NCBI RefSeq assembly: GCF_000504285.1
Contig: NZ_KI632511.1
Coordinates: forward strand, 4,213,372-4,277,371
Source: Actinospica robiniae DSM 44927
Lineage (GTDB): Bacteria; Actinomycetota; Actinomycetes; Streptomycetales; Catenulisporaceae
Direction: 5' to 3'
Length of the DNA: 64,000 nt
Shown here: in pieces, positions 1-64,000 of the stretch
Position numbering within the stretch: the first letter of the stretch is position 1
Layout: the number at the start of each line of letters is the position of its first letter
Notes under the pieces: generated by a model
The model's database searches: none
Told to the model about the DNA's origin: nothing
What the model saw: the letters and a program-made list of their open reading frames with translations, nothing else
Program-made: the position numbers and the translations under genes

Positions 1-95
1 CCACGCTCCGGTCATATCATCATGCGAAGGCTTTGACCAGGTGAAATGCGCCCTCCGCTCTAGCGCGGAACTCCGATACCGGAGACCGTGGAGTC

Positions 96-1475
96 ATGGC
101 GCAAACCAACGAACTCCTCTCCCCCGACGTACGGGCCCTGATCACCCGTCAGCGCGGCGTCCTCGCCGCCTCCCAAGCCGCCGCCTGCGGCTTGCCGCGC
201 GAGACGGTGCGCACGCGTGTGTCGCGCGGTCTGTGGCAGCGCCTGCTTCCCAGCGTCTATCTCCTCCAGTGCGGGCCGCCGAATCCCGTGCAGCGCGCGT
301 TCGCCGCCCAGGTGTATGCGGGCGAGCACTCGATCATCACCGGGCCGGCGGCCTTGCGCCTCCACGGAGTCGGCGACGTCGTATCCGGGCTCTGGGACGA
401 CCTCGACGGCTGGAGCACGTGGGCGACCTCCAGTACCGCGCCGGCAAGCACGGCTCGCGCCGCTTCTGAGGCTCCGGGCGCCACTGCGGCCGTCGACGAC
501 AGCAGGCCTGCTGAGCCTGCTGAGTCGTCCTCTCGGGCCGACGTCGCCGTCGGCCACCGTGGCGCCGAGGCCCCAGCCACCGACGTCTTCCGACATCCGC
601 CCACGCGCCAGAATCCACGCCAGCGCCTCAACGCACATCCCGCGCCTGGATCCATCTATCACCCCGTTCCGCCACTCGAAAGCGACTTCCCCGCGTGGCG
701 GGTGCACCTGCTCGTCCCGCACGGCCAACGACGGCAGAACGTCGAGTACGTACGCGTCTCCCGCTCTACGCGGCTGCCGGAGCCGGACCGGCGCCATGGC
801 CTGAGGCTTGCGCCACCCGCACGGGCGGTGCTCGACGCGTGCTCGTGGTGCCTTGAGGCGCCCGACGAGGTGACGGCTGAGGCCTTCATCGAGACGGTGG
901 TGCGCGCCACGGTGTCAGCGGGCCTCACGGACCTCGGCGAGCTCGAGCACGAACTCGTCCAGGCGCCGCGGCGACATACCAGGCCTCTGCGAGACACGCT
1001 GGTCCGGGCCCGCACGCGCGAGCGGGCGGCGGCGACTCGGCGCTTGTTCGAGGGCCTGAGCCGCCACGGACCGCAGGGCCTGATGCGGCGCGTCGCGATC
1101 TACGGCGAGCGCCGGCAGATCGCCGTCGCCGAGGCGCTCTGGCCCAGCCGCGCCCTCGTCGTCACGATCGATGCGAAGCCGGGCGCCGTGACGGAGCTGA
1201 GCCGACTCGGCTTCGCGGTGATCCAGATCTCGGCGCACGAGTTGGCCAAGAACACGGCCGACGTCGTCGAGCGGATCGCGAGCGCGCTCGCGGCACGACC
1301 GGAGGCGACGCTGCCGCCCGGCGTCGCACTGCTTCCGATCGGCCAGACCGAACCCGACGCGGCGGCGGAGGGAGGCTTGCCGGGGCGCGTGCAGCTCGCC
1401 CTGACGAGCACACCGACGCCGGCGCATTGGTCGGGGCTGCGCGTCAGAAGTCCCGCGTTCAGCGGGGCCTTCTGA
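96..1475 (+). CDS. AbiEi-type antitoxin-domain protein (orphan)
   Basis: A 459-residue protein. Residues 10-90 resemble the N-terminal winged helix plus following segment of type IV toxin-antitoxin AbiEi antitoxins (ITRQRGVLAASQA, VRTRVSRGLWQRLLPSVY, ITGPAALRLHG). The C-terminal part (about 340-420) looks like the degenerate nuclease-like fold found behind this domain in actinobacteria, without an obvious D-ExK catalytic set. Residues about 120-200 are a Ser/Ala/Pro-rich insertion of low complexity. No AbiEii nucleotidyltransferase partner lies downstream, so this is an orphan, more likely a DNA-binding regulator than half of a toxin pair. The start is the first ATG, with GGAG at 81-84. The first 95 bases hold no gene. 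Confidence 0.7.
   Translation: MAQTNELLSPDVRALITRQRGVLAASQAAACGLPRETVRTRVSRGLWQRLLPSVYLLQCGPPNPVQRAFAAQVYAGEHSIITGPAALRLHGVGDVVSGLWDDLDGWSTWATSSTAPASTARAASEAPGATAAVDDSRPAEPAESSSRADVAVGHRGAEAPATDVFRHPPTRQNPRQRLNAHPAPGSIYHPVPPLESDFPAWRVHLLVPHGQRRQNVEYVRVSRSTRLPEPDRRHGLRLAPPARAVLDACSWCLEAPDEVTAEAFIETVVRATVSAGLTDLGELEHELVQAPRRHTRPLRDTLVRARTRERAAATRRLFEGLSRHGPQGLMRRVAIYGERRQIAVAEALWPSRALVVTIDAKPGAVTELSRLGFAVIQISAHELAKNTADVVERIASALAARPEATLPPGVALLPIGQTEPDAAAEGGLPGRVQLALTSTPTPAHWSGLRVRSPAFSGAF
1452..1475 (+). terminator. Hairpin overlapping the stop of the AbiEi-like gene
   Basis: CCCGC (1452-1456) and GCGGG (1462-1466) form a 5-bp stem with a GTTCA loop, followed by GCCTTCT and the TGA stop. It looks like a short terminator built into the last codons, with a poor T tract. 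Confidence 0.35.
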
Positions 1476-1551
1476 CGGCGGCTCGGAACTCCTCAGCCCA
1501 AGAAACGGAGGTTGCCTAGCGAAGAGCGACCCGTAACCCTTCCGGTTGCTG

Positions 1552-1593
1552 CCGGGAGCCATGAAATGCGGACGAGGCGGTAATGGCTCCCGG
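1552..1593. repeat. 11-bp perfect inverted repeat
   Basis: CCGGGAGCCAT (1552-1562) and ATGGCTCCCGG (1583-1593) are perfect inverted copies around a 20-base loop. They lie in the gap between two convergent genes, so a bidirectional termination or RNA-processing structure is plausible; there is no T tract. Confidence 0.5.
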
Positions 1594-1662
1594 TCCAGCT
1601 GGCGGACCCGGCGACGCGGTGCCAGATGACAGGGTCCTGCAGTTCCGGGCTGCGGAGCCTGT

Positions 1663-1775
1663 GTCAGCTACCAGTGTCTGCGTCGAGTACCAGCCTCTGC
1701 GTCAGCTACCAGTGTCTGCGTCGAGTACCGGCCTCTGCGTCAGTTACGGGCGCCTCCGTCAGCTACGGCGCCTGC
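1663..1775. repeat. 19-bp tandem repeat, six units
   Basis: Six head-to-tail units start at 1663, 1682, 1701, 1720, 1739 and 1758 (the last is 18 bp). Two alternating variants occur: GTCAGCTACCAGTGTCTGC and GTCGAGTACCAGCCTCTGC; the last two units are more diverged. The period is not a multiple of three and there are no spacers, so this is neither coding nor a CRISPR. With the 11-bp inverted repeat it fills the roughly 300-base gap between convergent genes. Confidence 0.85.
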
Positions 1776-1783
1776 GTCGTGGC

Positions 1784-2578
1784 TCAGCGCGTCTTGACCG
1801 CGAGCTCGCCCGCGCGGACGGGGAGGTCGAGCCGGTTGCCGCGCGGCGGGACGGGGCAGACGTAGTGGTCCGTGAAGGCGCAGGGCGGCAGGTAGGCACG
1901 GTTGAAGTCGAGCGTCACGGCGCCGTCGGCCTCGGCGGGGGCCGGCGCGGACAGGAAGCGGAAGAAGGGCTTCGAGTCGGCCGTGGTCGGATCGGCGAAG
2001 ACGATCCAGAGGCCGCCGTCGGCGGTCAGCGCCGCGGCGAACTCGTGGCGTCCGTCCTCGAGTTCGAACTCGACGGTGCCGTCGAGGCCGAGCCCGCGGG
2101 CCACGCCGTCGACGTTGACCACCTTCTCGACGCGCGGTCCGTCGTACGGGCGGAACGTGGCGGGCACGGCCCAGTTCGGGTCGTAGTCGAACACCTCGAG
2201 GCCGTCGAAGGCCTTAAGCGTCGCCGCGTTCGCATCGTAGACGCGCAGGGCAGCGACGCCTTCGCGCTCGATCGGGACGAGGAGGATGTCGTAGTCGGGC
2301 GCGCTGACCTTGTCGGGGTGCTCGGCGGTGTCCGGGTACAGCGTGACCGTGCCGTCGACGGGCTCGCCGCGCAGCACAAGGCCGTGCTCGGCCTTTGCGG
2401 TAAGGATGACTGAGGCTCCGTCGGGACCAGCGCTCCACAGGACCGGCTCGCCCTCGACGATCGGGGCGGGGGTCTCGTCGAGCCAGTGTGTGCCCGTGAG
2501 AGCGAGCACGCCGTGTGGCGCGCGCAGTTTCGCCTCGCGCTCAGTTCGCCACTGCTGCCAGTTCTCGGCCTCGCTCAC
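1784..2578 (-). CDS. DUF1684 domain protein
   Basis: 264 residues, recognisable as the DUF1684 family by the C-terminal stretch LDFNRAYLPPCAFTDHYVCP followed by PPRGNRLDLPVRAGE, which matches the conserved family tail. The family has no established biochemical role; the protein looks soluble and cytoplasmic. The GTG at 2578 (SEAENWQQW) was chosen because family members start near a similar W-rich helix and the sequence upstream codes for nothing family-like. The ribosome site is weak (GGGGA a few bases upstream). A 14-bp direct repeat lies 70-110 bp upstream. Convergent with the AbiEi-like gene. Confidence 0.75.
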   Translation of the reverse strand: MSEAENWQQWRTEREAKLRAPHGVLALTGTHWLDETPAPIVEGEPVLWSAGPDGASVILTAKAEHGLVLRGEPVDGTVTLYPDTAEHPDKVSAPDYDILLVPIEREGVAALRVYDANAATLKAFDGLEVFDYDPNWAVPATFRPYDGPRVEKVVNVDGVARGLGLDGTVEFELEDGRHEFAAALTADGGLWIVFADPTTADSKPFFRFLSAPAPAEADGAVTLDFNRAYLPPCAFTDHYVCPVPPRGNRLDLPVRAGELAVKTR

Positions 2579-2650
2579 GTGTCCCCGCTTCTTGTCGTCA
2601 CTGGTTCGGCCGCAGCTGACCGGCGGTCCGGCGGATACAACCGCCACGCG

Positions 2651-2687
2651 GGCTCGCGTGTTCCCTAAGCGCAGGCTCGCGTGTTCC
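2651..2687. repeat. 14-bp direct repeat upstream of the DUF1684 gene
   Basis: GGCTCGCGTGTTCC occurs at 2651-2664 and 2674-2687, a 23-bp step. It lies 73-110 bp upstream of the DUF1684 start, so it could be a tandem regulator site or a local duplication. Confidence 0.5.
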
Positions 2688-2773
2688 GGGGCACCGGATT
2701 GGGAGCCGGAGGGAGATCGCCGCCGAGACAGCGGCGCCGTGCGGAGTGGACGTCGGGAGCGTGAAGCAGTGCG

Positions 2774-2813
2774 TCGCCGCACCGGGATCGTTTCTCGATC
2801 TCCGGTGCGGCGA
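2774..2813 (-). terminator. Long hairpin downstream of thrS
   Basis: TCGCCGCACCGGGATC (2774-2789) and GATCTCCGGTGCGGCGA (2797-2813) form a roughly 16-bp stem with a single bulge and a 7-base loop, about 90-130 bases past the thrS stop. There is no clear U tract, as is common for actinobacterial terminators. Confidence 0.5.
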
Positions 2814-2903
2814 TGCAGCAGCACACAAGTCACGCGCGCTCAGGCCGCGCGACGGCGAGCGCCCACGTGCCGCCGAGGCGGCAGCCCGGCACTTGCCGCC
2901 AGG

Positions 2904-4919
2904 TCAGTCGTTGCGGCGGGAGCGGACCACTTCGACGATCTCGGCGACGGCCTCGTCGACCGGGATGCCGTTCTTCTGCGAGCCGTCGCGGTAACGGAAG
3001 GAGACGGCGCCCTTGGTGACGTCCTCCTCGCCCGCGATGAGCATGAACGGCACCTTGGCCTTCTGGGCGTTGCGGATCTTCTTCTGCATGCGGTCGTCCG
3101 AGGCGTCGACCTCGACCCGGACGCCCTGGGCGCGCAGCTTCGCGGCGACGTCGCGGAGGTACGGGATGTGGGCGTCGGTGATCGGGATCGTGGTGACCTG
3201 GACCGGGGCGAGCCAGGCGGGGAAGGCGCCGGCGTAGTGCTCGAGGAGCACGGCGAAGAAGCGCTCGATGGAGCCGAACAGGGCGCGGTGGATCATCACC
3301 GGCTGGTGGTCGGCGCCGTCGGAGCCCTTGTAGGCCAGGTCGAACAGGCCGGGCTCCATGAAGTCGAGCTGGATCGTCGACATCTGCCAGGTGCGGCCGA
3401 TCGCGTCCTTGGCCTGGACCGAGATCTTCGGGCCGTAGAACGCGGCGCCGCCCGGGTCGTCGACGAGGTCGAGGCCGCGCTTGAGCGCGACCTGGCGCAG
3501 CGTCTCGGTGGCTTCGGCCCACGCCTCGTCGGTGCCGATCGACTTCTCCGGGTCCCGGGTGGAGAGCTCCAGGTAGAAGTCGTTCAAGCCGTAGTCGCGC
3601 AGCAGGTCGAGGACGAACGTCAGAAGGCTGTCGAGCTCCTCGGCCATCTGGTCGCGGGTGCAGTAGATGTGCGCGTCGTCCTGGGTGAAGCCGCGGGCGC
3701 GGGTCAGGCCGTGGACGACGCCCGACTTCTCGTAGCGGTAGACCGTGCCGAACTCGAACAGGCGCAGCGGCAGCTCCCGATACGACCGCCCGCGCGAGCG
3801 GAAGATCAGGTTGTGCATCGGGCAGTTCATCGGCTTCAGGTAGTAGTCCACGCCCTCGTCGAGCTGCATGGGCGGGTACATACCCTCCTTGTACCAGTCC
3901 AGGTGGCCGGAGAGCTCGAACAGCGTGCCCTTGGTCGCGTGCGGGGTGTAGGCGAACTCGTAGCCGGCCTCGATGTGCCGCTGGCGCGAGTACTGCTCCA
4001 TCTCGTTGCGGATGATCGCGCCCTTGGGGTGGAACACCGCGAGGCCCGAGCCGATCTCGGTCGGGAAGGAGAACAGGTCGAGTTCGGTGCCGAGCTTGCG
4101 GTGGTCGCGCTTCTCGGCCTCGGCGAGGAAGTCCAGGTGGGCCTTGAGCGCGTCCTTCGACTCCCAGGCGGTGCCGTAGATCCGCTGGAGCTGCGGGTTC
4201 TTCTCGCTGCCGCGCCAGTAGGCGGCGGCGGAGCGCATCAGCTTGAACGCCGGGATGTTGCGCGTGGTGGGCAGGTGCGGACCGCGGCACAGGTCCTTCC
4301 AGCACAGCTCGCCCGACTTCGGGTCGAGGTTGTCGTAGATGGTCAGCTCGCCGCCGCCCACCTCGACGTTCGCGCCGTCGTCCGTGGTCACGTCGCCGCC
4401 GGAGCCCTTGAGGCCGATCAGCTCGAGCTTGAACGGCTCGCCGGCCAGCTCCTGGCGCGCGGCGGCGTCGGTGACCGGGCGGCGGGAGAAACGCTGGCCC
4501 TGCTTGACGATCGCCTGCATGCGCTGCTCGATCGTCTTCAGGTCCTCGGGGGTGAACGGGCGCCCGACCTGGAAGTCGTAGTAGAAGCCGTCCCGGATCG
4601 GCGGGCCGATGCCGAGCTTGGCCTCCGGGAAGACCTCCTGCACGGCCTGGGCCATGACGTGCGCGGTCGAGTGGCGCAGGATCGCCCGGCCGTCCTCGGA
4701 ATCGATCGCGACCGGCTCGATCGCGTCGCCCTCGGCGAGCTCGCGGTCGAGGTCGACCAGGAACGGCTCGGTCGCGTCGGCACGCAGGCGGGCGGCGATG
4801 TTGGAACGGTCGCCGGCGAACACCTCGGCGAACAGCTGGCCGATCGTCGTGCCCGTCGTGACCGTCCGCTCTTCCCGCTGGTCGGGTAGGCGGTCGATGG
4901 TCACACGGATCTCGGACAC
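2904..4919 (-). CDS. thrS: Threonyl-tRNA synthetase
   Basis: 671 residues. It charges tRNA-Thr with threonine in the cytoplasm. In order: a TGS-like N-terminus ([18 protein letters not shown]), the editing domain ([17 protein letters not shown]), class II motif 2 ([18 protein letters not shown]), the zinc-site segments NCPMHN, DDAHIYC and MIHRALFGS, and a C-terminal anticodon-binding domain ([14 protein letters not shown]). Length is normal for the family. The GTG at 4919 is preceded by AGGAG at 8 bases. No T-box leader was found in the 226 bp between this start and the divergent GlnX-like gene. Confidence 0.97.
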
Positions 4920-5133
4920 CGTGGCACTCCTGCTCTCTCGAAAAGCTCTTCGGCACCGCTCCTGCGGTGGCCTAGCACGATGGTACCGAGCCGGGGGCCG
5001 GGGCCATGCATGCCACCGACCCCGGCGACCCCGCTCAAACCCGCCCAAGAGATCGTCCGTCGTGCGGGGTGGGCGCCGAGAGCGACCCGTCCAGTCTTTC
5101 CCGCCGCGTCGCCTGACGTTCACTTAGTGCGAT

Positions 5134-5146
5134 TACCTTGTCACCG
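5134..5146 (+). promoter_or_regulatory. -10 box for a leaderless start (GlnX-like gene)
   Basis: TACCTT (5134-5139) lies six bases before the GTG at 5146, so transcription would start at or next to the start codon. No Shine-Dalgarno sequence is present. CTGACG at 5113-5118 is a possible -35 but the spacing (15) is short. Confidence 0.5.
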
Positions 5147-6471
5147 TGGCCACCACTGTCGCGCAGCCGGGCTGGTCTGCGCCCGCGGCTCCTTCGGCTC
5201 GTCCTACGCCGCCGAACCGCGCCACTCCGACGCGGGTGCGGCTGATCGCGACGTTGCTCACTGTCGCGCTCCTCGCCCTGATGGCAGTGACAGCGGCGGC
5301 GTTCCTGCAGGCCCGAGCGCGGGCGCAGACGGTGACCTCGCGGGCGGCAACGGCCGCGACGGCGGGGGACCTCTACTTCGCACTGGCCGATCTGGACGCC
5401 GAGGCGGCGCGGCTGGTGATGCTGGGGGACGGGGATTTCCAGACCGCGGGCGACGGCGTCTTCGCCGGGAACCACCTCAGTGCTCTGAGCGCGTACAACG
5501 CGAGGACGGCGCAGGTCGACGCGGACCTGCAGGCTCTGGCGGGGGCGCCCGGCGTTGACACTTCGGCGCTGGCCGGGGACGTGACGCAGTACCGGTCGAT
5601 AGCTGACGCGGCGATCGGGCTCGACGAGTACCCCGGTGCCTTCGCGGGCTCGCCGACGCAGACCGCCGTCGGCTACTACGGCCGGGCGGAGACGTTGATG
5701 CGCAACGTCGTCCTGGTCGCGGCGGCGCAACTGCGCGACCGAACGGTGTCCGCATCGACGTCGGCCGCCGCTGCTGCGCACACGTGGGCTCTGGTCGGAT
5801 TGATCGGGACTTCGGTTCTGGGCGTCGCGACGGCGGGGGCGCTGATCGTCGCCCAGCGCGCCTTCGCCAGGTGGTACCGCCGGCGGCTCAACCCGGCTCT
5901 GCTGGCCGCCACGGCGGTCACCGTCGCCCTGCTGGGAGGCGCGGCGGTGGCGCTCACCGCCGCATCGCAGGACGCGAGTGTGGCGGGCGGGCGGCTGACG
6001 GCGTATCTGCAGGTGGTCGACACCCGCGCCGACAGCTACGACACGGACGGCGCGGCCGTGCGCAGTGTGCTGATGCCGTTCCTGGACTGGAACATCGTCA
6101 CCCAGAAGACTCGGGCCGTCGACGAGGATCTCAAGGGTCTGGGATCCGCCGCGACGGATTCGGCGAAGCTGTGGAACGCCGGTCCCGACGCCGACTACGC
6201 CACCATCCATACGGACGTCGTCGACGGCGATGTCGCGGACGCGCTTTCGGTGGAGACGGGGACAGCCCGGCACGAGGACGCGTTCGACTTCTTCGATTAC
6301 GACCTCGGTCTGCAGAACCTCTCCGCGGCGCGACTGGCCTCGTTCCAACAGGCATCCGACGGACTGACGGCAGACCTGGGGCCGTGGCTGTGGCTGCCGT
6401 GGGCGATGGCGGGCGCGGCGCTGCTGCTGGTGGGGCTGGGGATAAGGCCACGGCTGGCGGAATACCGCTAA
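5146..6471 (+). CDS. GlnX-like four-helix membrane sensor protein
   Basis: 441 residues with four predicted membrane helices (about 31-53, 205-232, 248-270 and 412-432). These frame two extracytoplasmic segments, each rich in Ala-containing helices (about 55-200 and 270-405). Two outside helical domains between four helices and a short basic C-terminal tail ending RPRLAEYR is the layout of GlnX, which in mycobacteria links the extracytoplasmic binding protein GlnH to kinase PknG. Neither glnH nor pknG is adjacent, so the assignment rests on topology and is an inference. The start is leaderless (see the -10 box). Confidence 0.5.
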   Translation: MATTVAQPGWSAPAAPSARPTPPNRATPTRVRLIATLLTVALLALMAVTAAAFLQARARAQTVTSRAATAATAGDLYFALADLDAEAARLVMLGDGDFQTAGDGVFAGNHLSALSAYNARTAQVDADLQALAGAPGVDTSALAGDVTQYRSIADAAIGLDEYPGAFAGSPTQTAVGYYGRAETLMRNVVLVAAAQLRDRTVSASTSAAAAAHTWALVGLIGTSVLGVATAGALIVAQRAFARWYRRRLNPALLAATAVTVALLGGAAVALTAASQDASVAGGRLTAYLQVVDTRADSYDTDGAAVRSVLMPFLDWNIVTQKTRAVDEDLKGLGSAATDSAKLWNAGPDADYATIHTDVVDGDVADALSVETGTARHEDAFDFFDYDLGLQNLSAARLASFQQASDGLTADLGPWLWLPWAMAGAALLLVGLGIRPRLAEYR

Positions 6472-6714
6472 GCGAGGGCACCGAAGCCGCTGAGCCGTGT
6501 TGGTCACGCACGGTCACCGACGTCGGAACGGCGATCAGCGGACGATCGGCGAGCCCCGACATCACCCCTGACCTGGGCACGACCGTTCGGCGCGGGGAGA
6601 GACGGGGTCGGCGCGGTGCGCGCGGCGTCATGTACAGGGCTCGCGACGAAGAGCTACGATCAGAACACACGTACGTACACGAATCCTGTGCCTTCTCGCA
6701 AAGGAGCGAGTGCC

Positions 6715-7686
6715 ATGGTGGGCTTGGACATCGCGCTCGCGGTCATCGTCCTCGGGGGGCTCGTCGGACGCCCTCGCTTCCGGATCGTGCGGCAGTTCGA
6801 GCGCGGGGTCGTGTTCCGCTGGGGGCGGGTGCTCGGGCGGCCGCGCGAGGCGGGGATCGCGGTGCTGCGGCCGTTCTCGGACAAGATGGTGCGCGTCAAC
6901 ACCCAGATCATCACGGCTCCGGTGCCGGCGCAGGAGGGCATCACCCGGGACAACGTCACGGTGCGGGTGGACGCGGTCGTCTACTACCGCGTGATGGACC
7001 CGGTGAAGGCCCTGATAGAGGTCCAGGACTTCTCCTTCGCGATGATCCAGGTCGCGCAGACCTCGCTGCGCTCGATCATCGGCAAGTCCGAGCTCGACGA
7101 GCTGCTCTCCAACCGCGAGCAGCTCAACCAGGGGCTCGCCCTGCTGCTCGAGTCGCCGGCGGTGGGCTGGGGCATCCACATCGACCGGGTGGAGATCAAG
7201 GACGTCGCGCTGCCCGAGTCGATGAAGCGGACGATGGCCCGGCAGGCCGAGGCCGACCGGGAGCGGCGGGCGCGGATAATCACGGCGGACGGTGAGCTGC
7301 AGGCCTCGAAGAAGCTCGCGCAGGCGGCGGACGTCATGTCGGACAGTCCGGCGGCGCTGCAGCTGCGGCTGCTGCAGACGATGGTGGAGGTCGCCTCGGA
7401 GAAGTCCTCCACGGTGATCCTGCCGTTCCCGGTGGAGCTGCTGCGGTTCCTCGAGCATTCCTCGCTCCCGCACACGGACCGGGCGGCGGCGAACCGGGCG
7501 GCGCGCGAGCGGTCCGTGTCGAGGTCGCAGGAGCAGGCCGACGCGGAGGAGACGGCGCAGATCGCCACCGAGGACCAGCGGGCCGCGATAGAGCCGGCGC
7601 CGGCGGCCTTGGACGAACAGGGCGAGGCGGATCTGGAGCGGGAACTCGGCCAGGCTCCGGCCGCCGAGGACGAGGACGCGAACTAA
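6715..7686 (+). CDS. Slipin / SPFH-band 7 family membrane protein
   Basis: 323 residues. An N-terminal membrane helix (about 2-18) is followed by an SPFH domain (FRIVRQFERGVVFRWGRVLG, DNVTVRVDAVVYYRV, RSIIGKSELDELL, IHIDRVEIKDVALPESMKR). A helical region (RQAEADRERRARIITADGEL) and an acidic, Ala/Glu-rich tail (about 265-323) come next. Such proteins scaffold membrane microdomains. The ATG at 6715 has AAGGAG 9 bases upstream. No NfeD partner, which often accompanies slipins, is next to it. The next gene faces it. Confidence 0.9.
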   Translation: MVGLDIALAVIVLGGLVGRPRFRIVRQFERGVVFRWGRVLGRPREAGIAVLRPFSDKMVRVNTQIITAPVPAQEGITRDNVTVRVDAVVYYRVMDPVKALIEVQDFSFAMIQVAQTSLRSIIGKSELDELLSNREQLNQGLALLLESPAVGWGIHIDRVEIKDVALPESMKRTMARQAEADRERRARIITADGELQASKKLAQAADVMSDSPAALQLRLLQTMVEVASEKSSTVILPFPVELLRFLEHSSLPHTDRAAANRAARERSVSRSQEQADAEETAQIATEDQRAAIEPAPAALDEQGEADLERELGQAPAAEDEDAN

Positions 7687-7775
7687 GCCGAGGCCGAAGC
7701 CGAGGCCGCGTACGACGACAGCCACGGCGGCAGGCGGCGAGCGCTGAGCCGCAGTAAGGCAGGCCGGCGCCGCCG

Positions 7776-8630
7776 CTACGCCTCGCCCGCGCTGGTGCGG
7801 CGCAGGTGTTCGAGCACGACCGGGTCGATGCGGCCGGGCACGAGGCGGGCTTCGAGGTTCTCGATGCCGGCCCAGGAGGCCAGGACCCGGTCGAGCTCCT
7901 CGGTCGAGACGTCGCCGGCGATGTGGCCGCGGCCGCCGAGCAGCGACCTGACCTCCGCGGCGAGGGTGCCTTCGAGGGTCAGCAGGTCGTTCGGGTCCGG
8001 CTTGCCGAACATCATGTCGTGCAGGTCGAGCAGCCGGGCCAGTTCCCGCACCGGGTCCGCGTGGTCGTCCACGCGAAGGTCGACCACGACGTCGTCGCCG
8101 CCGTAGGTGCCCTGGTCGCCGACCACGTAGATGCTCGCGCACTGGCGGCCTCGGCTGTCGCCGCCGGCGGCGTCGCCGGCTTTGAGGGCGGCCAGCAGGC
8201 GGTGGGCCAGGGGTTCCCCCGGGTCGGAGCCGAGCCAGGCTTCTTCCATCAGCGCGACGACCCGCGAGCCGGCCAGGACGTTGCCCTGGATCGCGTACCC
8301 GGTCCCGGACACGCCGCCGGCCCAGTCGGAGCACTCGGCGCCGGTGTACGTGGCGGAGCCGCCGTGTGCGTCGACGACGCCGAGCTGCCGCTTCTCCCGC
8401 AGCTCGTCGGCCTCGGTGAGCGCCTTGACCGTCTCCGCCGCCGTCGCCCCGCCGGCCAGCATGGCCAGGCCGGACGCCTTGTAGCCGGTGTTCGCCCACG
8501 ATTGGGTGGCCAGGGCGCCGACGGCGGCGCGGGCGGCCGGGGCGACGGCTCCAGCGGCGAGGAACTTACTGGCCACGGCTACGCCGAACTGGGTCAGCTC
8601 GGCGTTCGCGGCGACGATCGAGTAGGTCAT
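7776..8630 (-). CDS. DUF1028 family protein (Ntn-hydrolase fold)
   Basis: 284 residues matching DUF1028: N-terminus MTYSIVAANAELTQFGVAVASK, then SWANTGYKASGLAMLAGG, GYAIQGNVLAGSRVV and the acidic metal-site-like stretch DLRVDDHADPVREL. The family has an Ntn-hydrolase fold with unproved function. The start lies only 5 bp after the fbiC stop, so the two are cotranscribed and probably translationally coupled. A role near the FO/F420 pathway is suggested by position only. Confidence 0.85.
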   Translation of the reverse strand: MTYSIVAANAELTQFGVAVASKFLAAGAVAPAARAAVGALATQSWANTGYKASGLAMLAGGATAAETVKALTEADELREKRQLGVVDAHGGSATYTGAECSDWAGGVSGTGYAIQGNVLAGSRVVALMEEAWLGSDPGEPLAHRLLAALKAGDAAGGDSRGRQCASIYVVGDQGTYGGDDVVVDLRVDDHADPVRELARLLDLHDMMFGKPDPNDLLTLEGTLAAEVRSLLGGRGHIAGDVSTEELDRVLASWAGIENLEARLVPGRIDPVVLEHLRRTSAGEA

Positions 8631-8635
8631 GCGGT

Positions 8636-11218
8636 TCAGCTTTCCAGCACGGGGAGCAGTTCCGGAAGGTGTCCGTCGAATTCTCTGCCGACAGCAGAGC
8701 GTTCGGCGCCGACCTCGCCGTAGGTGGTGGTGCGCTGGCGGGCCGGGCGCCCCGCGGCGGCGGCGATCGCCTCGAGCCCGCGGATGGACTCGTAGCTGCC
8801 GTAGGAGGATCCGGCCATCCGCGAGATGGTCTCCTCCATCAGGGTGCCGCCGAGGTCGTTGGCGCCGGAGCGCAGCATCTCGGCCGAGCCTTCGGGGCCG
8901 AGCTTGACCCAGCTGGTCTGGATGTTCGGGATGACCGGGTGCAGCAGCAGCCGGGCCATCGCGGTCACCGCGCGGTTGTCGCGCATGGTGGGGCCGGGGC
9001 GGGAGATGCCGGCCAGGTAGACCGGGGCGTTGGTGTGGATGAACGGCAGGGTGACGAACTCGGTGAAGCCGGCGTGGCCCTGCTCGAGGTTGCGCCGCTG
9101 CAGGTCGGCGAGCAGGCGCAGGTGGCCGAGCCAGTGCCGCGGCTCGTCGACGTGGCCGTACATCATGGTCGAGGAGCTGCGGATGCCGAGGGAGTGCGCG
9201 GTGGTGACGACTTCGACCCAGGTGGCGGCGGGGAGCTTGCCCTTGGTCAGGATCCAGCGGACCTCGTCGTCGAGGATCTCGGCGGCGGTGCCGGGGATGG
9301 TGTCGAGCCCGGCCTCCTGAGCCGTGGCCAGCCATTCGCGGATGGACAGGCCGGTGCGGGTGGCGCCGTTGACCACTTCCATCGGCGAGAAGGCGTGCAC
9401 GTGCATCCCCGGCACCCGTTGCTTGACCGCGCGGGCGATGTCGAAGTACGCGGTGCCGGGCAGGTCGGGGTGGATGCCGCCCTGCATGCACACCTCGGTC
9501 GCGCCCACCTGCCAGGCCTGTTCGGCCCGGTCGGCGATCTGGTCGAGGGACAGGGTGTAGGCGTCGGCGTCGGTGCGGCGCTGGGCGAAGGCGCAGAAGC
9601 GGCAGCCGGTGTAGCAGACGTTGGTGAAGTTGATGTTGCGGGTGACGAGGTAGGTCACCTCCTCGCCGACGGTGTCGCGGCGGACCGCGTCGGCGATGGC
9701 GCACAGCTCGTCCAGGGCCTTGCCGTCGGCCGTGAACAGGGCCATGGCCTGCGCGTCGGTCAGGCGCGTGGGATCGGCGGCGGCCACGCTGAGGGCTTCG
9801 CGCACGTCGCCGTCGATGCGCTGCGGGGCCTGGGCGCCGACCTGGGCGCGCAGCTCCTCCCAGTCGCCGTATACGTCGTCGAAGTCGCCGCGGCGCTGCT
9901 CGGTGCGGCCGCGGGTGTCGATGCTCTCGTGCAGGTCGGTGCGGCCGGCCGGGATGAGCGCCTCAGCCTCCTGCCAGGGCCGGCCGACTGGGAACGCCTC
10001 CGGGTTCGCGAGCCCGGTCTCCGGGTCTGCCAGGGCCCTGACGTGCGGGAGCAGGCGCGGGTCGAGCCAGGGCTCGCCGCGGGTGAGGTACTCCGGATAG
10101 ATCGTCAGGCGTTCGCGCAGTTCGAAGCCGACGGCGCGGGTGCGCTCGGCGAGCTCCTCGATCTGCGGCCAGGGGCGTTCCGGGTTGACGTGGTCGGGGG
10201 TGAGCGGGGAGACGCCGCCCCAGTCGTCGATGCCGGCGCCGATGAGCAGCGCGTATTCGCTCTCCACCAGGTTCGGCGGGGCCTGGATCCGGGCGGACGG
10301 GCCGAGGATGAGGCGGGCGACGGCCACGGTGGCGGCGAGCTCCTCGAGCTCGGCGTCGGGCATGGCGCGCATCGCGGTGTCCGGCTTGGCGCGGAAGTTC
10401 TGGATGATCACTTCCTGCACGCCCTGGTAGCGCCGGGCCACCCGGCGGATGGCGAACAGGGCGTCGGCGCGTTCGGCGTGGTTCTCGCCGATGCCGATGA
10501 GCAGGCCGGTGGTGAACGGGACGCTGCTGCGGCCGGCGTCTTCGAGCACGCGCAGGCGGACGGCGGGCTCCTTGTCGGGGGATCCGTGGTGCGGGCCGCC
10601 GGGCTCGGACCACAGCCGGGTCGCGGTGGTCTCGAGCATCATGCCCATCGAGGGGGCGACGGGCTTGAGCCGCTGCAGATCGGTCCAGGACAGCACGCCC
10701 GGGTTCAGGTGCGGGAGCAGGCCGGTCTCCTCGAGCACGCGGATGGCCATGGCCCGGACGTACGCGAGCGTGTCGTCATATCCGTGCGCGTCGAGCCATT
10801 CACGCGCCTCGGGCCAGCGCTCCTCCGGCTTGTCGCCGAGAGTGAACAGGGCCTCCTTGCAGCCCATCGCCGCGCCTTCGCGGGCGATGGCGAGCACTTC
10901 GTCCGGCGAGAGGTAGAGGCCGTGGCCCTCGCGGCGCAGCTTGCCGGGGACGGTGACGAAGGTGCAGTAGTGGCATTTGTCCCGGCACAGCCGGGTGAGT
11001 GGGATGAAGACCTTCTTCGAGTACGTGATCACACCGGGCCGGCCGGCCGCCTCCAGGCCCGCGTCCCGGAGCCGGGCCGCGACGGCGCACAGCTCCTCGA
11101 GATCGGCCCCGCGGGCGCGCAAGAGCAGCTCGGCCTCGCCGAGGTCGAGCGCATCGCCCCGCCGCGCCCGCGCCAGTGCCCGGCGCATGCCGTTGTCCCG
11201 CATCGCGTTGTCTGCCAC
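8636..11218 (-). CDS. fbiC: Bifunctional FO synthase (CofG-CofH fusion)
   Basis: 860 residues with two radical-SAM domains. CofG in the N-terminal half carries CRDKCHYC (about residue 75); CofH in the C-terminal half carries CYTGCRFC. Together they make FO (8-hydroxy-5-deazaflavin) from tyrosine and the flavin precursor 5-amino-6-ribitylaminouracil, the chromophore of F420. Long blocks ([31 protein letters not shown]) match actinobacterial FbiC along its length. The GTG at 11218 was chosen over the GTG at 11254 because TACGCT, a -10 box, sits six bases before it, implying a leaderless mRNA. Followed at 5 bp by the DUF1028 gene. Confidence 0.96.
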
Positions 11219-11230
11219 TGATCCAGCGTA
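11218..11230 (-). promoter_or_regulatory. -10 box for a leaderless fbiC start
   Basis: Read on the minus strand, TACGCT (11230-11225) then GGATCA then GTG at 11218. The six-base spacing fits transcription starting at the start codon. No good -35 was identified. Confidence 0.45.
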
Positions 11231-11305
11231 ACCGGTGGCGCCGACGGAGATCACCGACGGGTACCGCCACGCCCGTGCGACGAGCCGAACAGTGCTGACG
11301 CGTCG

Positions 11306-12820
11306 TCAGGTGGTCGGCCCGGGCTCGATCGCGCGGTCGGCCGGGCCGCCGGGCAGGGCGAGCCGGGCCAGGGTGCCGCCGCCGGGTGCGGGCAGCAGCC
11401 GGATCGTGCCGCCGGACTCCTCGGCCACCTGCGCCACGATCGCCAGGCCCAGGCCGGAGCCGGGCAGCTGGCGGGCGGAGTCCGAGCGGTAGAAGCGTTC
11501 GAATACCCGGGGAAGGTCCTCGGGCGAGATGCCGGGCCCCTGGTCGCGCACGGTGTACACGCCGCCGCGCAGCCGCACCGTGATCCGGCCGCCGGCCGGG
11601 GAGAACTTGACCGCGTTGTCGAGCAGGTTCACCACGGCCCGGTCCAGGCCGGTCGGGTCGCCCTGGACGAACCAGGGTTCGATCTCCACGTCGAACTCGA
11701 GCCCGGGGCCGCGCAGCCGGGCCCGGGCGACCGCGCGGCCGACCGACTCGTGCAGCGCGACCTGCATGGTCTTGCGCTTGCCGGCCTCTATGTTGCGGGA
11801 GAGCTCGAGCAAGTCGGTAACCAGCCCGGACAGTTCGTGCAGCTGCTGGTCCACGCTCTCGAGCATGGCCTGCTCGCGGCCGGGCGGCAGGGCCCGGCCG
11901 GTGCGGCGGGAGCGCAGCAGCAGGTCGACATTGGTGCGCAGCGAGGTGAGCGGGGTGCGCAATTCGTGGCCGGCGTCGGCGATCAGCCGCTGCTGGCGCT
12001 CGCGCGAGCCGGCCAGCGAGCGGGTCATCCGGTTGAACGCCTTGCCCAGGCGGCTGAGCTCGTCCGCGCCGTCCACCGGGAGCTGGACCGAGAGGTCGTC
12101 GGTGGCGGCGACGTGCTCGGCGGCCCTGGTCAGCCGGCGCACGGGGGCCAGCGCGCTGCGCGCGACGAGGAAGCCGGCGGCCGCGGCCAGCAGGATGCCT
12201 CCGAGTGAGGCGAGGATCAGCTCGATGGCTAGGCTGTGCAGCGAGCTGTCGATGTAGGCCAGCGACGCGATGTTGGAGACGGCGAAGCCGGTGACCTTGT
12301 CGGGCCGCTGGGTGAACACGCGCACGTGCTCGCCGCTCGTCGTGTACGTGTCGTAGAACCGGCCGTCCTCGGTGCCGTTGGCGACCGCGATCTGCGTGGG
12401 CGTGGCGGTGGAGCCGAGGTTGAACTCGCTGCTGGCGTTCTGGCTGTGCTGGGTGCAGGTCTGGCCGCTCGCGCTGGTGATCGCGATCCCCCCGGACTGC
12501 ACCGGCAGGGCGCCGCCCGGCTGCGACGAGTCCGTGCCGCCGCCCAGGCAGGTGGCCAGCGCCTGCGCCAGGCTCTCGGCGGAGAACGGCTGGCCGAAGC
12601 CGCCGAGCTGGTGGCCGCCCGGCCCGCCCTGGAACATGCGCCCGGCCTGCGCGGGGTTGAGCTGGGTGTCGATCTGCCGGTTGAGCTGGTCCTCGACCAG
12701 GAAGTAGCAGATCACCGAGGCCGCCACCACGGCGATGGCCACGCCGAGCGCCGCCAGCGCCGCGAACCGCCCCTGCAGCGTCAGCCGGCGCAGCAGGGAC
12801 GCGGGCCGCGGTCGCTTCAC
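11306..12820 (-). CDS. Sensor histidine kinase
   Basis: 504 residues: membrane helix 1 (about 18-42), an extracytoplasmic sensor region (43-195) rich in Gly/Gln/Ser, helix 2 (about 198-220), HAMP (221-272), HisKA with the phospho-acceptor His285 ([11 protein letters not shown]), and HATPase_c with [18 protein letters not shown] and GSGLGLAIV. It would phosphorylate the response regulator encoded immediately upstream. The GTG start overlaps the regulator stop by 4 bases (GTGA), so the two are coupled. MprB/BaeS-like by domain order; the signal is unknown. The ABC exporter genes lie upstream on the same strand. Confidence 0.9.
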
Positions 12821-13623
12821 GGCGTCTCGGCCTTCGACTCCGCTTCGTCCTGGGGCTCCTCGCCCTTCTCGCCGCGGCCGGGCGCGGCCTGGTCGGCGCG
12901 CAGGACGTAGCCGACGCCGCGGACGGTGTGCAGCAGGCGCCGCTCGCCGCCGGCCTCGGTCTTGCGGCGCAGGTACATCACGTACACGTCCAGCGAGTTC
13001 GAGGTGGGGCCGAAGTCGAAGCCCCAGATCGAGGTGAGCAGCTGCTCCCGGGCGAGCACCTGGCGCGGGTGGCGCAGGAACATCTCGAGCAGCGAGAACT
13101 CGGTACGGGTCAGCTCGATCTGCCGGTCGCCGCGCAAGACGTCCCGGGTGAGCAGGTCCATCCGCAGGTCCTGGTACTCGAGCAGCTCCTCGTACTGCTC
13201 CTCGGCGGCCTGCACCGCCTCGGTGAGCAGGGCGCCGCGGCGCAGCATGGCTCGGATCCGGGCGAGCAGCTCGTCGAGGTCGAACGGCTTGGTCAGGTAG
13301 TCGTCCGCGCCCACGTCGAGGCCGGTGACGCGGTCGCCGACGGTGTCGCGGGCGGTGAGCAAGAGCACCGGGATGGTCTGGTTGAACGACCGCACGCGGC
13401 GCAGCACGGTCAGGCCGTCCATCCGCGGCATCATCACGTCCAGCACGAGGGCGTCCGGCATGGCCTTGGCCATCTGCTCGAGCGCGCCGAGGCCGTCCGC
13501 GGCCGTGGTGACCCGGTAGCCTTCGAACTCGAGTCCCGCGCGCAGCGCCTCGCGCACGGCGGGCTCGTCGTCGACGACGAGGATGTCCTGCCCGGTCTGC
13601 TCGGCTGAGGTCATACCGTTCAT
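12817..13623 (-). CDS. OmpR-family response regulator
   Basis: 268 residues: receiver domain with acidic pocket D18-D19 and phospho-acceptor Asp62 ([11 protein letters not shown]), the TARDT and K109-type TKPF signatures, then an OmpR/PhoB winged helix ([32 protein letters not shown]). A Glu-rich linker (about 135-160) and an acidic tail after the helix are additions. Two ATGs are possible (13623 and 13614), each with a purine-rich site. Two ATGAGAG copies in 11-bp register lie 58-75 bp upstream, and a similar site lies upstream of the adjacent ABC permease, which suggests self-control and control of the exporter. Confidence 0.92.
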
Positions 13624-13675
13624 ACCTTCACTTTCCTGCGTGTGCGTCCGATACCCCGTACCGCAGCCTGGCAAG

Positions 13676-13698
13676 CTCTCATGAGAGGGCGATGAGAG
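13676..13698. promoter_or_regulatory. Candidate operator: ATGAGAG direct repeat, 11-bp step
   Basis: ATGAGAG at 13681-13687 and 13692-13698; the first copy is also half of the perfect palindrome CTCTCATGAGAG (13676-13687). OmpR-type dimers bind such 10-11 bp direct repeats. It lies between the ABC ATPase stop and the response regulator start. Confidence 0.5.
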
Positions 13699-13751
13699 CC
13701 GGGTGAAGAGCCGCCTCGAGCGCAGGCGGCCCACCACCCGGCTCCCGGCGG

Positions 13752-14453
13752 CTAGGCTCCGGCCACCGCGGCGCGCTCGCGCTTGATGGTGAGCTTGCCG
13801 TGCTTGATCTGCGCCAGCCGGGGCACGCGCTTGGACAGGGCCGAGTCGTGCGTGACCATGATCACGGTCAGGCCGCGGTCCGCCCACAGGTTCTCCAGCA
13901 GGCCGAAGATGTCGTCCCGGGTCTCCTCGTCGAGGTTTCCGGTCGGCTCGTCGGCCAGGATCACCTTCGGCTCCTTCACCAGCGCCCGCGCGATCGCGAC
14001 ACGCTGCTGCTGCCCGCCGGAGAGCTCCGTCTGCAGGTGGCCCAGACGCTCGCCGAGGCCGACGTCCGTCAGCGCCTTCGCGGCCCGCTCGCGCCGCTCG
14101 GCCTTGGAGACACCCATCGGCACGAGCGCGGTTTCGACGTTCTCCTGCGCGGTGAGGGTCGGGATCAGGTTGAAGCCCTGGAAGATGTAGCCGAAGTTCT
14201 GCGCACGCAGCTTCGTCAGCGACATCTCCCCCATCTTCGCCATCTCCTGGCCGTCGAACTTCAGCGAACCGCCCGTCGGCCGGTCCAGACCGCCCAGCAA
14301 CTGCAGCAGCGTCGACTTCCCATGCCCGGTCGGACCCTGGATCGCGAGCATGTCGTTGTCCGGGATCACCACGTCCACACCCTGAAGCGCGTGCACCTTC
14401 TCGTTCTTGCCCTTGCCCTGATAAACCTTGGTCAGACCACTGATCTCATACAT
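13752..14453 (-). CDS. MacB-like ABC exporter ATP-binding protein
   Basis: 233 residues: Walker [10 protein letters not shown] (about 40-48), Q-loop [16 protein letters not shown], signature [16 protein letters not shown], Walker [15 protein letters not shown]-loop [15 protein letters not shown] and DEPTGNLD are typical of the LolD/MacB class that partners FtsX-like permeases. It starts 38 bp after the permease stop on the same strand, so the pair is one unit. The two-component genes follow 128 bp downstream. Substrate is not evident; this class exports peptides, antibiotics or lipoproteins. Confidence 0.93.
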
Positions 14454-14491
14454 GTTGTTCCTTCGGAAGCGAAAGCCCGGAGACGCAGGTC

Positions 14492-15964
14492 CTAGGCGAC
14501 CTTGCTCAGGGCGTCGGCCGGGCGGAGGGAGGAGGCGCGCCAGCCGCCGATGCCGCCGGCAAGCAGGCCGCCGAGCACGGCGAGGGCCACGGCGAGGCCG
14601 AGGATGCCCAGGCTGACCGGGGCGCCCAGGTGCACCACGATGTCGTTGGCGGTGTTCGCGGCGCCGCCGCCGGGGGCGTTGCCGCCGCCCGGGAAGCTAC
14701 CGCCGTTGGTGTTGCTGGCGTTGCTGGTGGTGCCGGAGGCGGTGAGCGTCGGGGCGAACTTCTTGATGGCCGCCGCGCCGGCGAAGCCGATGCCGACGCC
14801 GAGCGCGCCGCCGACGATGCCGGTGACGATGGACTCGCCGATCACCTGGCGCACCACCCGGCGCGAGGTCCAGCCGATCGCCTTGAGCGTGCCGAACTCC
14901 CGGGTGCGCCGGCTCACGGCGGAGACCGTGAAGAGCACCGCGACCAGGAACGCGGCCGCCAGCACGGCGATCGAGAGCCACTTGCCGAGGTTGACGATCA
15001 GCGAGCCGGCCGAGGAGAGCGAGCCGCTGACGGAGCTGGCGAGCTGGGCCGAGGTCGAGACGGTCGAGCCGGAGGCGGTCTTCTTGATCGAACTGGCGAC
15101 GGAGTCGATCTGGGTGCTGCTCGCGGCCTTCACGTAGACCGTGGTGACCTTGTTCGCGTTGTCCGAGATCGTCTGGGCCTCGTACAGCGGGATGAAGTAG
15201 TCCTCGGACGACGTCGTGGAGACGATGCCGACGACGGTGAACTTGGTGCCGCCGAGCGTCTGGGTGCTACCGACCTTGATGGACTTCTGGGTCGCGTAGC
15301 TCTTGTTGACGACGGCGACCTTGGCCTTGGCGTCGCTCGCGGCCAGGGCGCGGCCGGAGCTGAGGGAGAGCGAGGAGAGCGGGCCGATCGAGGAGTCGGT
15401 GACGTCGACGCCCTCGATGGTGGTCTGGCTGAAGCTGCCGCTGAAGGACGGCGGTCCGGCCTGGAAGCTGCCGCCCCCGCCACCGCCGCCGTTGTAGCGC
15501 CCGGCGCCGGAGGTGCTCTGGCTGTCCGGCACCTGCGTCACCGACTGCTTGAGCGCGCCGGAGACGTTGAAGTCGGAGAGCGAGAGGCTGCCGACCGCGC
15601 CGGAGACGCCGGACAGCTTCTGGATCTTGGTCAGCGTGGCGCCGGCGATCGTGCCGGTGCCGGGCGTGACCCGCGCGGTGTCCTGGCTGACCGAGGTGGT
15701 CTTCGTGCCGGAGCCGGTCTGGCTCTGGCCCTGGGCGCCGAAGGTCTGGTCGCCGCCGGAGCCGCGGGTGGCCGTCTGGGTGACGGTGATGTCGGTGCCG
15801 ACACCGTAGAGGGACTTGAGCACCTGCGTCTGGGCCGCCTTCACGCCGGCCGAGTAGGCGCTGACGGTGATGGTCAGTCCGATGCCGAGCGCCAGTCCGA
15901 GCGCGATGACGAGGGCTTGGCGACTGCGCCTGCGCAGCTCCCGGCCCAGGTAGGTGAAGAACAT
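14492..15964 (-). CDS. MacB/FtsX-type ABC permease
   Basis: 490 residues. An N-terminal membrane helix (about 18-40, ALVIALGLALGIGLTITVSAY) precedes a large extracytoplasmic domain (about 41-330) unusually rich in Ser, Thr, Gly and Gln. Three C-terminal helices follow (about 345-375, 395-425, 455-480) with FtsX signatures (RRTREFGTLKAIGWTSRRVVRQVIGES). AGGGG lies 7 bases before the ATG at 15964; longer readings upstream do not look coded. It forms the exporter with the next gene. An ATGAGAG site lies about 104 bp upstream. Confidence 0.9.
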   Translation of the reverse strand: MFFTYLGRELRRRSRQALVIALGLALGIGLTITVSAYSAGVKAAQTQVLKSLYGVGTDITVTQTATRGSGGDQTFGAQGQSQTGSGTKTTSVSQDTARVTPGTGTIAGATLTKIQKLSGVSGAVGSLSLSDFNVSGALKQSVTQVPDSQSTSGAGRYNGGGGGGGSFQAGPPSFSGSFSQTTIEGVDVTDSSIGPLSSLSLSSGRALAASDAKAKVAVVNKSYATQKSIKVGSTQTLGGTKFTVVGIVSTTSSEDYFIPLYEAQTISDNANKVTTVYVKAASSTQIDSVASSIKKTASGSTVSTSAQLASSVSGSLSSAGSLIVNLGKWLSIAVLAAAFLVAVLFTVSAVSRRTREFGTLKAIGWTSRRVVRQVIGESIVTGIVGGALGVGIGFAGAAAIKKFAPTLTASGTTSNASNTNGGSFPGGGNAPGGGAANTANDIVVHLGAPVSLGILGLAVALAVLGGLLAGGIGGWRASSLRPADALSKVA

Positions 15965-16056
15965 CGATGGCCCCTGGGGTCTGGTCGAGATCGTCGGAGC
16001 GCGGGCGTGCCGCCTGCGCGTTCGAGAGCAATCTGGGGCCTGGAACTGGTGGGCCG

Positions 16057-16074
16057 GTGAGCCGTGGATGAGAG
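16057..16074. promoter_or_regulatory. Candidate response-regulator site upstream of the ABC permease
   Basis: ATGAGAG at 16068-16074 with a weaker copy GTGAGCC at 16057-16063, again an 11-bp step. It matches the double ATGAGAG site upstream of the response regulator gene (13681-13698). Shared control is an inference. Confidence 0.4.
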
Positions 16075-16175
16075 CGCGCTTAGTCACGCGACTGTGACGC
16101 GGTTCTTGGGTTTCTCTCAGACCCTGGAGATGGATCAGGGCCCGGCGACGCCGGATCCCTTGCGGGGCAGCGGGA

Positions 16176-16745
16176 TCAGCGGGCCGGTGCGATCCGGGCG
16201 TGCAGGTGGGAGTCGTGGCGCACGCCGTCGGGGTCGAGGAACGAGGAGCGCATGACGCCTTCGAACGCGTACCCGCTCTTCTCCGCGACCCGGCAGGAGG
16301 CCTGGTTGGCCAGCGCGTGGTCGAGGGAGAGCCGGATCAGTCCGAGGCCGCCGAAGTCGACCGGGGCCTGCGCCCAGGCGCTGACCGTCTCGAGCGCGGC
16401 GGCGGCCACGCCTCGGCCGCGGGCGGCGGGCACGGTCCAGTACGAGGACAGACCCTGCTGCGGCAGCCGGTCGATGTCGCGGATGCCGACGGTGCCGAGC
16501 AGCTCGCCGCCGGTCACGTCCAGCACGACGAAGTACGCGGCGGTGCCGGCGGTCCAGCCGTGGGCGCGCAGGCGCAGCCACATCGCCGCGCGCTCGGCCT
16601 CGGGCGCCAGAGCCATCTTCAGGCCGGCGTTCCAGCGCAGGATGTCGGCGTCGCGCAGGGCTTCGCCGATCGCCTCCTGGTCGGCCTGCTCCGGCGGACG
16701 CAGGTAGTAGTGGCCGGCGGTCAGGTGCAGCGGTTCGAGTTTCAT
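16176..16745 (-). CDS. GNAT-family N-acetyltransferase (RimJ/RimL-like)
   Basis: 189 residues with the GNAT order: LRPPEQADQEAIGEALRD at the N-terminus, LLGTVGIRDID (beta 4), ARGRGVAAAALETV (acetyl-CoA loop), and LDHALANQASCRVAEKSGYAFEGVMR, the NxxSxxvaeKxGF pattern of RimJ/RimL-type enzymes. It would transfer an acetyl group to a protein N-terminus, amino acid or drug; the substrate cannot be read. The ATG at 16745 has AAGGGG 5 bases upstream. A single gene separated by 73 bp from the HNH nuclease gene. Confidence 0.88.
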   Translation of the reverse strand: MKLEPLHLTAGHYYLRPPEQADQEAIGEALRDADILRWNAGLKMALAPEAERAAMWLRLRAHGWTAGTAAYFVVLDVTGGELLGTVGIRDIDRLPQQGLSSYWTVPAARGRGVAAAALETVSAWAQAPVDFGGLGLIRLSLDHALANQASCRVAEKSGYAFEGVMRSSFLDPDGVRHDSHLHARIAPAR

Positions 16746-16818
16746 CCGGCCCCTTCCCCAAGATCGCGTCGTGCGCCGATCACCTTTGTACCAGATGCGT
16801 CCCACTGGCCGCGCCCGC

Positions 16819-17586
16819 TCACCAGTCGGCCGCGGAGGTGGTGAACACCTCGGCGGCAAGGGCGAGTGTCTCGGGCCGGCGCAGATGGGCGAGCGTGGCC
16901 GGATCGCGCGCGAACAGCTGCGCCACGGCGGCGCTGTTGGCCTGCTGCAGCAATGCCAGGGCGACCTCGGCCACGGGCTGTTCACGCAGGTCGCAGAGGC
17001 ATTCGTGGACTGCGTCGACGTCGTCGTCCTCGGCCGCCTCACGCCAGTCGCGCAGCAGCCGGCGGTTCGCCCGCAGCGCGTGGTCGCGGCCCTTGACCAG
17101 TTCGCCGCGGTTGAGGTCGAACAGGTCGATGGTGGCCTTGCCGCGCGGCGTCAGGTCGACGTAGACGCCCGCGGCGAGAGCGAGATGCAGGTGCTCGGCC
17201 GGGTCGTCGAGGGTGGGATCGAGCAACAACGGGGTGCCGTCGGCGGCGAGCGGGAACTTGTCCTGTTTCTGCCGGCTGTTGCAGTACGAGCAGGCGAGCA
17301 GATGGTTGTGCCAGTCGAAGGTGCGGATCGGGCGGATCTTGACCGGTTCGAAGTGCTCGATGTCGGTGCCGAGGCTGTCGCCGCAGTACATGCACCGCTT
17401 GATTCCCGGCGACATGTCGGCGAGGGTCGCGCGCAGCGTCGGCAGGATGGAGGTGCGCACGATCCGGTTCTGCCACAAGCGATGCGCCTCACGCAGCCGG
17501 TCCCGGGCGGCGGCTATCTTCGAGGTCTGCTCCTGCAGGCCGCGCCGGGTGTGTTCGGGCAATTCGAGCCGGGTGATCGGAATCAC
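16819..17586 (-). CDS. HNH nuclease, TIGR02646/PtuB-like
   Basis: 255 residues. A zinc-bound HNH core lies at 65-112: C65-x2-C68, DIEHFEP (His78), DWHN (Asn94), C99-x2-C102-N followed by RQKQDKFP, which is the TIGR02646 family pattern shared with PtuB of Septu defence. It is followed by DGTPLLLDPTLDDPAEHL, also typical. The GTG start overlaps the ATPase stop by 4 bases (GTGA), so it is translated with the ATPase. In Septu, PtuB cuts nucleic acid under control of the ATPase PtuA. Function here is inferred from the motif plus the partner. Confidence 0.8.
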   Translation of the reverse strand: MIPITRLELPEHTRRGLQEQTSKIAAARDRLREAHRLWQNRIVRTSILPTLRATLADMSPGIKRCMYCGDSLGTDIEHFEPVKIRPIRTFDWHNHLLACSYCNSRQKQDKFPLAADGTPLLLDPTLDDPAEHLHLALAAGVYVDLTPRGKATIDLFDLNRGELVKGRDHALRANRRLLRDWREAAEDDDVDAVHECLCDLREQPVAEVALALLQQANSAAVAQLFARDPATLAHLRRPETLALAAEVFTTSAADW

Positions 17587-18458
17587 CGCTCTTCCCGCCG
17601 TCGTTCCCGGCGGCGCACCGCGATCTCGTCGGCCCGCGCCGAGGTGGAGCTGGTGAGCAGGCGGCTGAGTTCGCGGTGCCGTACCTCCTCGGCCGCGCTC
17701 GCCCGGCCGCGCACGATCTCCCGTTCCAGCTCGACGAGCTCGGCTCGGATCCGTTGCGCCCGCTCGGAATACGCCGAGTCGAGGTTGAACAGTTCGGAGA
17801 GTGCGGCGTCGTCGGCCGAGCCGTAGACCACGCGCTGGTAGAGCTCCGGCCCGACCACCTCCGCGGCGTAGTGCTCGCGCGGGCCGAGAAGCCGGATCAG
17901 GCCGCCGGGGTCAGCGGCCTGGCAGACGTAAGGGCTATTAGTCGTGGCGATGAACTGCGTGCGCGGGAATCGGCTGGTGAGCCACGGGCCGATCCGCCGC
18001 TGCCAGACCGGGTGCAGGTGCGCCTCCACGTCGTCGATCAGCACGACGGCGGCCGCGTCCCGGTCGGCGCCGCGATGGCGCAGTGCCTGCGAGATTTCGA
18101 GGGCGAACGTGGCGATGTGGATGTCCTCGACCGGGTCGAGCCCGGCAATGAGCTCGATATCGACCTCGTCGGAGTCCGTTGTGGCCGCGACGCTCGCTGC
18201 GGCCGGCCGCCGCTCGACGTAGTAGAGGCAGATCGGCGCGGCCTCGCCGGACCAGGCCACCGCGTAGGGGTCCTCGCCGGCCACGCCGTCCGCCGCGAGC
18301 GAGATCTCCGCCAGCAGCCTGCTCTTGCCCGTCTGGCTCCGTCCGACCACGACGGTCCAGCCCGCGAAGTCGCCGTCGGGCCGGGTGAACTCCAGCCGAG
18401 AATGCCGTGTCCGACGCGGATCGCGCGCGTCGGGCACGTCGACGCGGATCAGATACAC
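17583..18458 (-). CDS. Compact AAA/ABC-type ATPase, partner of the HNH nuclease
   Basis: 291 residues: N-terminal strand YLIRVDV, Walker A GRSQTGKS (39-46), Walker B VVLIDDVEAHLHP (138-150, acidic pair D142-D143), then FIATTNSPYVCQAAD, where the usual switch histidine of TTHSP is Asn174. Only about 90 residues separate Walker A and B and no LSGGQ-like signature is visible. The C-terminus (235-291) is an Arg/Glu-rich helix. The GTG at 18458 puts the first strand at the N-terminus and overlaps the kinase gene; GTGs at 18470 and 18437 are alternatives. Resembles PtuA-type and overcoming-lysogenization-type ATPases but is shorter. Confidence 0.72.
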   Translation of the reverse strand: MYLIRVDVPDARDPRRTRHSRLEFTRPDGDFAGWTVVVGRSQTGKSRLLAEISLAADGVAGEDPYAVAWSGEAAPICLYYVERRPAAASVAATTDSDEVDIELIAGLDPVEDIHIATFALEISQALRHRGADRDAAAVVLIDDVEAHLHPVWQRRIGPWLTSRFPRTQFIATTNSPYVCQAADPGGLIRLLGPREHYAAEVVGPELYQRVVYGSADDAALSELFNLDSAYSERAQRIRAELVELEREIVRGRASAAEEVRHRELSRLLTSSTSARADEIAVRRRERRREER

Positions 18459-19006
18459 GACTCGATCCACGTCACCACCGGCTCGAGATCGACCGATCCA
18501 CTCGTGTCCACCCGCAGCACCGGGCCGACCGAGAGCGGCTCGGTCTGCTTCCAATCGCGGTCGTAGTCGGCCGGATCGGTGGTGTCGCGGTGGATCGGGT
18601 GGCGGGCGCCGTCGCGCACCCGCTGCACGAAGCGCTGCCGGGCCAGGTCGTAGGGCACATCGCAGAGCACGGTCATCGGGTGCGCTATCCCGGCCCGGCG
18701 CAGCCCGGCCTCGACGTAGGACATCCGCTCGCGCGGCCACCAGGATTCGAGGATCGCACCGCCCGGGGCGTCGGCCGCGAGCACCCACATCGTCTCGGAG
18801 GCGGCCGCGCCGTGCGCCAGATCCCACTCTTCTCGAGCCCGGCCCTCGCCGGGGGCTATCCCGAACACGTCCGAGTACGCCTCCTTGATGGCGTCCTTGG
18901 AGAAGAGCGGCAGGGCCATGCGCCGCGAGAGCGCGCGGGCGAGGGTGGATTTGCCCGCTCCGGGCAACCCGTTGACAAGGACCATGGGTCCCGGTGCGAT
19001 TTTCAC
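18449..19006 (-). CDS. P-loop kinase (zeta-toxin/chloramphenicol phosphotransferase-like)
   Basis: 185 residues: P-loop VNGLPGAGKST (11-21), FSKDAIKEAYSDVFG (Asp38, likely base or substrate contact), ILESWWPRERMSYVEAGLRRA, and a lid-like segment LARQRFVQRVRDGARHPIHRD. This is the general AAA_33/zeta/chloramphenicol-phosphotransferase fold; the substrate cannot be read from sequence. Its 3' end overlaps the 5' end of the ATPase gene by about 10 bases, so the three genes (kinase, ATPase, HNH) form one operon. Whether it belongs functionally with the ATPase-nuclease pair is open. GTG start, with AGGA about 8 bases upstream. Confidence 0.75.
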   Translation of the reverse strand: MKIAPGPMVLVNGLPGAGKSTLARALSRRMALPLFSKDAIKEAYSDVFGIAPGEGRAREEWDLAHGAAASETMWVLAADAPGGAILESWWPRERMSYVEAGLRRAGIAHPMTVLCDVPYDLARQRFVQRVRDGARHPIHRDTTDPADYDRDWKQTEPLSVGPVLRVDTSGSVDLEPVVTWIESCI

Positions 19007-19074
19007 GCCCCAGTCCTATCCGGTCCGCACCCCGCCCGGCAAGAGGATACGGGCCGTCAGCTGCCGACCCGTCA

Positions 19075-19094
19075 GACCGCCCCGTCGGGCGGTC
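19075..19094 (-). terminator. Hairpin after the TipA-like gene
   Basis: GACCGCCC (19075-19082) and GGGCGGTC (19087-19094) form a perfect 8-bp stem with a CGTC loop between the TipA-like stop and the kinase start on the minus strand. The CTTTCC run follows it only in the plus direction. Confidence 0.45.
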
Positions 19095-19105
19095 CTTTCC
19101 CCTGC

Positions 19106-19864
19106 TCAGTCCAGCCGTGCGTCGGCGTATGCCGCCATCGCGTCGCGGTAGTACGCGGCCAGTCCGACGGCGATCCGGTCGTAGGTCGCGGTGAAGCGCT
19201 CATCGTCCACGTACATCAAGCCCAGGCATTTGTACGCGGCCGCGTCCGGCGTCCAGAACCGCGCGATGAACCGGTAGTGGCGGTCCGTCTCGTCCAGCAC
19301 GGCCGGGTCCTCGACCGGCGTGCCGGCGGCCATCAACTCGGCCATCCGGATCATCGCCGCGGTGTTCTCGCGGCCCATCTCCTGCTTGTCCTGCTCGCTG
19401 AGCGTGGCCGCGTAGGCCTGGGAGCGCGCGAACTGCGCCGGCCAGCGCTCCCGCGCCTCGTCCGCGTACTGCGTGTCGTCGAAGCCCTCGAACAGGTTCT
19501 CCGGCCGTTGGATGCCCACGGCTCTTCCTCCGGTTTCGTCCTCGAGTTCGCCGATGGTGCGCGCCACGGTCGCGGCGAGCCGGGAGAGCCGGTCGCGCTC
19601 GGCCAGCAGCATCCGCAGATGCTCGCGCAGCGCCTCGACCCGGTCCGTCTGCGCGTCGAGCACCTCGGCGATCCGCGGCAGCGGCAGGCCGAGCTCGCGC
19701 AGCACCATGATCCGCTGCAGCCGGAGCAGTTCGTCCTCGCCGTAGTGGCGGTAGCCGTTGGCCCCGACGAACGCCGGGGGCAGCAGGCCGATCTCGTCGT
19801 AGTGGCGCAGGGTGCGGGAGGTCAGGCCGGAGAACTTGGCGACCTCGGTGATCGACCAGGCCAT
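19106..19864 (-). CDS. MerR-family regulator with TipAS domain (TipA-like)
   Basis: 252 residues, the size of TipAL. An N-terminal MerR helix-turn-helix (WSITEVAKFSGLTSRTLRHYDEIGLLPP), a coiled-coil dimer helix (about 76-112), then a TipAS antibiotic-binding domain (YADEARERWPAQFARSQ, WTPDAAAYKCLGLMYVDDERF). Cys213 falls close to the thiopeptide-reactive Cys214 of Streptomyces lividans TipA; the exact alignment needs checking. TipA proteins activate their own gene and resistance genes when thiopeptides bind. The ATG at 19864 has GGAGGG 7 bases upstream. Confidence 0.9.
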   Translation of the reverse strand: MAWSITEVAKFSGLTSRTLRHYDEIGLLPPAFVGANGYRHYGEDELLRLQRIMVLRELGLPLPRIAEVLDAQTDRVEALREHLRMLLAERDRLSRLAATVARTIGELEDETGGRAVGIQRPENLFEGFDDTQYADEARERWPAQFARSQAYAATLSEQDKQEMGRENTAAMIRMAELMAAGTPVEDPAVLDETDRHYRFIARFWTPDAAAYKCLGLMYVDDERFTATYDRIAVGLAAYYRDAMAAYADARLD

Positions 19865-19938
19865 CGCTCCACCCTCCATCGGCGCGGCCGCAGGTCGCGG
19901 CCACGTCTTCGACGCTACGGGTTGACGCTACGGCAAGG

Positions 19939-20835
19939 TCAAGACGACTTGTGCCGGCGCACCGCGCGGATGCAGACCAGCCCGCCGAGGAACACGACCG
20001 CCACGACGGCGAGCACGCCGTCGGGCACGCCCTTGTCGCCCTCCGCGCTCGAGGCCACGGCCTGTGAGCTCGGCAGCACCTGGACGAAGTTGATCTTCAG
20101 CTCCGACGGTGTCGCCGAGGGCTTGGCCGAGTGCGTCTTGGGCGGCGCGGTCGAGGGCTTCGGGCTGTGCGAGGCCGGCGTGCTCAGCCGGACGACCGGG
20201 GCGGACTGCTTCTTGGTCGGGGTCAGGCTCGGAGTCGGGCTCGTCTTGGGCACGGCGGCCGGCTCGTAGTCCGCGAAGTTCAGGCCGGCCCCGAGGGTCT
20301 TGGCACCGCAGCTGTCGGCGTTGAAGGTGAGCTGGTCGACGTACTGGCCGCCCGGGCTGGTCGAGGTGAACTCGGTCTCGAGGTCGAGTGCGGCGCTGCT
20401 GTGCCCGCCGAGATCGATGCCGAGGTCCAGATTCGCGCTGCGCCAGGCCGCACCCGGCCCGGACAGGCCGTTCCAGGTCAGCCTGACGGGCTGCCAGGGC
20501 CCGCCGTCGACCCGGAAGGAGAGCTCCGGCGTGCCGGAACCGCCCGGGGTCGAGCTGCCTCCGGGCGGCGCGACGCTCAGCACCGCGCTGACGCCGTCCA
20601 TGTCGTACGAGCTGATGTCGGTCAGCCGGCCGCTGCCGAGCGCCGTCGCGTTCGTCGTGGTCACCACCGGCGGCTGGCCGTTGGGCGTGTAGAAGAGGGT
20701 GCCGAAGTCGCACCCGCCCTGCCCCTGCCCCCCGCCGTGCGCGGCCCAGGCGGGGGAGGCGCACAGCACCGCCACCGCTGTACAGGACGCCACGGCCGTC
20801 GCCGTCGTCAGCGCGCGCCGAACACCCACGGACAT
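19939..20835 (-). CDS. Secreted, C-terminally anchored hypothetical protein
   Basis: 298 residues: signal peptide (1-31, cleavage after AWA), a globular beta-rich part (35-185; TFNADSCGAKTL and related), a Ser/Thr/Pro/Lys-rich linker (about 190-245), then a membrane helix (VLAVVAVVFLGGLVCIRAV) and a basic tail RRHKSS. It would be displayed outside the membrane on a wall-spanning stalk; there is no LPxTG sortase motif. The ATG at 20835 follows a GTGGGGG site. The fold was not recognised and no partner genes are adjacent. Divergent from the Met-rich leader transcript. Confidence 0.75.
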   Translation of the reverse strand: MSVGVRRALTTATAVASCTAVAVLCASPAWAAHGGGQGQGGCDFGTLFYTPNGQPPVVTTTNATALGSGRLTDISSYDMDGVSAVLSVAPPGGSSTPGGSGTPELSFRVDGGPWQPVRLTWNGLSGPGAAWRSANLDLGIDLGGHSSAALDLETEFTSTSPGGQYVDQLTFNADSCGAKTLGAGLNFADYEPAAVPKTSPTPSLTPTKKQSAPVVRLSTPASHSPKPSTAPPKTHSAKPSATPSELKINFVQVLPSSQAVASSAEGDKGVPDGVLAVVAVVFLGGLVCIRAVRRHKSS

Positions 20836-20957
20836 GTCAAACCCCCACAGCTTGAGCCACCGGCGCAATCGTGGCACAGGACCAGGGCGCATCGGAATAC
20901 AGCTTTGACACGGCTTCGGAACAACAGTCCCGGGACAGAACGGCGCGAAAGCTGTGT

Positions 20958-20971
20958 TAGTCTGCCTTTCA
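20958..20971 (+). promoter_or_regulatory. -10 box for a leaderless start of the Met-rich leader peptide
   Basis: TAGTCT (20958-20963) lies seven bases before the ATG at 20971. GACA at 20934-20937 could be part of a -35. No Shine-Dalgarno sequence precedes the ATG. Confidence 0.5.
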
Positions 20972-21039
20972 TGCCGCGTACCACCGCCTTCGCCATGATG
21001 ATGCGAATGATGCCCCCGCTCCCGGAGGCGCTTCGCTAG
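20971..21039 (+). CDS. Methionine-rich leader peptide (22 residues)
   Basis: An ATG-to-TAG frame of 22 codons with six Met, including the initiator; codons 9-14 read MMMRMM. It ends in PPLPEALR and its stop sits inside a 16-bp palindrome (21030-21045). Thirty bases further on is a strong intrinsic terminator (21069-21099), and the segment CCGGAGG (21022-21028), within the peptide's codons 18-20, can pair with CCTCCGG (21074-21080) in the terminator's left arm. This is the layout of ribosome-mediated attenuation sensing charged tRNA-Met. Inferred; translation is not proved. Confidence 0.6.
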   Translation: MPRTTAFAMMMRMMPPLPEALR

Positions 21040-21045
21040 CGAAGC
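21030..21045 (+). repeat. 16-bp palindrome across the leader stop codon
   Basis: GCTTCGCTAGCGAAGC is self-complementary and contains the TAG stop of the leader peptide (21037-21039). In an attenuator it would be the pause or protector structure that a terminating ribosome disrupts. Confidence 0.6.
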
Positions 21046-21068
21046 CGTGCGCACGCGAGAAACGCGTC

Positions 21069-21099
21069 GGACCCCTCCGGAAACGGAGGGGTCCTTTTT
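21069..21099 (+). terminator. Intrinsic terminator (attenuator) upstream of the DUF62-like gene
   Basis: GGACCCCTCCG (21069-21079), GAAA loop, CGGAGGGGTCC (21084-21094), then TTTTT (21095-21099): a perfect 11-bp stem with a U tract, the clearest intrinsic terminator in the window. It lies between the leader peptide and the start at 21184, so it must be read through for that gene to be expressed from the upstream promoter. Confidence 0.85.
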
Positions 21100-21183
21100 C
21101 GTGTCTGCGAGCGCTCACCGCCCTCCTCGACCCCCCGCCGCTCCACCGCCCGCCTGACCGCTCGAAGCCGAAAGAGACCCGCC

Positions 21184-22032
21184 ATGGCGAACCCGCCGAT
21201 CATCTCGCTGACAGACTGCTGCGACCCGAACGCCGTGGCCCGGCAGAGCGCCCGGCTGGCCGCGCTCTTCGGCGCCGCGCCGACCGTGCTGCCGCTGGCC
21301 GGGCCGGACCCGGAGGGCGCCGCCGCCCTCACCCTGCTCGACGTGCTGCGCTCGACCGACCTGCTCGGCGGCGCCGGCCGGCCGACGGTGGTCCTGGTGA
21401 ACATCGCGCCGCGGGACGGGCACTGGCCCAACGGCGTGCCGTTCTGCTACTTCCGCTACCGGGACCACCTCGTCATCAGCACCCTCAATCCGCGCGTGCT
21501 CGAGCCGGTGCGCCGGCACCTGGGCGTGACCGCGGTGGAGGTCACCGACGTGCGCGAGGCGCTCGAAGCGGCCGCGGCGCAGTGGGCCGAGTTCACCCCG
21601 GCCGAGATCGACGAGATCGCGCGCACCCAGTTCCGCAGCCTCTGGTACGTGCCGCTGCTGGCCCGCTGGCTCGTGGACGGGCGCCCGGTGCCGGCGCGCA
21701 CCGAGGTGCTCGAGATCCCGGTGGCGTCGCGGGCGTTGCGGGTCGCGGTGGTGGACAACTTCGGCAACTGCAAGCTGGACGCCCCCGCGGCCGAACTGCC
21801 CGGCTACGCCGCCGGCGCCGAGGTGGAGCTGACCGACGCGGCCGGCGCGGTGCACCGGGTGCGCTGCTACGACCGGCTGCCGGACGTGCCGCGCGGCGAG
21901 GCCGGCGTGGTCACCGGCAGCTCCGGCATCGGCTTCGCGGAACTGGTGGTGCGCGGCGGTTCCGCGGCCGCGCTCTTCGGCTTGCGCGAGGGCGACCAGG
22001 TCTGCGCGCCGGTCCCGGAGCTCGTCGGCTGA
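21184..22032 (+). CDS. Divergent DUF62 family protein (SAM hydrolase/halogenase fold)
   Basis: 282 residues. The C-terminal domain fits the SAM hydroxide adenosyltransferase family: VAVVDNFGNCKLD aligns with the family's IDDFGN segment, and GFAELVVRGGSAAALFGLREGDQV aligns with the family's closing strand and helix. The N-terminal half is shifted from the norm: the family's TTDFG is SLTDCC, IDPGVG is IAPRDG, and the FHGRD motif with the catalytic His is QFRSL. The Asp-Arg-His triad of SAM hydrolases is therefore not preserved, so activity on SAM is uncertain. It sits behind a Met-rich leader and terminator; its own ribosome site (AAGAG) is weak. Confidence 0.65.
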   Translation: MANPPIISLTDCCDPNAVARQSARLAALFGAAPTVLPLAGPDPEGAAALTLLDVLRSTDLLGGAGRPTVVLVNIAPRDGHWPNGVPFCYFRYRDHLVISTLNPRVLEPVRRHLGVTAVEVTDVREALEAAAAQWAEFTPAEIDEIARTQFRSLWYVPLLARWLVDGRPVPARTEVLEIPVASRALRVAVVDNFGNCKLDAPAAELPGYAAGAEVELTDAAGAVHRVRCYDRLPDVPRGEAGVVTGSSGIGFAELVVRGGSAAALFGLREGDQVCAPVPELVG

Positions 22033-22303
22033 GCTTAAGCAGTTCACATACCGAGACGAAATCCGAGACGGGACCGGTTCGTCATCGAATCGCAACCATC
22101 CCGATTGACACGCCGGGAAGCCGCCGGAGATGCTGGAAGACATGTCCGGAAGCAGCCCGCTGGTACGCCGCCGGCACGTCGACCACGCGCGGTGCGCCGC
22201 CGATCTGTGTCGCTAGCCGGTCGCCGGCCCATCGCCGGCCGCGTGCCCCCGCGTTCCCCAGTTTTTTGTACGCTCGATTCCGGACCCCAGCGAAGGTGTT
22301 CCC

Positions 22304-23221
22304 TTGTCCTCCTCCCGGCCCCGCCGTCTCCTGCCCCGCCGCACTCGTGCCGCCCTCGGCCTCGCCGCCGCCGCGTCGGTCGCGCTGACCGCCTCCGCGT
22401 GCGCGCCCAAGGCCTCGACCACGTCGGCCGCGGCCGCCTCCAGCACTTCGGCTTCGGCGCTCAGCTGCACGCCGGCCACCCTGGCGCTGTACAAAAAGGG
22501 CCAGCTGACCATCGCCACCGACTCCCCGGCCTACTCGCCCTGGTTCGACAACAACGACCCGTCGGACGGCAAGGGCTTCGAGTCCGCCGTGGCCTACGCC
22601 GTCGCCCAGCAGCTCGGCTTCAGCAAGGACCAGGTGAAGTGGGTCGTCGAAGGGTTCGACGACTCCTACGCGCCGGGCAGCAAGAGCTTCGACTTCGACA
22701 TCAACGAGGTCTCCATCACCCCGCAGCGCGCGCAGTCGGTGGACTTCTCCACCGGCTACTACACCGCGAACCAGGGCGTGCTGGTGCTGAACAAGTCCAA
22801 GTACGCCGGGGCCACCTCGCTCGCGCAGCTCAAGGACGCCAAGATCGGCGTGCAGGTGGGCACCACGAGCTACCAGGCCGTCAACGACATCCTCAAGCCC
22901 AGCAAGCAGGTCTCGGTGTTCAACTCCACCGACGACGAGGTCTCCGCGCTGCAGAACGGCCAGGTCGACGCGATCGTCACGGACATGCCGACGGTCTTCT
23001 ACCTGGCCAGCGCGGAGCTGACCGGCGGCAAGATCCTCGGCCAGTTCAGCTACGACGGCGACAGCGCGCCCGAGCAGTTCGGCCTGCTGCTGGCCAAGGG
23101 CAGCGGCCTGACCGCCTGCGTCGACCAGGCGATCGCCAAGCTGACCTCCAGCGGCGAGCTCAAGACCATCACCGACCAGTGGCTCTCGGCCTCCGCCGAC
23201 GTCCCCGAGCTGAAGCAGTAG
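22304..23221 (+). CDS. Polar amino acid ABC transporter, substrate-binding lipoprotein
   Basis: 305 residues. A lipoprotein signal with lipobox LTASAC, a Ser/Thr/Ala linker, then an SBP_bac_3 domain (LTIATDSPAYSPWF, GFESAVAYAVAQQLGF, FDFDINEVSITPQRAQSVDFSTGYY, IGVQVGTTSYQAV). It captures an amino acid of the Glu/Gln/Asp type outside the membrane and hands it to the permease encoded next; the ligand is not identified. The TTG start at 22304 is supported by GAAGG seven bases upstream. A TTGACA (22105-22110) lies in the 271-bp gap before it without a good -10. Confidence 0.92.
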   Translation: MSSSRPRRLLPRRTRAALGLAAAASVALTASACAPKASTTSAAAASSTSASALSCTPATLALYKKGQLTIATDSPAYSPWFDNNDPSDGKGFESAVAYAVAQQLGFSKDQVKWVVEGFDDSYAPGSKSFDFDINEVSITPQRAQSVDFSTGYYTANQGVLVLNKSKYAGATSLAQLKDAKIGVQVGTTSYQAVNDILKPSKQVSVFNSTDDEVSALQNGQVDAIVTDMPTVFYLASAELTGGKILGQFSYDGDSAPEQFGLLLAKGSGLTACVDQAIAKLTSSGELKTITDQWLSASADVPELKQ

Positions 23222-23231
23222 AGATTAAGCC

Positions 23232-23253
23232 ATGAGCGAGCTTGCGAGCTCAT
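23232..23253 (+). repeat. Intercistronic hairpin in the amino acid ABC operon
   Basis: ATGAGC (23232-23237) and GCTCAT (23248-23253) form a short stem just after the binding-protein gene. Such hairpins often favour expression of the binding protein over the permease. Confidence 0.4.
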
Positions 23254-23308
23254 CAATAAACACAGCGCGTTCGCGAGAGCGCCTACCGAGCGCCAGCGAG
23301 GTGGCTGC

Positions 23309-24214
23309 GTGAGCGAATATACCGCGGCCGCGCCCACGCCGACGCCGACTCCGGCCGGCACCGGCGGGACCGGATACACCAAGAGCGCCGTCCAGTTGGA
23401 GCGCGAACGCTACCGGGCGGCGCGCAAACGCCGGGAACGGCTGATCGCCGGCGTGTGCGGGCTCGTCCTGATCGTCGTCGTGGCCGTGGCCGTGGTGTCC
23501 TCGCCCGGCTGGGACCTGGTGCACCAGAAGTTCCTCAACGGCACCGAGTTCCGCCAGCACTTCGGCCAGATCCTGCACGGCTTCTGGCTCAATGTGCAGA
23601 TGTTCGTGGTCTCCGAAGTGCTGATCCTGGTCCTGGGCCTGGCGATCGCGCTGACCCGGGTGACCAGGGCGCCGGGCCTGGCGCCGATCCGTTGGGCCGC
23701 GACCCTGTACGTGGACGTGTTCCGCGGCGTGCCGACGCTGCTGCTGGTGTTCCTGATCGGCTTCGGCCTGCCCGCGTTGCAGTTGCAGGGCACGCCCTCG
23801 TCCCCGGTCGTGCTCGGCTGCATCGCCCTGGTGCTCTCCTACGGCGCGTACGTCGGCGAGGTGTTCCGGGCCGGTCTGAACTCGGTGCACCCGGCACAGC
23901 GCAACGCGGCCAAGGCACTCGGGCTGAACGAGCACCAGACCCTGCGGCACGTGGTCCTGCCGCAGGCGGTCCGCAACGTGGTGCCCCCGCTGCTCAACGA
24001 CTTCATCTCGCTGCAGAAGGACACCGCGCTGGTCGCCACGCTCGGCCCGCTCGAGGCGCTGCGACAGGCCCAGATCGCCTCGTACGCCGACTTCAACTAC
24101 ACCCCTTACCTCGCCGCGGCAGTGCTCTTCATCGCGGTGACGATCCCGATCGCCCGGTACGCCGACTGGTTGCAGCGCAGGGCGATCGAGCGGCAGTGGG
24201 CGGAGGCACGATGA
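23309..24214 (+). CDS. Polar amino acid ABC transporter, permease
   Basis: 301 residues. A cytoplasmic Thr/Pro-rich N-terminus (1-45), then about five to six membrane helices, with the HisM-type permease core and EAA motif (YGAYVGEVFRAGLNSVHPAQ, AAKALGLNEHQTLRHVVLPQ) and NDFISLQKDTALVATLG. It forms the pore for the amino acid importer with the flanking binding protein and ATPase. GTG start with GAGGTGG upstream; its stop overlaps the next ATG (ATGA). Confidence 0.93.
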   Translation: MSEYTAAAPTPTPTPAGTGGTGYTKSAVQLERERYRAARKRRERLIAGVCGLVLIVVVAVAVVSSPGWDLVHQKFLNGTEFRQHFGQILHGFWLNVQMFVVSEVLILVLGLAIALTRVTRAPGLAPIRWAATLYVDVFRGVPTLLLVFLIGFGLPALQLQGTPSSPVVLGCIALVLSYGAYVGEVFRAGLNSVHPAQRNAAKALGLNEHQTLRHVVLPQAVRNVVPPLLNDFISLQKDTALVATLGPLEALRQAQIASYADFNYTPYLAAAVLFIAVTIPIARYADWLQRRAIERQWAEAR

Positions 24215-24954
24215 ACGAGGCGTTGCTGCGCATCAGAGGTCTGCGCAAGCAGTACGACGGCCGGACGGTGCTCGAGTCGGTCGACCTGGACGTGTCCGAG
24301 CACCAGGTCGTCTGCCTGATCGGCGGCTCGGGCTCGGGCAAGTCGACCCTGCTGCGGTGCGTCGACCTGCTCGACACCGTGGACGACGGCACTATCCACC
24401 TCGGCGAGACCGAACTGACCGATCCGCGTCTCGACGCGGACGCGGCCCGGCGGCGCATCGGCGTGGTCTTCCAGTCCTACAACCTGTTCCCGAACATGAA
24501 CGTGCTCGCCAACGTGACGCTGGCGCCGCGCAGGGCGCACAAGACGCCGCGGCGCGACGCGGAGCTGTACGCGATGGAGCTGCTCAGCCGGCTGGGCCTG
24601 GCCGAGAAGGCGAAGGACTACCCCGACCGGCTCTCCGGCGGCCAGCAGCAGCGCGTCGCCATCGCGCGGGCCCTGGCGACCCAGCCGGAACTGCTGCTGT
24701 TCGACGAGATCACCGCCGCGCTCGACCCGGAGCTGGTCGGCGAGGTGCTCGACGTGGTCACCGACCTCAAGCAGCGCGGCCTGACGATCCTGATGGCCAC
24801 GCACGAGATGGGCTTCGCCCGGCACGCCGCGGACCACGTCTGCTTCCTGGAAGGTGGCGTGATCCGGGAGCAAGGCACGGCCGAGCAGGTGCTCAGCGAC
24901 CCGCAGCACCCGAGCACGCAGCGTTTCCTGGCCCGGGTGCTGGAACACAAGTAG
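24211..24954 (+). CDS. Polar amino acid ABC transporter, ATP-binding protein
   Basis: 247 residues: Walker A GGSGSGKST (38-46), Q-loop FQSYNLFPNMNVLANV, signature [16 protein letters not shown], Walker B LLLFDEITAALDPEL, H-loop ATHEMGFAR. Matches the GlnQ/HisP class. FDEITAALDPE carries Ile where FDEPTSALDPE is usual, a variant also seen in actinobacterial homologues. The ATG overlaps the permease stop by 4 bases. It ends 13 bp before a convergent gene. Confidence 0.94.
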   Translation: MNEALLRIRGLRKQYDGRTVLESVDLDVSEHQVVCLIGGSGSGKSTLLRCVDLLDTVDDGTIHLGETELTDPRLDADAARRRIGVVFQSYNLFPNMNVLANVTLAPRRAHKTPRRDAELYAMELLSRLGLAEKAKDYPDRLSGGQQQRVAIARALATQPELLLFDEITAALDPELVGEVLDVVTDLKQRGLTILMATHEMGFARHAADHVCFLEGGVIREQGTAEQVLSDPQHPSTQRFLARVLEHK

Positions 24955-24967
24955 AGCCGCAGGGCCC

Positions 24968-25537
24968 TTACGAATTCGCCTTCGCGGTCGTCTTCGCGGT
25001 GCCGGTGACCTCTGTCAGTGCCTTCACATCGTTGGCGCTGCCGTTCTGCACGCCGGTGAGCAGGACGGTATCGCCGGCGTGCACGCCGCTCAGCGAGCCC
25101 TTCTGGTTCCCGGAGATGCGGTAGCGGGTGCTCGACTGGACGGTCCAGGTCCAGGTCGTGCCGGAGGCGTCGGTCACGGTGACGGCGTCGCCGTTGATCG
25201 AGGCGACCTTGCCGGTCTGCCACTCCTGCACGGCGAAGGATCCGTCGGCTGCCTTGACCGTCTCCTGTCCGTGCACACCGCGACCGCGTAGCAGTGCTCT
25301 GGCATCGCGGCGTGCGACGGCCCGGCGCCCGGCACAGGCACGCGGATGCTTGGCCTTGGCTGCCGGCTTGCAGCCCGCCTTGGCCGAGGCCGAAGCCGTC
25401 GGGTTCGCGGCGGCGGCGTTGCTTGTGTTGACGAACCCGGGCGAGGAAGCGAAGGCCTCGGTTCCGCCGAGCACCAGTCCCCCGGCCGCGACCACGCCGG
25501 CCGTCGCCATGGCCGCCCTACGCATCGTCAGCTTCAT
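24968..25537 (-). CDS. Secreted hypothetical protein, DUF5666-like
   Basis: 189 residues with a signal peptide (1-31, ending EAFAS), an Ala/Lys-rich segment, and a small beta domain (GKVASINGDAVTVTDASGTTWTWTV, GDTVLLTGVQNGSANDV) of the DUF5666 type found in exported actinobacterial proteins. No catalytic motif. Likely extracellular or wall-associated; function unknown. ATG start. Convergent with the amino acid ABC operon. Confidence 0.7.
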   Translation of the reverse strand: MKLTMRRAAMATAGVVAAGGLVLGGTEAFASSPGFVNTSNAAAANPTASASAKAGCKPAAKAKHPRACAGRRAVARRDARALLRGRGVHGQETVKAADGSFAVQEWQTGKVASINGDAVTVTDASGTTWTWTVQSSTRYRISGNQKGSLSGVHAGDTVLLTGVQNGSANDVKALTEVTGTAKTTAKANS

Positions 25538-25606
25538 GTGAGCAGCCTATGACGCGGGTGATAAGCGGCGCGTAAGGTCGCGTAAAAACCCGGCTAGGGC
25601 TGGCGT

Positions 25607-26458
25607 TCAGGACATACCGGTGAGGTCTCCGAGTTCTGTGATGCGTTCGAGGACGTCGGCGGGGCTGAAGTCCAGGCTGTCAGGATCGGCCCGCTCGACC
25701 TCGTGCCATTCCAGTGGCGTGGAGACGGCCGGGGCCGCCTCGCGTGCGCGCAGCGTGTAGGGCGCACTGGTGGTGGCGCGGGAATGGTTCTGCGCCCAGT
25801 CGACCAGAACCTTGCCGCCGGCACGGGCTTTCGCGCCGCGGACGTGCGTGATCAGATCGCGGTGCGCGGCACTCAGTCGCTGCGCGATCGACTTCGCGTA
25901 CGCGACGGCGTCGTCGATCAGCCAAGGCGGATCCAGCGATATGTAGAGGTGCAGCCCTGCGCCGCCGGTGGTCGTCACGAAGCTGTCGAACCCGTCCTCG
26001 GCGAGCATTTCGTGCACCAGCAACGCGACTTTGCAGCAGGTGCCGATGTCCGCGCCCTCCCCCGGGTCGAGGTCGAAGACGATCTGGTCGTGCAGGTCCG
26101 GGCCCGTCTCAGCGGTCCACTGCGGAACGTGGATCTCCACGCAGTAGTAGTTCGCCACCGCGATCAGCGTCTCGATGTCGTCGACTGCGACATGCGTGTG
26201 ATCAGCCTTGGGCACCTTGTGGATCCACTTCGGCAGTCCGGGCGGCGCCTCGTGAGTGAAGAAGCGCGGGCCGGTGGAACCGTCCGGAGTACGCAGGAAC
26301 GAGGCCGGACGACGCCGGATGTGCGGAAGCAGGAAGTCGGCGACGTGCAGGTAGTAGTCGAGCATCTGGGCCTTGGAGAAATCCGGCCACAGTGGCTTGT
26401 CCAGGTGGGAGATCGTGACCCGCCTGCTGCCGACCTGCGTGACCATCCGCTCGGGCAT
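25607..26458 (-). CDS. LigD-type DNA polymerase domain protein (PolDom)
   Basis: 283 residues covering only the polymerase/primase part of LigD: ISHLDKPLWPDFSKAQMLDYY, metal-binding FDLDPGEG (Asp129, Asp131), GGAGLHLYISL (His170), and VLVDWAQN (Asp220). Such archaeo-eukaryotic primase-type enzymes add ribonucleotides and fill gaps during non-homologous end joining. No Ku or ligase gene is in the window, so it is a stand-alone copy. The ATG at 26458 gives the usual N-terminus; MVTQVG at 26446 is an alternative. Only 30 bp separate it from the divergent NUDIX gene. Confidence 0.88.
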   Translation of the reverse strand: MPERMVTQVGSRRVTISHLDKPLWPDFSKAQMLDYYLHVADFLLPHIRRRPASFLRTPDGSTGPRFFTHEAPPGLPKWIHKVPKADHTHVAVDDIETLIAVANYYCVEIHVPQWTAETGPDLHDQIVFDLDPGEGADIGTCCKVALLVHEMLAEDGFDSFVTTTGGAGLHLYISLDPPWLIDDAVAYAKSIAQRLSAAHRDLITHVRGAKARAGGKVLVDWAQNHSRATTSAPYTLRAREAAPAVSTPLEWHEVERADPDSLDFSPADVLERITELGDLTGMS

Positions 26459-26488
26459 GAGTTCGGGGATTCCGGTATCGATGGATGT

Positions 26489-27022
26489 ATGGACACTCCG
26501 CGCGCGGTCGCAGTAGTCATCGACGGTCATCGAGCCCTGATCATGAAGCGCTACCTGCGGAGGGCGCTCGCGGCCGAGTGCGATCGATGCATCGACCTGG
26601 GCTGTCCCGGACCGCGCTGCCCCGGCCACCACTACGCCGTCCTGCCCGGCGGCCATGTCGAAGCGGGTGAGACCTTCGAGCAGGCGGTACTACGCGAATT
26701 GCGCGAGGAGACAGGGCTTTCCGCGCGTATCAGCCATCTGCTGTGGACCGGCCGGCACAACGGTCGCGCCGCCTCCTACTTCCTGATGACCGACGTCACC
26801 GGCACCATCCGACTGTCCGGTGAGGAAGCGGAACGGAACCGGCCCGAGAACAGCTACGAGCTGGTCTGGGCCGGGGCCGACGCGTTCGACGAGGTGAACC
26901 TCGTCCCCGCCGACATCCGGCCGCCGCTCGCCCGGTTGCTGGCGGGCGAGCGGCTGTTCGGCGGGCCGACCGTGCCCCCGGCGCCGTCCGCGCCGTTCGG
27001 CGGGCCGGTCACCGAGGGTTGA
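26489..27022 (+). CDS. NUDIX hydrolase with Cys cluster
   Basis: 177 residues. NUDIX box GGHVEAGETFEQAVLRELRE followed by ETG, complete. Just before it is a Cys cluster (Cys31, Cys34, Cys39, Cys44 plus His47-His48) that could bind zinc. It would cleave a nucleoside diphosphate linked to another group; the substrate is unknown. The tail (150-177) is Pro/Gly-rich. ATG at 26489 is the third of three close ATGs (26481, 26485, 26489) and the only one in this frame. The last 14 bases overlap the convergent DUF2255 gene. Confidence 0.85.
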   Translation: MDTPRAVAVVIDGHRALIMKRYLRRALAAECDRCIDLGCPGPRCPGHHYAVLPGGHVEAGETFEQAVLRELREETGLSARISHLLWTGRHNGRAASYFLMTDVTGTIRLSGEEAERNRPENSYELVWAGADAFDEVNLVPADIRPPLARLLAGERLFGGPTVPPAPSAPFGGPVTEG

Positions 27023-27380
27023 GCTTCAGCGTGGTGGCCCGCGCCTCGTCGGCGGTGATGCTGGCCACCGGCCCGGGATAGCGGCTGTACTTGTCCCGGT
27101 AGGCGGCGTCGATCCGGTCGCCGACCTTGTCGCTCGCACCGATGTCCGCCAGGGCCACGTCGGCGTCCACATCACCCGCCGTGACGTGGCCCTCGTGGCT
27201 GGACCGAGTCGTGCGGTACCAACCGCCGCTCTCGCCGCGTACCGAACGGATGTACACGTCGTCGCCCACCCGGACACCCCACACGATCCGCGGGGTGGCC
27301 AGGCTGCCGTCCTTACGGCGGGGCGCGATCTGCAGTTCGTCCGTCCGGTCGATTTCGATGAGCTGCTGCTCGGTCCACAT
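27009..27380 (-). CDS. DUF2255 family protein
   Basis: 123 residues matching DUF2255: MWTEQQLIEIDRTDELQIAP, RIVWGVRVGDDVYIRSVRG, GWYRTTRSSHEGHV. This small family resembles flavin/nitroreductase-like split-barrel proteins, but no reaction is established. The ATG at 27380 has AAGGAG 8 bases upstream. Its 3' end overlaps the convergent NUDIX gene by 14 bases. Confidence 0.82.
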   Translation of the reverse strand: MWTEQQLIEIDRTDELQIAPRRKDGSLATPRIVWGVRVGDDVYIRSVRGESGGWYRTTRSSHEGHVTAGDVDADVALADIGASDKVGDRIDAAYRDKYSRYPGPVASITADEARATTLKLNPR

Positions 27381-27453
27381 GGGCACGGCTCCTTCGCATC
27401 GGGGTCGGAACCCATCCTCACCCGAAGGGCCACGCCAGGCGACCGAAACCGCC

Positions 27454-29940
27454 CTAGCGGGTGAGCGAAACCGGGTTGACCTGCACCTCCGCCGCGAGGC
27501 TGCCGCTCGTGCCGCCGTGGCCGAGCTCGCGGACCGCACCGGTGACCTCGACCAGCGCGCGGTGGCGGATCGCGTCAGGCGAAGCCGCGCCGGCAAGCCA
27601 GAGTTCGATGTCTCCGGGCTCGACGATGCGCGTGCCCTCGCGCCCGGTGAAGGCGGTGAGGTCGGCACTCCCGGTGAACCGGATTCGCTTGGCCTCGCCC
27701 GGTTCCAGCGCCACCTTGGCGTAGCCGACGAGGCGGGCCCAGGGCCGGGTGGTCTGCGCGTACGGGTCGTGCAGGTAGAGCTGCACGACGTCGCTGCCGG
27801 CCCGCTCGCCGGTGTTGCGCACGGTGAGTTCGAGCTCGAACGTACCGTCGACCGGCATCTCGTCCGAGGTGACCGCGTAGTCCTCCCAGGCGAACTCGGT
27901 GTAGCTCAGGCCGTGGCCGAAGGGGAACAGCGGCGTCGGATCGATGTTGCTGATCGTGTTGGCCAGGCCGAGCTGCGGCTGCAGGTACGTCCACGGATCG
28001 CCGCCCACGCTCCGCGGCACACTGACGGGCAGCCGACCCGACGGGTTGACCCGGCCGGTGAGCACTCCGGCGACAGCGCTCGCGCCTTCCTCACCGGGGA
28101 AGAAGGTCTGCACGACGGCCGCGACGCGGTCCGCGTACTCGCCGAGGGCGTAAGGCCGCCCGGTGCAGAGCACGAGCACGACCGGCGTGCCGGTGGCGAG
28201 CAACGCTTCGAGCAGCGCGCCCTGCTCGCCGGGAAGCGACAGGTCCGCCGCGTCACAGCCCTCGCCGCTGGTACCGCGACCGAAGAGGCCGGCCCGGTCG
28301 CCGAGCACGGCAACGCAGACATCTGCGTCCAGTGCCGCGGCGATGGCGCGCTCGAAGTCGTCAGAATCCTCATTCGGCCCCACGACCGCGCAGCCGCGCG
28401 CAGTGGCGATCTCGGTCTGCGGCAGCTCGTCGCGCAGGGCTTCGAGAATCGTGGGGATCCGGAGGCCGATCGGCACCTCAGGGTGCTGCGGTCCGACGTG
28501 CATGGGGAACGAGTAGCAGCCGAGCATCGCGAACGCCTCGTCGGCCAGCGGGCCGACCACAGCGACCTTGCCAATGCTCTGCTTCTGCAGCGGCAGCAGG
28601 CCCTGCTTGTTGTCCAGCAGGATCACCGACTGCTCCGCGAGACTCCGAGCGAGCGCCCGGTTCGCAGGCGTGTCGAGGTCGACGCTTCCGGGCGCCGGTT
28701 CCGGCAGCTGCGCCGGATCCGCGGATTCGCCTACGGCGTCGCGCAGCACCGGCGGAACGGGCGACCAGTCCGGGTCGAGCAGCCCGAGCTCGCACTTCTG
28801 CGTCAGCACGCGGGTGACTGCGCGGTCGACGTGCGCCTCCGGGATCCGCCCGGCGGTCACCGCGTCCACCAGTCGCCGGCCGTATGTGTGCACCGTCGGC
28901 AGCTCCACGTCGACGCCCGCGGCGAGCGCCTGACGTGCGGCATCCGTATCGTCGACGGCCACCGCGTGCGCCGAGTGCAGGAAGCCGATGCCGAAGTAGT
29001 CGGCCACCAGGGTGCCGGTGAAGCCCCACTGCTCGCGCAGCAGACCCGTCAGCAGCTTGGCGTCCGCGGCCGCCGGAACGCCGTCCACCTCGGTGTAGGC
29101 GTGCATCACCGAGCGGGCCCCGATCGTGCGCACGACGTGCTCGAACGGCGGCAAAATCACATCGGCGAACTCACGAGCGCCCATCCGGACGGGCGCATGG
29201 TTGCGCGCGCCGGTCGAGGCGGAGTACCCGGCGAAGTGCTTGAGCGTGGCCACCACGCCCGTCGACTGCACGCCCTTGACGTAGGCCGCGCCGATCGTGC
29301 CGACGAGACACGGGTCCTCGCCGATGGTTTCCTCGACCCGTCCCCACCGCGGGTCGCGCACCACGTCGAGCACCGGCGCGAGCCCCTGCAACACGCCGAC
29401 CGAGCGCAGGTCCGCGCCGATCCGCGCGCCCATCTCGGCGACCAGCTCCGGGTCGAAGGCGGCACCCCAGGAAAGCGGCACTGGGTAGATCGTGGCGCCC
29501 CAGGCGGCGAACCCGGCCAGGCACTCCTCGTGCGCCAGCGCAGGGATGCCGAAGCGGCTGGCCGCCACGATGCCCGCCTGCGTGCGGGCGAGCGAGAGCG
29601 CGCCGAGGGCCGGATCGACCGGCGCGGTGCCGAACGGACGGGTGAGCTGGCCGAGGCCGAGCTTGGCCTGCTCGTCCAGGTCCACCTGCTCGGCCAGGTT
29701 CTCGTGCATATGGGGGGCGACTTCGCCGCCCTCGGTGTCCGCGCCCACCCAGACTCCGTAGAGCTGGGCGCACTTCTCGGGAAGCGTCATCCGGGCGATC
29801 AGGTCCGCGACCCGCTCCCCCGCCGGCCGGGCGGTGTCGCGCCACGGTGGGAGGTCGTCGGATCCGGGCTTCGGGAACACGGTGAACCGGCCCGGCTCGG
29901 CTTCGAAGCCGAGGTCCGAGCCGTCAATGGTGGTGGTCAT
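27454..29940 (-). CDS. Glycoside hydrolase family 3 (beta-xylosidase/beta-glucosidase)
   Basis: 828 residues: GH3 N-terminal barrel with DPRWGRVEET (196-205), LKHFAGYS (233-240) and nucleophile region LVADYFGIGFL (Asp314); then the C-terminal alpha/beta sandwich and a fibronectin-III-like domain (about 690-800). No signal peptide, so it acts in the cytoplasm on imported oligosaccharides. It follows two permeases and a binding protein on the same strand with a divergent LacI regulator, the order of the xylobiose cluster bxlREFGA, where BxlA is a GH3 beta-xylosidase. Substrate is therefore inferred as xylobiose-like. Confidence 0.9.
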   Translation of the reverse strand: MTTTIDGSDLGFEAEPGRFTVFPKPGSDDLPPWRDTARPAGERVADLIARMTLPEKCAQLYGVWVGADTEGGEVAPHMHENLAEQVDLDEQAKLGLGQLTRPFGTAPVDPALGALSLARTQAGIVAASRFGIPALAHEECLAGFAAWGATIYPVPLSWGAAFDPELVAEMGARIGADLRSVGVLQGLAPVLDVVRDPRWGRVEETIGEDPCLVGTIGAAYVKGVQSTGVVATLKHFAGYSASTGARNHAPVRMGAREFADVILPPFEHVVRTIGARSVMHAYTEVDGVPAAADAKLLTGLLREQWGFTGTLVADYFGIGFLHSAHAVAVDDTDAARQALAAGVDVELPTVHTYGRRLVDAVTAGRIPEAHVDRAVTRVLTQKCELGLLDPDWSPVPPVLRDAVGESADPAQLPEPAPGSVDLDTPANRALARSLAEQSVILLDNKQGLLPLQKQSIGKVAVVGPLADEAFAMLGCYSFPMHVGPQHPEVPIGLRIPTILEALRDELPQTEIATARGCAVVGPNEDSDDFERAIAAALDADVCVAVLGDRAGLFGRGTSGEGCDAADLSLPGEQGALLEALLATGTPVVLVLCTGRPYALGEYADRVAAVVQTFFPGEEGASAVAGVLTGRVNPSGRLPVSVPRSVGGDPWTYLQPQLGLANTISNIDPTPLFPFGHGLSYTEFAWEDYAVTSDEMPVDGTFELELTVRNTGERAGSDVVQLYLHDPYAQTTRPWARLVGYAKVALEPGEAKRIRFTGSADLTAFTGREGTRIVEPGDIELWLAGAASPDAIRHRALVEVTGAVRELGHGGTSGSLAAEVQVNPVSLTR

Positions 29941-29992
29941 GCGGCCGTATTTCTAGGTCTGCGGGGGCGATCGGCGTCGAGGTGGGTCGGGG

Positions 29993-30955
29993 TCATTTGC
30001 CGCCGACTCCCATGACGCCGCTGATCAGCGCGCGGCGGGCAAGCAGGTAGACCGCGAGCATGGGGATGCCGGAGAGAGTGAGCGCGGCCAAGGTGGCCGG
30101 CAGGTTCAGTCCGTACTCGCTACTCAGGTTCCACAAGCCGGTGGTGAGCACCTCGTTCTCGGGCGATTGGGTCAGGATGAGCGGGAAGAGCAGTCCGTTC
30201 CACGCGGCCAGGCCGGTGAACACGGACACGGTGCTGATGCCGCCCTTCGACAGCGGCACGGCCAGGGTGAGCATCATCCGCAGCGGCCCCGCGCCGTCCA
30301 AGGCCATGGCCTCGTACAGCTCCTCGGAGATGTCCCGCATCGTGCCCACCAGCACCAGCAGCGTCACCGGCATGGCGAACGCGGCGGTGGGCAGGATGAT
30401 CGCCCACAGCGAGTCGTAAATGCCCATCTTCGCGACCATCACCGACAGCGGCACGATGATGACCGGTGCCGGGATCGCCAGGCCGAGCAAGAAGACCCGG
30501 AAGACGAGCATGCCCTTGGTGTCGGGCGCCCGCACGATCGTGAACGCCAGCGGCACACTCAGGACCAGCACCAGCGCCATCGTCGCGACCGTGACGAGGA
30601 CGTTGTTGAGCAGCAGATGCAGGAACCCGCTCTGCAGCACCAGCCGGTAGTTGGCCAGCGTGAAGTTCGCGGCCGGCTGAAGCAGCTTGCCGCCGAGCGC
30701 GGAGCTCTGCGGCATGAACGAGGCGTTCACCATCACGTAGACGGGAACGAGCACGACCAGCAGCCAGGCGAACGATGCGGCGCCCGCGATCGGGTTCGCC
30801 TGCCGCAGCCGCTTCCGCAGGGCGCGGTTGCGGTCGGCGTTCTTCCGGCCGGTGTCGCCGGGGTTGGTGTCGCCGGAGCCGCCGATCGGCGGGCGTGCGC
30901 CGGAGGTCACGGCGACGGGACCGGTCGCGAGCTCCGTCCTGGTGTCGAGAGCCAT
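29993..30955 (-). CDS. Sugar ABC transporter permease (MalG type)
   Basis: 320 residues: a long cytoplasmic N-terminus (1-60), six membrane helices, and the EAA motif (LYEAMALDGAGPLRMMLTLAVPLSKGG). It is the second permease of a CUT1 oligosaccharide importer, starting 5 bp after the first permease stops. No ATPase gene is in the cluster, as is usual in actinobacteria where a shared MsiK-type ATPase serves several importers. Likely BxlG equivalent. Confidence 0.92.
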   Translation of the reverse strand: MALDTRTELATGPVAVTSGARPPIGGSGDTNPGDTGRKNADRNRALRKRLRQANPIAGAASFAWLLVVLVPVYVMVNASFMPQSSALGGKLLQPAANFTLANYRLVLQSGFLHLLLNNVLVTVATMALVLVLSVPLAFTIVRAPDTKGMLVFRVFLLGLAIPAPVIIVPLSVMVAKMGIYDSLWAIILPTAAFAMPVTLLVLVGTMRDISEELYEAMALDGAGPLRMMLTLAVPLSKGGISTVSVFTGLAAWNGLLFPLILTQSPENEVLTTGLWNLSSEYGLNLPATLAALTLSGIPMLAVYLLARRALISGVMGVGGK

Positions 30956-30960
30956 TCCGA

Positions 30961-31902
30961 TCACATCCCTTCGCGCGTGCTGCGCATGGAGCCGAAGCCG
31001 CTGAACTTCACCATGACCAGCGACAGCAGGGTGGAGACGATCACCAGGGCCGTGCCCAGCGCGCTCGCGTAGCCGAAGTCGAAGTTCTGGAAGGCGTTCT
31101 GGTACATCGCCAGCGACAGCGTGGTCGAGGACGTGCCCGGACCGCCGTTGGTGAGCAGGAAGACCATCTCGAACGAGGTCAGCGAACCCACGATGATCAG
31201 CACTGAGGAAGTGGTGATCGTGTGCCGCAGCTGAGGCAGCGTGATGTGGAAGAACTGCGAGACCCGGCCCGCGCCGTCGAGCGAAGCGGCCTCGTACAGC
31301 GACTTCGGGATCTGCCGCGCGCCGCCCTGGTAGATCAGCGTGTGGAACGGCATGAACTGCCAGCCGCCCACGAACACCAGCGCCAGCAGCGCGCCGTGCG
31401 AAGAGCCGAGGATGTTGCCCTGCGGGAATCCGAGCCACGGCCCGAACGTCGACGCGAGGCCGAAGTTCGGGTCGAGCAGTGCCTTGAACAGGAGCGAGAT
31501 CGCCGTGCTGGACAGCACCAGCGGAAGGAAGAAGAGCGCGGACATGATGGCCCGGTTGCGCTGCTTCCCCGCCGCCCACACGCCGATGAGCAGCGAGATG
31601 GGCGTCTGGAAGAGCCAGCTGAGCACCGTCATCTCGACCGTCAGCGTCGTGGCCTGGCGGATCGCCGGATCGCTCAGCAGCCGGTGCCAGTCCTGCAAGC
31701 CGACGAACCGCGCCGGGCCGATCCCGCTCCAGCTGCCGCAGAAGGACAGGTAGAGCGAGTAGAGCATGGGCGCGATGGCGAACAGCGCGAAGAACAGCAC
31801 GCCGGGCAGGGCCCAGGCGAGGCGCGGCCGGCCGACCTTGGCGCGTCGAGACGCGGCGCCTTGGCGCTGCTGGGGCTTGGTGGCGGGAGCAGTGAGAGTC
31901 AT
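30961..31902 (-). CDS. Sugar ABC transporter permease (MalF type)
   Basis: 313 residues with six membrane helices and the EAA motif (LYEAASLDGAGRVSQFFHITLPQL), plus WFLTNGGPGT-like MalF signature (VFLLTNGGPGTSSTTLS). First permease of the oligosaccharide importer. The ATG overlaps the binding-protein stop by one base (TGATG), so translation is coupled. Likely BxlF equivalent. Confidence 0.93.
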   Translation of the reverse strand: MTLTAPATKPQQRQGAASRRAKVGRPRLAWALPGVLFFALFAIAPMLYSLYLSFCGSWSGIGPARFVGLQDWHRLLSDPAIRQATTLTVEMTVLSWLFQTPISLLIGVWAAGKQRNRAIMSALFFLPLVLSSTAISLLFKALLDPNFGLASTFGPWLGFPQGNILGSSHGALLALVFVGGWQFMPFHTLIYQGGARQIPKSLYEAASLDGAGRVSQFFHITLPQLRHTITTSSVLIIVGSLTSFEMVFLLTNGGPGTSSTTLSLAMYQNAFQNFDFGYASALGTALVIVSTLLSLVMVKFSGFGSMRSTREGM

Positions 31903-33236
31903 CAGCCGACGTTCTTCTGAAGGTTCGTCATGTCACTCTCGAACTGCGAGACCGACACCTGACCGGCGAAGAACCTGCCGACCTCGGTGTCGAGCGGAGT
32001 GCCGACGGTGGTGGGCAGCGCCTGGTCCCAGGAGAGCTGGAAGGACGGAGCCTTCTGCACGGTCTGGTACTGGAACTGGAGGAACTGCGAGTTCGGGTAG
32101 CTCGGCAGTAGCGCCCCGGCGTCGGTGTTCGTGGGCATGTTGCCGCCCGCCAGCTGATCCTTCTCGTACGAAGTCTGCGTCATGAACTGGACGAACTTGA
32201 TGGCCGTGGCCAGGTTCTTGGTCCTCGCGGAGATCGACCAGTAGTTGGCCGGGTTGCCGACCACGTCCGCCGGATCACCGGTACCGCCCGGGACGGTGGG
32301 GAAAGTCGTCCAGGCCTCGTCGTTCTCGGCGAACGAAGCGTGGTTGGTGACCTGGTTCGCGTAGTCCCACGAGCCCATCAGCTGCATGCCGGCCTTGCCG
32401 GTGCCCAGCAGCGTCGGCGCGGCGTTGCTGGTGTAGTTCTCTGAGGTGAAGGTGCTGCCGAACGCACCCTCCTTGATCAGGAGGTTGATGTCGTTCAGCG
32501 CCGTGCTCATGGCCGGATCGCTCCAGGCCGAGGCGTCGCCGCTCTGGATCTTCTGGAAGACGGAGGCACCGCCCACCCGGTCGAGCAGGTACTCGAGCCA
32601 CATCAGCGAGGGCCAGTTGTCCGAGTCGCCGAGCGCGAACGGGGTGATGCCGTGCGCCTTGAGCGTGGTGACCGCGGTCTGCATCGCGTCCCAGGTGTTC
32701 GGCGCCTGGAGGCCGTACTGGGCGAAGAGGGTCTTGTTGTAGAACAGCACGACCGGCTGCATCCCGCGCATCGGCACGCCGTAGTCCTTGCCGTCGACCG
32801 CGCCGGCGGAGACCACCGACGGCAGGAAGGCGTCCTTCAGCGGAGCCTCGTTGAAATACGGCGTCAGATCGACGAGCTGGTCGGCCTTCACGTAAGGCTC
32901 GATGCTGCCGCCGCCCCAGTTGAAGAAGACGTCCGGCGCGACGGGAGAGCTCATCACCATGCGGAGCTTGGAGGCGTAGTTCGCGCCGGGCACGGTGACA
33001 AGCTTGACCTGCACCTTGGAGGTCTTGTTAAAGTCACTTACGGCCTGTTGCTGAACATCGGTGGAACCGTCGCCATAGGTGTAAACGACGAGAGCCCCGT
33101 CCCCGCCCAAAGACGAGGAATTGCATCCCGCGGCGGTGAGCGTCAGGCCCGACACCACGGTGAGCGCCAGCGCCGTGCGCGAGAATCGACCGCCGAAACG
33201 GCGCGAGATCCCTCGCATTCCGGACTTCGTTGTCAC
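31902..33236 (-). CDS. Sugar ABC transporter substrate-binding lipoprotein
   Basis: 444 residues: lipoprotein signal with lipobox TAAGC (about 34-38), then an SBP_bac_1 domain (VVYTYGDGSTDVQQQAVSDF, APDVFFNWGGG, WPSLMWLEYLLDRVGG). Binds an oligosaccharide outside the membrane. First gene of the minus-strand operon (binding protein, two permeases, GH3). GTG at 33236 has GAGG upstream. CGAA/TTCG operator-like elements lie 20-45 bp upstream. Probable BxlE equivalent from gene order. Confidence 0.92.
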   Translation of the reverse strand: MTTKSGMRGISRRFGGRFSRTALALTVVSGLTLTAAGCNSSSLGGDGALVVYTYGDGSTDVQQQAVSDFNKTSKVQVKLVTVPGANYASKLRMVMSSPVAPDVFFNWGGGSIEPYVKADQLVDLTPYFNEAPLKDAFLPSVVSAGAVDGKDYGVPMRGMQPVVLFYNKTLFAQYGLQAPNTWDAMQTAVTTLKAHGITPFALGDSDNWPSLMWLEYLLDRVGGASVFQKIQSGDASAWSDPAMSTALNDINLLIKEGAFGSTFTSENYTSNAAPTLLGTGKAGMQLMGSWDYANQVTNHASFAENDEAWTTFPTVPGGTGDPADVVGNPANYWSISARTKNLATAIKFVQFMTQTSYEKDQLAGGNMPTNTDAGALLPSYPNSQFLQFQYQTVQKAPSFQLSWDQALPTTVGTPLDTEVGRFFAGQVSVSQFESDMTNLQKNVG

Positions 33237-33255
33237 CGGGTACCTCGCCTGAGCT

Positions 33256-33281
33256 CGAAAGTTTCGTGCATTCTATCGAAT
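33256..33281. promoter_or_regulatory. Candidate LacI/BxlR-type operator
   Basis: CGAAAGTTTCG (33256-33266, arms CGAAA/TTTCG) and ATTCTATCGAAT (33270-33281, arms ATTC/GAAT) sit side by side between the binding-protein start and the divergent LacI gene. BxlR of Streptomyces thermoviolaceus is reported to bind CGAA/TTCG-type repeats, so this fits the proposed xylobiose cluster. Confidence 0.6.
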
Positions 33282-33411
33282 CTTGCAGGAAAGTTAACCG
33301 GGCAGATTTTCGATGTCAAGTGCGGTTTCCACAGAGCGGAACAAGCAAGGATCGACAACCGGCGCCGATACGAGTCGGCGACAGGCACTGCCGGATCGGC
33401 CGCCCAGGGGC

Positions 33412-33425
33412 TATGATCAAGCCCG
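33412..33425 (+). promoter_or_regulatory. -10 box for a leaderless LacI regulator start
   Basis: TATGAT (33412-33417) followed by seven bases and the GTG at 33425. The overlapping ATG at 33413 would lie inside the -10 box and cannot be transcribed from it. Confidence 0.5.
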
Positions 33426-34483
33426 TGACCTCACGCGTAATCCCCGCACAGGCTACCGGCGGCTCGGCCGGCAGCCCGCTCGGCGAGTCAGCCACCCTCG
33501 CCGACATCGCCCGGGCCGCCGGGGTTTCGACTCCGACAGTTTCGAAGGTGCTCAACGGCCGTGCCGACGTCGCCCCCGCGACGAGGGAGCGCGTCGAGGC
33601 GCTGCTGCGCGCCTGCGGCTACCGCCGCCGCTCCATCCAGGCCGCGCCGCTGCTCGACCTGGTCTTCCACGAGCTCGAGAGCGCCTGGGCGATGGAGGTG
33701 ATCCGCGGCGCCGAGCAGGTCGCGCACCAGGAGGGCCTGAGCCTGGTGCTGTCCCAGTCCGCCGGCCGCCTCACCCCGGGCCAGACCTGGCTGGACGGAG
33801 TCCTCGCCCGCCGCCCCACCGGCGTGCTGCTGGTGCTCTCCAAGCTGGAGCCCGCGCAGCGCGACCAGCTCGCGACCCGCGAAATCCCCTTCGCCGTGAT
33901 CGACCCGGCCGGCGAACTCGAGCCCGACGTCCCCGCCGTCGGCGCCACCAACTGGCAGGGCGGCCTCGCCGCCACCCGCCACCTGCTCGAGCTCGGCCAC
34001 CGCCGCATCGGCGTCGTGGCCGGCCCCGACCGGATGCTGTGCAGCCGCGCCCGCGTGGACGGCTACCGCGCCGCCCTCGAGACCGCCGGCGTCAAGTTCG
34101 ACCCGAACCTGGTGCGCGCCGGCGACTTCCACCACGAAGCCGGCAACGACTGCGGCCGGCAGCTGCTCGAGCTCGAAGACCGCCCCACCGCCATCTTCGC
34201 CGGCAACGACCAGCAAGCCCTCGGTGTCTACGAAGCCGCCCGCGAGCTCGGCCTGCGCATCCCCGACGACCTCAGCGTCGTCGGCTTCGACGACCTCCCC
34301 GCCGCCCGCTGGGTCGGCCCGCCCCTGACCACCATCCGCCAGCCCCTGGCCGAGATGGCCGCCGAAGCCGCCCGCATCGTCATCGGCATGGCCCGCGCCA
34401 ACGACCGCGGCCCCTCCGCCAACCGCGTCGAACTCGCCACCGAGCTCGTCATCCGCAGCAGCACCACCCCGCCCCGCCGCTAG
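33425..34483 (+). CDS. LacI-family transcriptional regulator
   Basis: 352 residues: helix-turn-helix ATLADIARAAGVSTPTVSKVLNG (about 24-46) with the hinge helix, then a periplasmic-binding-protein-like sensor domain (GHRRIGVVAGP, AIFAGNDQQALGVYEAARELG, VVGFDDLPAARWVGPPLTTIRQP). It would repress the divergent sugar uptake and GH3 operon until the sugar binds. The GTG at 33425 is chosen from the -10 box. Its final codons and stop lie in the first unit of a 24-bp tandem repeat. Confidence 0.93.
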   Translation: MTSRVIPAQATGGSAGSPLGESATLADIARAAGVSTPTVSKVLNGRADVAPATRERVEALLRACGYRRRSIQAAPLLDLVFHELESAWAMEVIRGAEQVAHQEGLSLVLSQSAGRLTPGQTWLDGVLARRPTGVLLVLSKLEPAQRDQLATREIPFAVIDPAGELEPDVPAVGATNWQGGLAATRHLLELGHRRIGVVAGPDRMLCSRARVDGYRAALETAGVKFDPNLVRAGDFHHEAGNDCGRQLLELEDRPTAIFAGNDQQALGVYEAARELGLRIPDDLSVVGFDDLPAARWVGPPLTTIRQPLAEMAAEAARIVIGMARANDRGPSANRVELATELVIRSSTTPPRR

Positions 34484-34543
34484 CGCGCCGCGAAGCCCCG
34501 CCGCTAGCGCGCAGCGAAGCCCCGCCGCTAGCGCGCAGCGAAG
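34472..34543. repeat. 24-bp tandem repeat, three units, spanning the LacI stop codon
   Basis: Units at 34472-34495, 34496-34519 and 34520-34543. Units 2 and 3 are identical and unit 1 differs at one base. Each unit carries the CCGCCGCTAG that encodes the last residues and stop of the LacI protein, so the gene end has been triplicated in frame (24 = 8 codons), leaving two spare stops. Confidence 0.9.
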
Positions 34544-35031
34544 TTCGCCGCGGCGGGTGCCGCGAAGTTCCGCCGCGCCGGGTGCCGAGGCGCGGCGCGC
34601 CGAGGCCCCTCCGAGGCACCCCGCAGCGGGCGGGGAAGCCGGCGCGGGCACGCGGCGCGGGCGGAAGCGCGGCGGAGCCCACGCGGATGGGCGGCGCTGG
34701 AGCGCGAAACTGCGGCGGCGCGGAAGCACGCCGGTACGACGCGAACGCCGGGGCGCCACGGAAGCACGCCGCCGCAGAAGCATCGAGCCGCGAATCCGCA
34801 GCACGAAAGTCAGGCGCAGCAGAACCGCTGAGCCAGGGAGTGTGGCGCAGCAGCACTGCCGGGCATCGAGGCACGAAGGCCGCTCCGAGCGACAAGACGC
34901 GAACCGCTTCCGAGCGCCGGACTTATGAGCAGTCGAGCCAGCGACATCCGCCGCGTCCCCGAACCGCCGAGAGTGACGCCTACCGCGTCGCCGAGCACAG
35001 AGGCACGAAGCACCCTCCATGCGACGAGGCA
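34544..35031. other. Coding-poor, GC-rich stretch left of the IS element
   Basis: About 490 bp with no convincing gene. Open frames here are Arg/Ala-rich, low in complexity and lack ribosome sites. Short motifs such as GCGCGAAG and CGCAGCAGAA recur irregularly. It may be a decayed extension of the 24-bp repeat array or an eroded gene. Confidence 0.5.
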
Positions 35032-35035
35032 CTAG

Positions 35036-36111
35036 ATGACTGATCGGGTTTCATTGCGTGGGGGTGGCGAACCCGTCGATCTGCTGTGAACGATCACGAA
35101 GGGTGTCCAGGCTGGATAGCGAATAACCAATCTCACCTGGGAGTTCGCTATGCACATCGACCTGGACACCCTTCTGACTGCACTCTACGTGGCGCTGACC
35201 GACTGCATCATGCCTTCGCTGGAATCCGCCCCCGACCGCCCCGGTCGACCGCCGGAGGTTACCGACGCCGAGGTCGTGTGTATCGCCGTAGCCCAAGCCC
35301 ATCTGCGCTTCAACGACGAGCGCCACTGGATCCGCTCGGCCCCGAAGCTGATCGGGCACCTGTTTCCCAGGCTCTTGTCTCAATCGCAGTACAACGTGAG
35401 ACTGCGCGCCGTGGGCCCGCTGATGCAGCACACGGTGTTCTACCTCGCGACCGCGTGCCCCTCCAGTCAGGACGTGGTCCGTCTGATCGACGGGACCAAG
35501 GTGATCTGCGGAACCTCGCGCACGACGGTGCGCTGCTCGAACCTGTTCGGATACGCCGGCTACGGCTACGACAAGTCCCACAGTGTGTACTTCTGGGGCT
35601 GCAAACTCCTCCTCGAGGTCACCGCTGACGGCCTGGTCACCGGGTTCGTCCTGGTCAACCCGAAACTCATCGACGAGCGCCGGGCCGTGCTCCTGATGCA
35701 GGAACAGCCATACACGACGATGCCCCACGCCACCACGGCCGTGGGCGACAAGGGGTTTCGCAGCAAACCCTTCGAAGCGGAACTCCTCGATCAAGGCGTC
35801 GTCCTGGTGCGCCCGGCGATGCGCAACGAGACAGATCCGGGGGTGTTTCCCAAGTGGTTTCGCAACCGGGTCGAATCCGTCATCGACACCCTCAAGGGTC
35901 AACTCGGCATCGAGCATCCAGGAGCACATGAACCGTCCGGACTGTTCGCCCGCGTAGTCCAGCGCATCCTGGCCCTGAACGCCGCCGTCTGGCACAACTG
36001 GAGCACCGGCGCGCACGTCAAGCGCTCCCTGATCGCCTACGACCACTAACCAACGACCCGACCAGCCAAAACGCTCGCGCCACCCCCGCGCAATGAAACC
36101 CGATCAGTCAT
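35036..36111 (+). mobile_element. IS982-family insertion sequence, 1076 bp
   Basis: 34-bp terminal inverted repeats at 35036-35069 and 36078-36111, starting ATGACTGATCGGGTTTCATT, with one mismatch (T versus C opposite). CTAG flanks both ends (35032-35035 and 36112-36115), a 4-bp palindrome that could be the target duplication. One intact transposase gene lies inside. Ends and gene are intact, so the insertion looks recent and possibly active. Confidence 0.88.
35150..36049 (+). CDS. IS982-family transposase
   Basis: 299 residues, the usual family size, in one open frame. N-terminal helical region (PPEVTDAEVVCIAVAQAHL) and a DDE core: LIDGTKV (Asp114), AVGDKGF (Asp200), and RVESVIDTLKGQ (Glu242). 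YGYDKSHSVYFWGCKLLLEVTADG matches the family's conserved K-x-YFG-K-LH block. It cuts and joins the IS ends. ATG at 35150 has GGGAG five bases upstream. Confidence 0.9.
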   Translation: MHIDLDTLLTALYVALTDCIMPSLESAPDRPGRPPEVTDAEVVCIAVAQAHLRFNDERHWIRSAPKLIGHLFPRLLSQSQYNVRLRAVGPLMQHTVFYLATACPSSQDVVRLIDGTKVICGTSRTTVRCSNLFGYAGYGYDKSHSVYFWGCKLLLEVTADGLVTGFVLVNPKLIDERRAVLLMQEQPYTTMPHATTAVGDKGFRSKPFEAELLDQGVVLVRPAMRNETDPGVFPKWFRNRVESVIDTLKGQLGIEHPGAHEPSGLFARVVQRILALNAAVWHNWSTGAHVKRSLIAYDH

Positions 36112-36115
36112 CTAG

Positions 36116-37489
36116 CCGCTTCCGAAACACCGGGTCCACGAGCCGTCGAGCAAGCCTCACCCCGCCGCGTCGTCGAGGTCCTGCAGTGCGGAAACGCCCC
36201 CCCCGAAGCATTACGGCACAACGCGCGGACATGCCGTGGAGTTGCCCCAGCGCGGCGCCAGCACGCCCGCCACGTCAGCGAAGATCTTCAGCCGCAGCGC
36301 CTCCGCGTCGCTCCCCCCATAAATTTGCTGAGGCGCAGCGGTCGGTCCGTCGAGTCGCCGGGCGCGGGGCGGCCCCTCGTGCGCGGCGCATCTCACGGGA
36401 CGCGGCTCTTCATGTCGAAGCGCTGAAATCTTCACGCACAGCGGCGCCGGCGGCCATGGACTCGTTGGCCGTGAGGTCGACGGCTGCGGCATGGCTCGCG
36501 TCCGGCACGACCAAAGCGTCCGGCTGACCTTGGGGCCCCCTCCCCGCCCCCACCCCACCCCTCCCCCGTTTCGCGGCTGACCGCAGCCCGGCGCTCACCG
36601 TGACTCGTCTCGGGCACACGACCACCACTGGGCCCACCCGTGACGTGTCCAAGGCTCGTACCTATGGCCACTCCCTGAACTCTGTACGAGCGTCAGACGT
36701 GCCACGCTGCTTCCCGCGAGCATCGATGTCTAATATTCGATCTAGGATATGCAAAGGCTCCTCTCGTTTCGACGGCCTCGGCTTCGTTGCCGCAGCGGCG
36801 CCTTGCGGCGGCGATTCGTTCGCTTCATCCGAGCTGACGATTCGAAATACTGACCGAAAATTTCGGGCGCTCTGAGAAGGCGAAGCGAGCGCTTCGGATC
36901 CGACTCGCCGTTAGAAGGCTTACAAGGGCTTAGTTCGCGCTTCTTGTTTCGCGGCGGCGCGCGCGTGGATGCCGCTCGTGCGTTTCCCGCATTTGTCGGT
37001 GCGAGCTCCCGGCGCGGCGGCGTGAATGGAGTGTCGCTGGCTTCTACCAATGCCGCGCACGAGCGCTGGCGGCTCCAACGGACGCCGTTGTGTTGGGAGC
37101 CGAATAGTGCGGCTGGCCACATGCTGGTTAGCGCGGTTCCCCACACACCCGGCCGCGATAGTTGGGCCGCCGCGCCGAAGCCGACAAGCATCGCGGCGAG
37201 CGCCGTTGTCCACTGCATGGTCCTCCCTCTTGCTATTGCCCTGCCCGTCACCCTGTGAAATTACCCGATATCTTGAGAGTAGCGATGCCTTGTGGTGTAT
37301 GCGAGGTATTGGGAAATTTCTTAGGAAGCTGGCCGCTATGAGGTCCGTGTGCACGCTTGGGATGTGGGCCGGACGTACCGCGTCGCGTACGCCGTCGGGA
37401 ATACATGATTAGTCATGCATGTTCCACTCGGCAGTGACCGCGAGCCCATCGGCACACGGCGGGCACCCCTGAGAGTTGGAGGACAGGAC
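36116..37489. other. Coding-poor block right of the IS element, lower GC
   Basis: About 1.37 kb between the IS and the flavin monooxygenase gene. It is visibly more AT-rich than the rest (for example TCTAATATTCGATCTAGGAT near 36730). Frames are short and lack family resemblance; one minus-strand frame with a ribosome site is listed separately. It may be horizontally acquired or decayed DNA. No tRNA was seen. Confidence 0.5.
36742..37218 (-). CDS. Possible small exported protein, unrecognised
   Basis: 158 residues. A hydrophobic N-terminus (MQWTTALAAMLVGFGAAAQL) could be a signal peptide; the rest is Arg/Ser-rich with no recognised domain and codon use unlike the flanking genes. In favour: AGGGAGGA just before the ATG at 37218, and TAATTT as a possible -10 about 60 bp upstream. 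It may be a real orphan gene or a chance frame in low-GC DNA. Confidence 0.3.
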   Translation of the reverse strand: MQWTTALAAMLVGFGAAAQLSRPGVWGTALTSMWPAALFGSQHNGVRWSRQRSCAALVEASDTPFTPPRRELAPTNAGNARAASTRAPPRNKKRELSPCKPSNGESDPKRSLRLLRAPEIFGQYFESSARMKRTNRRRKAPLRQRSRGRRNERSLCIS

Positions 37490-38674
37490 ATGCAGTTCGG
37501 GATCTTCTCCGTCAGCGACGTCAGCCGGGATCCGACGACCGGGCGCACACCGAGCGAGGGCGAGCGGATCGACGCGGTCGTCGAGATGGCGGCGCATGCC
37601 GATCAAGCGGGCCTGGACGTCTTCGCGGTCGGCGAGCACCACAATCCGCCGTTCTTCGACTCCTCGCCGACGACCCTGCTCTCCTTCATCGCGGCGCGGA
37701 CCCAGCGCATCATCCTTTCGACCTCGGTCACTCTGGTCACCACCAATGACCCGGTGAAGATCGCCGAGGACTACGCGATGCTCCAGCATCTCGCCAAGGG
37801 CCGGATGGACCTGATGCTCGGCCGAGGGAACACCGTGCCGGTCTACCCGTGGTTCGGCAAGGACATCCGCAAGGGGGTGCACCTCGCGCTGGAGAACTAC
37901 AACCTCCTGCATCGGCTGTGGCGCGAGGACGTCGTCGACTGGAACGGGGACTTCCGCACGCCGCTGCAGGGCTTCACCTCGATACCGAGGCCGCTCGACG
38001 ACGTGCCGCCCTTCGTCTGGCACGGATCCATCCGCACACCGGAGATCGCGGAGCAGGCCGCGTACTACGGCAACGGCTTCTTTGCCAACAACATCCTCGC
38101 GCCGAACGGCAACTTCAAGCCGCTGGTGGACTTCTACCGGAAGCGCTACGAGCACTACGGCCACGGCCGCGCGCAGGACGCCATCGTGGGCCTCGGTGGG
38201 CACTCGTACATCGCCAAGCGCTCGCAGGATGCTTACACCGCCTACCGGCCGTACTTCGAGAACAACCCGCACGGCATCCGGATCCCGCTCGAGGACTGGA
38301 CTCAGGCGACGCCGACGAGCGTGGGCAGCCCGCAGGAGGTCATCGACAAGACCCTGACGTTCCACGACCTGTTCGGCGACTACCAGCGCCAGCTGTGGGT
38401 CGTCGACGGCTACGGTCTGCCCCAGGCCGAGGTACTCAAGCAGATCGACCTGCTTGCCGAGGAGGTCGTGCCGGTGCTGCGCAAGGAGTTCGACTCCCGA
38501 CGCGCGGCAGGGGTGCCCGACGCACCGACGCATGCGTCGCTGGTGCAAGCCAAGTACGGCGACGGACCGGTGCGGCACCCGCGTCCGAACCCGAACCGGG
38601 GCGACAACACGACGGGCGCCTCGCCGTACCAGGACACTGACGCTGAGACCACGGCCATCCACCCGACCCCGTGA
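37490..38674 (+). CDS. LLM-class flavin-dependent monooxygenase (CE1758-like)
   Basis: 394 residues with the luciferase-like TIM barrel: MQFGIFSVSDVSRDPTTGRTP, AVGEHHNPPFFDSSP, TSVTLVTTNDPVKIAEDYAML, GRMDLMLGRGNTVPVYPWFG. This matches the CE1758 family, FMNH2-dependent monooxygenases that occur beside a CE1759-type FMN reductase. That partner lies 1 kb downstream with a MarR gene between. GGAGGA sits about 7 bases before the ATG at 37490. The extended C-terminus (350-394) is hydrophilic. Substrate unknown. Confidence 0.9.
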   Translation: MQFGIFSVSDVSRDPTTGRTPSEGERIDAVVEMAAHADQAGLDVFAVGEHHNPPFFDSSPTTLLSFIAARTQRIILSTSVTLVTTNDPVKIAEDYAMLQHLAKGRMDLMLGRGNTVPVYPWFGKDIRKGVHLALENYNLLHRLWREDVVDWNGDFRTPLQGFTSIPRPLDDVPPFVWHGSIRTPEIAEQAAYYGNGFFANNILAPNGNFKPLVDFYRKRYEHYGHGRAQDAIVGLGGHSYIAKRSQDAYTAYRPYFENNPHGIRIPLEDWTQATPTSVGSPQEVIDKTLTFHDLFGDYQRQLWVVDGYGLPQAEVLKQIDLLAEEVVPVLRKEFDSRRAAGVPDAPTHASLVQAKYGDGPVRHPRPNPNRGDNTTGASPYQDTDAETTAIHPTP

Positions 38675-38720
38675 GAACAGAGAGTGGAAGCCGTGAGCGG
38701 CAACGGAGATGGGAGTCGGC

Positions 38721-39440
38721 ATGGACGACCACATGAAGGACGCGCGCACGGATGAACCGAGCGGCGTGCGGCTGGCCACCGAGGCTTGGGAAGCGCTCTT
38801 TCGCGCGCAGGTGGTGCTGGCACGCGAGTTCGCCGGCGAGGACGTGTGGGGCGAGCTCACGCGGCAGGACTATGACGTGCTCTACACGCTCTCCAAGTCG
38901 TCGGCGGGACTGCGGATGACCGAGATCAATGAGCAGATCATGCTGACGCAGCCTGGTGTATCACGGCTTATAGCCCGCTTGGAGCAACGCGGCTTTGTCG
39001 AACGTCGACCGGATCCTGACGATGCTCGTGCGCAACGGATCGGGCTCACCGCGGCGGGACGCGAGGTGCAGCAGGTCGTCGGGCGACGCCACGTGCGGCA
39101 GATCGTGCGGGCTATGAACCGTGCGCTCGAGGGCGATCAGCTGCGGCAGCTACACGAACTGTGCAGCGCGTTGATAGCGGGGGCGGGCGCAGCGAAGGTG
39201 GAGCGCGAAGGAAAGGCGACCGCAAGCGCGGAGGACAGCTTGAGGGGAGCGAGTCTCCGGCGCGCAGAGGGTGCGGACGCGGAAGGCGGCGCGGCCGGCG
39301 TGGGGCGGCGAGGGGGCTCCAGCGGATCAGCGGGATCGCTGTCGGTACCTAAGGCGGGCTTGGGGCGGGCGCCGGACTCGGCGTCGAACTCGGCGGAGCC
39401 GGAAGTGCGGGCGGCGACGGAGTGGCAAACCAAGCCCTGA
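38721..39440 (+). CDS. MarR-family regulator with C-terminal extension
   Basis: 239 residues. The MarR winged helix fills 1-145 (ELTRQDYDVLYTLSKSSAGLRMTEI, LTQPGVSRLIARLEQRGFVERRPDPDDARAQRI). Residues about 150-239 are a Gly/Ala/Ser/Arg-rich tail not normal for MarR and probably disordered. It probably controls the flanking monooxygenase and FMN reductase. GGAG six bases before the ATG at 38721 supports this start over 38709. A 77-bp tandem repeat begins right after the stop. Confidence 0.88.
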   Translation: MDDHMKDARTDEPSGVRLATEAWEALFRAQVVLAREFAGEDVWGELTRQDYDVLYTLSKSSAGLRMTEINEQIMLTQPGVSRLIARLEQRGFVERRPDPDDARAQRIGLTAAGREVQQVVGRRHVRQIVRAMNRALEGDQLRQLHELCSALIAGAGAAKVEREGKATASAEDSLRGASLRRAEGADAEGGAAGVGRRGGSSGSAGSLSVPKAGLGRAPDSASNSAEPEVRAATEWQTKP

Positions 39441-39630
39441 GTAGCGAGCGGGCTCGGGGCTGGGGTGGCGGGCGAAATCGGCGTGGCTGGCGGAGCTGGG
39501 GCAACGAGCTGAGCGGAGTAGCGAGCGGGCTCGGGGCTGGGATGGCGGGCAAATCGGCGTGGCTGACGGAGCTGGGGCAACGAGTTGAGCGGAGTAGCGA
39601 GCGGGCTCGGGGCTGGAATGGCAGGCGGCA
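39441..39630. repeat. 76/77-bp tandem repeat, about 2.5 units
   Basis: Units begin at 39441, 39518 and 39594, each with GTAGCGAGCGGGCTCGGGGC; the third is partial. The array begins immediately after the MarR stop codon and ends before the FMN reductase ribosome site. The period is not a multiple of three and frames cross stops, so it is non-coding. Confidence 0.85.
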
Positions 39631-39678
39631 ACGGAGCCGCGGGCGGAGAGTTGGGATGAGCGGGAAAGGAACTATGGG

Positions 39679-40473
39679 ATGAGCATGGGCAACGGCGGGA
39701 GCGCGGGTGGACAGCCGCGGGGTGACGACGTGCGCGACATCGTCATCATCAGTGCGGGGGTCAGCGAGCCTTCTTCGTCCACGCTGCTGGGTGAGCGGTT
39801 GGCCGCTAAGACGCTGGCGGGGCTTCGTGGGCGTGGGGTTGAGGCGCGGGTTTCGACGATCGAGCTTCGGGCGCTGGCGCTGGACGTCGCCAAGTCGAAT
39901 GTGGCGGGGTTCGTTGTGGACTCACTGCGTCCAGCGGTGGAGCGGCTCGCCGCTGCGGATGGCGTCATTGCGGCGACTCCTGTCTACAAAGCCGGGGTGA
40001 GCGGGCTTTTCAAGTCGTTCATCGATGTGCTGGATGACGACCTGCTCATCGGCAAGCCGGTGGCCGTGACGGCTACTGCGGGCAGTGCCCGGCATGCGCT
40101 TGTTCCGGACGAACAGCTGCGGCCGCTCTTCGCCTACCTTCGGGCGCTCGTCATCCCGACGGCGCTCTTCGCCGGTCCGGAGGACTGGGGGGCGCCCGCG
40201 CTCGGGGAGCGGATCGAGCGTGCTGCCATCGAGCTTGCTGCGCTGGTGGCGAGCGGGGTGGGCGGCGCGATCGCGGCGGAGACGTGGTCGCGGCATGAGC
40301 ACCGGTTCGGCGGCGCGGCGGGGTCGGCGGCCGGCGGAGACGGGGATGGTGACGCGGGCGGGGACGGGAACGGAAGCGGGGCCAGAGGCGGCGATGAGTT
40401 GTCAGGCGTGGATTTCGACTCGGAGTTGATGCGGTTGGCGACTGGGGGCGGGCGCGCGGGCGCGGGGAACTGA
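39679..40473 (+). CDS. NADPH-dependent FMN reductase (CE1759-like)
   Basis: 264 residues. Flavodoxin-like fold: DIVIISAGVSEPSSSTLLGERLA (phosphate loop), DGVIAATPVYKAGVSGLFKSFIDVLD, LIGKPVAVTATAGSARHAL. Matches the CE1759 family that supplies reduced FMN to the CE1758-type monooxygenase encoded upstream. Residues about 205-264 are a Gly/Asp-rich tail of low complexity. The ATG at 39679 has AAGGA 8 bases upstream. Confidence 0.9.
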   Translation: MSMGNGGSAGGQPRGDDVRDIVIISAGVSEPSSSTLLGERLAAKTLAGLRGRGVEARVSTIELRALALDVAKSNVAGFVVDSLRPAVERLAAADGVIAATPVYKAGVSGLFKSFIDVLDDDLLIGKPVAVTATAGSARHALVPDEQLRPLFAYLRALVIPTALFAGPEDWGAPALGERIERAAIELAALVASGVGGAIAAETWSRHEHRFGGAAGSAAGGDGDGDAGGDGNGSGARGGDELSGVDFDSELMRLATGGGRAGAGN

Positions 40474-40706
40474 GTCCGGAGTGGGAGTGCGGGCGGCTCG
40501 GGCGGGCGGGGTAGGCCGCTCGGGCAAACCTGTGGGTGGGGGCGTGAGCGGGCGCGGACAAGACTGGGTGCGTGGGCAAGGGCGAGGTGCGGGCGGTAGG
40601 GCTGCGCGTAGACCGGGTGGCGCAGCGCGGTGAGCGGGGGCGGGGGGCGGCGGGGGATGGTCGAGGGGTACTGGACTCGGCTCAGCTCGCCTTGGAGGCA
40701 TGCGCC

Positions 40707-41597
40707 ATGCGGAACCGGACTCCTACCCTCATGCTGAACAACGGCATCGAGATGCCCGCGCTCGGCTTCGGCGTCTTCCAGACGCCGCCGGAAGTGACGA
40801 CGGAGGCCGTGCGCGCGGCGCTGGAGACCGGGTACCGGCTGATCGATACGGCTGCCGCTTACGGGAACGAGCGGGAGGTCGGGCACGCTCTGCGGCTGTC
40901 GGGGCTGCCGCGGGACGAGGTTTTCGTCGAGACCAAGGTGTGGATCAGCGACTTCGGGTACTCCGAGACGCTGCATGCCTTCGAGAAGAGCGCTAAGAAG
41001 CTCGGGCTTGAGCGCATCGACCTGCTCATCCTGCACCAGGCTTTGCCGTCTCGATTCGAGCTGACTCTGGAGGCTTACCGGGCGCTCGAGACGCTGCACG
41101 CGGAGGGGCGGGTGCGGGCGATCGGGGTGAGCAACTTCATGGAGGATCATCTCAGCGCTCTGCTTGAGGTGGCGTCGCTGATCCCGGCGGTCAACCAGAT
41201 CGAGGTGCATCCCTACTTCAGCCAGGTGGGGGTGCAGAAGGCGGATGCGGCGCGGGGGATCGTGACGCAGGCTTGGTCGCCGATCGGGGGGATCACGAGC
41301 TACCGCGGGGGCGGGAGCAGGACGTTCGACGATCCGGCGATCGGCCAGATCGCTTCGGATCACGGGAAGACGGCGGCGCAGGTGATGATCCGGTGGCATC
41401 TGCAGCAGGGGCGGTCGGCGATTCCGAAGTCGGTGCGGGCGGAGCGGATCGCGGAGAACTTCGACGTGTTCGACTTCGAGCTTTCGACTGCGGAGCTCGA
41501 CATTCTGGACGGGCTGGACACCGGTGTGCGGGGTGGGCCGGAGCCGGAGGAGGTCACGTTGGAGGCGTTCGGGCGGGAGATCGCGGAGGCGGTTTGA
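40707..41597 (+). CDS. Aldo-keto reductase
   Basis: 296 residues, full-length AKR barrel: IEMPALGFGVFQTP, YRLIDTAAAYGNEREVG (catalytic Asp and Tyr), VFVETKVWI (Lys), DLLILHQALPS (His), RAIGVSNF, AIPKSVRAERIAENF (NADPH binding). Reduces an aldehyde or ketone with NADPH; substrate unknown. GGAGG lies about 9 bases before the ATG at 40707. The 230 bp upstream are very G-rich on this strand. Its last bases overlap the promoter of the GH36 gene. Confidence 0.93.
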   Translation: MRNRTPTLMLNNGIEMPALGFGVFQTPPEVTTEAVRAALETGYRLIDTAAAYGNEREVGHALRLSGLPRDEVFVETKVWISDFGYSETLHAFEKSAKKLGLERIDLLILHQALPSRFELTLEAYRALETLHAEGRVRAIGVSNFMEDHLSALLEVASLIPAVNQIEVHPYFSQVGVQKADAARGIVTQAWSPIGGITSYRGGGSRTFDDPAIGQIASDHGKTAAQVMIRWHLQQGRSAIPKSVRAERIAENFDVFDFELSTAELDILDGLDTGVRGGPEPEEVTLEAFGREIAEAV

Positions 41598-41606
41598 TTC
41601 CGCTGG

Positions 41607-41644
41607 TTGACCTTGCGCTGGCCGGGTTCCTAGGCTCGTGACCA
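41607..41644 (+). promoter_or_regulatory. Promoter of the alpha-galactosidase gene (leaderless)
   Basis: TTGACC (41607-41612), an 18-bp spacer, TAGGCT (41631-41636), then seven bases to the ATG at 41644. The best -35/-10 pair seen in the window; transcription would begin at the ATG. It starts 10 bp after the aldo-keto reductase stop. Confidence 0.75.
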
Positions 41645-43836
41645 TGGTGGCTTCTCTCTCTCCGTCGTCCGAACCGTCCGTCCTCGAGCTCGCGGCGGGA
41701 GGCGTCAGCCTGCTTCTCGATGTGAGCGGTCCGAGCTTGCCGCGCGTCGTCTACTGGGGGGCGCGTTTGACGCGTGACGCGGATGGCGCGGCGTATTGGG
41801 GGACGGAGCGGGCTGCGGGGCTGGTGGCGGGCTTGGGTCATGACGGCTTCGACACGGCTGGGTCGCTCATGCCTACGCAGCTGACCGGCTGGTTCGGCCG
41901 TCCGCTGCTTTCCGGGTACCGCGATGGTGGGCAGCTGCCTGTCTCCTTCGCCTTGTCCGGGCCGATCAGCGCCGGGTCGATGACGGATTCTTCGGCCGGG
42001 CCGGGCAGCGCGGTCACCTTCGCCGGTGTGGATGACGAGGCGGGTCTGCGGCTGCGCACCGAGATCGAGATGACTGCGCACGGGGTGCTGCGGATGCGGC
42101 ACACGCTGACGAATGTGAAGCAGACGCCGTATACGCTCGAGCGGCTGACGTGCGCGCTGCCGTTGCCTGCGCAGGCCGCGGAGATCCTGGACTTCACCGG
42201 GGGTTGGGCGAAGGAGCGCAGTCCGCAGCGTTCGCCGCTGCGGGATGGCGTGTGGTCACGGGAGAGTCGTCGCGGCCGCACTGGTTTCGACGCGGGGCTG
42301 CTGGTCGTCGGCACGCCCGCGTTCGGGTTCGAACATGGGCACGTGTGGGGTGTTCACGCGGCGTGGAGCGGCAATCACGTGCACTACGTGGAGAAGCTGC
42401 CGGATGGGCAGACTGTGCTCGCCGCCGGTGAACTGCTGGAGCCGGGCGAGATCCGGCTGGGCGAGGGCGGGGCGTATCAGAGTCCGTGGGTGTACCTCGT
42501 GCACAGCGATGCCGGTCTCGACGGCCTCAGCCGGAGCCTGCACGCGAGTATGCGCGCCAGGCCGTCGCATCCGCGTTCACCGCGGCCGTTGACGCTGAAC
42601 ACGTGGGAGGCGGTGTACTTCCAGCACGACGAGGGCACCATGCGGCACCTGGCCGATCTGGCGGCCAAGACGGGCGTGGAGCGGTTCGTGGTGGACGACG
42701 GGTGGTTCCTGGGGCGCCGCGGCGACGACGCCGGGCTCGGGGACTGGTACGTCGACGCGGCTGTCTGGCCGGCGGGTCTGCACGGGATCGCCCGGCACGT
42801 CAAGGATCTGGGCATGCAGTTCGGGCTCTGGTTCGAGCCGGAGATGGCCAATCCGGATTCCCGGCTGCTGCGCGAACACCCGGACTGGGTGCTGGCCGAC
42901 GAGCGCCGTCTGCCGCGCGAGCAGCGTAATCAGCACGTGCTCGACCTCGCCCGGCCGGAGGTGTACGGGTATCTGCTGGAGCGGATCAGTTCCCTGGTAT
43001 CCGAGTACGGCATCGACTACATCAAGTGGGATCACAACCGCGATGTGGCCGCTCCGATTCATGGCGGTGTGCCCGGCGTGCACGCGCAGACCCTGGCCGT
43101 CTACCGGCTGATGGACGAGCTGCGTGAGCGGCATCCGGAGCTTGAGATCGAGTCCTGCTCCTCCGGCGGCGCACGCGCGGACCTGGGTGTGCTGGCACAC
43201 AGCGACCGGGTCTGGGGTTCGGACAACATCGATCCGCTGAGCAGGCAACGGATTCAGCGCTGGACTGGGCTGATGCTGCCGCCGGAGCTGATCGGGTCGC
43301 ACGTGGGCGCCAGCCCTGCGCACACCACCGGGCGCGAATCGCGGCTGTCGATGCGCTGTGCCACGGCGTTGTTCTGCCACGCCGGGATCGAGGCCGACCT
43401 GAGCGCGTGGGCTGAGCGCGACGTGGAGCGGCTGACCGCGTGGTCCGCGGTGTACAAGGATCTGCGTGCTCTGCTGCACACGGGAGACGTCGTGCGCGTG
43501 GACCATCCGGACGCGGCGGCCTGGGTGCACGGCGTCGTCTCGCCGAGCCGGGACAAAGCAGTGTTCGCATACGTCCAGCTGGAGCCGAGCATCGGCGACC
43601 GGACGGCGCCGATTCGCTTGCCTGGCTTGGATCTCGGCCGCGAATACGTGCTCGAACCGGTTGTGGCCGCGAGTGCGCCGGAGGCCGTGTGGCCTCGGTG
43701 GGCCGGGCTTCAGCAGCCTGAGCCGGTTCGGTTGACGGGGGCCGTCCTCGGTCGCGTCGGCGTGGCGGGACCTGCGCTGGCGAACACTCCGGGCGAGGCT
43801 TTCGTCTTCACCGTGACCGCTGTCGCGGGCGGCTGA
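41644..43836 (+). CDS. Alpha-galactosidase, GH36
   Basis: 730 residues, normal GH36 size: N-terminal beta-sandwich, a TIM barrel with RFVVDDGWFLGRRGDD, FGLWFEPEMANPDS, nucleophile region DYIKWDHNRD (Asp463) and acid/base region GSDNIDPLSRQRIQ (Asp527), and a C-terminal beta domain. ESCSSGGARADLG is a family signature. No signal peptide, so it hydrolyses imported alpha-galactosides (melibiose, raffinose) inside the cell. The galactose freed could enter the galT/galK route at 62.7 kb. Start from the leaderless promoter; GTG at 41638 is the alternative. Confidence 0.95.
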   Translation: MVASLSPSSEPSVLELAAGGVSLLLDVSGPSLPRVVYWGARLTRDADGAAYWGTERAAGLVAGLGHDGFDTAGSLMPTQLTGWFGRPLLSGYRDGGQLPVSFALSGPISAGSMTDSSAGPGSAVTFAGVDDEAGLRLRTEIEMTAHGVLRMRHTLTNVKQTPYTLERLTCALPLPAQAAEILDFTGGWAKERSPQRSPLRDGVWSRESRRGRTGFDAGLLVVGTPAFGFEHGHVWGVHAAWSGNHVHYVEKLPDGQTVLAAGELLEPGEIRLGEGGAYQSPWVYLVHSDAGLDGLSRSLHASMRARPSHPRSPRPLTLNTWEAVYFQHDEGTMRHLADLAAKTGVERFVVDDGWFLGRRGDDAGLGDWYVDAAVWPAGLHGIARHVKDLGMQFGLWFEPEMANPDSRLLREHPDWVLADERRLPREQRNQHVLDLARPEVYGYLLERISSLVSEYGIDYIKWDHNRDVAAPIHGGVPGVHAQTLAVYRLMDELRERHPELEIESCSSGGARADLGVLAHSDRVWGSDNIDPLSRQRIQRWTGLMLPPELIGSHVGASPAHTTGRESRLSMRCATALFCHAGIEADLSAWAERDVERLTAWSAVYKDLRALLHTGDVVRVDHPDAAAWVHGVVSPSRDKAVFAYVQLEPSIGDRTAPIRLPGLDLGREYVLEPVVAASAPEAVWPRWAGLQQPEPVRLTGAVLGRVGVAGPALANTPGEAFVFTVTAVAGG

Positions 43837-43871
43837 TCGGCGCGCGCGACGTCGCAGAGTGCCGCGGGGGC

Positions 43872-44267
43872 TCAGGCCGCCGCGGCACCGTCGTATTCGG
43901 CCTGGGAGTGCAGGACTTGCGGCATCGCGTCCTCGAGCATCTGCACGAACTCCCACAGCTTCTCCGTGGTCGACGCGCCGAGCTCGGTGAGGGTGTATTC
44001 GACCCGGGGCGGGATGGTGGAGTGCACGGCGCGCTCGATGAAGCCGTCGCGCTCAAGCGCGTGCAGGCTCTGCGCGAGCATCTTCTCGCTCACCCCGTCC
44101 ACCCGCCGGCGCAGCTCGTTGAACCTGGTCGGGCCCTCGCGCAGGGCGATGAGCACGAGCGATCCCCAGCGGCCGGTGACGTGTTCCAGCACCGGACGCG
44201 ACGGGCACAGCTTGCCCAGCACGTCGAAGGGCGGCTCGTTCAGGCCGTCCGCGCTCTCGGTACTCAT
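43872..44267 (-). CDS. HxlR-family transcriptional regulator
   Basis: 131 residues: LCPSRPVLEHVTGRWGSLVLIALREGPTRFNELRRRVDGVSEKML and LERDGFIERAVHSTIPPRVEYTLTELG are the HxlR winged helix. A Cys near residue 21 precedes the DNA-binding domain, as in redox or quinone-sensing members. Divergent from an NmrA/QorB-like reductase it probably controls. ATG at 44267 is preceded by TACCCT and six bases (leaderless). Confidence 0.92.
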   Translation of the reverse strand: MSTESADGLNEPPFDVLGKLCPSRPVLEHVTGRWGSLVLIALREGPTRFNELRRRVDGVSEKMLAQSLHALERDGFIERAVHSTIPPRVEYTLTELGASTTEKLWEFVQMLEDAMPQVLHSQAEYDGAAAA

Positions 44268-44279
44268 GCACCCAGGGTA
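44267..44279 (-). promoter_or_regulatory. -10 box for a leaderless HxlR start
   Basis: Minus strand: TACCCT (44279-44274), GGGTGC, ATG at 44267. Confidence 0.45.
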
Positions 44280-44299
44280 ACCCAAGGCGCCCGGAACTC

Positions 44300-44328
44300 G
44301 AAAGTACGATCCACTCGACCGTGCTTTC
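44300..44328. promoter_or_regulatory. Candidate HxlR operator (inverted repeat)
   Basis: GAAAGTACG (44300-44308) and CGTGCTTTC (44320-44328) are inverted copies with one mismatch, 11 bases apart, midway between the HxlR gene and the divergent reductase. Confidence 0.45.
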
Positions 44329-44411
44329 ACTTCGGTTGCGCTTTCCAAAAGTTAGTGCCATCGTGTGGGAGGCAGTCACCAGGCCGTCATCCACCCGAAC
44401 GGGAGCTCGTC

Positions 44412-45287
44412 ATGATCGTCATCACCGCCGCCAGCGGACAGCTCGGCCGTCTCACCCTCGAAGCGCTGCTGGAGCGCGGCGTGCCGGCCGGCCGGATCCG
44501 CGCCGCGGTCCGCGACCGGGCCAAGCTGGCCGACTTCGCCGCCCGCGGGGTCGAGGTCGTCGAGGCCGACTACGCCGACAAGGAGAGCCTGGTCAAGGCC
44601 CTGGCCGGGGCCGAGAAGTTCCTGCTGATCTCCAGCGTCGGCTCGAACGAGGAGCGCCTCGCCCAGCATCTGACCGCAGTCGCCGCGGCGCGCGAGGCGG
44701 GCGTCGGCCACATCCTCTACACCTCGATTCCCGAGGCGCAGACCAACCCGATCGGCTTCGCCTCGGTGCACAAGGACACCGAGGAAGCGATCCGGGACTC
44801 GGGCCTGCCCTTCACCTTCCTGCGCAACAACTGGTACTTCGAGAACACCACCGCGAGCCTTGGCGCCGCACTCGAGCACGGCGCGATCATCGGCTCTGCC
44901 GGCGAGGGCCGGATCGGCTACGCGACGCGCGCCGACTACGCCGAGGCTGCGGCGGCCGTGCTGGCGAGCGAGGGTCATGAGGGCAAGGCCTACGAGCTCA
45001 CCGGCGACGTCGCGATCACCCAGGCGGAGCTGGCAGCGGAGGTCTCCCGGCAGTCCGGCAAGGAGGTTCGCTTCCAGAACCTGTCCGAGGCCGACTACCG
45101 GCAGGCGCTCGAAGGCTTCGGCCTGCCGCCGTTCCTGGCCGAGGCGCTCGCCGAGGCTGACGCCCGCATCGCGGAGGGCGCGCTGGCCAAGACGACCGAC
45201 ACGCTCTCGAAGCTGATCGGTCGGCCGACCACGACGCCGGTCGAGGCAGTCGAGCAGGCGCTGGCGGCGCTGGCCACGTCGCGCTGA
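44412..45287 (+). CDS. NAD(P)H-binding NmrA/QorB-like oxidoreductase
   Basis: 291 residues: Rossmann start MIVITAASGQLGRLTLEALLE, then AAVRDRAKLADFAARGVEVVEADY, LLISSVGSNEERLAQH, LPFTFLRNNWYFEN, ending with a short helical domain. Fits the atypical short-chain NmrA-like group including quinone oxidoreductase QorB (Escherichia coli ytfG). Likely reduces quinones or other electrophiles under HxlR control. GGGAG seven bases before the ATG at 44412. Confidence 0.9.
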   Translation: MIVITAASGQLGRLTLEALLERGVPAGRIRAAVRDRAKLADFAARGVEVVEADYADKESLVKALAGAEKFLLISSVGSNEERLAQHLTAVAAAREAGVGHILYTSIPEAQTNPIGFASVHKDTEEAIRDSGLPFTFLRNNWYFENTTASLGAALEHGAIIGSAGEGRIGYATRADYAEAAAAVLASEGHEGKAYELTGDVAITQAELAAEVSRQSGKEVRFQNLSEADYRQALEGFGLPPFLAEALAEADARIAEGALAKTTDTLSKLIGRPTTTPVEAVEQALAALATSR

Positions 45288-45297
45288 TCGGGCTCTG

Positions 45298-45310
45298 TAT
45301 CGTGGGCACG
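45298..45310 (+). promoter_or_regulatory. -10 box for a leaderless start (FhuF-like gene)
   Basis: TATCGT (45298-45303), GGGCAC, GTG at 45310. Confidence 0.45.
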
Positions 45311-46020
45311 TGTCTCGGCCGATGAATCTCGCAGCGCTGGGGCCGTACTTCGCCGCCGACGTGCACGCACCGGGCTCTCAGCCCGGTGCGCCCTGGCGCC
45401 CGATGGCCGAGCTGCTCGACGATCCAGACGTGTCGGCCGGGCGGGTCGAGGCCGTACGCGCGTTTCTCGCCACTGCGGGACAGGTTCCAGCGGAGTCGAT
45501 CCCATTGCGGGTGGCGGCTTCCGTCACGCACTTGGGTCTGGTCGCGCGCACGCTCTCGCCGGTGTTCGCATTGGCGGTCATGGGCCGCCCTCTCTCGCCG
45601 ATCGGCCTGCGCGATCTGTACTGGCAGCCGACCCTGGGGAGCATGTTCGCGCTCTCCATCCCGGACAGCGACTCAGGGAGCTACGACGGCAGCGGAGGAT
45701 TGATCCCGCCTTCGGTGCTCGAACTCAGCGAGCTCATGGGCCGGTTCGGCGTCTCGCCGCGCGTGCTGCGCGGCAATGTCGCCTCCGCGCTCAACGGCGC
45801 TTGCATTGCGCTGAGCAGCGCGGATCCGGCCGCAACGACGAACGCCCGGGCCGTGAGGGCCCGGGCGCTGTCAGAATCCGTACTTGCCGATGCGTGGCGG
45901 ATCACGGTGGAAGGCCGCTTCCAGCGCCGCAGCTGCTGCCTGATCTACCAGGCGGCACCGGATCGCAGAGGCGCGCTGTGCGGCGACTGCGTCCTGCTGC
46001 GGCCCGTCGAACCGGATTAG
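45310..46020 (+). CDS. FhuF-like (2Fe-2S) ferric-siderophore reductase family protein
   Basis: 236 residues. The C-terminus has the FhuF Fe-S pattern: CC, 13 residues, C-GD-C (RRSCCLIYQAAPDRRGALCGDCVLL). The N-terminal 190 residues have the helical FhuF-like body (VAASVTHLGLVARTLSPVFALAV, VLRGNVASALNGA). Such proteins release iron by reducing ferric siderophores in the cytoplasm. No siderophore genes are adjacent. The stop overlaps the convergent cbtA stop. Confidence 0.82.
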   Translation: MSRPMNLAALGPYFAADVHAPGSQPGAPWRPMAELLDDPDVSAGRVEAVRAFLATAGQVPAESIPLRVAASVTHLGLVARTLSPVFALAVMGRPLSPIGLRDLYWQPTLGSMFALSIPDSDSGSYDGSGGLIPPSVLELSELMGRFGVSPRVLRGNVASALNGACIALSSADPAATTNARAVRARALSESVLADAWRITVEGRFQRRSCCLIYQAAPDRRGALCGDCVLLRPVEPD

Positions 46021-46955
46021 GGAGCCGCCGGAACCGGCTCCTCGCTCGGCGCCGGCTGCTCCTGCGTCGCAGGCTTCTTCTTCCGGCCGCCTCCGCGCAG
46101 GAAACGCTCGAGCAGAGCGCCGAACGTCAGCGCGATGACCGTCCAGATCAGCGCCTGGTTCAGCAGCGAGTACCAGCGGAACTTCCACAGCACGTCCGCG
46201 TCGAAGCCGGGGTAGACGATCTGGCCGGGCGCGTAGGACGTGCCGTCGACCATGATCGGGGTGGACAGGATGTTGACGATCGGCTGGGGCGTCTCGGTCG
46301 AGGCGCGGGCGTAGCCGAACTGGTTGGTGGCCGCGACGTTCGCCGAGAGATCGCCGAGCGAGGGCAGCAACCCGATCAGCACGCCGTAGACCACCAGGAA
46401 TGCGACGGCCGCGAGGACGACCGAGGTCGTCATCGTGTACCGGCGCGAGAGCCGCCGTGCCAGGAACACGGCCGCCGCGAGCAGGATCAGCGATGCGGCG
46501 ACCAAGGCCAGGTACAGATGGCCCCGCGTGGTGATGGTGAAGGTATGCCCGATCGCCGGCGGGTTGGCCGGGTACTTCACGTACGGCAGCAGGAACACGC
46601 CGACGAAGCCGTAGGCCGCGAGCAGCCACACCAGGGTGCGCGGACGCACCCGGAATCGGCCGTGCACGACCAGATACGCGACCGCTACCAGGGCGCCCAT
46701 GGCGGCGGAGAACGCGATCAGGCCGGTGGCGATGCCGACGGTGGACTGGACGGTGCGGGAGAAGATCTCCGGTCCGTCCGCGGCGACCGTGCGTCCGGCC
46801 GCCTTGTTCAGCGCGGCCAGCGCGTCGTCGCGTCCTGACTCGTAGTCGATGGCCTTGTTGATGACCGGTTCGGCGAAGACACGGGCGAAGACGAACGCGA
46901 GCACGCCGGCGAAGACCCCCGCCAGCGCGCCGCGCAGAATCGTGCGGATTTCCAC
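46017..46955 (-). CDS. cbtA: CbtA family cobalt transport protein
   Basis: 312 residues with about six membrane helices: MEIRTILRGALAGVFAGVLAFVFARVFAEP is the CbtA N-terminal signature, followed by PVINKAIDYE and a C-terminal hydrophilic Lys/Pro/Glu-rich tail (285-312). CbtA and CbtB are proposed to form a cobalt uptake system. The gene follows cbtB by 12 bp and is under the cobalamin riboswitch upstream of cbtB. GTG start. The 3' end overlaps the convergent FhuF-like gene by 4 bases. Confidence 0.88.
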   Translation of the reverse strand: MEIRTILRGALAGVFAGVLAFVFARVFAEPVINKAIDYESGRDDALAALNKAAGRTVAADGPEIFSRTVQSTVGIATGLIAFSAAMGALVAVAYLVVHGRFRVRPRTLVWLLAAYGFVGVFLLPYVKYPANPPAIGHTFTITTRGHLYLALVAASLILLAAAVFLARRLSRRYTMTTSVVLAAVAFLVVYGVLIGLLPSLGDLSANVAATNQFGYARASTETPQPIVNILSTPIMVDGTSYAPGQIVYPGFDADVLWKFRWYSLLNQALIWTVIALTFGALLERFLRGGGRKKKPATQEQPAPSEEPVPAAP

Positions 46956-46967
46956 GGGAACCCCGGC

Positions 46968-47201
46968 TCAGTGGCAGGGGAAGCCGAGGAAGTGCCGCGA
47001 GTCGTGCACCCACTCGTGGATGACCATCGTCCGGCCGAAGAGCGAGGTCATGCCCTCGTCGACGCCGACGAAGTAGTAGGCGGCGAGTGCCAGGAAGACG
47101 GTGATGCTGAGCAGGGCGATGATCCGGCCGCGGGAAAGAGCCTCGGATGAGATTCCGACCTTGGGAGCCGGGCTGGCGCCGTGCAGGGGGATGGTCGTCA
47201 T
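46968..47201 (-). CDS. cbtB: CbtB family cobalt transport subunit
   Basis: 77 residues: one membrane helix (about 25-46, IIALLSITVFLALAAYYFVGVDEG), then the His-rich C-terminus HEWVHDSRHFLGFPCH typical of CbtB and thought to bind cobalt. GGAGG lies 9 bases before the ATG at 47201. First gene of the cbtBA operon and directly behind the cobalamin riboswitch. Confidence 0.93.
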   Translation of the reverse strand: MTTIPLHGASPAPKVGISSEALSRGRIIALLSITVFLALAAYYFVGVDEGMTSLFGRTMVIHEWVHDSRHFLGFPCH

Positions 47202-47256
47202 GATACGGATACCTCCTCGGGGGATGGTGCGTCCCTCGCTACGTGGATGGAGCGTC

Positions 47257-47348
47257 ATGACGGCGACAGATCTGACTGACCGCCCCGCGTGGGCGGATCA
47301 CAGTGGCGCCACCGTGCCGGATTCTCACCGACTTCCGTGCACCGTCAT
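47257..47348 (-). ncRNA. Cobalamin (AdoCbl) riboswitch upstream of cbtBA
   Basis: On the minus strand the core reads GGAAGTCGGTGAGAATCC, then GGCACGGTGGC, then GCCACTGTGAT, later AGTCAGATCTGTCGCC, which follow the conserved order of cobalamin riboswitches. The closing stem pairs ATGACGG (complement of 47342-47348) with CCGTCAT (complement of 47257-47263). The 55 bases between it and the cbtB start contain the ribosome site and a GGGA/TCCC hairpin, so translation control is likely. The exact limits need a covariance-model search. Confidence 0.88.
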
Positions 47349-47436
47349 CTCCTGCGGAGTCTAGGGGCGCGGGCCGCGATGGCACAATCCGCGCACCGCC
47401 GCGTTCGGAAGCGCCCGGCCCGAGCCCGCGCCCTGG

Positions 47437-47449
47437 TAGGTTGCTGATA
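47437..47449 (+). promoter_or_regulatory. -10 box for a leaderless start (phosphotransferase)
   Basis: TAGGTT (47437-47442), GCTGAT, ATG at 47449. Confidence 0.45.
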
Positions 47450-48444
47450 TGAGTGGCCTTGCGAACAGTCCGTCGGGACGCGACGACGGCCGACAGCAGG
47501 AGATCCTCGACCTGCTGCGGAGGATTCCGCAGCTCGCCGACGTCGGGGATCTCGCTGTCGAGCCGCTGACCGGCGTCCAGAGCCTGAACAACTCCAGCTG
47601 GATCGTCACGACGCCGGGACGCTCCGATGCGGTCGAGAAGTTCGTCCTGCGGGTGCCCGAGCCGGGGCGAGCCGCCCACTTGGGTATCGACCGGGCTGAG
47701 GAGGCTGCCGCCGCTCGAGCCGCCGCATCAGTCGGCATCGGGCCAGAGGTCGTGTACTGCGACACGACATCCGGCGATATGCTGACACGCTGGGTCACGG
47801 GCCGGGCATGGGCCCCCGAGGACCTGCGCGAACCGGAGAACCTTCGCCGTACTGCGGAACTTCTGCGCGCCATGCACGCCGTCACCGACATCCCGGGCGA
47901 GCCCGGCGCGGTGTACCGGAGAATCCGGCATCTGATCGGCAACGCCCAACGCCTCGGGTTGGAGATGCCCGCGCATCTGCCCGAAGCGCTGCACCGGCTC
48001 GACGATCTCGAAGCGCGCCTCGCGGCGATGACGGACGGACGCTGCGGGCTCAACCACAATGACCTGTGGGCCAACAACATCCTCGGCAGTCCCGAGCGCG
48101 TCTGGTTCATGGACTGGGAGTTCGCGGGCGCCGGCGACGGTCTCTACGACTTGGCCAGCGTGTCGATGTCGGGCGGCTACGGTCCGCAGGACGAGGCCCG
48201 CCTGTTCAGCGAGTACGGGCTGAGCGGACCGGAGGAACATGCGGCCGTGCAGAGCGCCAAGTGGGTCGTGCGCTTCTTCGAGGGCGCGTGGTCGCTCACC
48301 ATGCATCAGCTCACGTCGTCGAGAGCACCGAACGCGGCGAACGGGCCGATCCCGGCGAACGCCGCTACATCAGGGTTCGACTATTTCGGCCACGCGACGT
48401 ACATGCTCGATGCGGTCGCGGACGGCCCGGATCCGGTGGGTTAG
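47449..48444 (+). CDS. Phosphotransferase, choline/aminoglycoside kinase-like
   Basis: 331 residues with the protein-kinase-like fold of the APH/choline kinase group: EKFVLRVPEPG (Lys region), GLNHNDLWANNILGSPERVWFMDWEFAGAGDGLYDLAS containing the catalytic HND-x4-N and the metal-binding DWE. Closest in style to choline/ethanolamine kinase-like proteins (LicA). Substrate not readable; cytoplasmic. The leaderless start is supported by the -10 box. Confidence 0.87.
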   Translation: MSGLANSPSGRDDGRQQEILDLLRRIPQLADVGDLAVEPLTGVQSLNNSSWIVTTPGRSDAVEKFVLRVPEPGRAAHLGIDRAEEAAAARAAASVGIGPEVVYCDTTSGDMLTRWVTGRAWAPEDLREPENLRRTAELLRAMHAVTDIPGEPGAVYRRIRHLIGNAQRLGLEMPAHLPEALHRLDDLEARLAAMTDGRCGLNHNDLWANNILGSPERVWFMDWEFAGAGDGLYDLASVSMSGGYGPQDEARLFSEYGLSGPEEHAAVQSAKWVVRFFEGAWSLTMHQLTSSRAPNAANGPIPANAATSGFDYFGHATYMLDAVADGPDPVG

Positions 48445-48540
48445 CGGCCCGGATTAAGCGGTATCTTCCCACCGCGCCCCCGGCGTTCATCGACTCGGCC
48501 AGCCGACGCGTCGCATCGTTCACGAGGCCGTCCCACGCCG

Positions 48541-48557
48541 TGCCGACACTGTCGGCA
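48541..48557. promoter_or_regulatory. 17-bp palindrome, candidate operator for the desaturase
   Basis: TGCCGACA-C-TGTCGGCA is a perfect palindrome with 8-base arms, centred 68 bp upstream of the desaturase ATG. Its form suits a TetR-type repressor; no such gene is adjacent. Confidence 0.5.
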
Positions 48558-48616
48558 AGCACCATGAATACGCCCGTCATAGGCCTGTGCAGCCTGTCGC
48601 CCCGGCAAGGAAACGC

Positions 48617-49582
48617 ATGAAACTGGCTGTCCAAGACGACGTACCCGAGCAGCCGGCCGCGCCGCTGCCGGACGCCGCCCCGAAGCCGCTGCTCGACACG
48701 CCGCAGACGCGCGCGGCCTCCCTCACCATGTGGACATTCGTGGTCCTGCCGCAGCTGTGCCTGCTCGCGGCCATCCCGTTCGCCTGGGGCTGGGGGCTGT
48801 CCCCGCTCGACGTAGCGCTGGCAGTGCTCTGCTACTGCGTTTCAGGCATCGGTGTCACCGTCGGATACCACCGGTGCTTCACCCACCGCGCCTTCAAAGC
48901 GAAGCGGGGACTGCGGATCGCGCTTGCCGTGGCCGGTTCGCTCGCGATCGAGGGCTCGCCGGTGCAGTGGGTGGCCAACCACCGCCGCCACCACGCCTTC
49001 GCCGACCGGGAGGGTGATCCGCACTCGCCGTGGCGGTACGGCACCGACTCCCGCGCCATCGTCAAGGGCCTGCTTTACGCGCACATCGGCTGGATGCTGC
49101 GGCGGGAGCTGAGCAACCGGGCCAGGTTCGCGCCGGACATCGCCGCGGACCGCGACCTGCGCCTCGTCGGCCGGCTGTTCGGCCCGCTGACCTTGGTCTC
49201 CCTGCTCGGGCCGGCTCTGGTCGGCTATCTGGCGACCGGCACCGCGCACGGCGCGCTGGAGGCGTTCTTCTGGGCCGGGATCATCCGGATGGGGCTGCTG
49301 CACCACATCACCTGGTCGGTGAACTCGGTCTGCCACGTCGCGGGCAAGCGTCCGTTCCGCTGCCGCGACCGGGCCACCAACTTCTGGCCGCTGGCGCTGC
49401 TCTCGTTCGGCGAAAGCTGGCACAACGGCCACCACGCGGATCCCAACTCGGCCCGGCACGGCATCCTGCCCGGACAGATCGACCCCTCGGCACGGGTCAT
49501 CTGGCTGTTCGAGCGCCTGCATTGGGCGTACGACGTGCGACAGCCGCGGGTAACCGTGGAGCCACCCAGCGCAGGTACGTAG
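48617..49582 (+). CDS. Acyl-CoA/fatty acid desaturase
   Basis: 321 residues, with membrane helices at about 38-78, 100-118 and 190-225, and the three His boxes of delta-9-type membrane desaturases: HRCFTH (85-90), HRRHH (122-126) and HNGHH (269-273). It inserts a double bond into saturated acyl chains using a di-iron centre. AAGGAAAC just before the ATG at 48617. A 17-bp palindrome lies upstream. No electron-transfer partner gene is adjacent. Confidence 0.93.
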
Positions 49583-49583
49583 C

Positions 49584-49673
49584 GGCGACGGCATCGGCCT
49601 CTACCGGTCGCTCGGGTTCGCCGAACCCCGCTACCCCGCGCTGCAGCTGCGGATGGCGCGAACCGCCGGGTAG
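49584..49673 (+). pseudogene. Remnant of a GNAT acetyltransferase C-terminus
   Basis: In frame to the TAG at 49671-49673 the sequence reads [20 protein letters not shown] then QLRMARTAG, the typical end of a GNAT enzyme (LYRSLGF). There is no start or N-terminal domain; the desaturase gene takes its place. A truncated relic about 30 codons long. Confidence 0.65.
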
Positions 49674-49719
49674 CGCCTGGAGCGAGGCGGCGAGAAGCAG
49701 ATCTCACCGACCGCGCGCG

Positions 49720-51102
<1,383 letters not shown>

Positions 51103-51204
51103 TGATCACTTCTCCAGCTGCGGGGGGGGTGGGGCAAAGATCCATGATAACAAGCTCATGCCCTGCCGAACGCGAGCGCGTGTGCGCAGCGGGTGACGGA
51201 GCCG

Positions 51205-53445
51205 CTACAGCACCCCGACCAGTCGCAAGTCGAGGGCGGTGTGCCGCTTGCCCGAGCCGGGCGTCCGCACCGCCTGGGCCAGCGCCTTCTCCGAGCCGAC
51301 CAGCACCACGAGCTTCTTCGCCCGGGTGATGCCGGTGTAGAGCAGGTTCCGCTGGAGCATCATCCAGGCGCTGGTGGTGACCGGCATCACTACCACCGGG
51401 TACTCGGAACCCTGCGACCGGTGCACGGTGACGGCGTAGGCGTGCTGGAGCTCGTCGAGCTCGGCGAAGTCGTACGGGATCAGCTCGTCTTCGTCGGTGC
51501 GCACGGTCAGCCGCTGCTCCTCGGCGTCGATCGCGGTGACGATGCCGCCGGTGCCGTTGAACACGCCGTTGCGGCCTTTGTCGTAGTTGTTGCGGATCTG
51601 GGTGACCTTGTCGCCGATGCGGTACGTGCGGCCGCCGAAGCGCCGCTCCGGTGCGCCGTCGACGTGCGGGGTGAGCTCCTGCTGCAGCAGCAGGTTGAGG
51701 TTGCCGGCGCCGGCCGGGCCGCGGTGCAGCGGGGTGAGCACCTGCACGTCGCGGCGCGGATCGACGCCGAAGCGCTTCGGGATCCGGTGCACGGCCAGGT
51801 CGACGACGAGGCGGGCGGCCGGCTCGGCCTCGTCCTGGAGGAAGAGGTGGAAGTCGTCGAACTCGCGCAGCCGGGGCGGGCGGCCGGCGTTGATGCGGTG
51901 CGCGTTGACCACGACGCCGGACTCCTGCGCCTGCCGGAAGACCTGGGTCAGGCGGACCCGCGGGATCGGTTCGGCGGCCAGCAGGTCGCGCAGCACCTCG
52001 CCCGCGCCGACGCTCGGCAGCTGGTCCACGTCGCCGACCAGCAGCAGGTGGGTGCCCGGGCCGACCGCCTTGGCCAGCTTGTTGGCGAGCAGCACGTCCA
52101 GCATCGACGCCTCGTCCACCACGACGAGGTCGGCCGGCAGCGGCCGGTCCCGATCGAACGCCGCGTCCCCGCCCGGCTTGAGCTCGAGCAGCCGGTGCAC
52201 CGTCGCCGCCTCGGCGCCGGTGAGCTCGGCCAGCCGCTTGGCCGCGCGGCCGGTCGGCGCGGCCAGCACCACCTTGGCGCCCTTGGCCCGGGCGAGCTCG
52301 ACCACCGAGCGGACGGTGAAGGACTTGCCGCAGCCGGGGCCGCCGGTGAGCACCGCCACCCGGTGGGTGAGCGCGAGCCGCACGGCCTGCTCCTGCTCGG
52401 GCGCGAGCTCGTTCCCGGTGCGGCCACGCAGCCAGGCCAGGGCCTTGTCCCAGTCCACGCCCTGAAAGACGGCGAGCTTGTCGTCGGGGGCGCGGAGCAG
52501 ATCCAGCAGCTGCCGGCTGAGCGCGGCTTCGGCGCGGTGGAAGGGCACCAGGTAGATCGCCTCGGTGGAGCTGAACTCGCCGGGCAGGATCTCGCGGACG
52601 GCGCCCTCGAGCCCGAGCAGCTCCTCCAGGCAGTCGGCGCACAGCCGCTCGTCCACCTGCAGGATCTTCACGGCCTGCTCGATCAGCTTCTCCTTGGGCA
52701 GGAAGCAGTTGCCGGCGTCGGTGGCCTGGGAGAGCGCGTACTGCAGGCCGGCTTTGACCCGCTCCGGGCTGTCGTGCGGGATGCCCACGGCCACCGCGAT
52801 CGCGTCGGCGGTCTTGAAGCCGATGCCCCAGACGTCCGCGGCGAGCTTGTAAGGCTCCTGCTTCACTACGTCCACGGCCTCGTCGCCGTACTCCTTGTAG
52901 ATCCGCACCGCGATCGAGGTGGACACGCCCACGGATTGCAGGAAGACCATCACCTCCTTGATCGCCTTCTGCTCCACCCACGCGGCCGCGATCAGCTTGG
53001 TGCGCTTGGGCCCGAGGGTCGGCACCTCGATCAGCCGCTCGGCGTCGGTCTCGATGATCTCCAGAGTCGTGACGCCGAAGTGGGCCACGATCTTCTCCGC
53101 CGTCTTCGGGCCGATGCCCTTGATCAGGCCCGAACCGAGGTAGCGCTCGATGCCCTGGACCGTGGCCGGCAGCACGGTGGTGTAGTTCTCGACGTGGAAC
53201 TGGCGGCCGTACTGCGGGTGCGAGCCCCACCGCCCGCGCATCCGCAGCGACTCCCCCGGCTGCGCGCCGAGCAGCGCGCCGACCACGGTGAGCAGGTCCG
53301 CGCCGCGGCCGGTGTCGACCCGGGCGACAGTGTAGCCGTTGTCCTCGTTGCTGTAGGTGACGCGCTCGAGTACGCCTTCGAGCACAGACAGCCCGAAGCC
53401 GGGGACGAGTTCGTCCCCGGCTTCGGTGCTGTTCTTCGTGGCCAC
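51205..53445 (-). CDS. recD2: RecD2-type ATP-dependent DNA helicase
   Basis: 746 residues: N-terminal OB-like region, helix-hairpin-helix block (SGLIKGIGPKTAEKIVAHFG), then SF1B helicase motifs: Walker A TGGPGCGKSF, APTGRAAKRLAEL, Walker B VVVDEASMLD, LVGDVDQLPSVGAGEVLRD, VHRSQGSEYPVVVMP and NLLYTGITRAKKLVVLVGS. A stand-alone 5'-to-3' helicase for repair, independent of RecBC. An ATG two codons earlier (53451) is adjacent to TAGATT (a -10 box), so the GTG at 53445 is preferred as a leaderless start. Confidence 0.95.
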   Translation of the reverse strand: MATKNSTEAGDELVPGFGLSVLEGVLERVTYSNEDNGYTVARVDTGRGADLLTVVGALLGAQPGESLRMRGRWGSHPQYGRQFHVENYTTVLPATVQGIERYLGSGLIKGIGPKTAEKIVAHFGVTTLEIIETDAERLIEVPTLGPKRTKLIAAAWVEQKAIKEVMVFLQSVGVSTSIAVRIYKEYGDEAVDVVKQEPYKLAADVWGIGFKTADAIAVAVGIPHDSPERVKAGLQYALSQATDAGNCFLPKEKLIEQAVKILQVDERLCADCLEELLGLEGAVREILPGEFSSTEAIYLVPFHRAEAALSRQLLDLLRAPDDKLAVFQGVDWDKALAWLRGRTGNELAPEQEQAVRLALTHRVAVLTGGPGCGKSFTVRSVVELARAKGAKVVLAAPTGRAAKRLAELTGAEAATVHRLLELKPGGDAAFDRDRPLPADLVVVDEASMLDVLLANKLAKAVGPGTHLLLVGDVDQLPSVGAGEVLRDLLAAEPIPRVRLTQVFRQAQESGVVVNAHRINAGRPPRLREFDDFHLFLQDEAEPAARLVVDLAVHRIPKRFGVDPRRDVQVLTPLHRGPAGAGNLNLLLQQELTPHVDGAPERRFGGRTYRIGDKVTQIRNNYDKGRNGVFNGTGGIVTAIDAEEQRLTVRTDEDELIPYDFAELDELQHAYAVTVHRSQGSEYPVVVMPVTTSAWMMLQRNLLYTGITRAKKLVVLVGSEKALAQAVRTPGSGKRHTALDLRLVGVL

Positions 53446-53457
53446 GCCCATAATCTA
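53445..53457 (-). promoter_or_regulatory. -10 box for recD2
   Basis: Minus strand: TAGATT (53457-53452), six bases, GTG at 53445. The ATG at 53451 follows the box directly, too near to be in the transcript. Confidence 0.45.
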
Positions 53458-53493
53458 GCGTCCCGGGCCGACAAACCGTCGCTGCCGTGGGCG

Positions 53494-56400
53494 CTACTCG
53501 GAGATCGTCACCGTGGCCGTGCCGTCGGCGTTGAACACCACCGTTCCGTCGTCCTCCAGGTCGGTGGGCTGGTCGCTGAAGGTCTGGTCGTCGTCGAAGT
53601 AGTCGGTGTAGTCCCCGCTCTCCGACGCGACGGTCCCGTCCGCGGTCCAGTCGAAGCTGCCGTCCGACTCCGAGGAGCTCAGATCGACGTCCACGGTGCC
53701 GACGGTCGTGATGGTCCAGGTGACGTTGTTGCAGAGGTAGTAGTCGTAGTAGTTGTCGATGCCGCAGTCGCCCTCGCCGGTCTCGGCCTGGGTGGCGCAG
53801 TCGTCGAGCGCGTCGCTGTAGGCCTTCTGCACCGCGGCTTGGCCGGCGCTGCTGAGCGACGGGTCGGGCAGGGTGACGTTCTGCTCGTCCCCGTCGCCGT
53901 AGACGGCGTAGGTCTCGCCGTCCTCGGTGTGGTCCTGCGGCACGATCGTGGTGGACTCGGCGGCGAAGTCAGGGTTCTTCGGCTCGGCGATGACGTGCGC
54001 GCCGGGGAAGACCAGGACGCCGTCCTGGGCCGTGAACGACACGCCGTCCACGGTCGCCGTGCTCGACCAGCCGCCCTGCACGTCGACGTACAGGTACGGG
54101 TTCGGCAGCACCCACTTGCCCTGGGCGTTCTGGACGGCCAGGTACAGGTCGTCGAGCTGCTTGCCGTGCACCGTGTACTTGACGATCACGACCGTCAGGT
54201 TGCTGCCGGGGATCTTGGCGCTGGCGAACTGCTGCTGCTCCTCGGCCGTCGGCTTGCGGGTCGAGACCACGGAGAAGTTCGACGGCCGGTTCGACGCGTC
54301 GGCCAGGGTCGCGGCCGAGTCGATCACCTTGAGATCGGTGACCGTGTTGACGGCCAGCGCCTCGGCGTCCTTTGCGTCGCCCGCGGCGAGGTCGTTGAAG
54401 TAGGACGTGACCGCTCCGCCGGGTCCGTTCTCGGAACCGCCGGCGATGAAGTGGTAGGCGAGGAATCCGCCGCCCGCGAGCACCACCAGGACCAGTGGAA
54501 CGACGATCTTGCGCTGCAACCTGTTGCGCAGTCCGGGCTGGCCGGGGACGCCCGGCTGCTGCGCCCACTGGCCGGTCGGCTGTCCGGGCGTGGCCCACTG
54601 AGCCGGGTACTGCTGTTGCGGATACGGCTGCGCGTACTGCTGCGGATACTGCTGGGCGTAGGACTGAGCCGGATCCGCCTGGCCCGGCGGCGGGAACTGC
54701 GGGGTCTGCGATGAGTCCGGCGGCAGCTCGTGCGTGCCCGAGCCCTCCTGCGGCAGCGGCACGGTCGGGCCCTGGCCGGACTGCCCGGTCTGGCCGAGCT
54801 GCTCGGTCTGCCCGGTCTGGCCGAGCTGCTCGGTCTGCCCGGAGTGGCCGAGCTGCTCAGTCTGCTCGGTCTGTCCCCACGGAGCCTGCTGCTGCATCTG
54901 CGCGTACTGCTGTTGCGGCGGCTGGGGCTGCTGCAGCTGCGGCTGAGCGAACTGCTGGGGGTATTGCTGCTGGTACTGCTGCTGCTGGGCCAGGTACTGC
55001 TGGTACTGCGCGTACTCCGGCGTCCCCTGCGGCGGAATGCCGGCCGGCGGACGCGGCGTCGCCGGCTGGAACCGGTGGCCGAGCGAGAGCGAGAGCGCGA
55101 CGTATGCCAACAGGAACCACAGCGCGCTCAGTCCGAGGGCGCCGAGCAGGCTCGGGCCGAGCGAGACCGTGACGTTCATCCCGCCGAGTCCGCCGGCGTT
55201 GCCGCTGAAGTTCACCGAGAGCGCGCCGAGCAGGACGACGACCAGCGCGGCGACCAGACCCACGACGATCGAGCGCCAGGCGCCGTTCGGCGCGTACTCG
55301 TCCCGGTTCACCGCGAAGCGGCGAGTGGTGCGGGCGAGGACGGCGGGCGCGAGCGTACCCACGATGACGCCGCCGAGCAGCAGCCAGACGCCCCACGGGT
55401 GCACGCCCTGGAAGATGCCGAGCCCGGTCGAGCCGGACGTCGGAGAGCCGTCGAAGGTGTCGCCGGTGCTCTGGCCGAGCACGCTGGCGCCGACTCCGCC
55501 GCCGACGAACAGGGTCACGCCCATGCCGATAAAGCTGCCGTACACCGCCAGGTTCGGCAGCAGCACGAGCAGGCCGAGCAGCAAGGCGGTGCGGTACGGG
55601 CCGGTGGACGGGTCGGAGAAGGCCTCGATGGCCAGCCAGATCCACAGGCCGACCGCGATCAGCGTCCCCATGACGCTCATCTGCTGCCAGGCGGTGCGCA
55701 CGGCCGGACGCCACAGGGTGATCGCGGCCTTGACGCGATCCGCGCGCGCGTCCGAGGTGGTCTCGGCGTGCAGCCACACGCCGAACCGGCCGAGCAGCCC
55801 GACCGCGAGGGTCAGCAGCAGCGGGCCGAGGAAGACGAAGCCGGGGCTGAGCCCGATCGAGCCGGACATTGCGCCGAAGCCGAGATCGGAGCGGATCGCG
55901 TTGCTTTCGAACGCATTGTCCACCTGGGAGGTGAGCGCCAGGATCATCAGGATCAGCGAGACGCCGAGTCCGGTCAGCGCGCTGCGCAGGAACAGCTGGG
56001 CGAGGTTCTGGCTGGGCAGTTGCCGCTCGCGACGACGCGCGAGCACGTAGATGAGGAAGAGCACGACGATCGTCAGCGCCCAGACGGTGATCCGCAGGGT
56101 GATGTTCAGCGAGGCGTCCAGGCCCAGGCCCTCGCTGTCGTCGGTGCTCAGGCTGCCGGAGCCGGTGATCGGCGCGCCGAGGCTGGCGCCGAGGAGCCAG
56201 GCGCTGAGCTTGTAGGCGTAGCTCGCGGGCACGTGCGCGTTGGCGATTCCGGCGTAGACGACCAGGAGCAGCGCGACCAGGACGCTGACGAACCCGACCG
56301 CGAGGGCGCGCACGGCGTCGTACGCCGAGGCCAGGAAGTCGAATCCGGTCAGCGGTGGCGGGCCTGAGCGCCGGGCGGGCGCCGGAGGCTGCGGCGGATA

Positions 56401-56994
56401 CTGCTGGAACTGGGTCTGGTACGGCGATGCGCCCTGGTAGGGCGGCGGAGGGTACTGGCCCGGGATCCCCGCGGCCTGCTGCGGGTTCTGCGCCTGCTGC
56501 GGGAACTGCTGCCCTTGCTGCGGGAACTGGGCCTGCTGCGGGATCTGTCCCTGCTGCGGGTACTGGGCCGCGGCAGGGGGCTGGTTCGGGTACGCGCCGG
56601 ACGCGTCCGGGCCACCGACCTGGGGTGCGTCGACTTGAGGCACACCGACCTGGGGCGCGGGCGCGGCCGCCTGCTGCGGCACCACTTGCGTCGCCGCTGC
56701 CTCGACCGGAACCGTCGTTTCGGCCTGCGGCCGCAGCTGCGGAACCACCATCGTCGGCTCGGCGGCCGGCTCGGCGTCGGTCGCGGGCTCCGGCTCAGCC
56801 ACAGCCTCGCGGGTCGGCACGATCTCGGTGACCGCCGCCACCTCGGTGATCTCTTCGACCTCTACCTCCGCCACCTCGCCGGCCTCCGGCGCGTGCGCCG
56901 CCGGCTGTGCGTCTTCGACCTCCGGAACTTCGTCCGCTCCCGCCTGAGCGTCCGTCGGTTCCGGTGCGTACTGCGGATCGTCGTTCTCCGACAA
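53494..56994 (-). CDS. Large multi-helix membrane protein with Q/P-rich linkers, unrecognised
   Basis: 1166 residues. Residues 1-210: acidic, then a Pro/Gln-rich tail (PQQGQIPQQAQFPQQGQQFP). About 220-660: some ten membrane helices (AVGFVSVLVALLLVVYAGIA and others). About 665-850: Gln/Tyr/Pro-rich linker with a TEQLGQTGQ repeat. Near 865: one more membrane helix (IVVPLVLVVLAGGGFLAYHF). About 890-1166: extracytoplasmic beta domain with Cys pairs and an Asp/Glu-rich end. No family recognised. TTG at 56994 has AGAGGA upstream and gives a normal hydrophilic start. Possibly an envelope scaffold or signal protein. Confidence 0.75.
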   Translation of the reverse strand: MSENDDPQYAPEPTDAQAGADEVPEVEDAQPAAHAPEAGEVAEVEVEEITEVAAVTEIVPTREAVAEPEPATDAEPAAEPTMVVPQLRPQAETTVPVEAAATQVVPQQAAAPAPQVGVPQVDAPQVGGPDASGAYPNQPPAAAQYPQQGQIPQQAQFPQQGQQFPQQAQNPQQAAGIPGQYPPPPYQGASPYQTQFQQYPPQPPAPARRSGPPPLTGFDFLASAYDAVRALAVGFVSVLVALLLVVYAGIANAHVPASYAYKLSAWLLGASLGAPITGSGSLSTDDSEGLGLDASLNITLRITVWALTIVVLFLIYVLARRRERQLPSQNLAQLFLRSALTGLGVSLILMILALTSQVDNAFESNAIRSDLGFGAMSGSIGLSPGFVFLGPLLLTLAVGLLGRFGVWLHAETTSDARADRVKAAITLWRPAVRTAWQQMSVMGTLIAVGLWIWLAIEAFSDPSTGPYRTALLLGLLVLLPNLAVYGSFIGMGVTLFVGGGVGASVLGQSTGDTFDGSPTSGSTGLGIFQGVHPWGVWLLLGGVIVGTLAPAVLARTTRRFAVNRDEYAPNGAWRSIVVGLVAALVVVLLGALSVNFSGNAGGLGGMNVTVSLGPSLLGALGLSALWFLLAYVALSLSLGHRFQPATPRPPAGIPPQGTPEYAQYQQYLAQQQQYQQQYPQQFAQPQLQQPQPPQQQYAQMQQQAPWGQTEQTEQLGHSGQTEQLGQTGQTEQLGQTGQSGQGPTVPLPQEGSGTHELPPDSSQTPQFPPPGQADPAQSYAQQYPQQYAQPYPQQQYPAQWATPGQPTGQWAQQPGVPGQPGLRNRLQRKIVVPLVLVVLAGGGFLAYHFIAGGSENGPGGAVTSYFNDLAAGDAKDAEALAVNTVTDLKVIDSAATLADASNRPSNFSVVSTRKPTAEEQQQFASAKIPGSNLTVVIVKYTVHGKQLDDLYLAVQNAQGKWVLPNPYLYVDVQGGWSSTATVDGVSFTAQDGVLVFPGAHVIAEPKNPDFAAESTTIVPQDHTEDGETYAVYGDGDEQNVTLPDPSLSSAGQAAVQKAYSDALDDCATQAETGEGDCGIDNYYDYYLCNNVTWTITTVGTVDVDLSSSESDGSFDWTADGTVASESGDYTDYFDDDQTFSDQPTDLEDDGTVVFNADGTATVTISE

Positions 56995-57224
56995 CGTTCC
57001 TCTCCCCTCCAGAAAATGACCCCACGGCTCCGCTGATCTCCGGACAGTCTCGCCCCACCTCTTCGGGACCGCCCCCCGGGGCCGCGCAGCGTGCGGCCTA
57101 GAGCCCGTCCGGGTACAACGTAGGTCCAATCAGGGCCGATGCGCGAAGACCCGGGCGGAAATGTTATCCATCTGTGCGTCCGCGCGCGCCGCTGAGAATG
57201 CGCGGGCGCGCGGCCGCGGCTGGG

Positions 57225-57237
57225 TAGGCTCAGATCA
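57225..57237 (+). promoter_or_regulatory. -10 box for a leaderless start (flavin reductase)
   Basis: TAGGCT (57225-57230), CAGATC, ATG at 57237. Confidence 0.5.
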
Positions 57238-57884
57238 TGCGTGCCGAGTTCGAACCGGTGGCCAGTGCGCCCCGGGATTTCTACCGACTGCTCACCGCGC
57301 TGGTCACCCCGCGCCCGATCGCCTGGGTCTCCAGCCGCTCTCCCGAAGGGGTCGACAACCTCGCTCCCCACTCGTTCTTCACCGTCGTCGCATCGGATCC
57401 GCCGATGGTCGCGTTCTCCTCGGTGGGCCGCAAGGACACACTGCGCAACGTGAAGGCCACCGGGGAGTTCGTGGTGAACCTGACCACCGCCGCGTTGACC
57501 GAGCAGGTGAACCTGACCGGGACCGACTTCCCGCCGGAGCTCAGCGAGTTCGACACGGTCGGGCTGGGGCGCGAGCCGAGCGTCCGGGTGGCGCCGCCGC
57601 GGGTCTCGGACGCGCCGGCCGCGCTCGAGTGCGTCGTGCACACGCTGGTGGAGCTCGGCGACTCGACGCTGGTGATCGGCCGGGTGCTGGTGGCCGCGGT
57701 GGCCGAGGAAGTGATGGTGGACGGGCATCCGGACATCAACCTGCTCCGGCCGATGGCCCGGCTGGGCAAGGACGAGTGGTCCGAGATCGGCGAGGTGCGC
57801 TCGCTCGCCCGGGTGCGCTACCGGGACTGGTCCGAGCAGGCGGGGCCGGGCCCGGAGGGTTCCACATCCCGGGAAGGCTCTTGA
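57237..57884 (+). CDS. Flavin reductase family protein
   Basis: 215 residues: split-barrel flavin reductase-like domain (RPIAWVSSRSPEGVDNLAPHSFFTVVASDPPMVAFS, GRKDTLRNVKATGEFVVNL, LGREPSVRVAPPRV), like the DIM6/NTAB group. It binds FMN and may reduce it for a monooxygenase; partner unknown. The leaderless start is supported by the -10 box. A 20-bp-stem hairpin lies about 130 bp downstream. Confidence 0.9.
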   Translation: MRAEFEPVASAPRDFYRLLTALVTPRPIAWVSSRSPEGVDNLAPHSFFTVVASDPPMVAFSSVGRKDTLRNVKATGEFVVNLTTAALTEQVNLTGTDFPPELSEFDTVGLGREPSVRVAPPRVSDAPAALECVVHTLVELGDSTLVIGRVLVAAVAEEVMVDGHPDINLLRPMARLGKDEWSEIGEVRSLARVRYRDWSEQAGPGPEGSTSREGS

Positions 57885-58453
57885 CACGAGGTTGCCGTGA
57901 GGTGAACTCTGTAGGACGGTTCCGGTCAATGTCGACCGGAACCTCTGTGCTTCTCCGGGCCGTGCGCGCCGGAGATCCGGCTTCTCCCCGTGGCCCGTCG
58001 CGCTAGCGGCGGGTGCGGGCCCGCGTCACGACGGGTGCGGCCGTCGTGACGCGGGCCCGCTCGAACACCCCGCACCGGGTGGGAGAACCCTGGTGCGCTT
58101 CGCTCAGTTCGCTCAGGACCGAACAGGTCAGGGCACGAACCCCACGCGGCACATGTTCGTTCACGTGCGTTTCCGGGTGCCGATGATCGCGGCCGTTCCC
58201 GTGGCCGCCACCCCTGATCTTCTCCTCTGACTCCCCATCAGTGAACACACGCCCTCCGATACCAGAGTGGTTAAGGACGCTTGACAAGGATGTCAGGGCA
58301 CGATTTGCTCAGTGCAGCATTGTTGGTTCACGTTGAAAATCTGCTGCAAAGCGTTCGGACTTGTCGGGCAGGTCCTGTGCAGCCCGCGGTCCGGTCCTGT
58401 GCGCCCACCGCACAGGTCTCCATCCGCAATGACGCACCTTGGAGGCAGTCGTC
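57885..58453. other. 570-bp intergenic region with hairpins and a promoter-like TTGACA
   Basis: No gene seen. It contains a 20-bp perfect hairpin (58015-58060), TTGACA at 58281-58286 within the palindrome TGACA-AGGA-TGTCA, and another hairpin CCTGTGCG/CGCACAGG (58396-58416). The last two lie upstream of the sugar-binding protein gene and may be its promoter and operator. Confidence 0.6.
58015..58060 (+). terminator. Perfect 20-bp stem hairpin after the flavin reductase
   Basis: GCGGGCCCGCGTCACGACGG (58015-58034) and its exact complement (58041-58060) around a 6-base loop. No T tract. Probably terminates the flavin reductase transcript. Confidence 0.55.
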
Positions 58454-59815
58454 GTGACCTCGCACCAATCCTTCAACCCGGCCTCGGACCCTACCCACAC
58501 CCCGTCCGCGGCCGCGTTCTCCTCACCCGTGCTCGCCCGCCGCGGCCTGCTCAAGGGCCTGCTCGCCACCGCCGGCGTGGCCGCGGTGCCCGGGCTGGCC
58601 GGCTGCTCCTCCTCGTCCTCGTCGGGCGGGGGCGGAGCATCGAGCAGCACCGTCTCGTTCGGCTCGAACGCGGCGGTACCCGAGCCGAAGGGCGCCTACC
58701 AGACCCTGTTCGCGGCCGCGAAGAAAGCGACCGGGCTCACCGTCGATGTGAACTGGGTCGACCACAACACCTTCCAGCAGAACATCACCACCTATCTGCA
58801 GGGCAATCCGCAGGACGTGTTCAACTGGTTCGCCGGGGAACGCTGCCAGTACTTCGCCGCGCAGGGCCTGACCGGCAACGTCGACGACGTCTGGAACGCC
58901 ATCGGCTCCTCCTACAGCGACGCGATGAAGGCCCAGAGTAAGGGGGCTGACGGGCACTACTACTTCGTGCCCTTCGACTACTACCCGTGGGCCGTGTTCT
59001 ACAGCAAGAGCGTGTTCGCGGCCAAGGGCTACACCGCCCCGACCACCTGGGACGACTTCATAGCGCTGGCCAAGAAGATGAAGACGGACGGGCTGATCCC
59101 GATCGCCTTCACCGACAAGGACGGCTGGCCGGCCATGGGCACGTTCGACTATCTCAATATGCGTATCAACGGCTACCAGTTCCACATCAACCTGATGCGC
59201 ACCGGCCAGGGCTGGAACAGCCCGCAGGTCTCTGCGGTCTTCGACCAGTGGCGCCAGCTGATCCCGTACTACTCCCCCGGCTTCCTCGGCCTGACCTGGC
59301 AGGAGGGCGCGAACCAGATCCTGAACAAGCAGGCCGGGATGATGGTGCTCGGGCTCGACCAGATCGGCACGATCTTCACCGGACCCAACGCCGACGACCT
59401 CGGCTTCTTCGCGTTCCCGGAGATCAACCCGACCTACGGCCAGGACTCGGTCGAGGCGCCGATCGACGGGTTCATGATCTCCCGTTCGCCGAAGAACCGG
59501 GCCGGCGCGGCCAAGCTGCTCGAGTACCTCGGCACGGCCGCCGCGCAGCAGACCTGGCTCGGCTCGAACCCGGCGGACATCGCCACCGCGAACGGGGTGG
59601 ACACCAGCAAGTACACCAAGCCGCAGACGGCCGCCATCTCGCTGATCGGCAGCGCCAAGAACCTCTCCCAGTTCATGGACCGCGACACCCTGCCGAGCTT
59701 CGCCGACCCGGTCATGCTCCCGGCCATCCAGAAGTTCCTGAGCAGCCCGAACGATGTCTCCTCGCTGCTGTCGAGCATCGACGGCCAGGCCAAGACGATC
59801 TTCGCCACCAGCTGA
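58454..59815 (+). CDS. Sugar ABC transporter substrate-binding lipoprotein (Tat-type signal)
   Basis: 453 residues. A twin-arginine signal with lipobox (ARRGLLKGLLATAGVAAVPGLAGC), a Ser/Gly linker, then an SBP_bac_1 domain (HNTFQQNITTYLQGNPQDVFNWF, TWDDFIALAKKMKTDGLIPIAF, NKQAGMMVLGLDQIGTIF). It captures a sugar for the two permeases that follow. GTG at 58454 has GGAGG 8 bases upstream. Located with DeoR, galT and galK, so galactose or a galactoside is likely, but unproved. Confidence 0.92.
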   Translation: MTSHQSFNPASDPTHTPSAAAFSSPVLARRGLLKGLLATAGVAAVPGLAGCSSSSSSGGGGASSSTVSFGSNAAVPEPKGAYQTLFAAAKKATGLTVDVNWVDHNTFQQNITTYLQGNPQDVFNWFAGERCQYFAAQGLTGNVDDVWNAIGSSYSDAMKAQSKGADGHYYFVPFDYYPWAVFYSKSVFAAKGYTAPTTWDDFIALAKKMKTDGLIPIAFTDKDGWPAMGTFDYLNMRINGYQFHINLMRTGQGWNSPQVSAVFDQWRQLIPYYSPGFLGLTWQEGANQILNKQAGMMVLGLDQIGTIFTGPNADDLGFFAFPEINPTYGQDSVEAPIDGFMISRSPKNRAGAAKLLEYLGTAAAQQTWLGSNPADIATANGVDTSKYTKPQTAAISLIGSAKNLSQFMDRDTLPSFADPVMLPAIQKFLSSPNDVSSLLSSIDGQAKTIFATS

Positions 59816-59832
59816 GCCGGACAGCGCCCCGC

Positions 59833-59862
59833 GATACCCCGGGGGCCGGCCCCCGGGGTATC
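59833..59862 (+). repeat. 30-bp perfect palindrome between binding protein and permease
   Basis: GATACCCCGGGGGCC (59833-59847) followed directly by its exact complement (59848-59862). A stable hairpin between genes of a sugar importer operon, likely to stabilise the binding-protein mRNA relative to the permease part. Confidence 0.7.
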
Positions 59863-59916
59863 AGACCCCTGTCCACACTCCGCTTCAGGCGGCCGCGAGA
59901 GGGAACCACCGACCTG

Positions 59917-60867
59917 ATGACGTCTACTTCCATACCAACCGCCGCGTCCGCGCCCGCGCGCGGACGCCGCCGTCGCCTGCGGCAGTACTCCGGCCGCGAC
60001 CGGGCCGCGCTGACGCTGATGGCCGGCGTGCCGCTGCTGCTGTCCGTCTGCCTGGTCTGGCTGCCCGCGCTGGCCACCGTCGCGCTCTCCTTCTTCAACT
60101 GGACCGGCATCGGCGGCTTCGCCCAGATGAAGCCGGCCGGCCTGGAGAACTACCGGATCGCCTTCACGATCTACCCCGAGTTCCCGCCCGCGATCGAGCA
60201 CAACCTGCTCTGGCTCGGCGTCTTCTTCCTCGTGCCCGCGCCGTTCGGGCTGTTCCTGGCGCTGCAGCTGCACAAGGGGCTGGCGCTCTCCCGGATCTAC
60301 CAGTCGATCCTGTTCCTGCCGGTGGTGCTCTCCCTCGCCCTGGTCGGGTTCATGACCGAGCTCGTCTTCTCCCCCACCGAGGGCCTGGTCAACAACCTGA
60401 CCGGGCACGCCGGGCAGAACAACCTGATCGACTGGCTCGGCAATCCCCGGCTCAACATCTGGGCCGTGCTGATCATGGCCTGCTGGCGGCAGACCGGCTA
60501 CGTCATGATCCTGTTCCTGGCCGGGCTCAAGGCCGTGGACCCCTCGCTGCAGGAGGCCGCGTCACTGGACGGGGCCAACGAGTGGCAGGCGTTCCGGCAC
60601 GTGGTGTGGCCCGCCCTGCGGCCGATCAACGTGGTGGTCGTGGTGATCACGGTGATCGAGTCGCTGCGCGCCTTCGACATCGTCTACATCATCAATCAGG
60701 GCACGAACGGCCTGGAGCTGCTCTCCACCCTGATCACCACCAACCTGATCGGCGAGACCAGCCGGATCGGCTTCGCCTCGGCGCTCGCGACCATCCTGCT
60801 GGTGATCTCGCTGGCCTTCGTGCTGCCGTACGTCTACAGCACCTTCCGGAAGGACACCCGGCCATGA
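59917..60867 (+). CDS. Sugar ABC transporter permease (MalF type)
   Basis: 316 residues, six membrane helices, EAA motif LQEAASLDGANEWQAFRHVVWPAL. First permease of a CUT1 importer. ATG at 59917; the purine-rich AGGGA lies about 12 bases upstream, rather far. The stop overlaps the next start (ATGA). No ATPase gene is in this operon, so a shared ATPase is expected. Confidence 0.92.
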   Translation: MTSTSIPTAASAPARGRRRRLRQYSGRDRAALTLMAGVPLLLSVCLVWLPALATVALSFFNWTGIGGFAQMKPAGLENYRIAFTIYPEFPPAIEHNLLWLGVFFLVPAPFGLFLALQLHKGLALSRIYQSILFLPVVLSLALVGFMTELVFSPTEGLVNNLTGHAGQNNLIDWLGNPRLNIWAVLIMACWRQTGYVMILFLAGLKAVDPSLQEAASLDGANEWQAFRHVVWPALRPINVVVVVITVIESLRAFDIVYIINQGTNGLELLSTLITTNLIGETSRIGFASALATILLVISLAFVLPYVYSTFRKDTRP

Positions 60868-61784
60868 GCGCGACGACGGCCACGACGCCCGCGACGGCGA
60901 GGCCCGCCGCGACGCCCGCGAAGACGCGGCGCACCCGGCCCGCCCGGATGTTCCTGCACTGCTTCCTGATCGGCACCTGCCTGGTGTGGATCGCGCCGGT
61001 CCTCTACGCGCTCTACACGTCGCTGCGCCCTTATGCGGACACGGCGAAGCACGGCTACGTCTCGGTCGGCGGGAGCTACGGCTTCGCCAACTTCTCCACC
61101 GCCTGGAACGCGGCGGATCTGCCGCTGTACTTCAAGAACTCGGCCATCATCACCCTGCCCGCGCTGGTGATCACGCTCTGGCTGGCCAGCATGGTGGCGT
61201 ATGTGGTGGCCCGGCACAGCTTCCGGATCAACCTGATCCTGCTGCTGATCTTCACCGCGGGCAACCTGCTGCCGCAGCAGGCGATCATCACGCCTCTGTA
61301 CAAGCTCTACATCACCGTGCCGTTGCCGTCCTGGCTCTCGGATTCCGGGCACCTGGACGACTCGTTCCTCGGCCTGATCCTGATCCACGTGGCGTTCCAG
61401 ACCGGCTTCTGCGTGTTCGTGCTCTCCAACTTCATGCGCACCATCCCGCACGAGCTGAGCGAGGCGGCCCGGGTGGACGGGGCCTCGGAGTGGCGCCAGT
61501 ACCGGCAGATCGTGCTGCCGCTGTGCCGGCCGGCCCTGGCCGCGCTGGCCACGCTCGAGTTCACCTGGATCTACAACGACTTCTTCTGGGCCACCGTGCT
61601 CATGCAGACCGGCGCGAACCGGCCGATCACGGCGGCGCTGAACAACCTCACCGGGCAGTTCTTCACCGACAACAACCTGATCTCGGCCGCGTCGATGATC
61701 GTCGCGGTACCCACGCTGGTGGTCTTCTTCGTGCTGCAGCGGCAGTTCGTCTCGGGCCTGACCCTGGGCGCCAGCAAGGGCTGA
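60864..61784 (+). CDS. Sugar ABC transporter permease (MalG type)
   Basis: 306 residues, Ala/Thr-rich cytoplasmic N-terminus, six membrane helices, EAA motif LSEAARVDGASEWRQYRQIVLPLCRP. Second permease of the importer, coupled to the first by the ATGA overlap. Followed by a long hairpin and the convergent DeoR gene. Confidence 0.92.
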   Translation: MSATTATTPATARPAATPAKTRRTRPARMFLHCFLIGTCLVWIAPVLYALYTSLRPYADTAKHGYVSVGGSYGFANFSTAWNAADLPLYFKNSAIITLPALVITLWLASMVAYVVARHSFRINLILLLIFTAGNLLPQQAIITPLYKLYITVPLPSWLSDSGHLDDSFLGLILIHVAFQTGFCVFVLSNFMRTIPHELSEAARVDGASEWRQYRQIVLPLCRPALAALATLEFTWIYNDFFWATVLMQTGANRPITAALNNLTGQFFTDNNLISAASMIVAVPTLVVFFVLQRQFVSGLTLGASKG

Positions 61785-61799
61785 ACCGGCGCAGGGTCC

Positions 61800-61838
61800 T
61801 GATCGGCAGGACTCTGCCGATCAGAGTCCTGCCGATCA
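61800..61838. terminator. Bidirectional terminator-like hairpin
   Basis: TGATCGGCAGGACTCTG (61800-61816) and its exact complement (61822-61838) around a 5-base loop, between the converging permease and DeoR genes. Symmetric, so it could serve both strands; no T tract. Confidence 0.65.
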
Positions 61839-61851
61839 CGGCCCCGAGAGC

Positions 61852-62661
61852 TCAGAGCTCTGCCAGCATCAGGTCGCCGACGAACTCGGCGGCGGTCTCG
61901 CGGGCGTCGGCGGACAGGCCGCCGTCGGTGATCCACAGGTCGACGTCGCTCAGCCGGGCGAAGCCGGCCAGGCCGGTCAGCCCCCACTTGGTGTGGTCGG
62001 CCACGGCGATGACGCGGCGGGCGGAGGCCACCAGCGCGCGGTTGGTCTCGGCCTCGGCCAGGTTCGGCGTGGACAGGCCGGCCTCGGGCGAGATGCCGTG
62101 GCTGCCGAGGAAGACCGCGTCGAAGTGCAGGCTGCGGATCGCCGCGTCCGCCACCGGGCCGACCAGCGCGTCGGACGGGGTGCGCACGCCGCCGGTGAGC
62201 ACCACCGTGGGGCCGCCGCCGGCCGGGTGCGCGGCGGCGTAGAAGCGCTCGGCGATGCGGATCGAGTTGGTCACCACCGTCAGCCCGGGCACCGTGGTCA
62301 GCCGCCCGGCCAGCGCGTAGGTGGTGGTGCCGGCGGACAGCGCGATCGCGCTGCCGGGCACGACCAGGTTCGCCGCGGCCTGGGCGATGGCCTCCTTGAG
62401 CGCCGTGTCCCGGTCGGCCTTGGCCTCGAAGCCGGGCTCGTACGCGCTGGACTCGCCCACCGCGACGGCCCCGCCGTGCACCTTCTCCAGCGCTCCGGCC
62501 CGGGCCAGGGCGTCGAGGTCGCGCCGGATCGTCATGTCCGAGACCCGGAACCGGTCGACCAGTTCGGTCACTCGGACCCCGCCGCGCTCGCGCACCTCTC
62601 GCACGATGGCGGCGCGGCGCTGTCCGGCCAGCAGTCCGCGTTCGCTGTCTGTCTGCGTCAC
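61852..62661 (-). CDS. DeoR/GlpR-family transcriptional regulator
   Basis: 269 residues: DeoR helix-turn-helix (QRRAAIVREVRERGGVRVTELVDRF, VSDMTIRRDLDALARAGALEKVHGGAV) and a phosphosugar-sensing domain (IALSAGTTTYALAGRL, LTGGVRTPSDALVGPVADAAIRS, DAVFLGSHGISPEAGL). It probably represses galTK and the importer until a sugar phosphate binds. GTG at 62661 is leaderless, with TAGCAT six bases before it. Divergent from galT. Confidence 0.93.
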   Translation of the reverse strand: MTQTDSERGLLAGQRRAAIVREVRERGGVRVTELVDRFRVSDMTIRRDLDALARAGALEKVHGGAVAVGESSAYEPGFEAKADRDTALKEAIAQAAANLVVPGSAIALSAGTTTYALAGRLTTVPGLTVVTNSIRIAERFYAAAHPAGGGPTVVLTGGVRTPSDALVGPVADAAIRSLHFDAVFLGSHGISPEAGLSTPNLAEAETNRALVASARRVIAVADHTKWGLTGLAGFARLSDVDLWITDGGLSADARETAAEFVGDLMLAEL

Positions 62662-62673
62662 GGCCCTATGCTA
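62661..62673 (-). promoter_or_regulatory. -10 box for a leaderless DeoR start
   Basis: Minus strand: TAGCAT (62673-62668), AGGGCC, GTG at 62661. Confidence 0.5.
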
Positions 62674-62682
62674 CCTCTTGTG

Positions 62683-62704
62683 CGTTTACGTTTGACTCCG
62701 TTTA
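62683..62704. promoter_or_regulatory. Candidate DeoR operator: CGTTTA direct repeats
   Basis: CGTTTA (62683-62688), CGTTTG (62689-62694) and CGTTTA (62699-62704) in the same orientation, in the 68 bp between the divergent DeoR and galT starts. DeoR-type repressors often bind short direct repeats. Confidence 0.5.
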
Positions 62705-62729
62705 AATACGAGGTATGGAGGGAGCGGTA

Positions 62730-63785
62730 GTGAAGAAGACCGTGACAACCCTGGCCGACGGCCGGGAGCTGATCTACTACGACGCCGGCGACGGGGAGGC
62801 CCGCGCGGGGTACACCGACCGGCGCCCGCTCGAGCCCGCCCACCGCAACGCCGAGACCCGGTTCGACGAGGTGCAGGGCGAGTGGGTGGCCATCGCCGCG
62901 CACCGGCAGGACCGCACCTACAAGCCGCCGGCCGACCAGTGCCCGCTGGACCCGTCCACCGAGGACCGGCTGACCGAGATCCCGGCGCCGACCTACGAGG
63001 TGGCCGTCTTCGAGAACCGCTTCCCCTCGCTCGGCGGCCCGGACGGCGGACGCTGCGAGGTGGTGTGCTTCACTCCCGAGCACGACAAGTCCTTCGCCGA
63101 CCTGACCGAGGCGCAGGCGGCCCTGGTGCTCGAGGCGTGGACCGACCGCACCGCCGAACTGCTCGCCCGCCCGGACATCAAGCAGGTGTACTGCTTCGAG
63201 AACCGGGGCGAGGAGATCGGGGTCACCCTGGCCCACCCGCACGGGCAGATCTACGCGTTCCCCTATGTCGCGCCGAAGATGGACCGGGCCGTGGCCAGCG
63301 CCGAGGCCTACCTGGCCCGCACCGGCCGCAACCTGTTCGACGACCTGGTCGAGCGGGAGTCGGCGGACGAGCGGGTGGTCGAGGAGAACGAGCACTGGAT
63401 CGCCTTCGTGCCGTTCGCCGCGCGCTGGCCGTACGAGGCGCACCTGTACCCGAAGCGCCGGGTGGCCGACTTCACCGAGCTCGACGACGCGCAGCGGGCC
63501 GCCTTCGCCCCGATCTACCTCAGCCTGCTGCGCCGCTTCGACGGGCTGTTCCCGGCCGCCGACGGCACCCCAGGGCGCACCCCCTACATCTCCGCGTGGC
63601 ACCAGGCGCCGAAGCGGCCCGCGGGCACCGCCGCGCAAGTCGCGCTGCACGCCGAGATCTTCACCGTGCGCCGGGCCGCGGGCAAGCTGAAGTACCTGGC
63701 CGGATCCGAATCCGGGATGGGCGCGTTCGCCAGCGACACCACGCCGGAATCAGCGGCGATTGCGCTGCGTGGGGCGGGACGGTGA
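62730..63785 (+). CDS. galT: Galactose-1-phosphate uridylyltransferase
   Basis: 351 residues. Transfers UMP between UDP-glucose and galactose-1-phosphate in the Leloir pathway. HIT-type fold with active site [11 protein letters not shown] (169-173 is HPHGQ; His171 takes up the UMP). [11 protein letters not shown] and [13 protein letters not shown] are family signatures. GTG at 62730 is placed 6 bases after GGAGGGAG, better than the ATG at 62715 that overlaps it. galK follows directly, with possible overlap. Confidence 0.94.
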
Positions 63786-63829
63786 ATACTGTGGCCGAAC
63801 CCGGTGCAAGTGAAGGAGTGAACGAGACG

Positions 63830-64000
63830 ATGTCCATTGCCGCGCAGACGTCCGCAGATGCGGCCAGGAAGATATTCGAGTCCGTGTACGGCGGTGCGCC
63901 CACCGGGATCTGGGCCGCGCCCGGCCGGGTGAACGTGATCGGCGAGCACACGGACTACAACGAGGGCTTCGTGCTGCCCATGGGCATCGACCGCTACACC
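63830..64000 (+). CDS. galK: Galactokinase (5' part, runs off the window)
   Basis: The 57 residues in the window carry the GHMP-kinase N-terminal signature [20 protein letters not shown] of galactokinase. It phosphorylates galactose to galactose-1-phosphate, the substrate of GalT just upstream. The ATG at 63830 has AAGGAG about 11 bases upstream; in-frame GTGs at 63782 (overlapping the galT stop), 63792 and 63818 are alternatives. The 3' end lies outside. Confidence 0.93.

What the first reader, a model, noticed from the sequence alone, without database searches (positions are those of the whole stretch)
20958..21184. Methionine-rich leader peptide with terminator and competing antiterminator upstream of a DUF62-like gene
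A 22-codon frame with MMMRMM at codons 9-14 is followed by a perfect terminator (stem 21069-21079/21084-21094 plus TTTTT). CCGGAGG (21022-21028), just past the Met codons, is exactly complementary to CCTCCGG (21074-21080) in the terminator's left arm, and the stop codon sits inside a 16-bp palindrome (21030-21045). A ribosome stalled on Met codons would leave the antiterminator free; one that reaches the stop would block it and allow termination. That is tRNA-Met-sensing attenuation, which I do not know to be described in actinobacteria, and the gene behind it belongs to a SAM-linked fold.
Basis: partly seen in the sequence, partly recalled or inferred. Interest (0 to 1): 0.8.

Follow-up and report, generated by a model that had tools for sequence, protein, structure and literature searches.

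The report
Methionine-codon attenuator before SAM-cleaving-type gene
A short stretch of RNA in front of a SAM-hydrolase-like gene seems to let the ribosome, pausing at a methionine codon in a tiny leader peptide, decide whether the gene is switched on, and the same device recurs in several groups of soil actinobacteria.

Summary
It is not chance: 44 of 45 actinobacterial homologues of the gene (Actinospica, Streptomyces, Kitasatospora, Streptacidiphilus, Jiangella, Kribbella, Catellatospora) carry such a leader. In 48 of 48 leaders a start codon lies 6-8 nt behind a TANNNT box, so probably leaderless, in frame with a shared core, NTG-CGA-ATG-NTG. Folding gives an antiterminator when a ribosome is placed at the core; the full switch is clear in the window's own branch and weaker in Jiangella and Kribbella. 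I read it as a ribosome-mediated transcription attenuator.

What it senses is less sure. Kribbella and Catellatospora have only 1-2 internal Met codons. The invariant unit is CGA-ATG; CGA is 9 of 316 Arg codons in 16 downstream genes. The methionine-transporter leader metL, already proposed in Streptomyces lividans, has CGA-ATG in 127 of 128 matches. Met-tRNA sensing through a CGA-AUG codon pair is my preferred reading, untested.

The parts
20955..20963 (+). extended -10 box TGtTAGTCT; with a 7-nt spacer it puts the likely transcription start at or next to the A of the leader ATG (leaderless)
   Evidence: sequence; TANNNT 6-8 nt before the start in 48 of 48 leaders; transcription start itself not measured; no -35 consensus found
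20971..21039 (+). leader peptide ORF MPRTTAFAMMMRMMPPLPEALR*, stop included
   Evidence: a TANNNT-spaced start in frame with the core in 48 of 48 leaders, out of frame in 0 of 48
20995..21012 (+). sensor core ATG ATG ATG CGA ATG ATG; invariant CGA-ATG at 21004-21009
   Evidence: CGA in 48 of 48 leaders against 9 of 316 Arg codons in 16 downstream genes
20976..20981 (+). P1 5' strand (GCGTAC), pairs with 21047-21052 (GTGCGC)
   Evidence: one column pair A-U in 19 and G-C in 2 of 23 distinct rows
21003..21007 (+). protector 5' strand GCGAA (inside the Met/Arg codons), pairs with TTCGC 21032-21036
   Evidence: folding without ribosome; invariant in 26 rows, so no covariation evidence
21023..21028 (+). 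antiterminator strand CGGAGG, pairs with 21074-21079 CCTCCG
   Evidence: 6 of 6 pairs invariant in 23 distinct rows
21030..21045 (+). P2 hairpin GCTTCG-CTAG-CGAAGC holding the stop codon
21053..21067 (+). P3 hairpin ACGCG-AGAAA-CGCGT
   Evidence: the equivalent helix in the alignment has one pair with 14 G-C, 6 A-U and 3 unpaired of 23 distinct rows
21069..21099 (+). intrinsic terminator, 11-bp stem, GAAA loop, T5
   Evidence: hairpins with T-rich tails also before the gene in the other lineages
21184..22032 (+). SAM hydroxide adenosyltransferase-like (DUF62) gene
   Evidence: Pfam PF20257 5e-12; AlphaFold pLDDT 90.2; Foldseek 2zbv E 2.8e-13; Z 19.7
22304..23221 (+). amino-acid-type ABC substrate-binding protein (SBP_bac_3)
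   Evidence: order HAT-SBP-permease-ATPase kept in Streptomycetaceae and Actinospica-type loci as far as they reach
23309..24214 (+). ABC permease
24211..24954 (+). ABC ATPase

Best explanation
A ribosome-mediated transcription attenuator that probably reads the supply of methionyl-tRNA. RNA polymerase starts at the leader ATG; a ribosome loads on the leaderless end and translates the peptide. If it stalls at the CGA-AUG core, the protector and P1 strands are covered, CGGAGG (21023-21028) is left free, pairs with CCTCCG (21074-21079) and the terminator cannot form, so the SAM-hydrolase-like gene and probably the ABC importer are transcribed. If the ribosome reaches the stop codon it covers CGGAGG and the terminator forms. 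With no ribosome, the core and P1 pair with downstream RNA, CGGAGG is held in a protector hairpin and the terminator forms. Shown by computation: conserved ORF with a leaderless-type start, invariant CGA-AUG core, terminator, competing folds. Inferred: that the stall is caused by lack of Met-tRNA; [quoted passage not shown] that the operon gains methionine, for example by importing and splitting a sulfonium amino acid.
For: 44 of 45 actinobacterial loci have the leader. 48 of 48 leaders have TANNNT-N6..8-start in frame with the core, 0 of 48 out of frame. Core NTG-CGA-ATG-NTG kept although flanks differ among lineages. Folding with ribosome masks: a core stall pairs 7-12 nt of the terminator's left arm upstream in the 45 leaders and, by my count on the drawn folds, 7, 9 and 11 nt in the 3; with the ribosome at the stop the best fold of the rest is only -0.5 to -10.1 kcal/mol. 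Shuffling the stretch between core and terminator: the native difference between stalled and free RNA is reached by at most 5% of 200 shuffles in 14 of 21 leaders tried. Link to Met/SAM: the gene has the SAM hydrolase fold; in Catellatospora it is followed by a second metK copy; Met codons abound in three of the five leader types; the metNIQ leader metL has CGA-ATG in 127 of 128 matches and precedes a MetN-like gene in the one locus checked.
Against: Only 1-2 internal Met codons in Kribbella (L035 reads CTG CGA ATG CTG) and 2 in Catellatospora. The invariance of CGA says that something beyond Met content is selected. A metK neighbour would consume Met, which does not fit a simple Met-supply logic. 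Shuffle control: 0 of 3 Jiangella and 3 of 6 Kribbella leaders pass at 5%; taken alone, arm pairing in the stalled state passes in 9 of 21 leaders and its energy in 15 of 21, and the freedom of the arm without a ribosome is unusual in only 2 of 21, so the 'no ribosome' state is weakly supported. In Jiangella and Kribbella the arm is partly paired in the 'stop' (up to 7 nt) and 'no ribosome' (up to 9 nt) states. The antiterminator helix is invariant in the Streptomycetaceae/Actinospica rows, so no covariation speaks for it there; the number of pairs with double changes is no higher than in shuffles (reached by 455 of 500 and 148 of 500), although the covariation score is (0 of 500 and 7 of 500). 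No -35 consensus was found. No expression data.
Confidence: 0.62

Rival explanations
1. Same attenuator, different signal: the nascent peptide [ML]-R-M-[ML] or the CGA-AUG pair arrests the ribosome in response to a small molecule (SAM, an epimer of it, or an antibiotic), not to Met-tRNA level.
For: Only R-M is invariant, with one codon choice, CGA; the flanking Met codons exchange with Leu CTG in Kribbella, Catellatospora and Jiangella, and in metL in 8 of 128 matches. The gene has a SAM-enzyme fold.
Against: Peptide arrest does not explain one fixed synonymous codon; Streptomyces, Actinospica and Jiangella leaders have 3-5 internal Met codons.
Confidence: 0.17
2. Ribosome-speed sensor: the CGA (inosine-wobble) codon followed by AUG pauses ribosomes under general slow translation, with no amino-acid specificity.
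For: CGA is rare (9 of 316 Arg codons) and invariant; CGA repeats stall yeast ribosomes through wobble decoding, and CGA in the P site is held to destabilise elongation (PMC6301793, passages read).
Against: In the searches made, the core occurs in leader form only before this gene (10 of 11 places, 4 of 10, the rest not leaders); no bacterial data seen.
Confidence: 0.1
3. A riboswitch-like RNA whose conserved core is an aptamer; the ORF is incidental.
For: Strong nucleotide conservation, also outside the ORF.
Against: 48 of 48 in-frame leaderless-type starts at five different distances from the core (18-30 nt), ATG in one group and GTG in the others; no Rfam match at gathering score in the window and only three unrelated weak ones at E<=10 around the leader.
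Confidence: 0.06
4. Ordinary terminator plus chance ORF; the gene has its own promoter downstream.
For: 84 nt lie between terminator and gene; no promoter was mapped.
Against: The gene upstream is on the other strand, so the leader transcript is the only evident one for this terminator to end; conservation in 44 of 45 loci.
Confidence: 0.05

Closest known systems
Ribosome-mediated attenuators (trpL/leuS type), including the actinobacterial ones of Seliverstov 2005 (PMC1262725, passages read)
   Same: short leader ORF, regulatory codons, antiterminator and terminator that exclude each other
   Different: Met codons with an invariant CGA before the Met; that paper reports no conserved RNA structures at methionine operons in the Actinobacteria it examined
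metL leader of metNIQ, Streptomyces lividans (PMC8079986, passages read)
   Same: leaderless, methionine-linked operon; its relatives contain CGA-ATG
   Different: 2 internal Met codons; no typical Rho-independent terminator according to that paper; I see no shared sequence beyond TGNCGAATG or CGAATG
Polycysteine leaderless short ORFs of mycobacteria (Canestrari 2020; seen only as a reference-list entry, content recalled)
   Same: leaderless short ORF whose codons sense an amino acid
   Different: cysteine; recalled to work without an intrinsic terminator
SAM hydroxide adenosyltransferase / DUF62 enzymes and their halogenase relatives (PH0463, MJ1651, SalL, fluorinase)
   Same: fold over nearly the whole length, conserved DNFGN motif in the subfamily
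   Different: 14-25% identity; Pfam N-terminal domain not matched at E<=0.001; activity unknown

Membership tests
Ribosome-mediated transcription attenuator | short translated leader ORF with regulatory codons | tested here: inconclusive
   start in frame with the core in 48 of 48, Met content variable; translation not measured
Ribosome-mediated transcription attenuator | terminator and mutually exclusive antiterminator | tested here: met
   for the window and its branch: and 11 of 12 pass the shuffle control; in Jiangella 0 of 3 and Kribbella 3 of 6 pass; computed only
Ribosome-mediated transcription attenuator | stall site placed so that a ribosome there frees, and a ribosome at the stop covers, the antiterminator strand | tested here: met
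   mask calculation for the window and Streptomyces group (0-1 arm bases paired with the ribosome at the stop); footprint size assumed; less clean in Jiangella and Kribbella
Ribosome-mediated transcription attenuator | read-through responds to charged tRNA | not testable with these tools
   needs experiment
SAM riboswitches and T-box (Rfam) | match to the family covariance model | tested here: not met
   no match at gathering score in 64 kb; at E<=10 in 20900-21200 only three unrelated families
SAM hydroxide adenosyltransferase (DUF62) | fold and C-terminal domain | tested here: met
   PF20257 5e-12; Foldseek 2.8e-13; Z 19.7, rmsd 3.6 over 243 residues
SAM hydroxide adenosyltransferase (DUF62) | SAM hydrolysis | not testable with these tools
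   needs enzyme assay

The most novel reading that the evidence does not exclude
The CGA-AUG codon pair is a dedicated methionine-starvation sensor in actinobacteria: an inosine-adenosine wobble pair in the P site makes the next AUG unusually dependent on Met-tRNA supply, so a single Met codon is enough, and this unit is shared by two seemingly unrelated leaders (SAM-hydrolase operon and metNIQ).
Probability: 0.33. Interest if true: 0.8.

Novelty: new variant of a known kind. Interest (0 to 1): 0.64.

Why it matters
It would give actinobacteria a translation-coupled methionine control tied to SAM turnover, offer a physiological context for DUF62 enzymes, whose role is in doubt (PMC12120602, abstract seen), and make a sharp prediction: a synonymous change of one Arg codon (CGA to CGC) should spoil regulation. 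If so, a rare codon before the sensed codon is part of the sensor, which would change how single-codon attenuators are searched for.

Tried and rejected
SAM riboswitch or T-box: no Rfam match. Plasmid-borne copies: no tblastn match with the Catellatospora protein; one 33-base match by blastn of the leader, in a Rhizobium plasmid, E 0.1. Same core elsewhere: ATGATGCGNATGATGCC in 391 order genomes gave 11 places, 10 before the gene, 1 in what looks like unrelated coding DNA. MTGCGAATGMTG in 4 genomes gave 10 places, 1 per genome before the gene. Wider CGA-ATG leaders: 0.8 Mb of one genome of the order (G023) had 77 CGAATG places, 40 outside predicted genes; metL was the only one that I recognised as a leader; two other short frames with a gene within 200 nt (27 and 54 codons) were not followed up. 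So the pair is not shown to be general. A first scan that required TANNNT found 28 short ORFs, none with CGA-ATG, and missed metL. Gene in the Catellatospora family: 1 of 200 genomes, Catellatospora itself; phylum sample: 1 of 396, the window's own; relatives: 4 of 147. The 21 non-actinobacterial relatives (L050-L070) have no CGAATG in the up to 300 nt upstream. Frameshift at CGA-AUG, considered by eye: a +1 shift meets a stop at once in Streptomyces but not in Jiangella or metL; dropped. Macrolide-type arrest at an MRL-like motif was considered from memory only; the genes are not resistance genes. NCBIfam has no model matching metL, the Streptomyces leader or the Jiangella leader at E<=5; the Kribbella leader was too short to test.

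Print: the searches list open-licence papers only; I read passages of PMC8079986, PMC1262725, PMC2965389 and PMC13236596 and saw the rest as listings. In what I saw, metL is the only methionine leader proposed in actinobacteria; subscription papers are not covered.

Rows dropped before counting the 48 leaders: repeats, judged by identical leader and flank (L005 and L071 of L003; L006 and L072 of L002; L073 and L082 of the window; L075, L076, L077, L080, L081 of loci already held), and L049 (truncated gene, no leader). L046 and L048 were kept although their gene matches are broken in pieces; in L046 a 1-nt gap removes the leader's stop.

Full report
What is there. The window lies in a 9.92-Mb chromosome whose closest named relatives among the hits are two Actinospica species. 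A TGtTAGTCT box ends 7 nt before the leader ATG at 20971. The leader is followed by a hairpin around its stop codon, a third hairpin (21053-21067), an 11-bp terminator with T5, and at 21184 a gene of the SAM hydroxide adenosyltransferase (DUF62) type. The gene upstream is on the other strand. Its longest frame runs into the leader (GTG at 21054); I take the ATG at 20836 as its start by judgement.

The downstream genes. The gene product matches Pfam SAM_HAT_C (5e-12) but not the N-terminal domain. AlphaFold with a 28-row alignment gives pLDDT 90.2. 30 Foldseek matches have E<=0.001: they are titled DUF62, SAM hydrolase or SAM hydroxide adenosyltransferase, chlorinase or SalL, or fluorinase, apart from Thermotoga, Thermus and Pyrococcus entries whose titles name no function (the Thermus chain is called a fluorinating-enzyme homologue). 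The best VIA-align match has Z 19.7, rmsd 3.6 over 243 residues. A binding protein, a permease and an ATPase of the amino-acid ABC family follow. The same order holds in the Streptomycetaceae and Actinospica-type loci as far as they reach; L002 and L006 end before it, and L025-L045 (Catellatospora, Jiangella, Kribbella) show no match to the ABC genes within the stretches held. In Catellatospora the next gene is a metK (TIGR01034, 5e-155), one of two in that genome. In the two Jiangella loci checked the next gene is a LytR-CpsA-Psr protein, and in the Kribbella locus checked it lies on the other strand; these say nothing about methionine.

Conservation. One search gave 66 loci, 45 of them actinobacterial. 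44 of the 45 have the leader; L049 appears to have lost the first part of the gene and the leader. The leaders fall into Streptomyces-type (MQHTATLAMMRMMPPPPEALR), Actinospica-type, Jiangella (MTHGQAMMRMLHSMCGRSMLA), Kribbella (MTWYAAMRMLSPRCGGL) and Catellatospora (MTSPEPQPSLRMMRPVGRETAGA). I worked with 48 leaders from what I judge to be different genomes (24, 3, 6, 14, 1). One search, which looked in frame only, found a TANNNT box 6-8 nt before an ATG or GTG in all 48, which looked in all three frames, found such a start in frame in 48 and out of frame in none. The start-to-core distance takes five values, 18, 21, 24, 27 and 30 nt. A translated, leaderless ORF predicts this; an RNA aptamer does not.

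The core. All 48 share [AC]TG CGA ATG [AC]TG. CGA is 9 of 316 Arg codons in 16 of the downstream genes. Internal Met codons number 4 in the Streptomyces type, 5 in the Actinospica type, 3-5 in Jiangella, 2 in Catellatospora and 1-2 in Kribbella, where L035 reads L-R-M-L. So Met richness is real in three of five types, but the invariant unit is CGA-ATG. The metL leader of metNIQ, proposed in S. lividans (PMC8079986, passages), had a relative in 24 of 41 related genomes; the 12 loci fetched all show CGA-ATG. A pattern with the third base of the Arg codon left open matched in 128 of 245 genomes: 127 CGA, 1 CGC; 8 of the 128 have CTG in place of the preceding ATG. The pattern fixes neighbouring bases, so the count is conditional on them, and the species are related. 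One metL locus was checked and its next gene is MetN-like (TIGR02314, 9.7e-113, below that family's cut-off; Pfam NIL domain).

Structure. I folded each transcript up to the terminator's left arm with nothing masked, with all RNA up to 12 nt past the core masked, and with all RNA up to 12 nt from the first base of the stop masked (45 of 48 leaders; the other 3). In the core-stall state 7-12 nt of the left arm pair upstream; in the Streptomyces group this is mainly GGAGG:CCTCC closing two hairpins. In the stop state 0-1 arm bases pair upstream in the Streptomyces and Actinospica groups, but up to 7 in Jiangella and Kribbella, in weak folds. Without a ribosome the arm has 0-3 such bases in the Streptomyces and Actinospica groups and up to 9 elsewhere. 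Control (21 of the 48 leaders, 200 shuffles each of the stretch between core and terminator): the native difference between stalled and free RNA was reached by at most 5% of shuffles in 11 of 12 Streptomyces/Actinospica, 3 of 6 Kribbella and 0 of 3 Jiangella leaders. Single measures are weaker: arm pairing in the stalled state passes at 5% in 9 of 21, its energy in 15 of 21, and arm freedom without a ribosome in 2 of 21. So the switch is well supported in the window's own branch and only suggestive elsewhere. In the Streptomycetaceae-Actinospica alignment (26 rows, 23 distinct) the antiterminator helix never varies; P3 has one pair with 14 G-C and 6 A-U, and P1 one pair with 19 A-U and 2 G-C. 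The covariation score exceeds the shuffles (0 and 7 of 500 reach it), the number of doubly changed pairs does not (455 and 148 of 500). Across lineages the antiterminator uses different sequences in a similar place, for example TCGGAGG:CCTCCGA in Kribbella L042 and TCGGGA:TCCCGA in Catellatospora.

How it most likely works. As in trpL-type attenuators: stall at the core gives antitermination, completion or no translation gives termination. I would put that part alone at about 0.85. The whole statement, with Met-tRNA as the signal, I put at 0.62: it rests on the Met codons of three leader types, on the SAM/Met character of the genes, and on the parallel with metL. The invariant CGA suggests that an inosine-wobble codon in the P site slows acceptance of the next tRNA; effects of this kind are reported for CGA pairs in yeast (PMC6301793, passages), and for bacteria it is only my idea. 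A role of the operon in Met supply (import of a sulfonium amino acid and its cleavage) is inference; a metK neighbour in Catellatospora sits awkwardly with it and would fit SAM recycling better.

Compared with what is known. Mechanistically it works like ribosome-mediated attenuation. Seliverstov 2005 (PMC1262725, passages) found no conserved RNA structures at methionine operons in the Actinobacteria examined; metL (2021) is the one methionine leader I saw proposed there. I saw no description of a leader before DUF62 genes in the searches, most of whose papers I saw as listings only. The distribution is patchy: by exact pattern 10 of 391 genomes of the order have it.

Noticed in passing
L050-L070 (21 loci): The same DUF62 subfamily, 29-40% identical, occurs in MAGs mostly of candidate-phyla bacteria, with no CGAATG in the up to 300 nt upstream.
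   Followed up: partly
L025:6012-7187: Catellatospora carries a second metK copy (62% identical to the other one) directly behind the DUF62-type gene.
   Followed up: partly
L096-L107: The metNIQ leader metL has a block GGTGCTCGTTGTATGTGYCGAATG that is exact in 8 of the 12 loci, larger than its Met codons alone would need.
   Followed up: partly
L049:4300-5474: Kitasatospora sp. MBT63 appears to have lost the N-terminal part of the gene and the whole leader but keeps the ABC genes: a possible natural deletion.
   Followed up: no
Kribbella leaders (L029-L045): Length changes behind the core move the stop codon, so the peptide's end is not conserved there.
   Followed up: no
window 19106-19879 (-): MerR-type regulator with a TipAS antibiotic-recognition domain.
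   Followed up: no
window 19939-20836 (-): Divergent gene next to the leader with no Pfam or NCBIfam match at E<=0.001; also beside the leader in one close relative, 61% identical.
   Followed up: no
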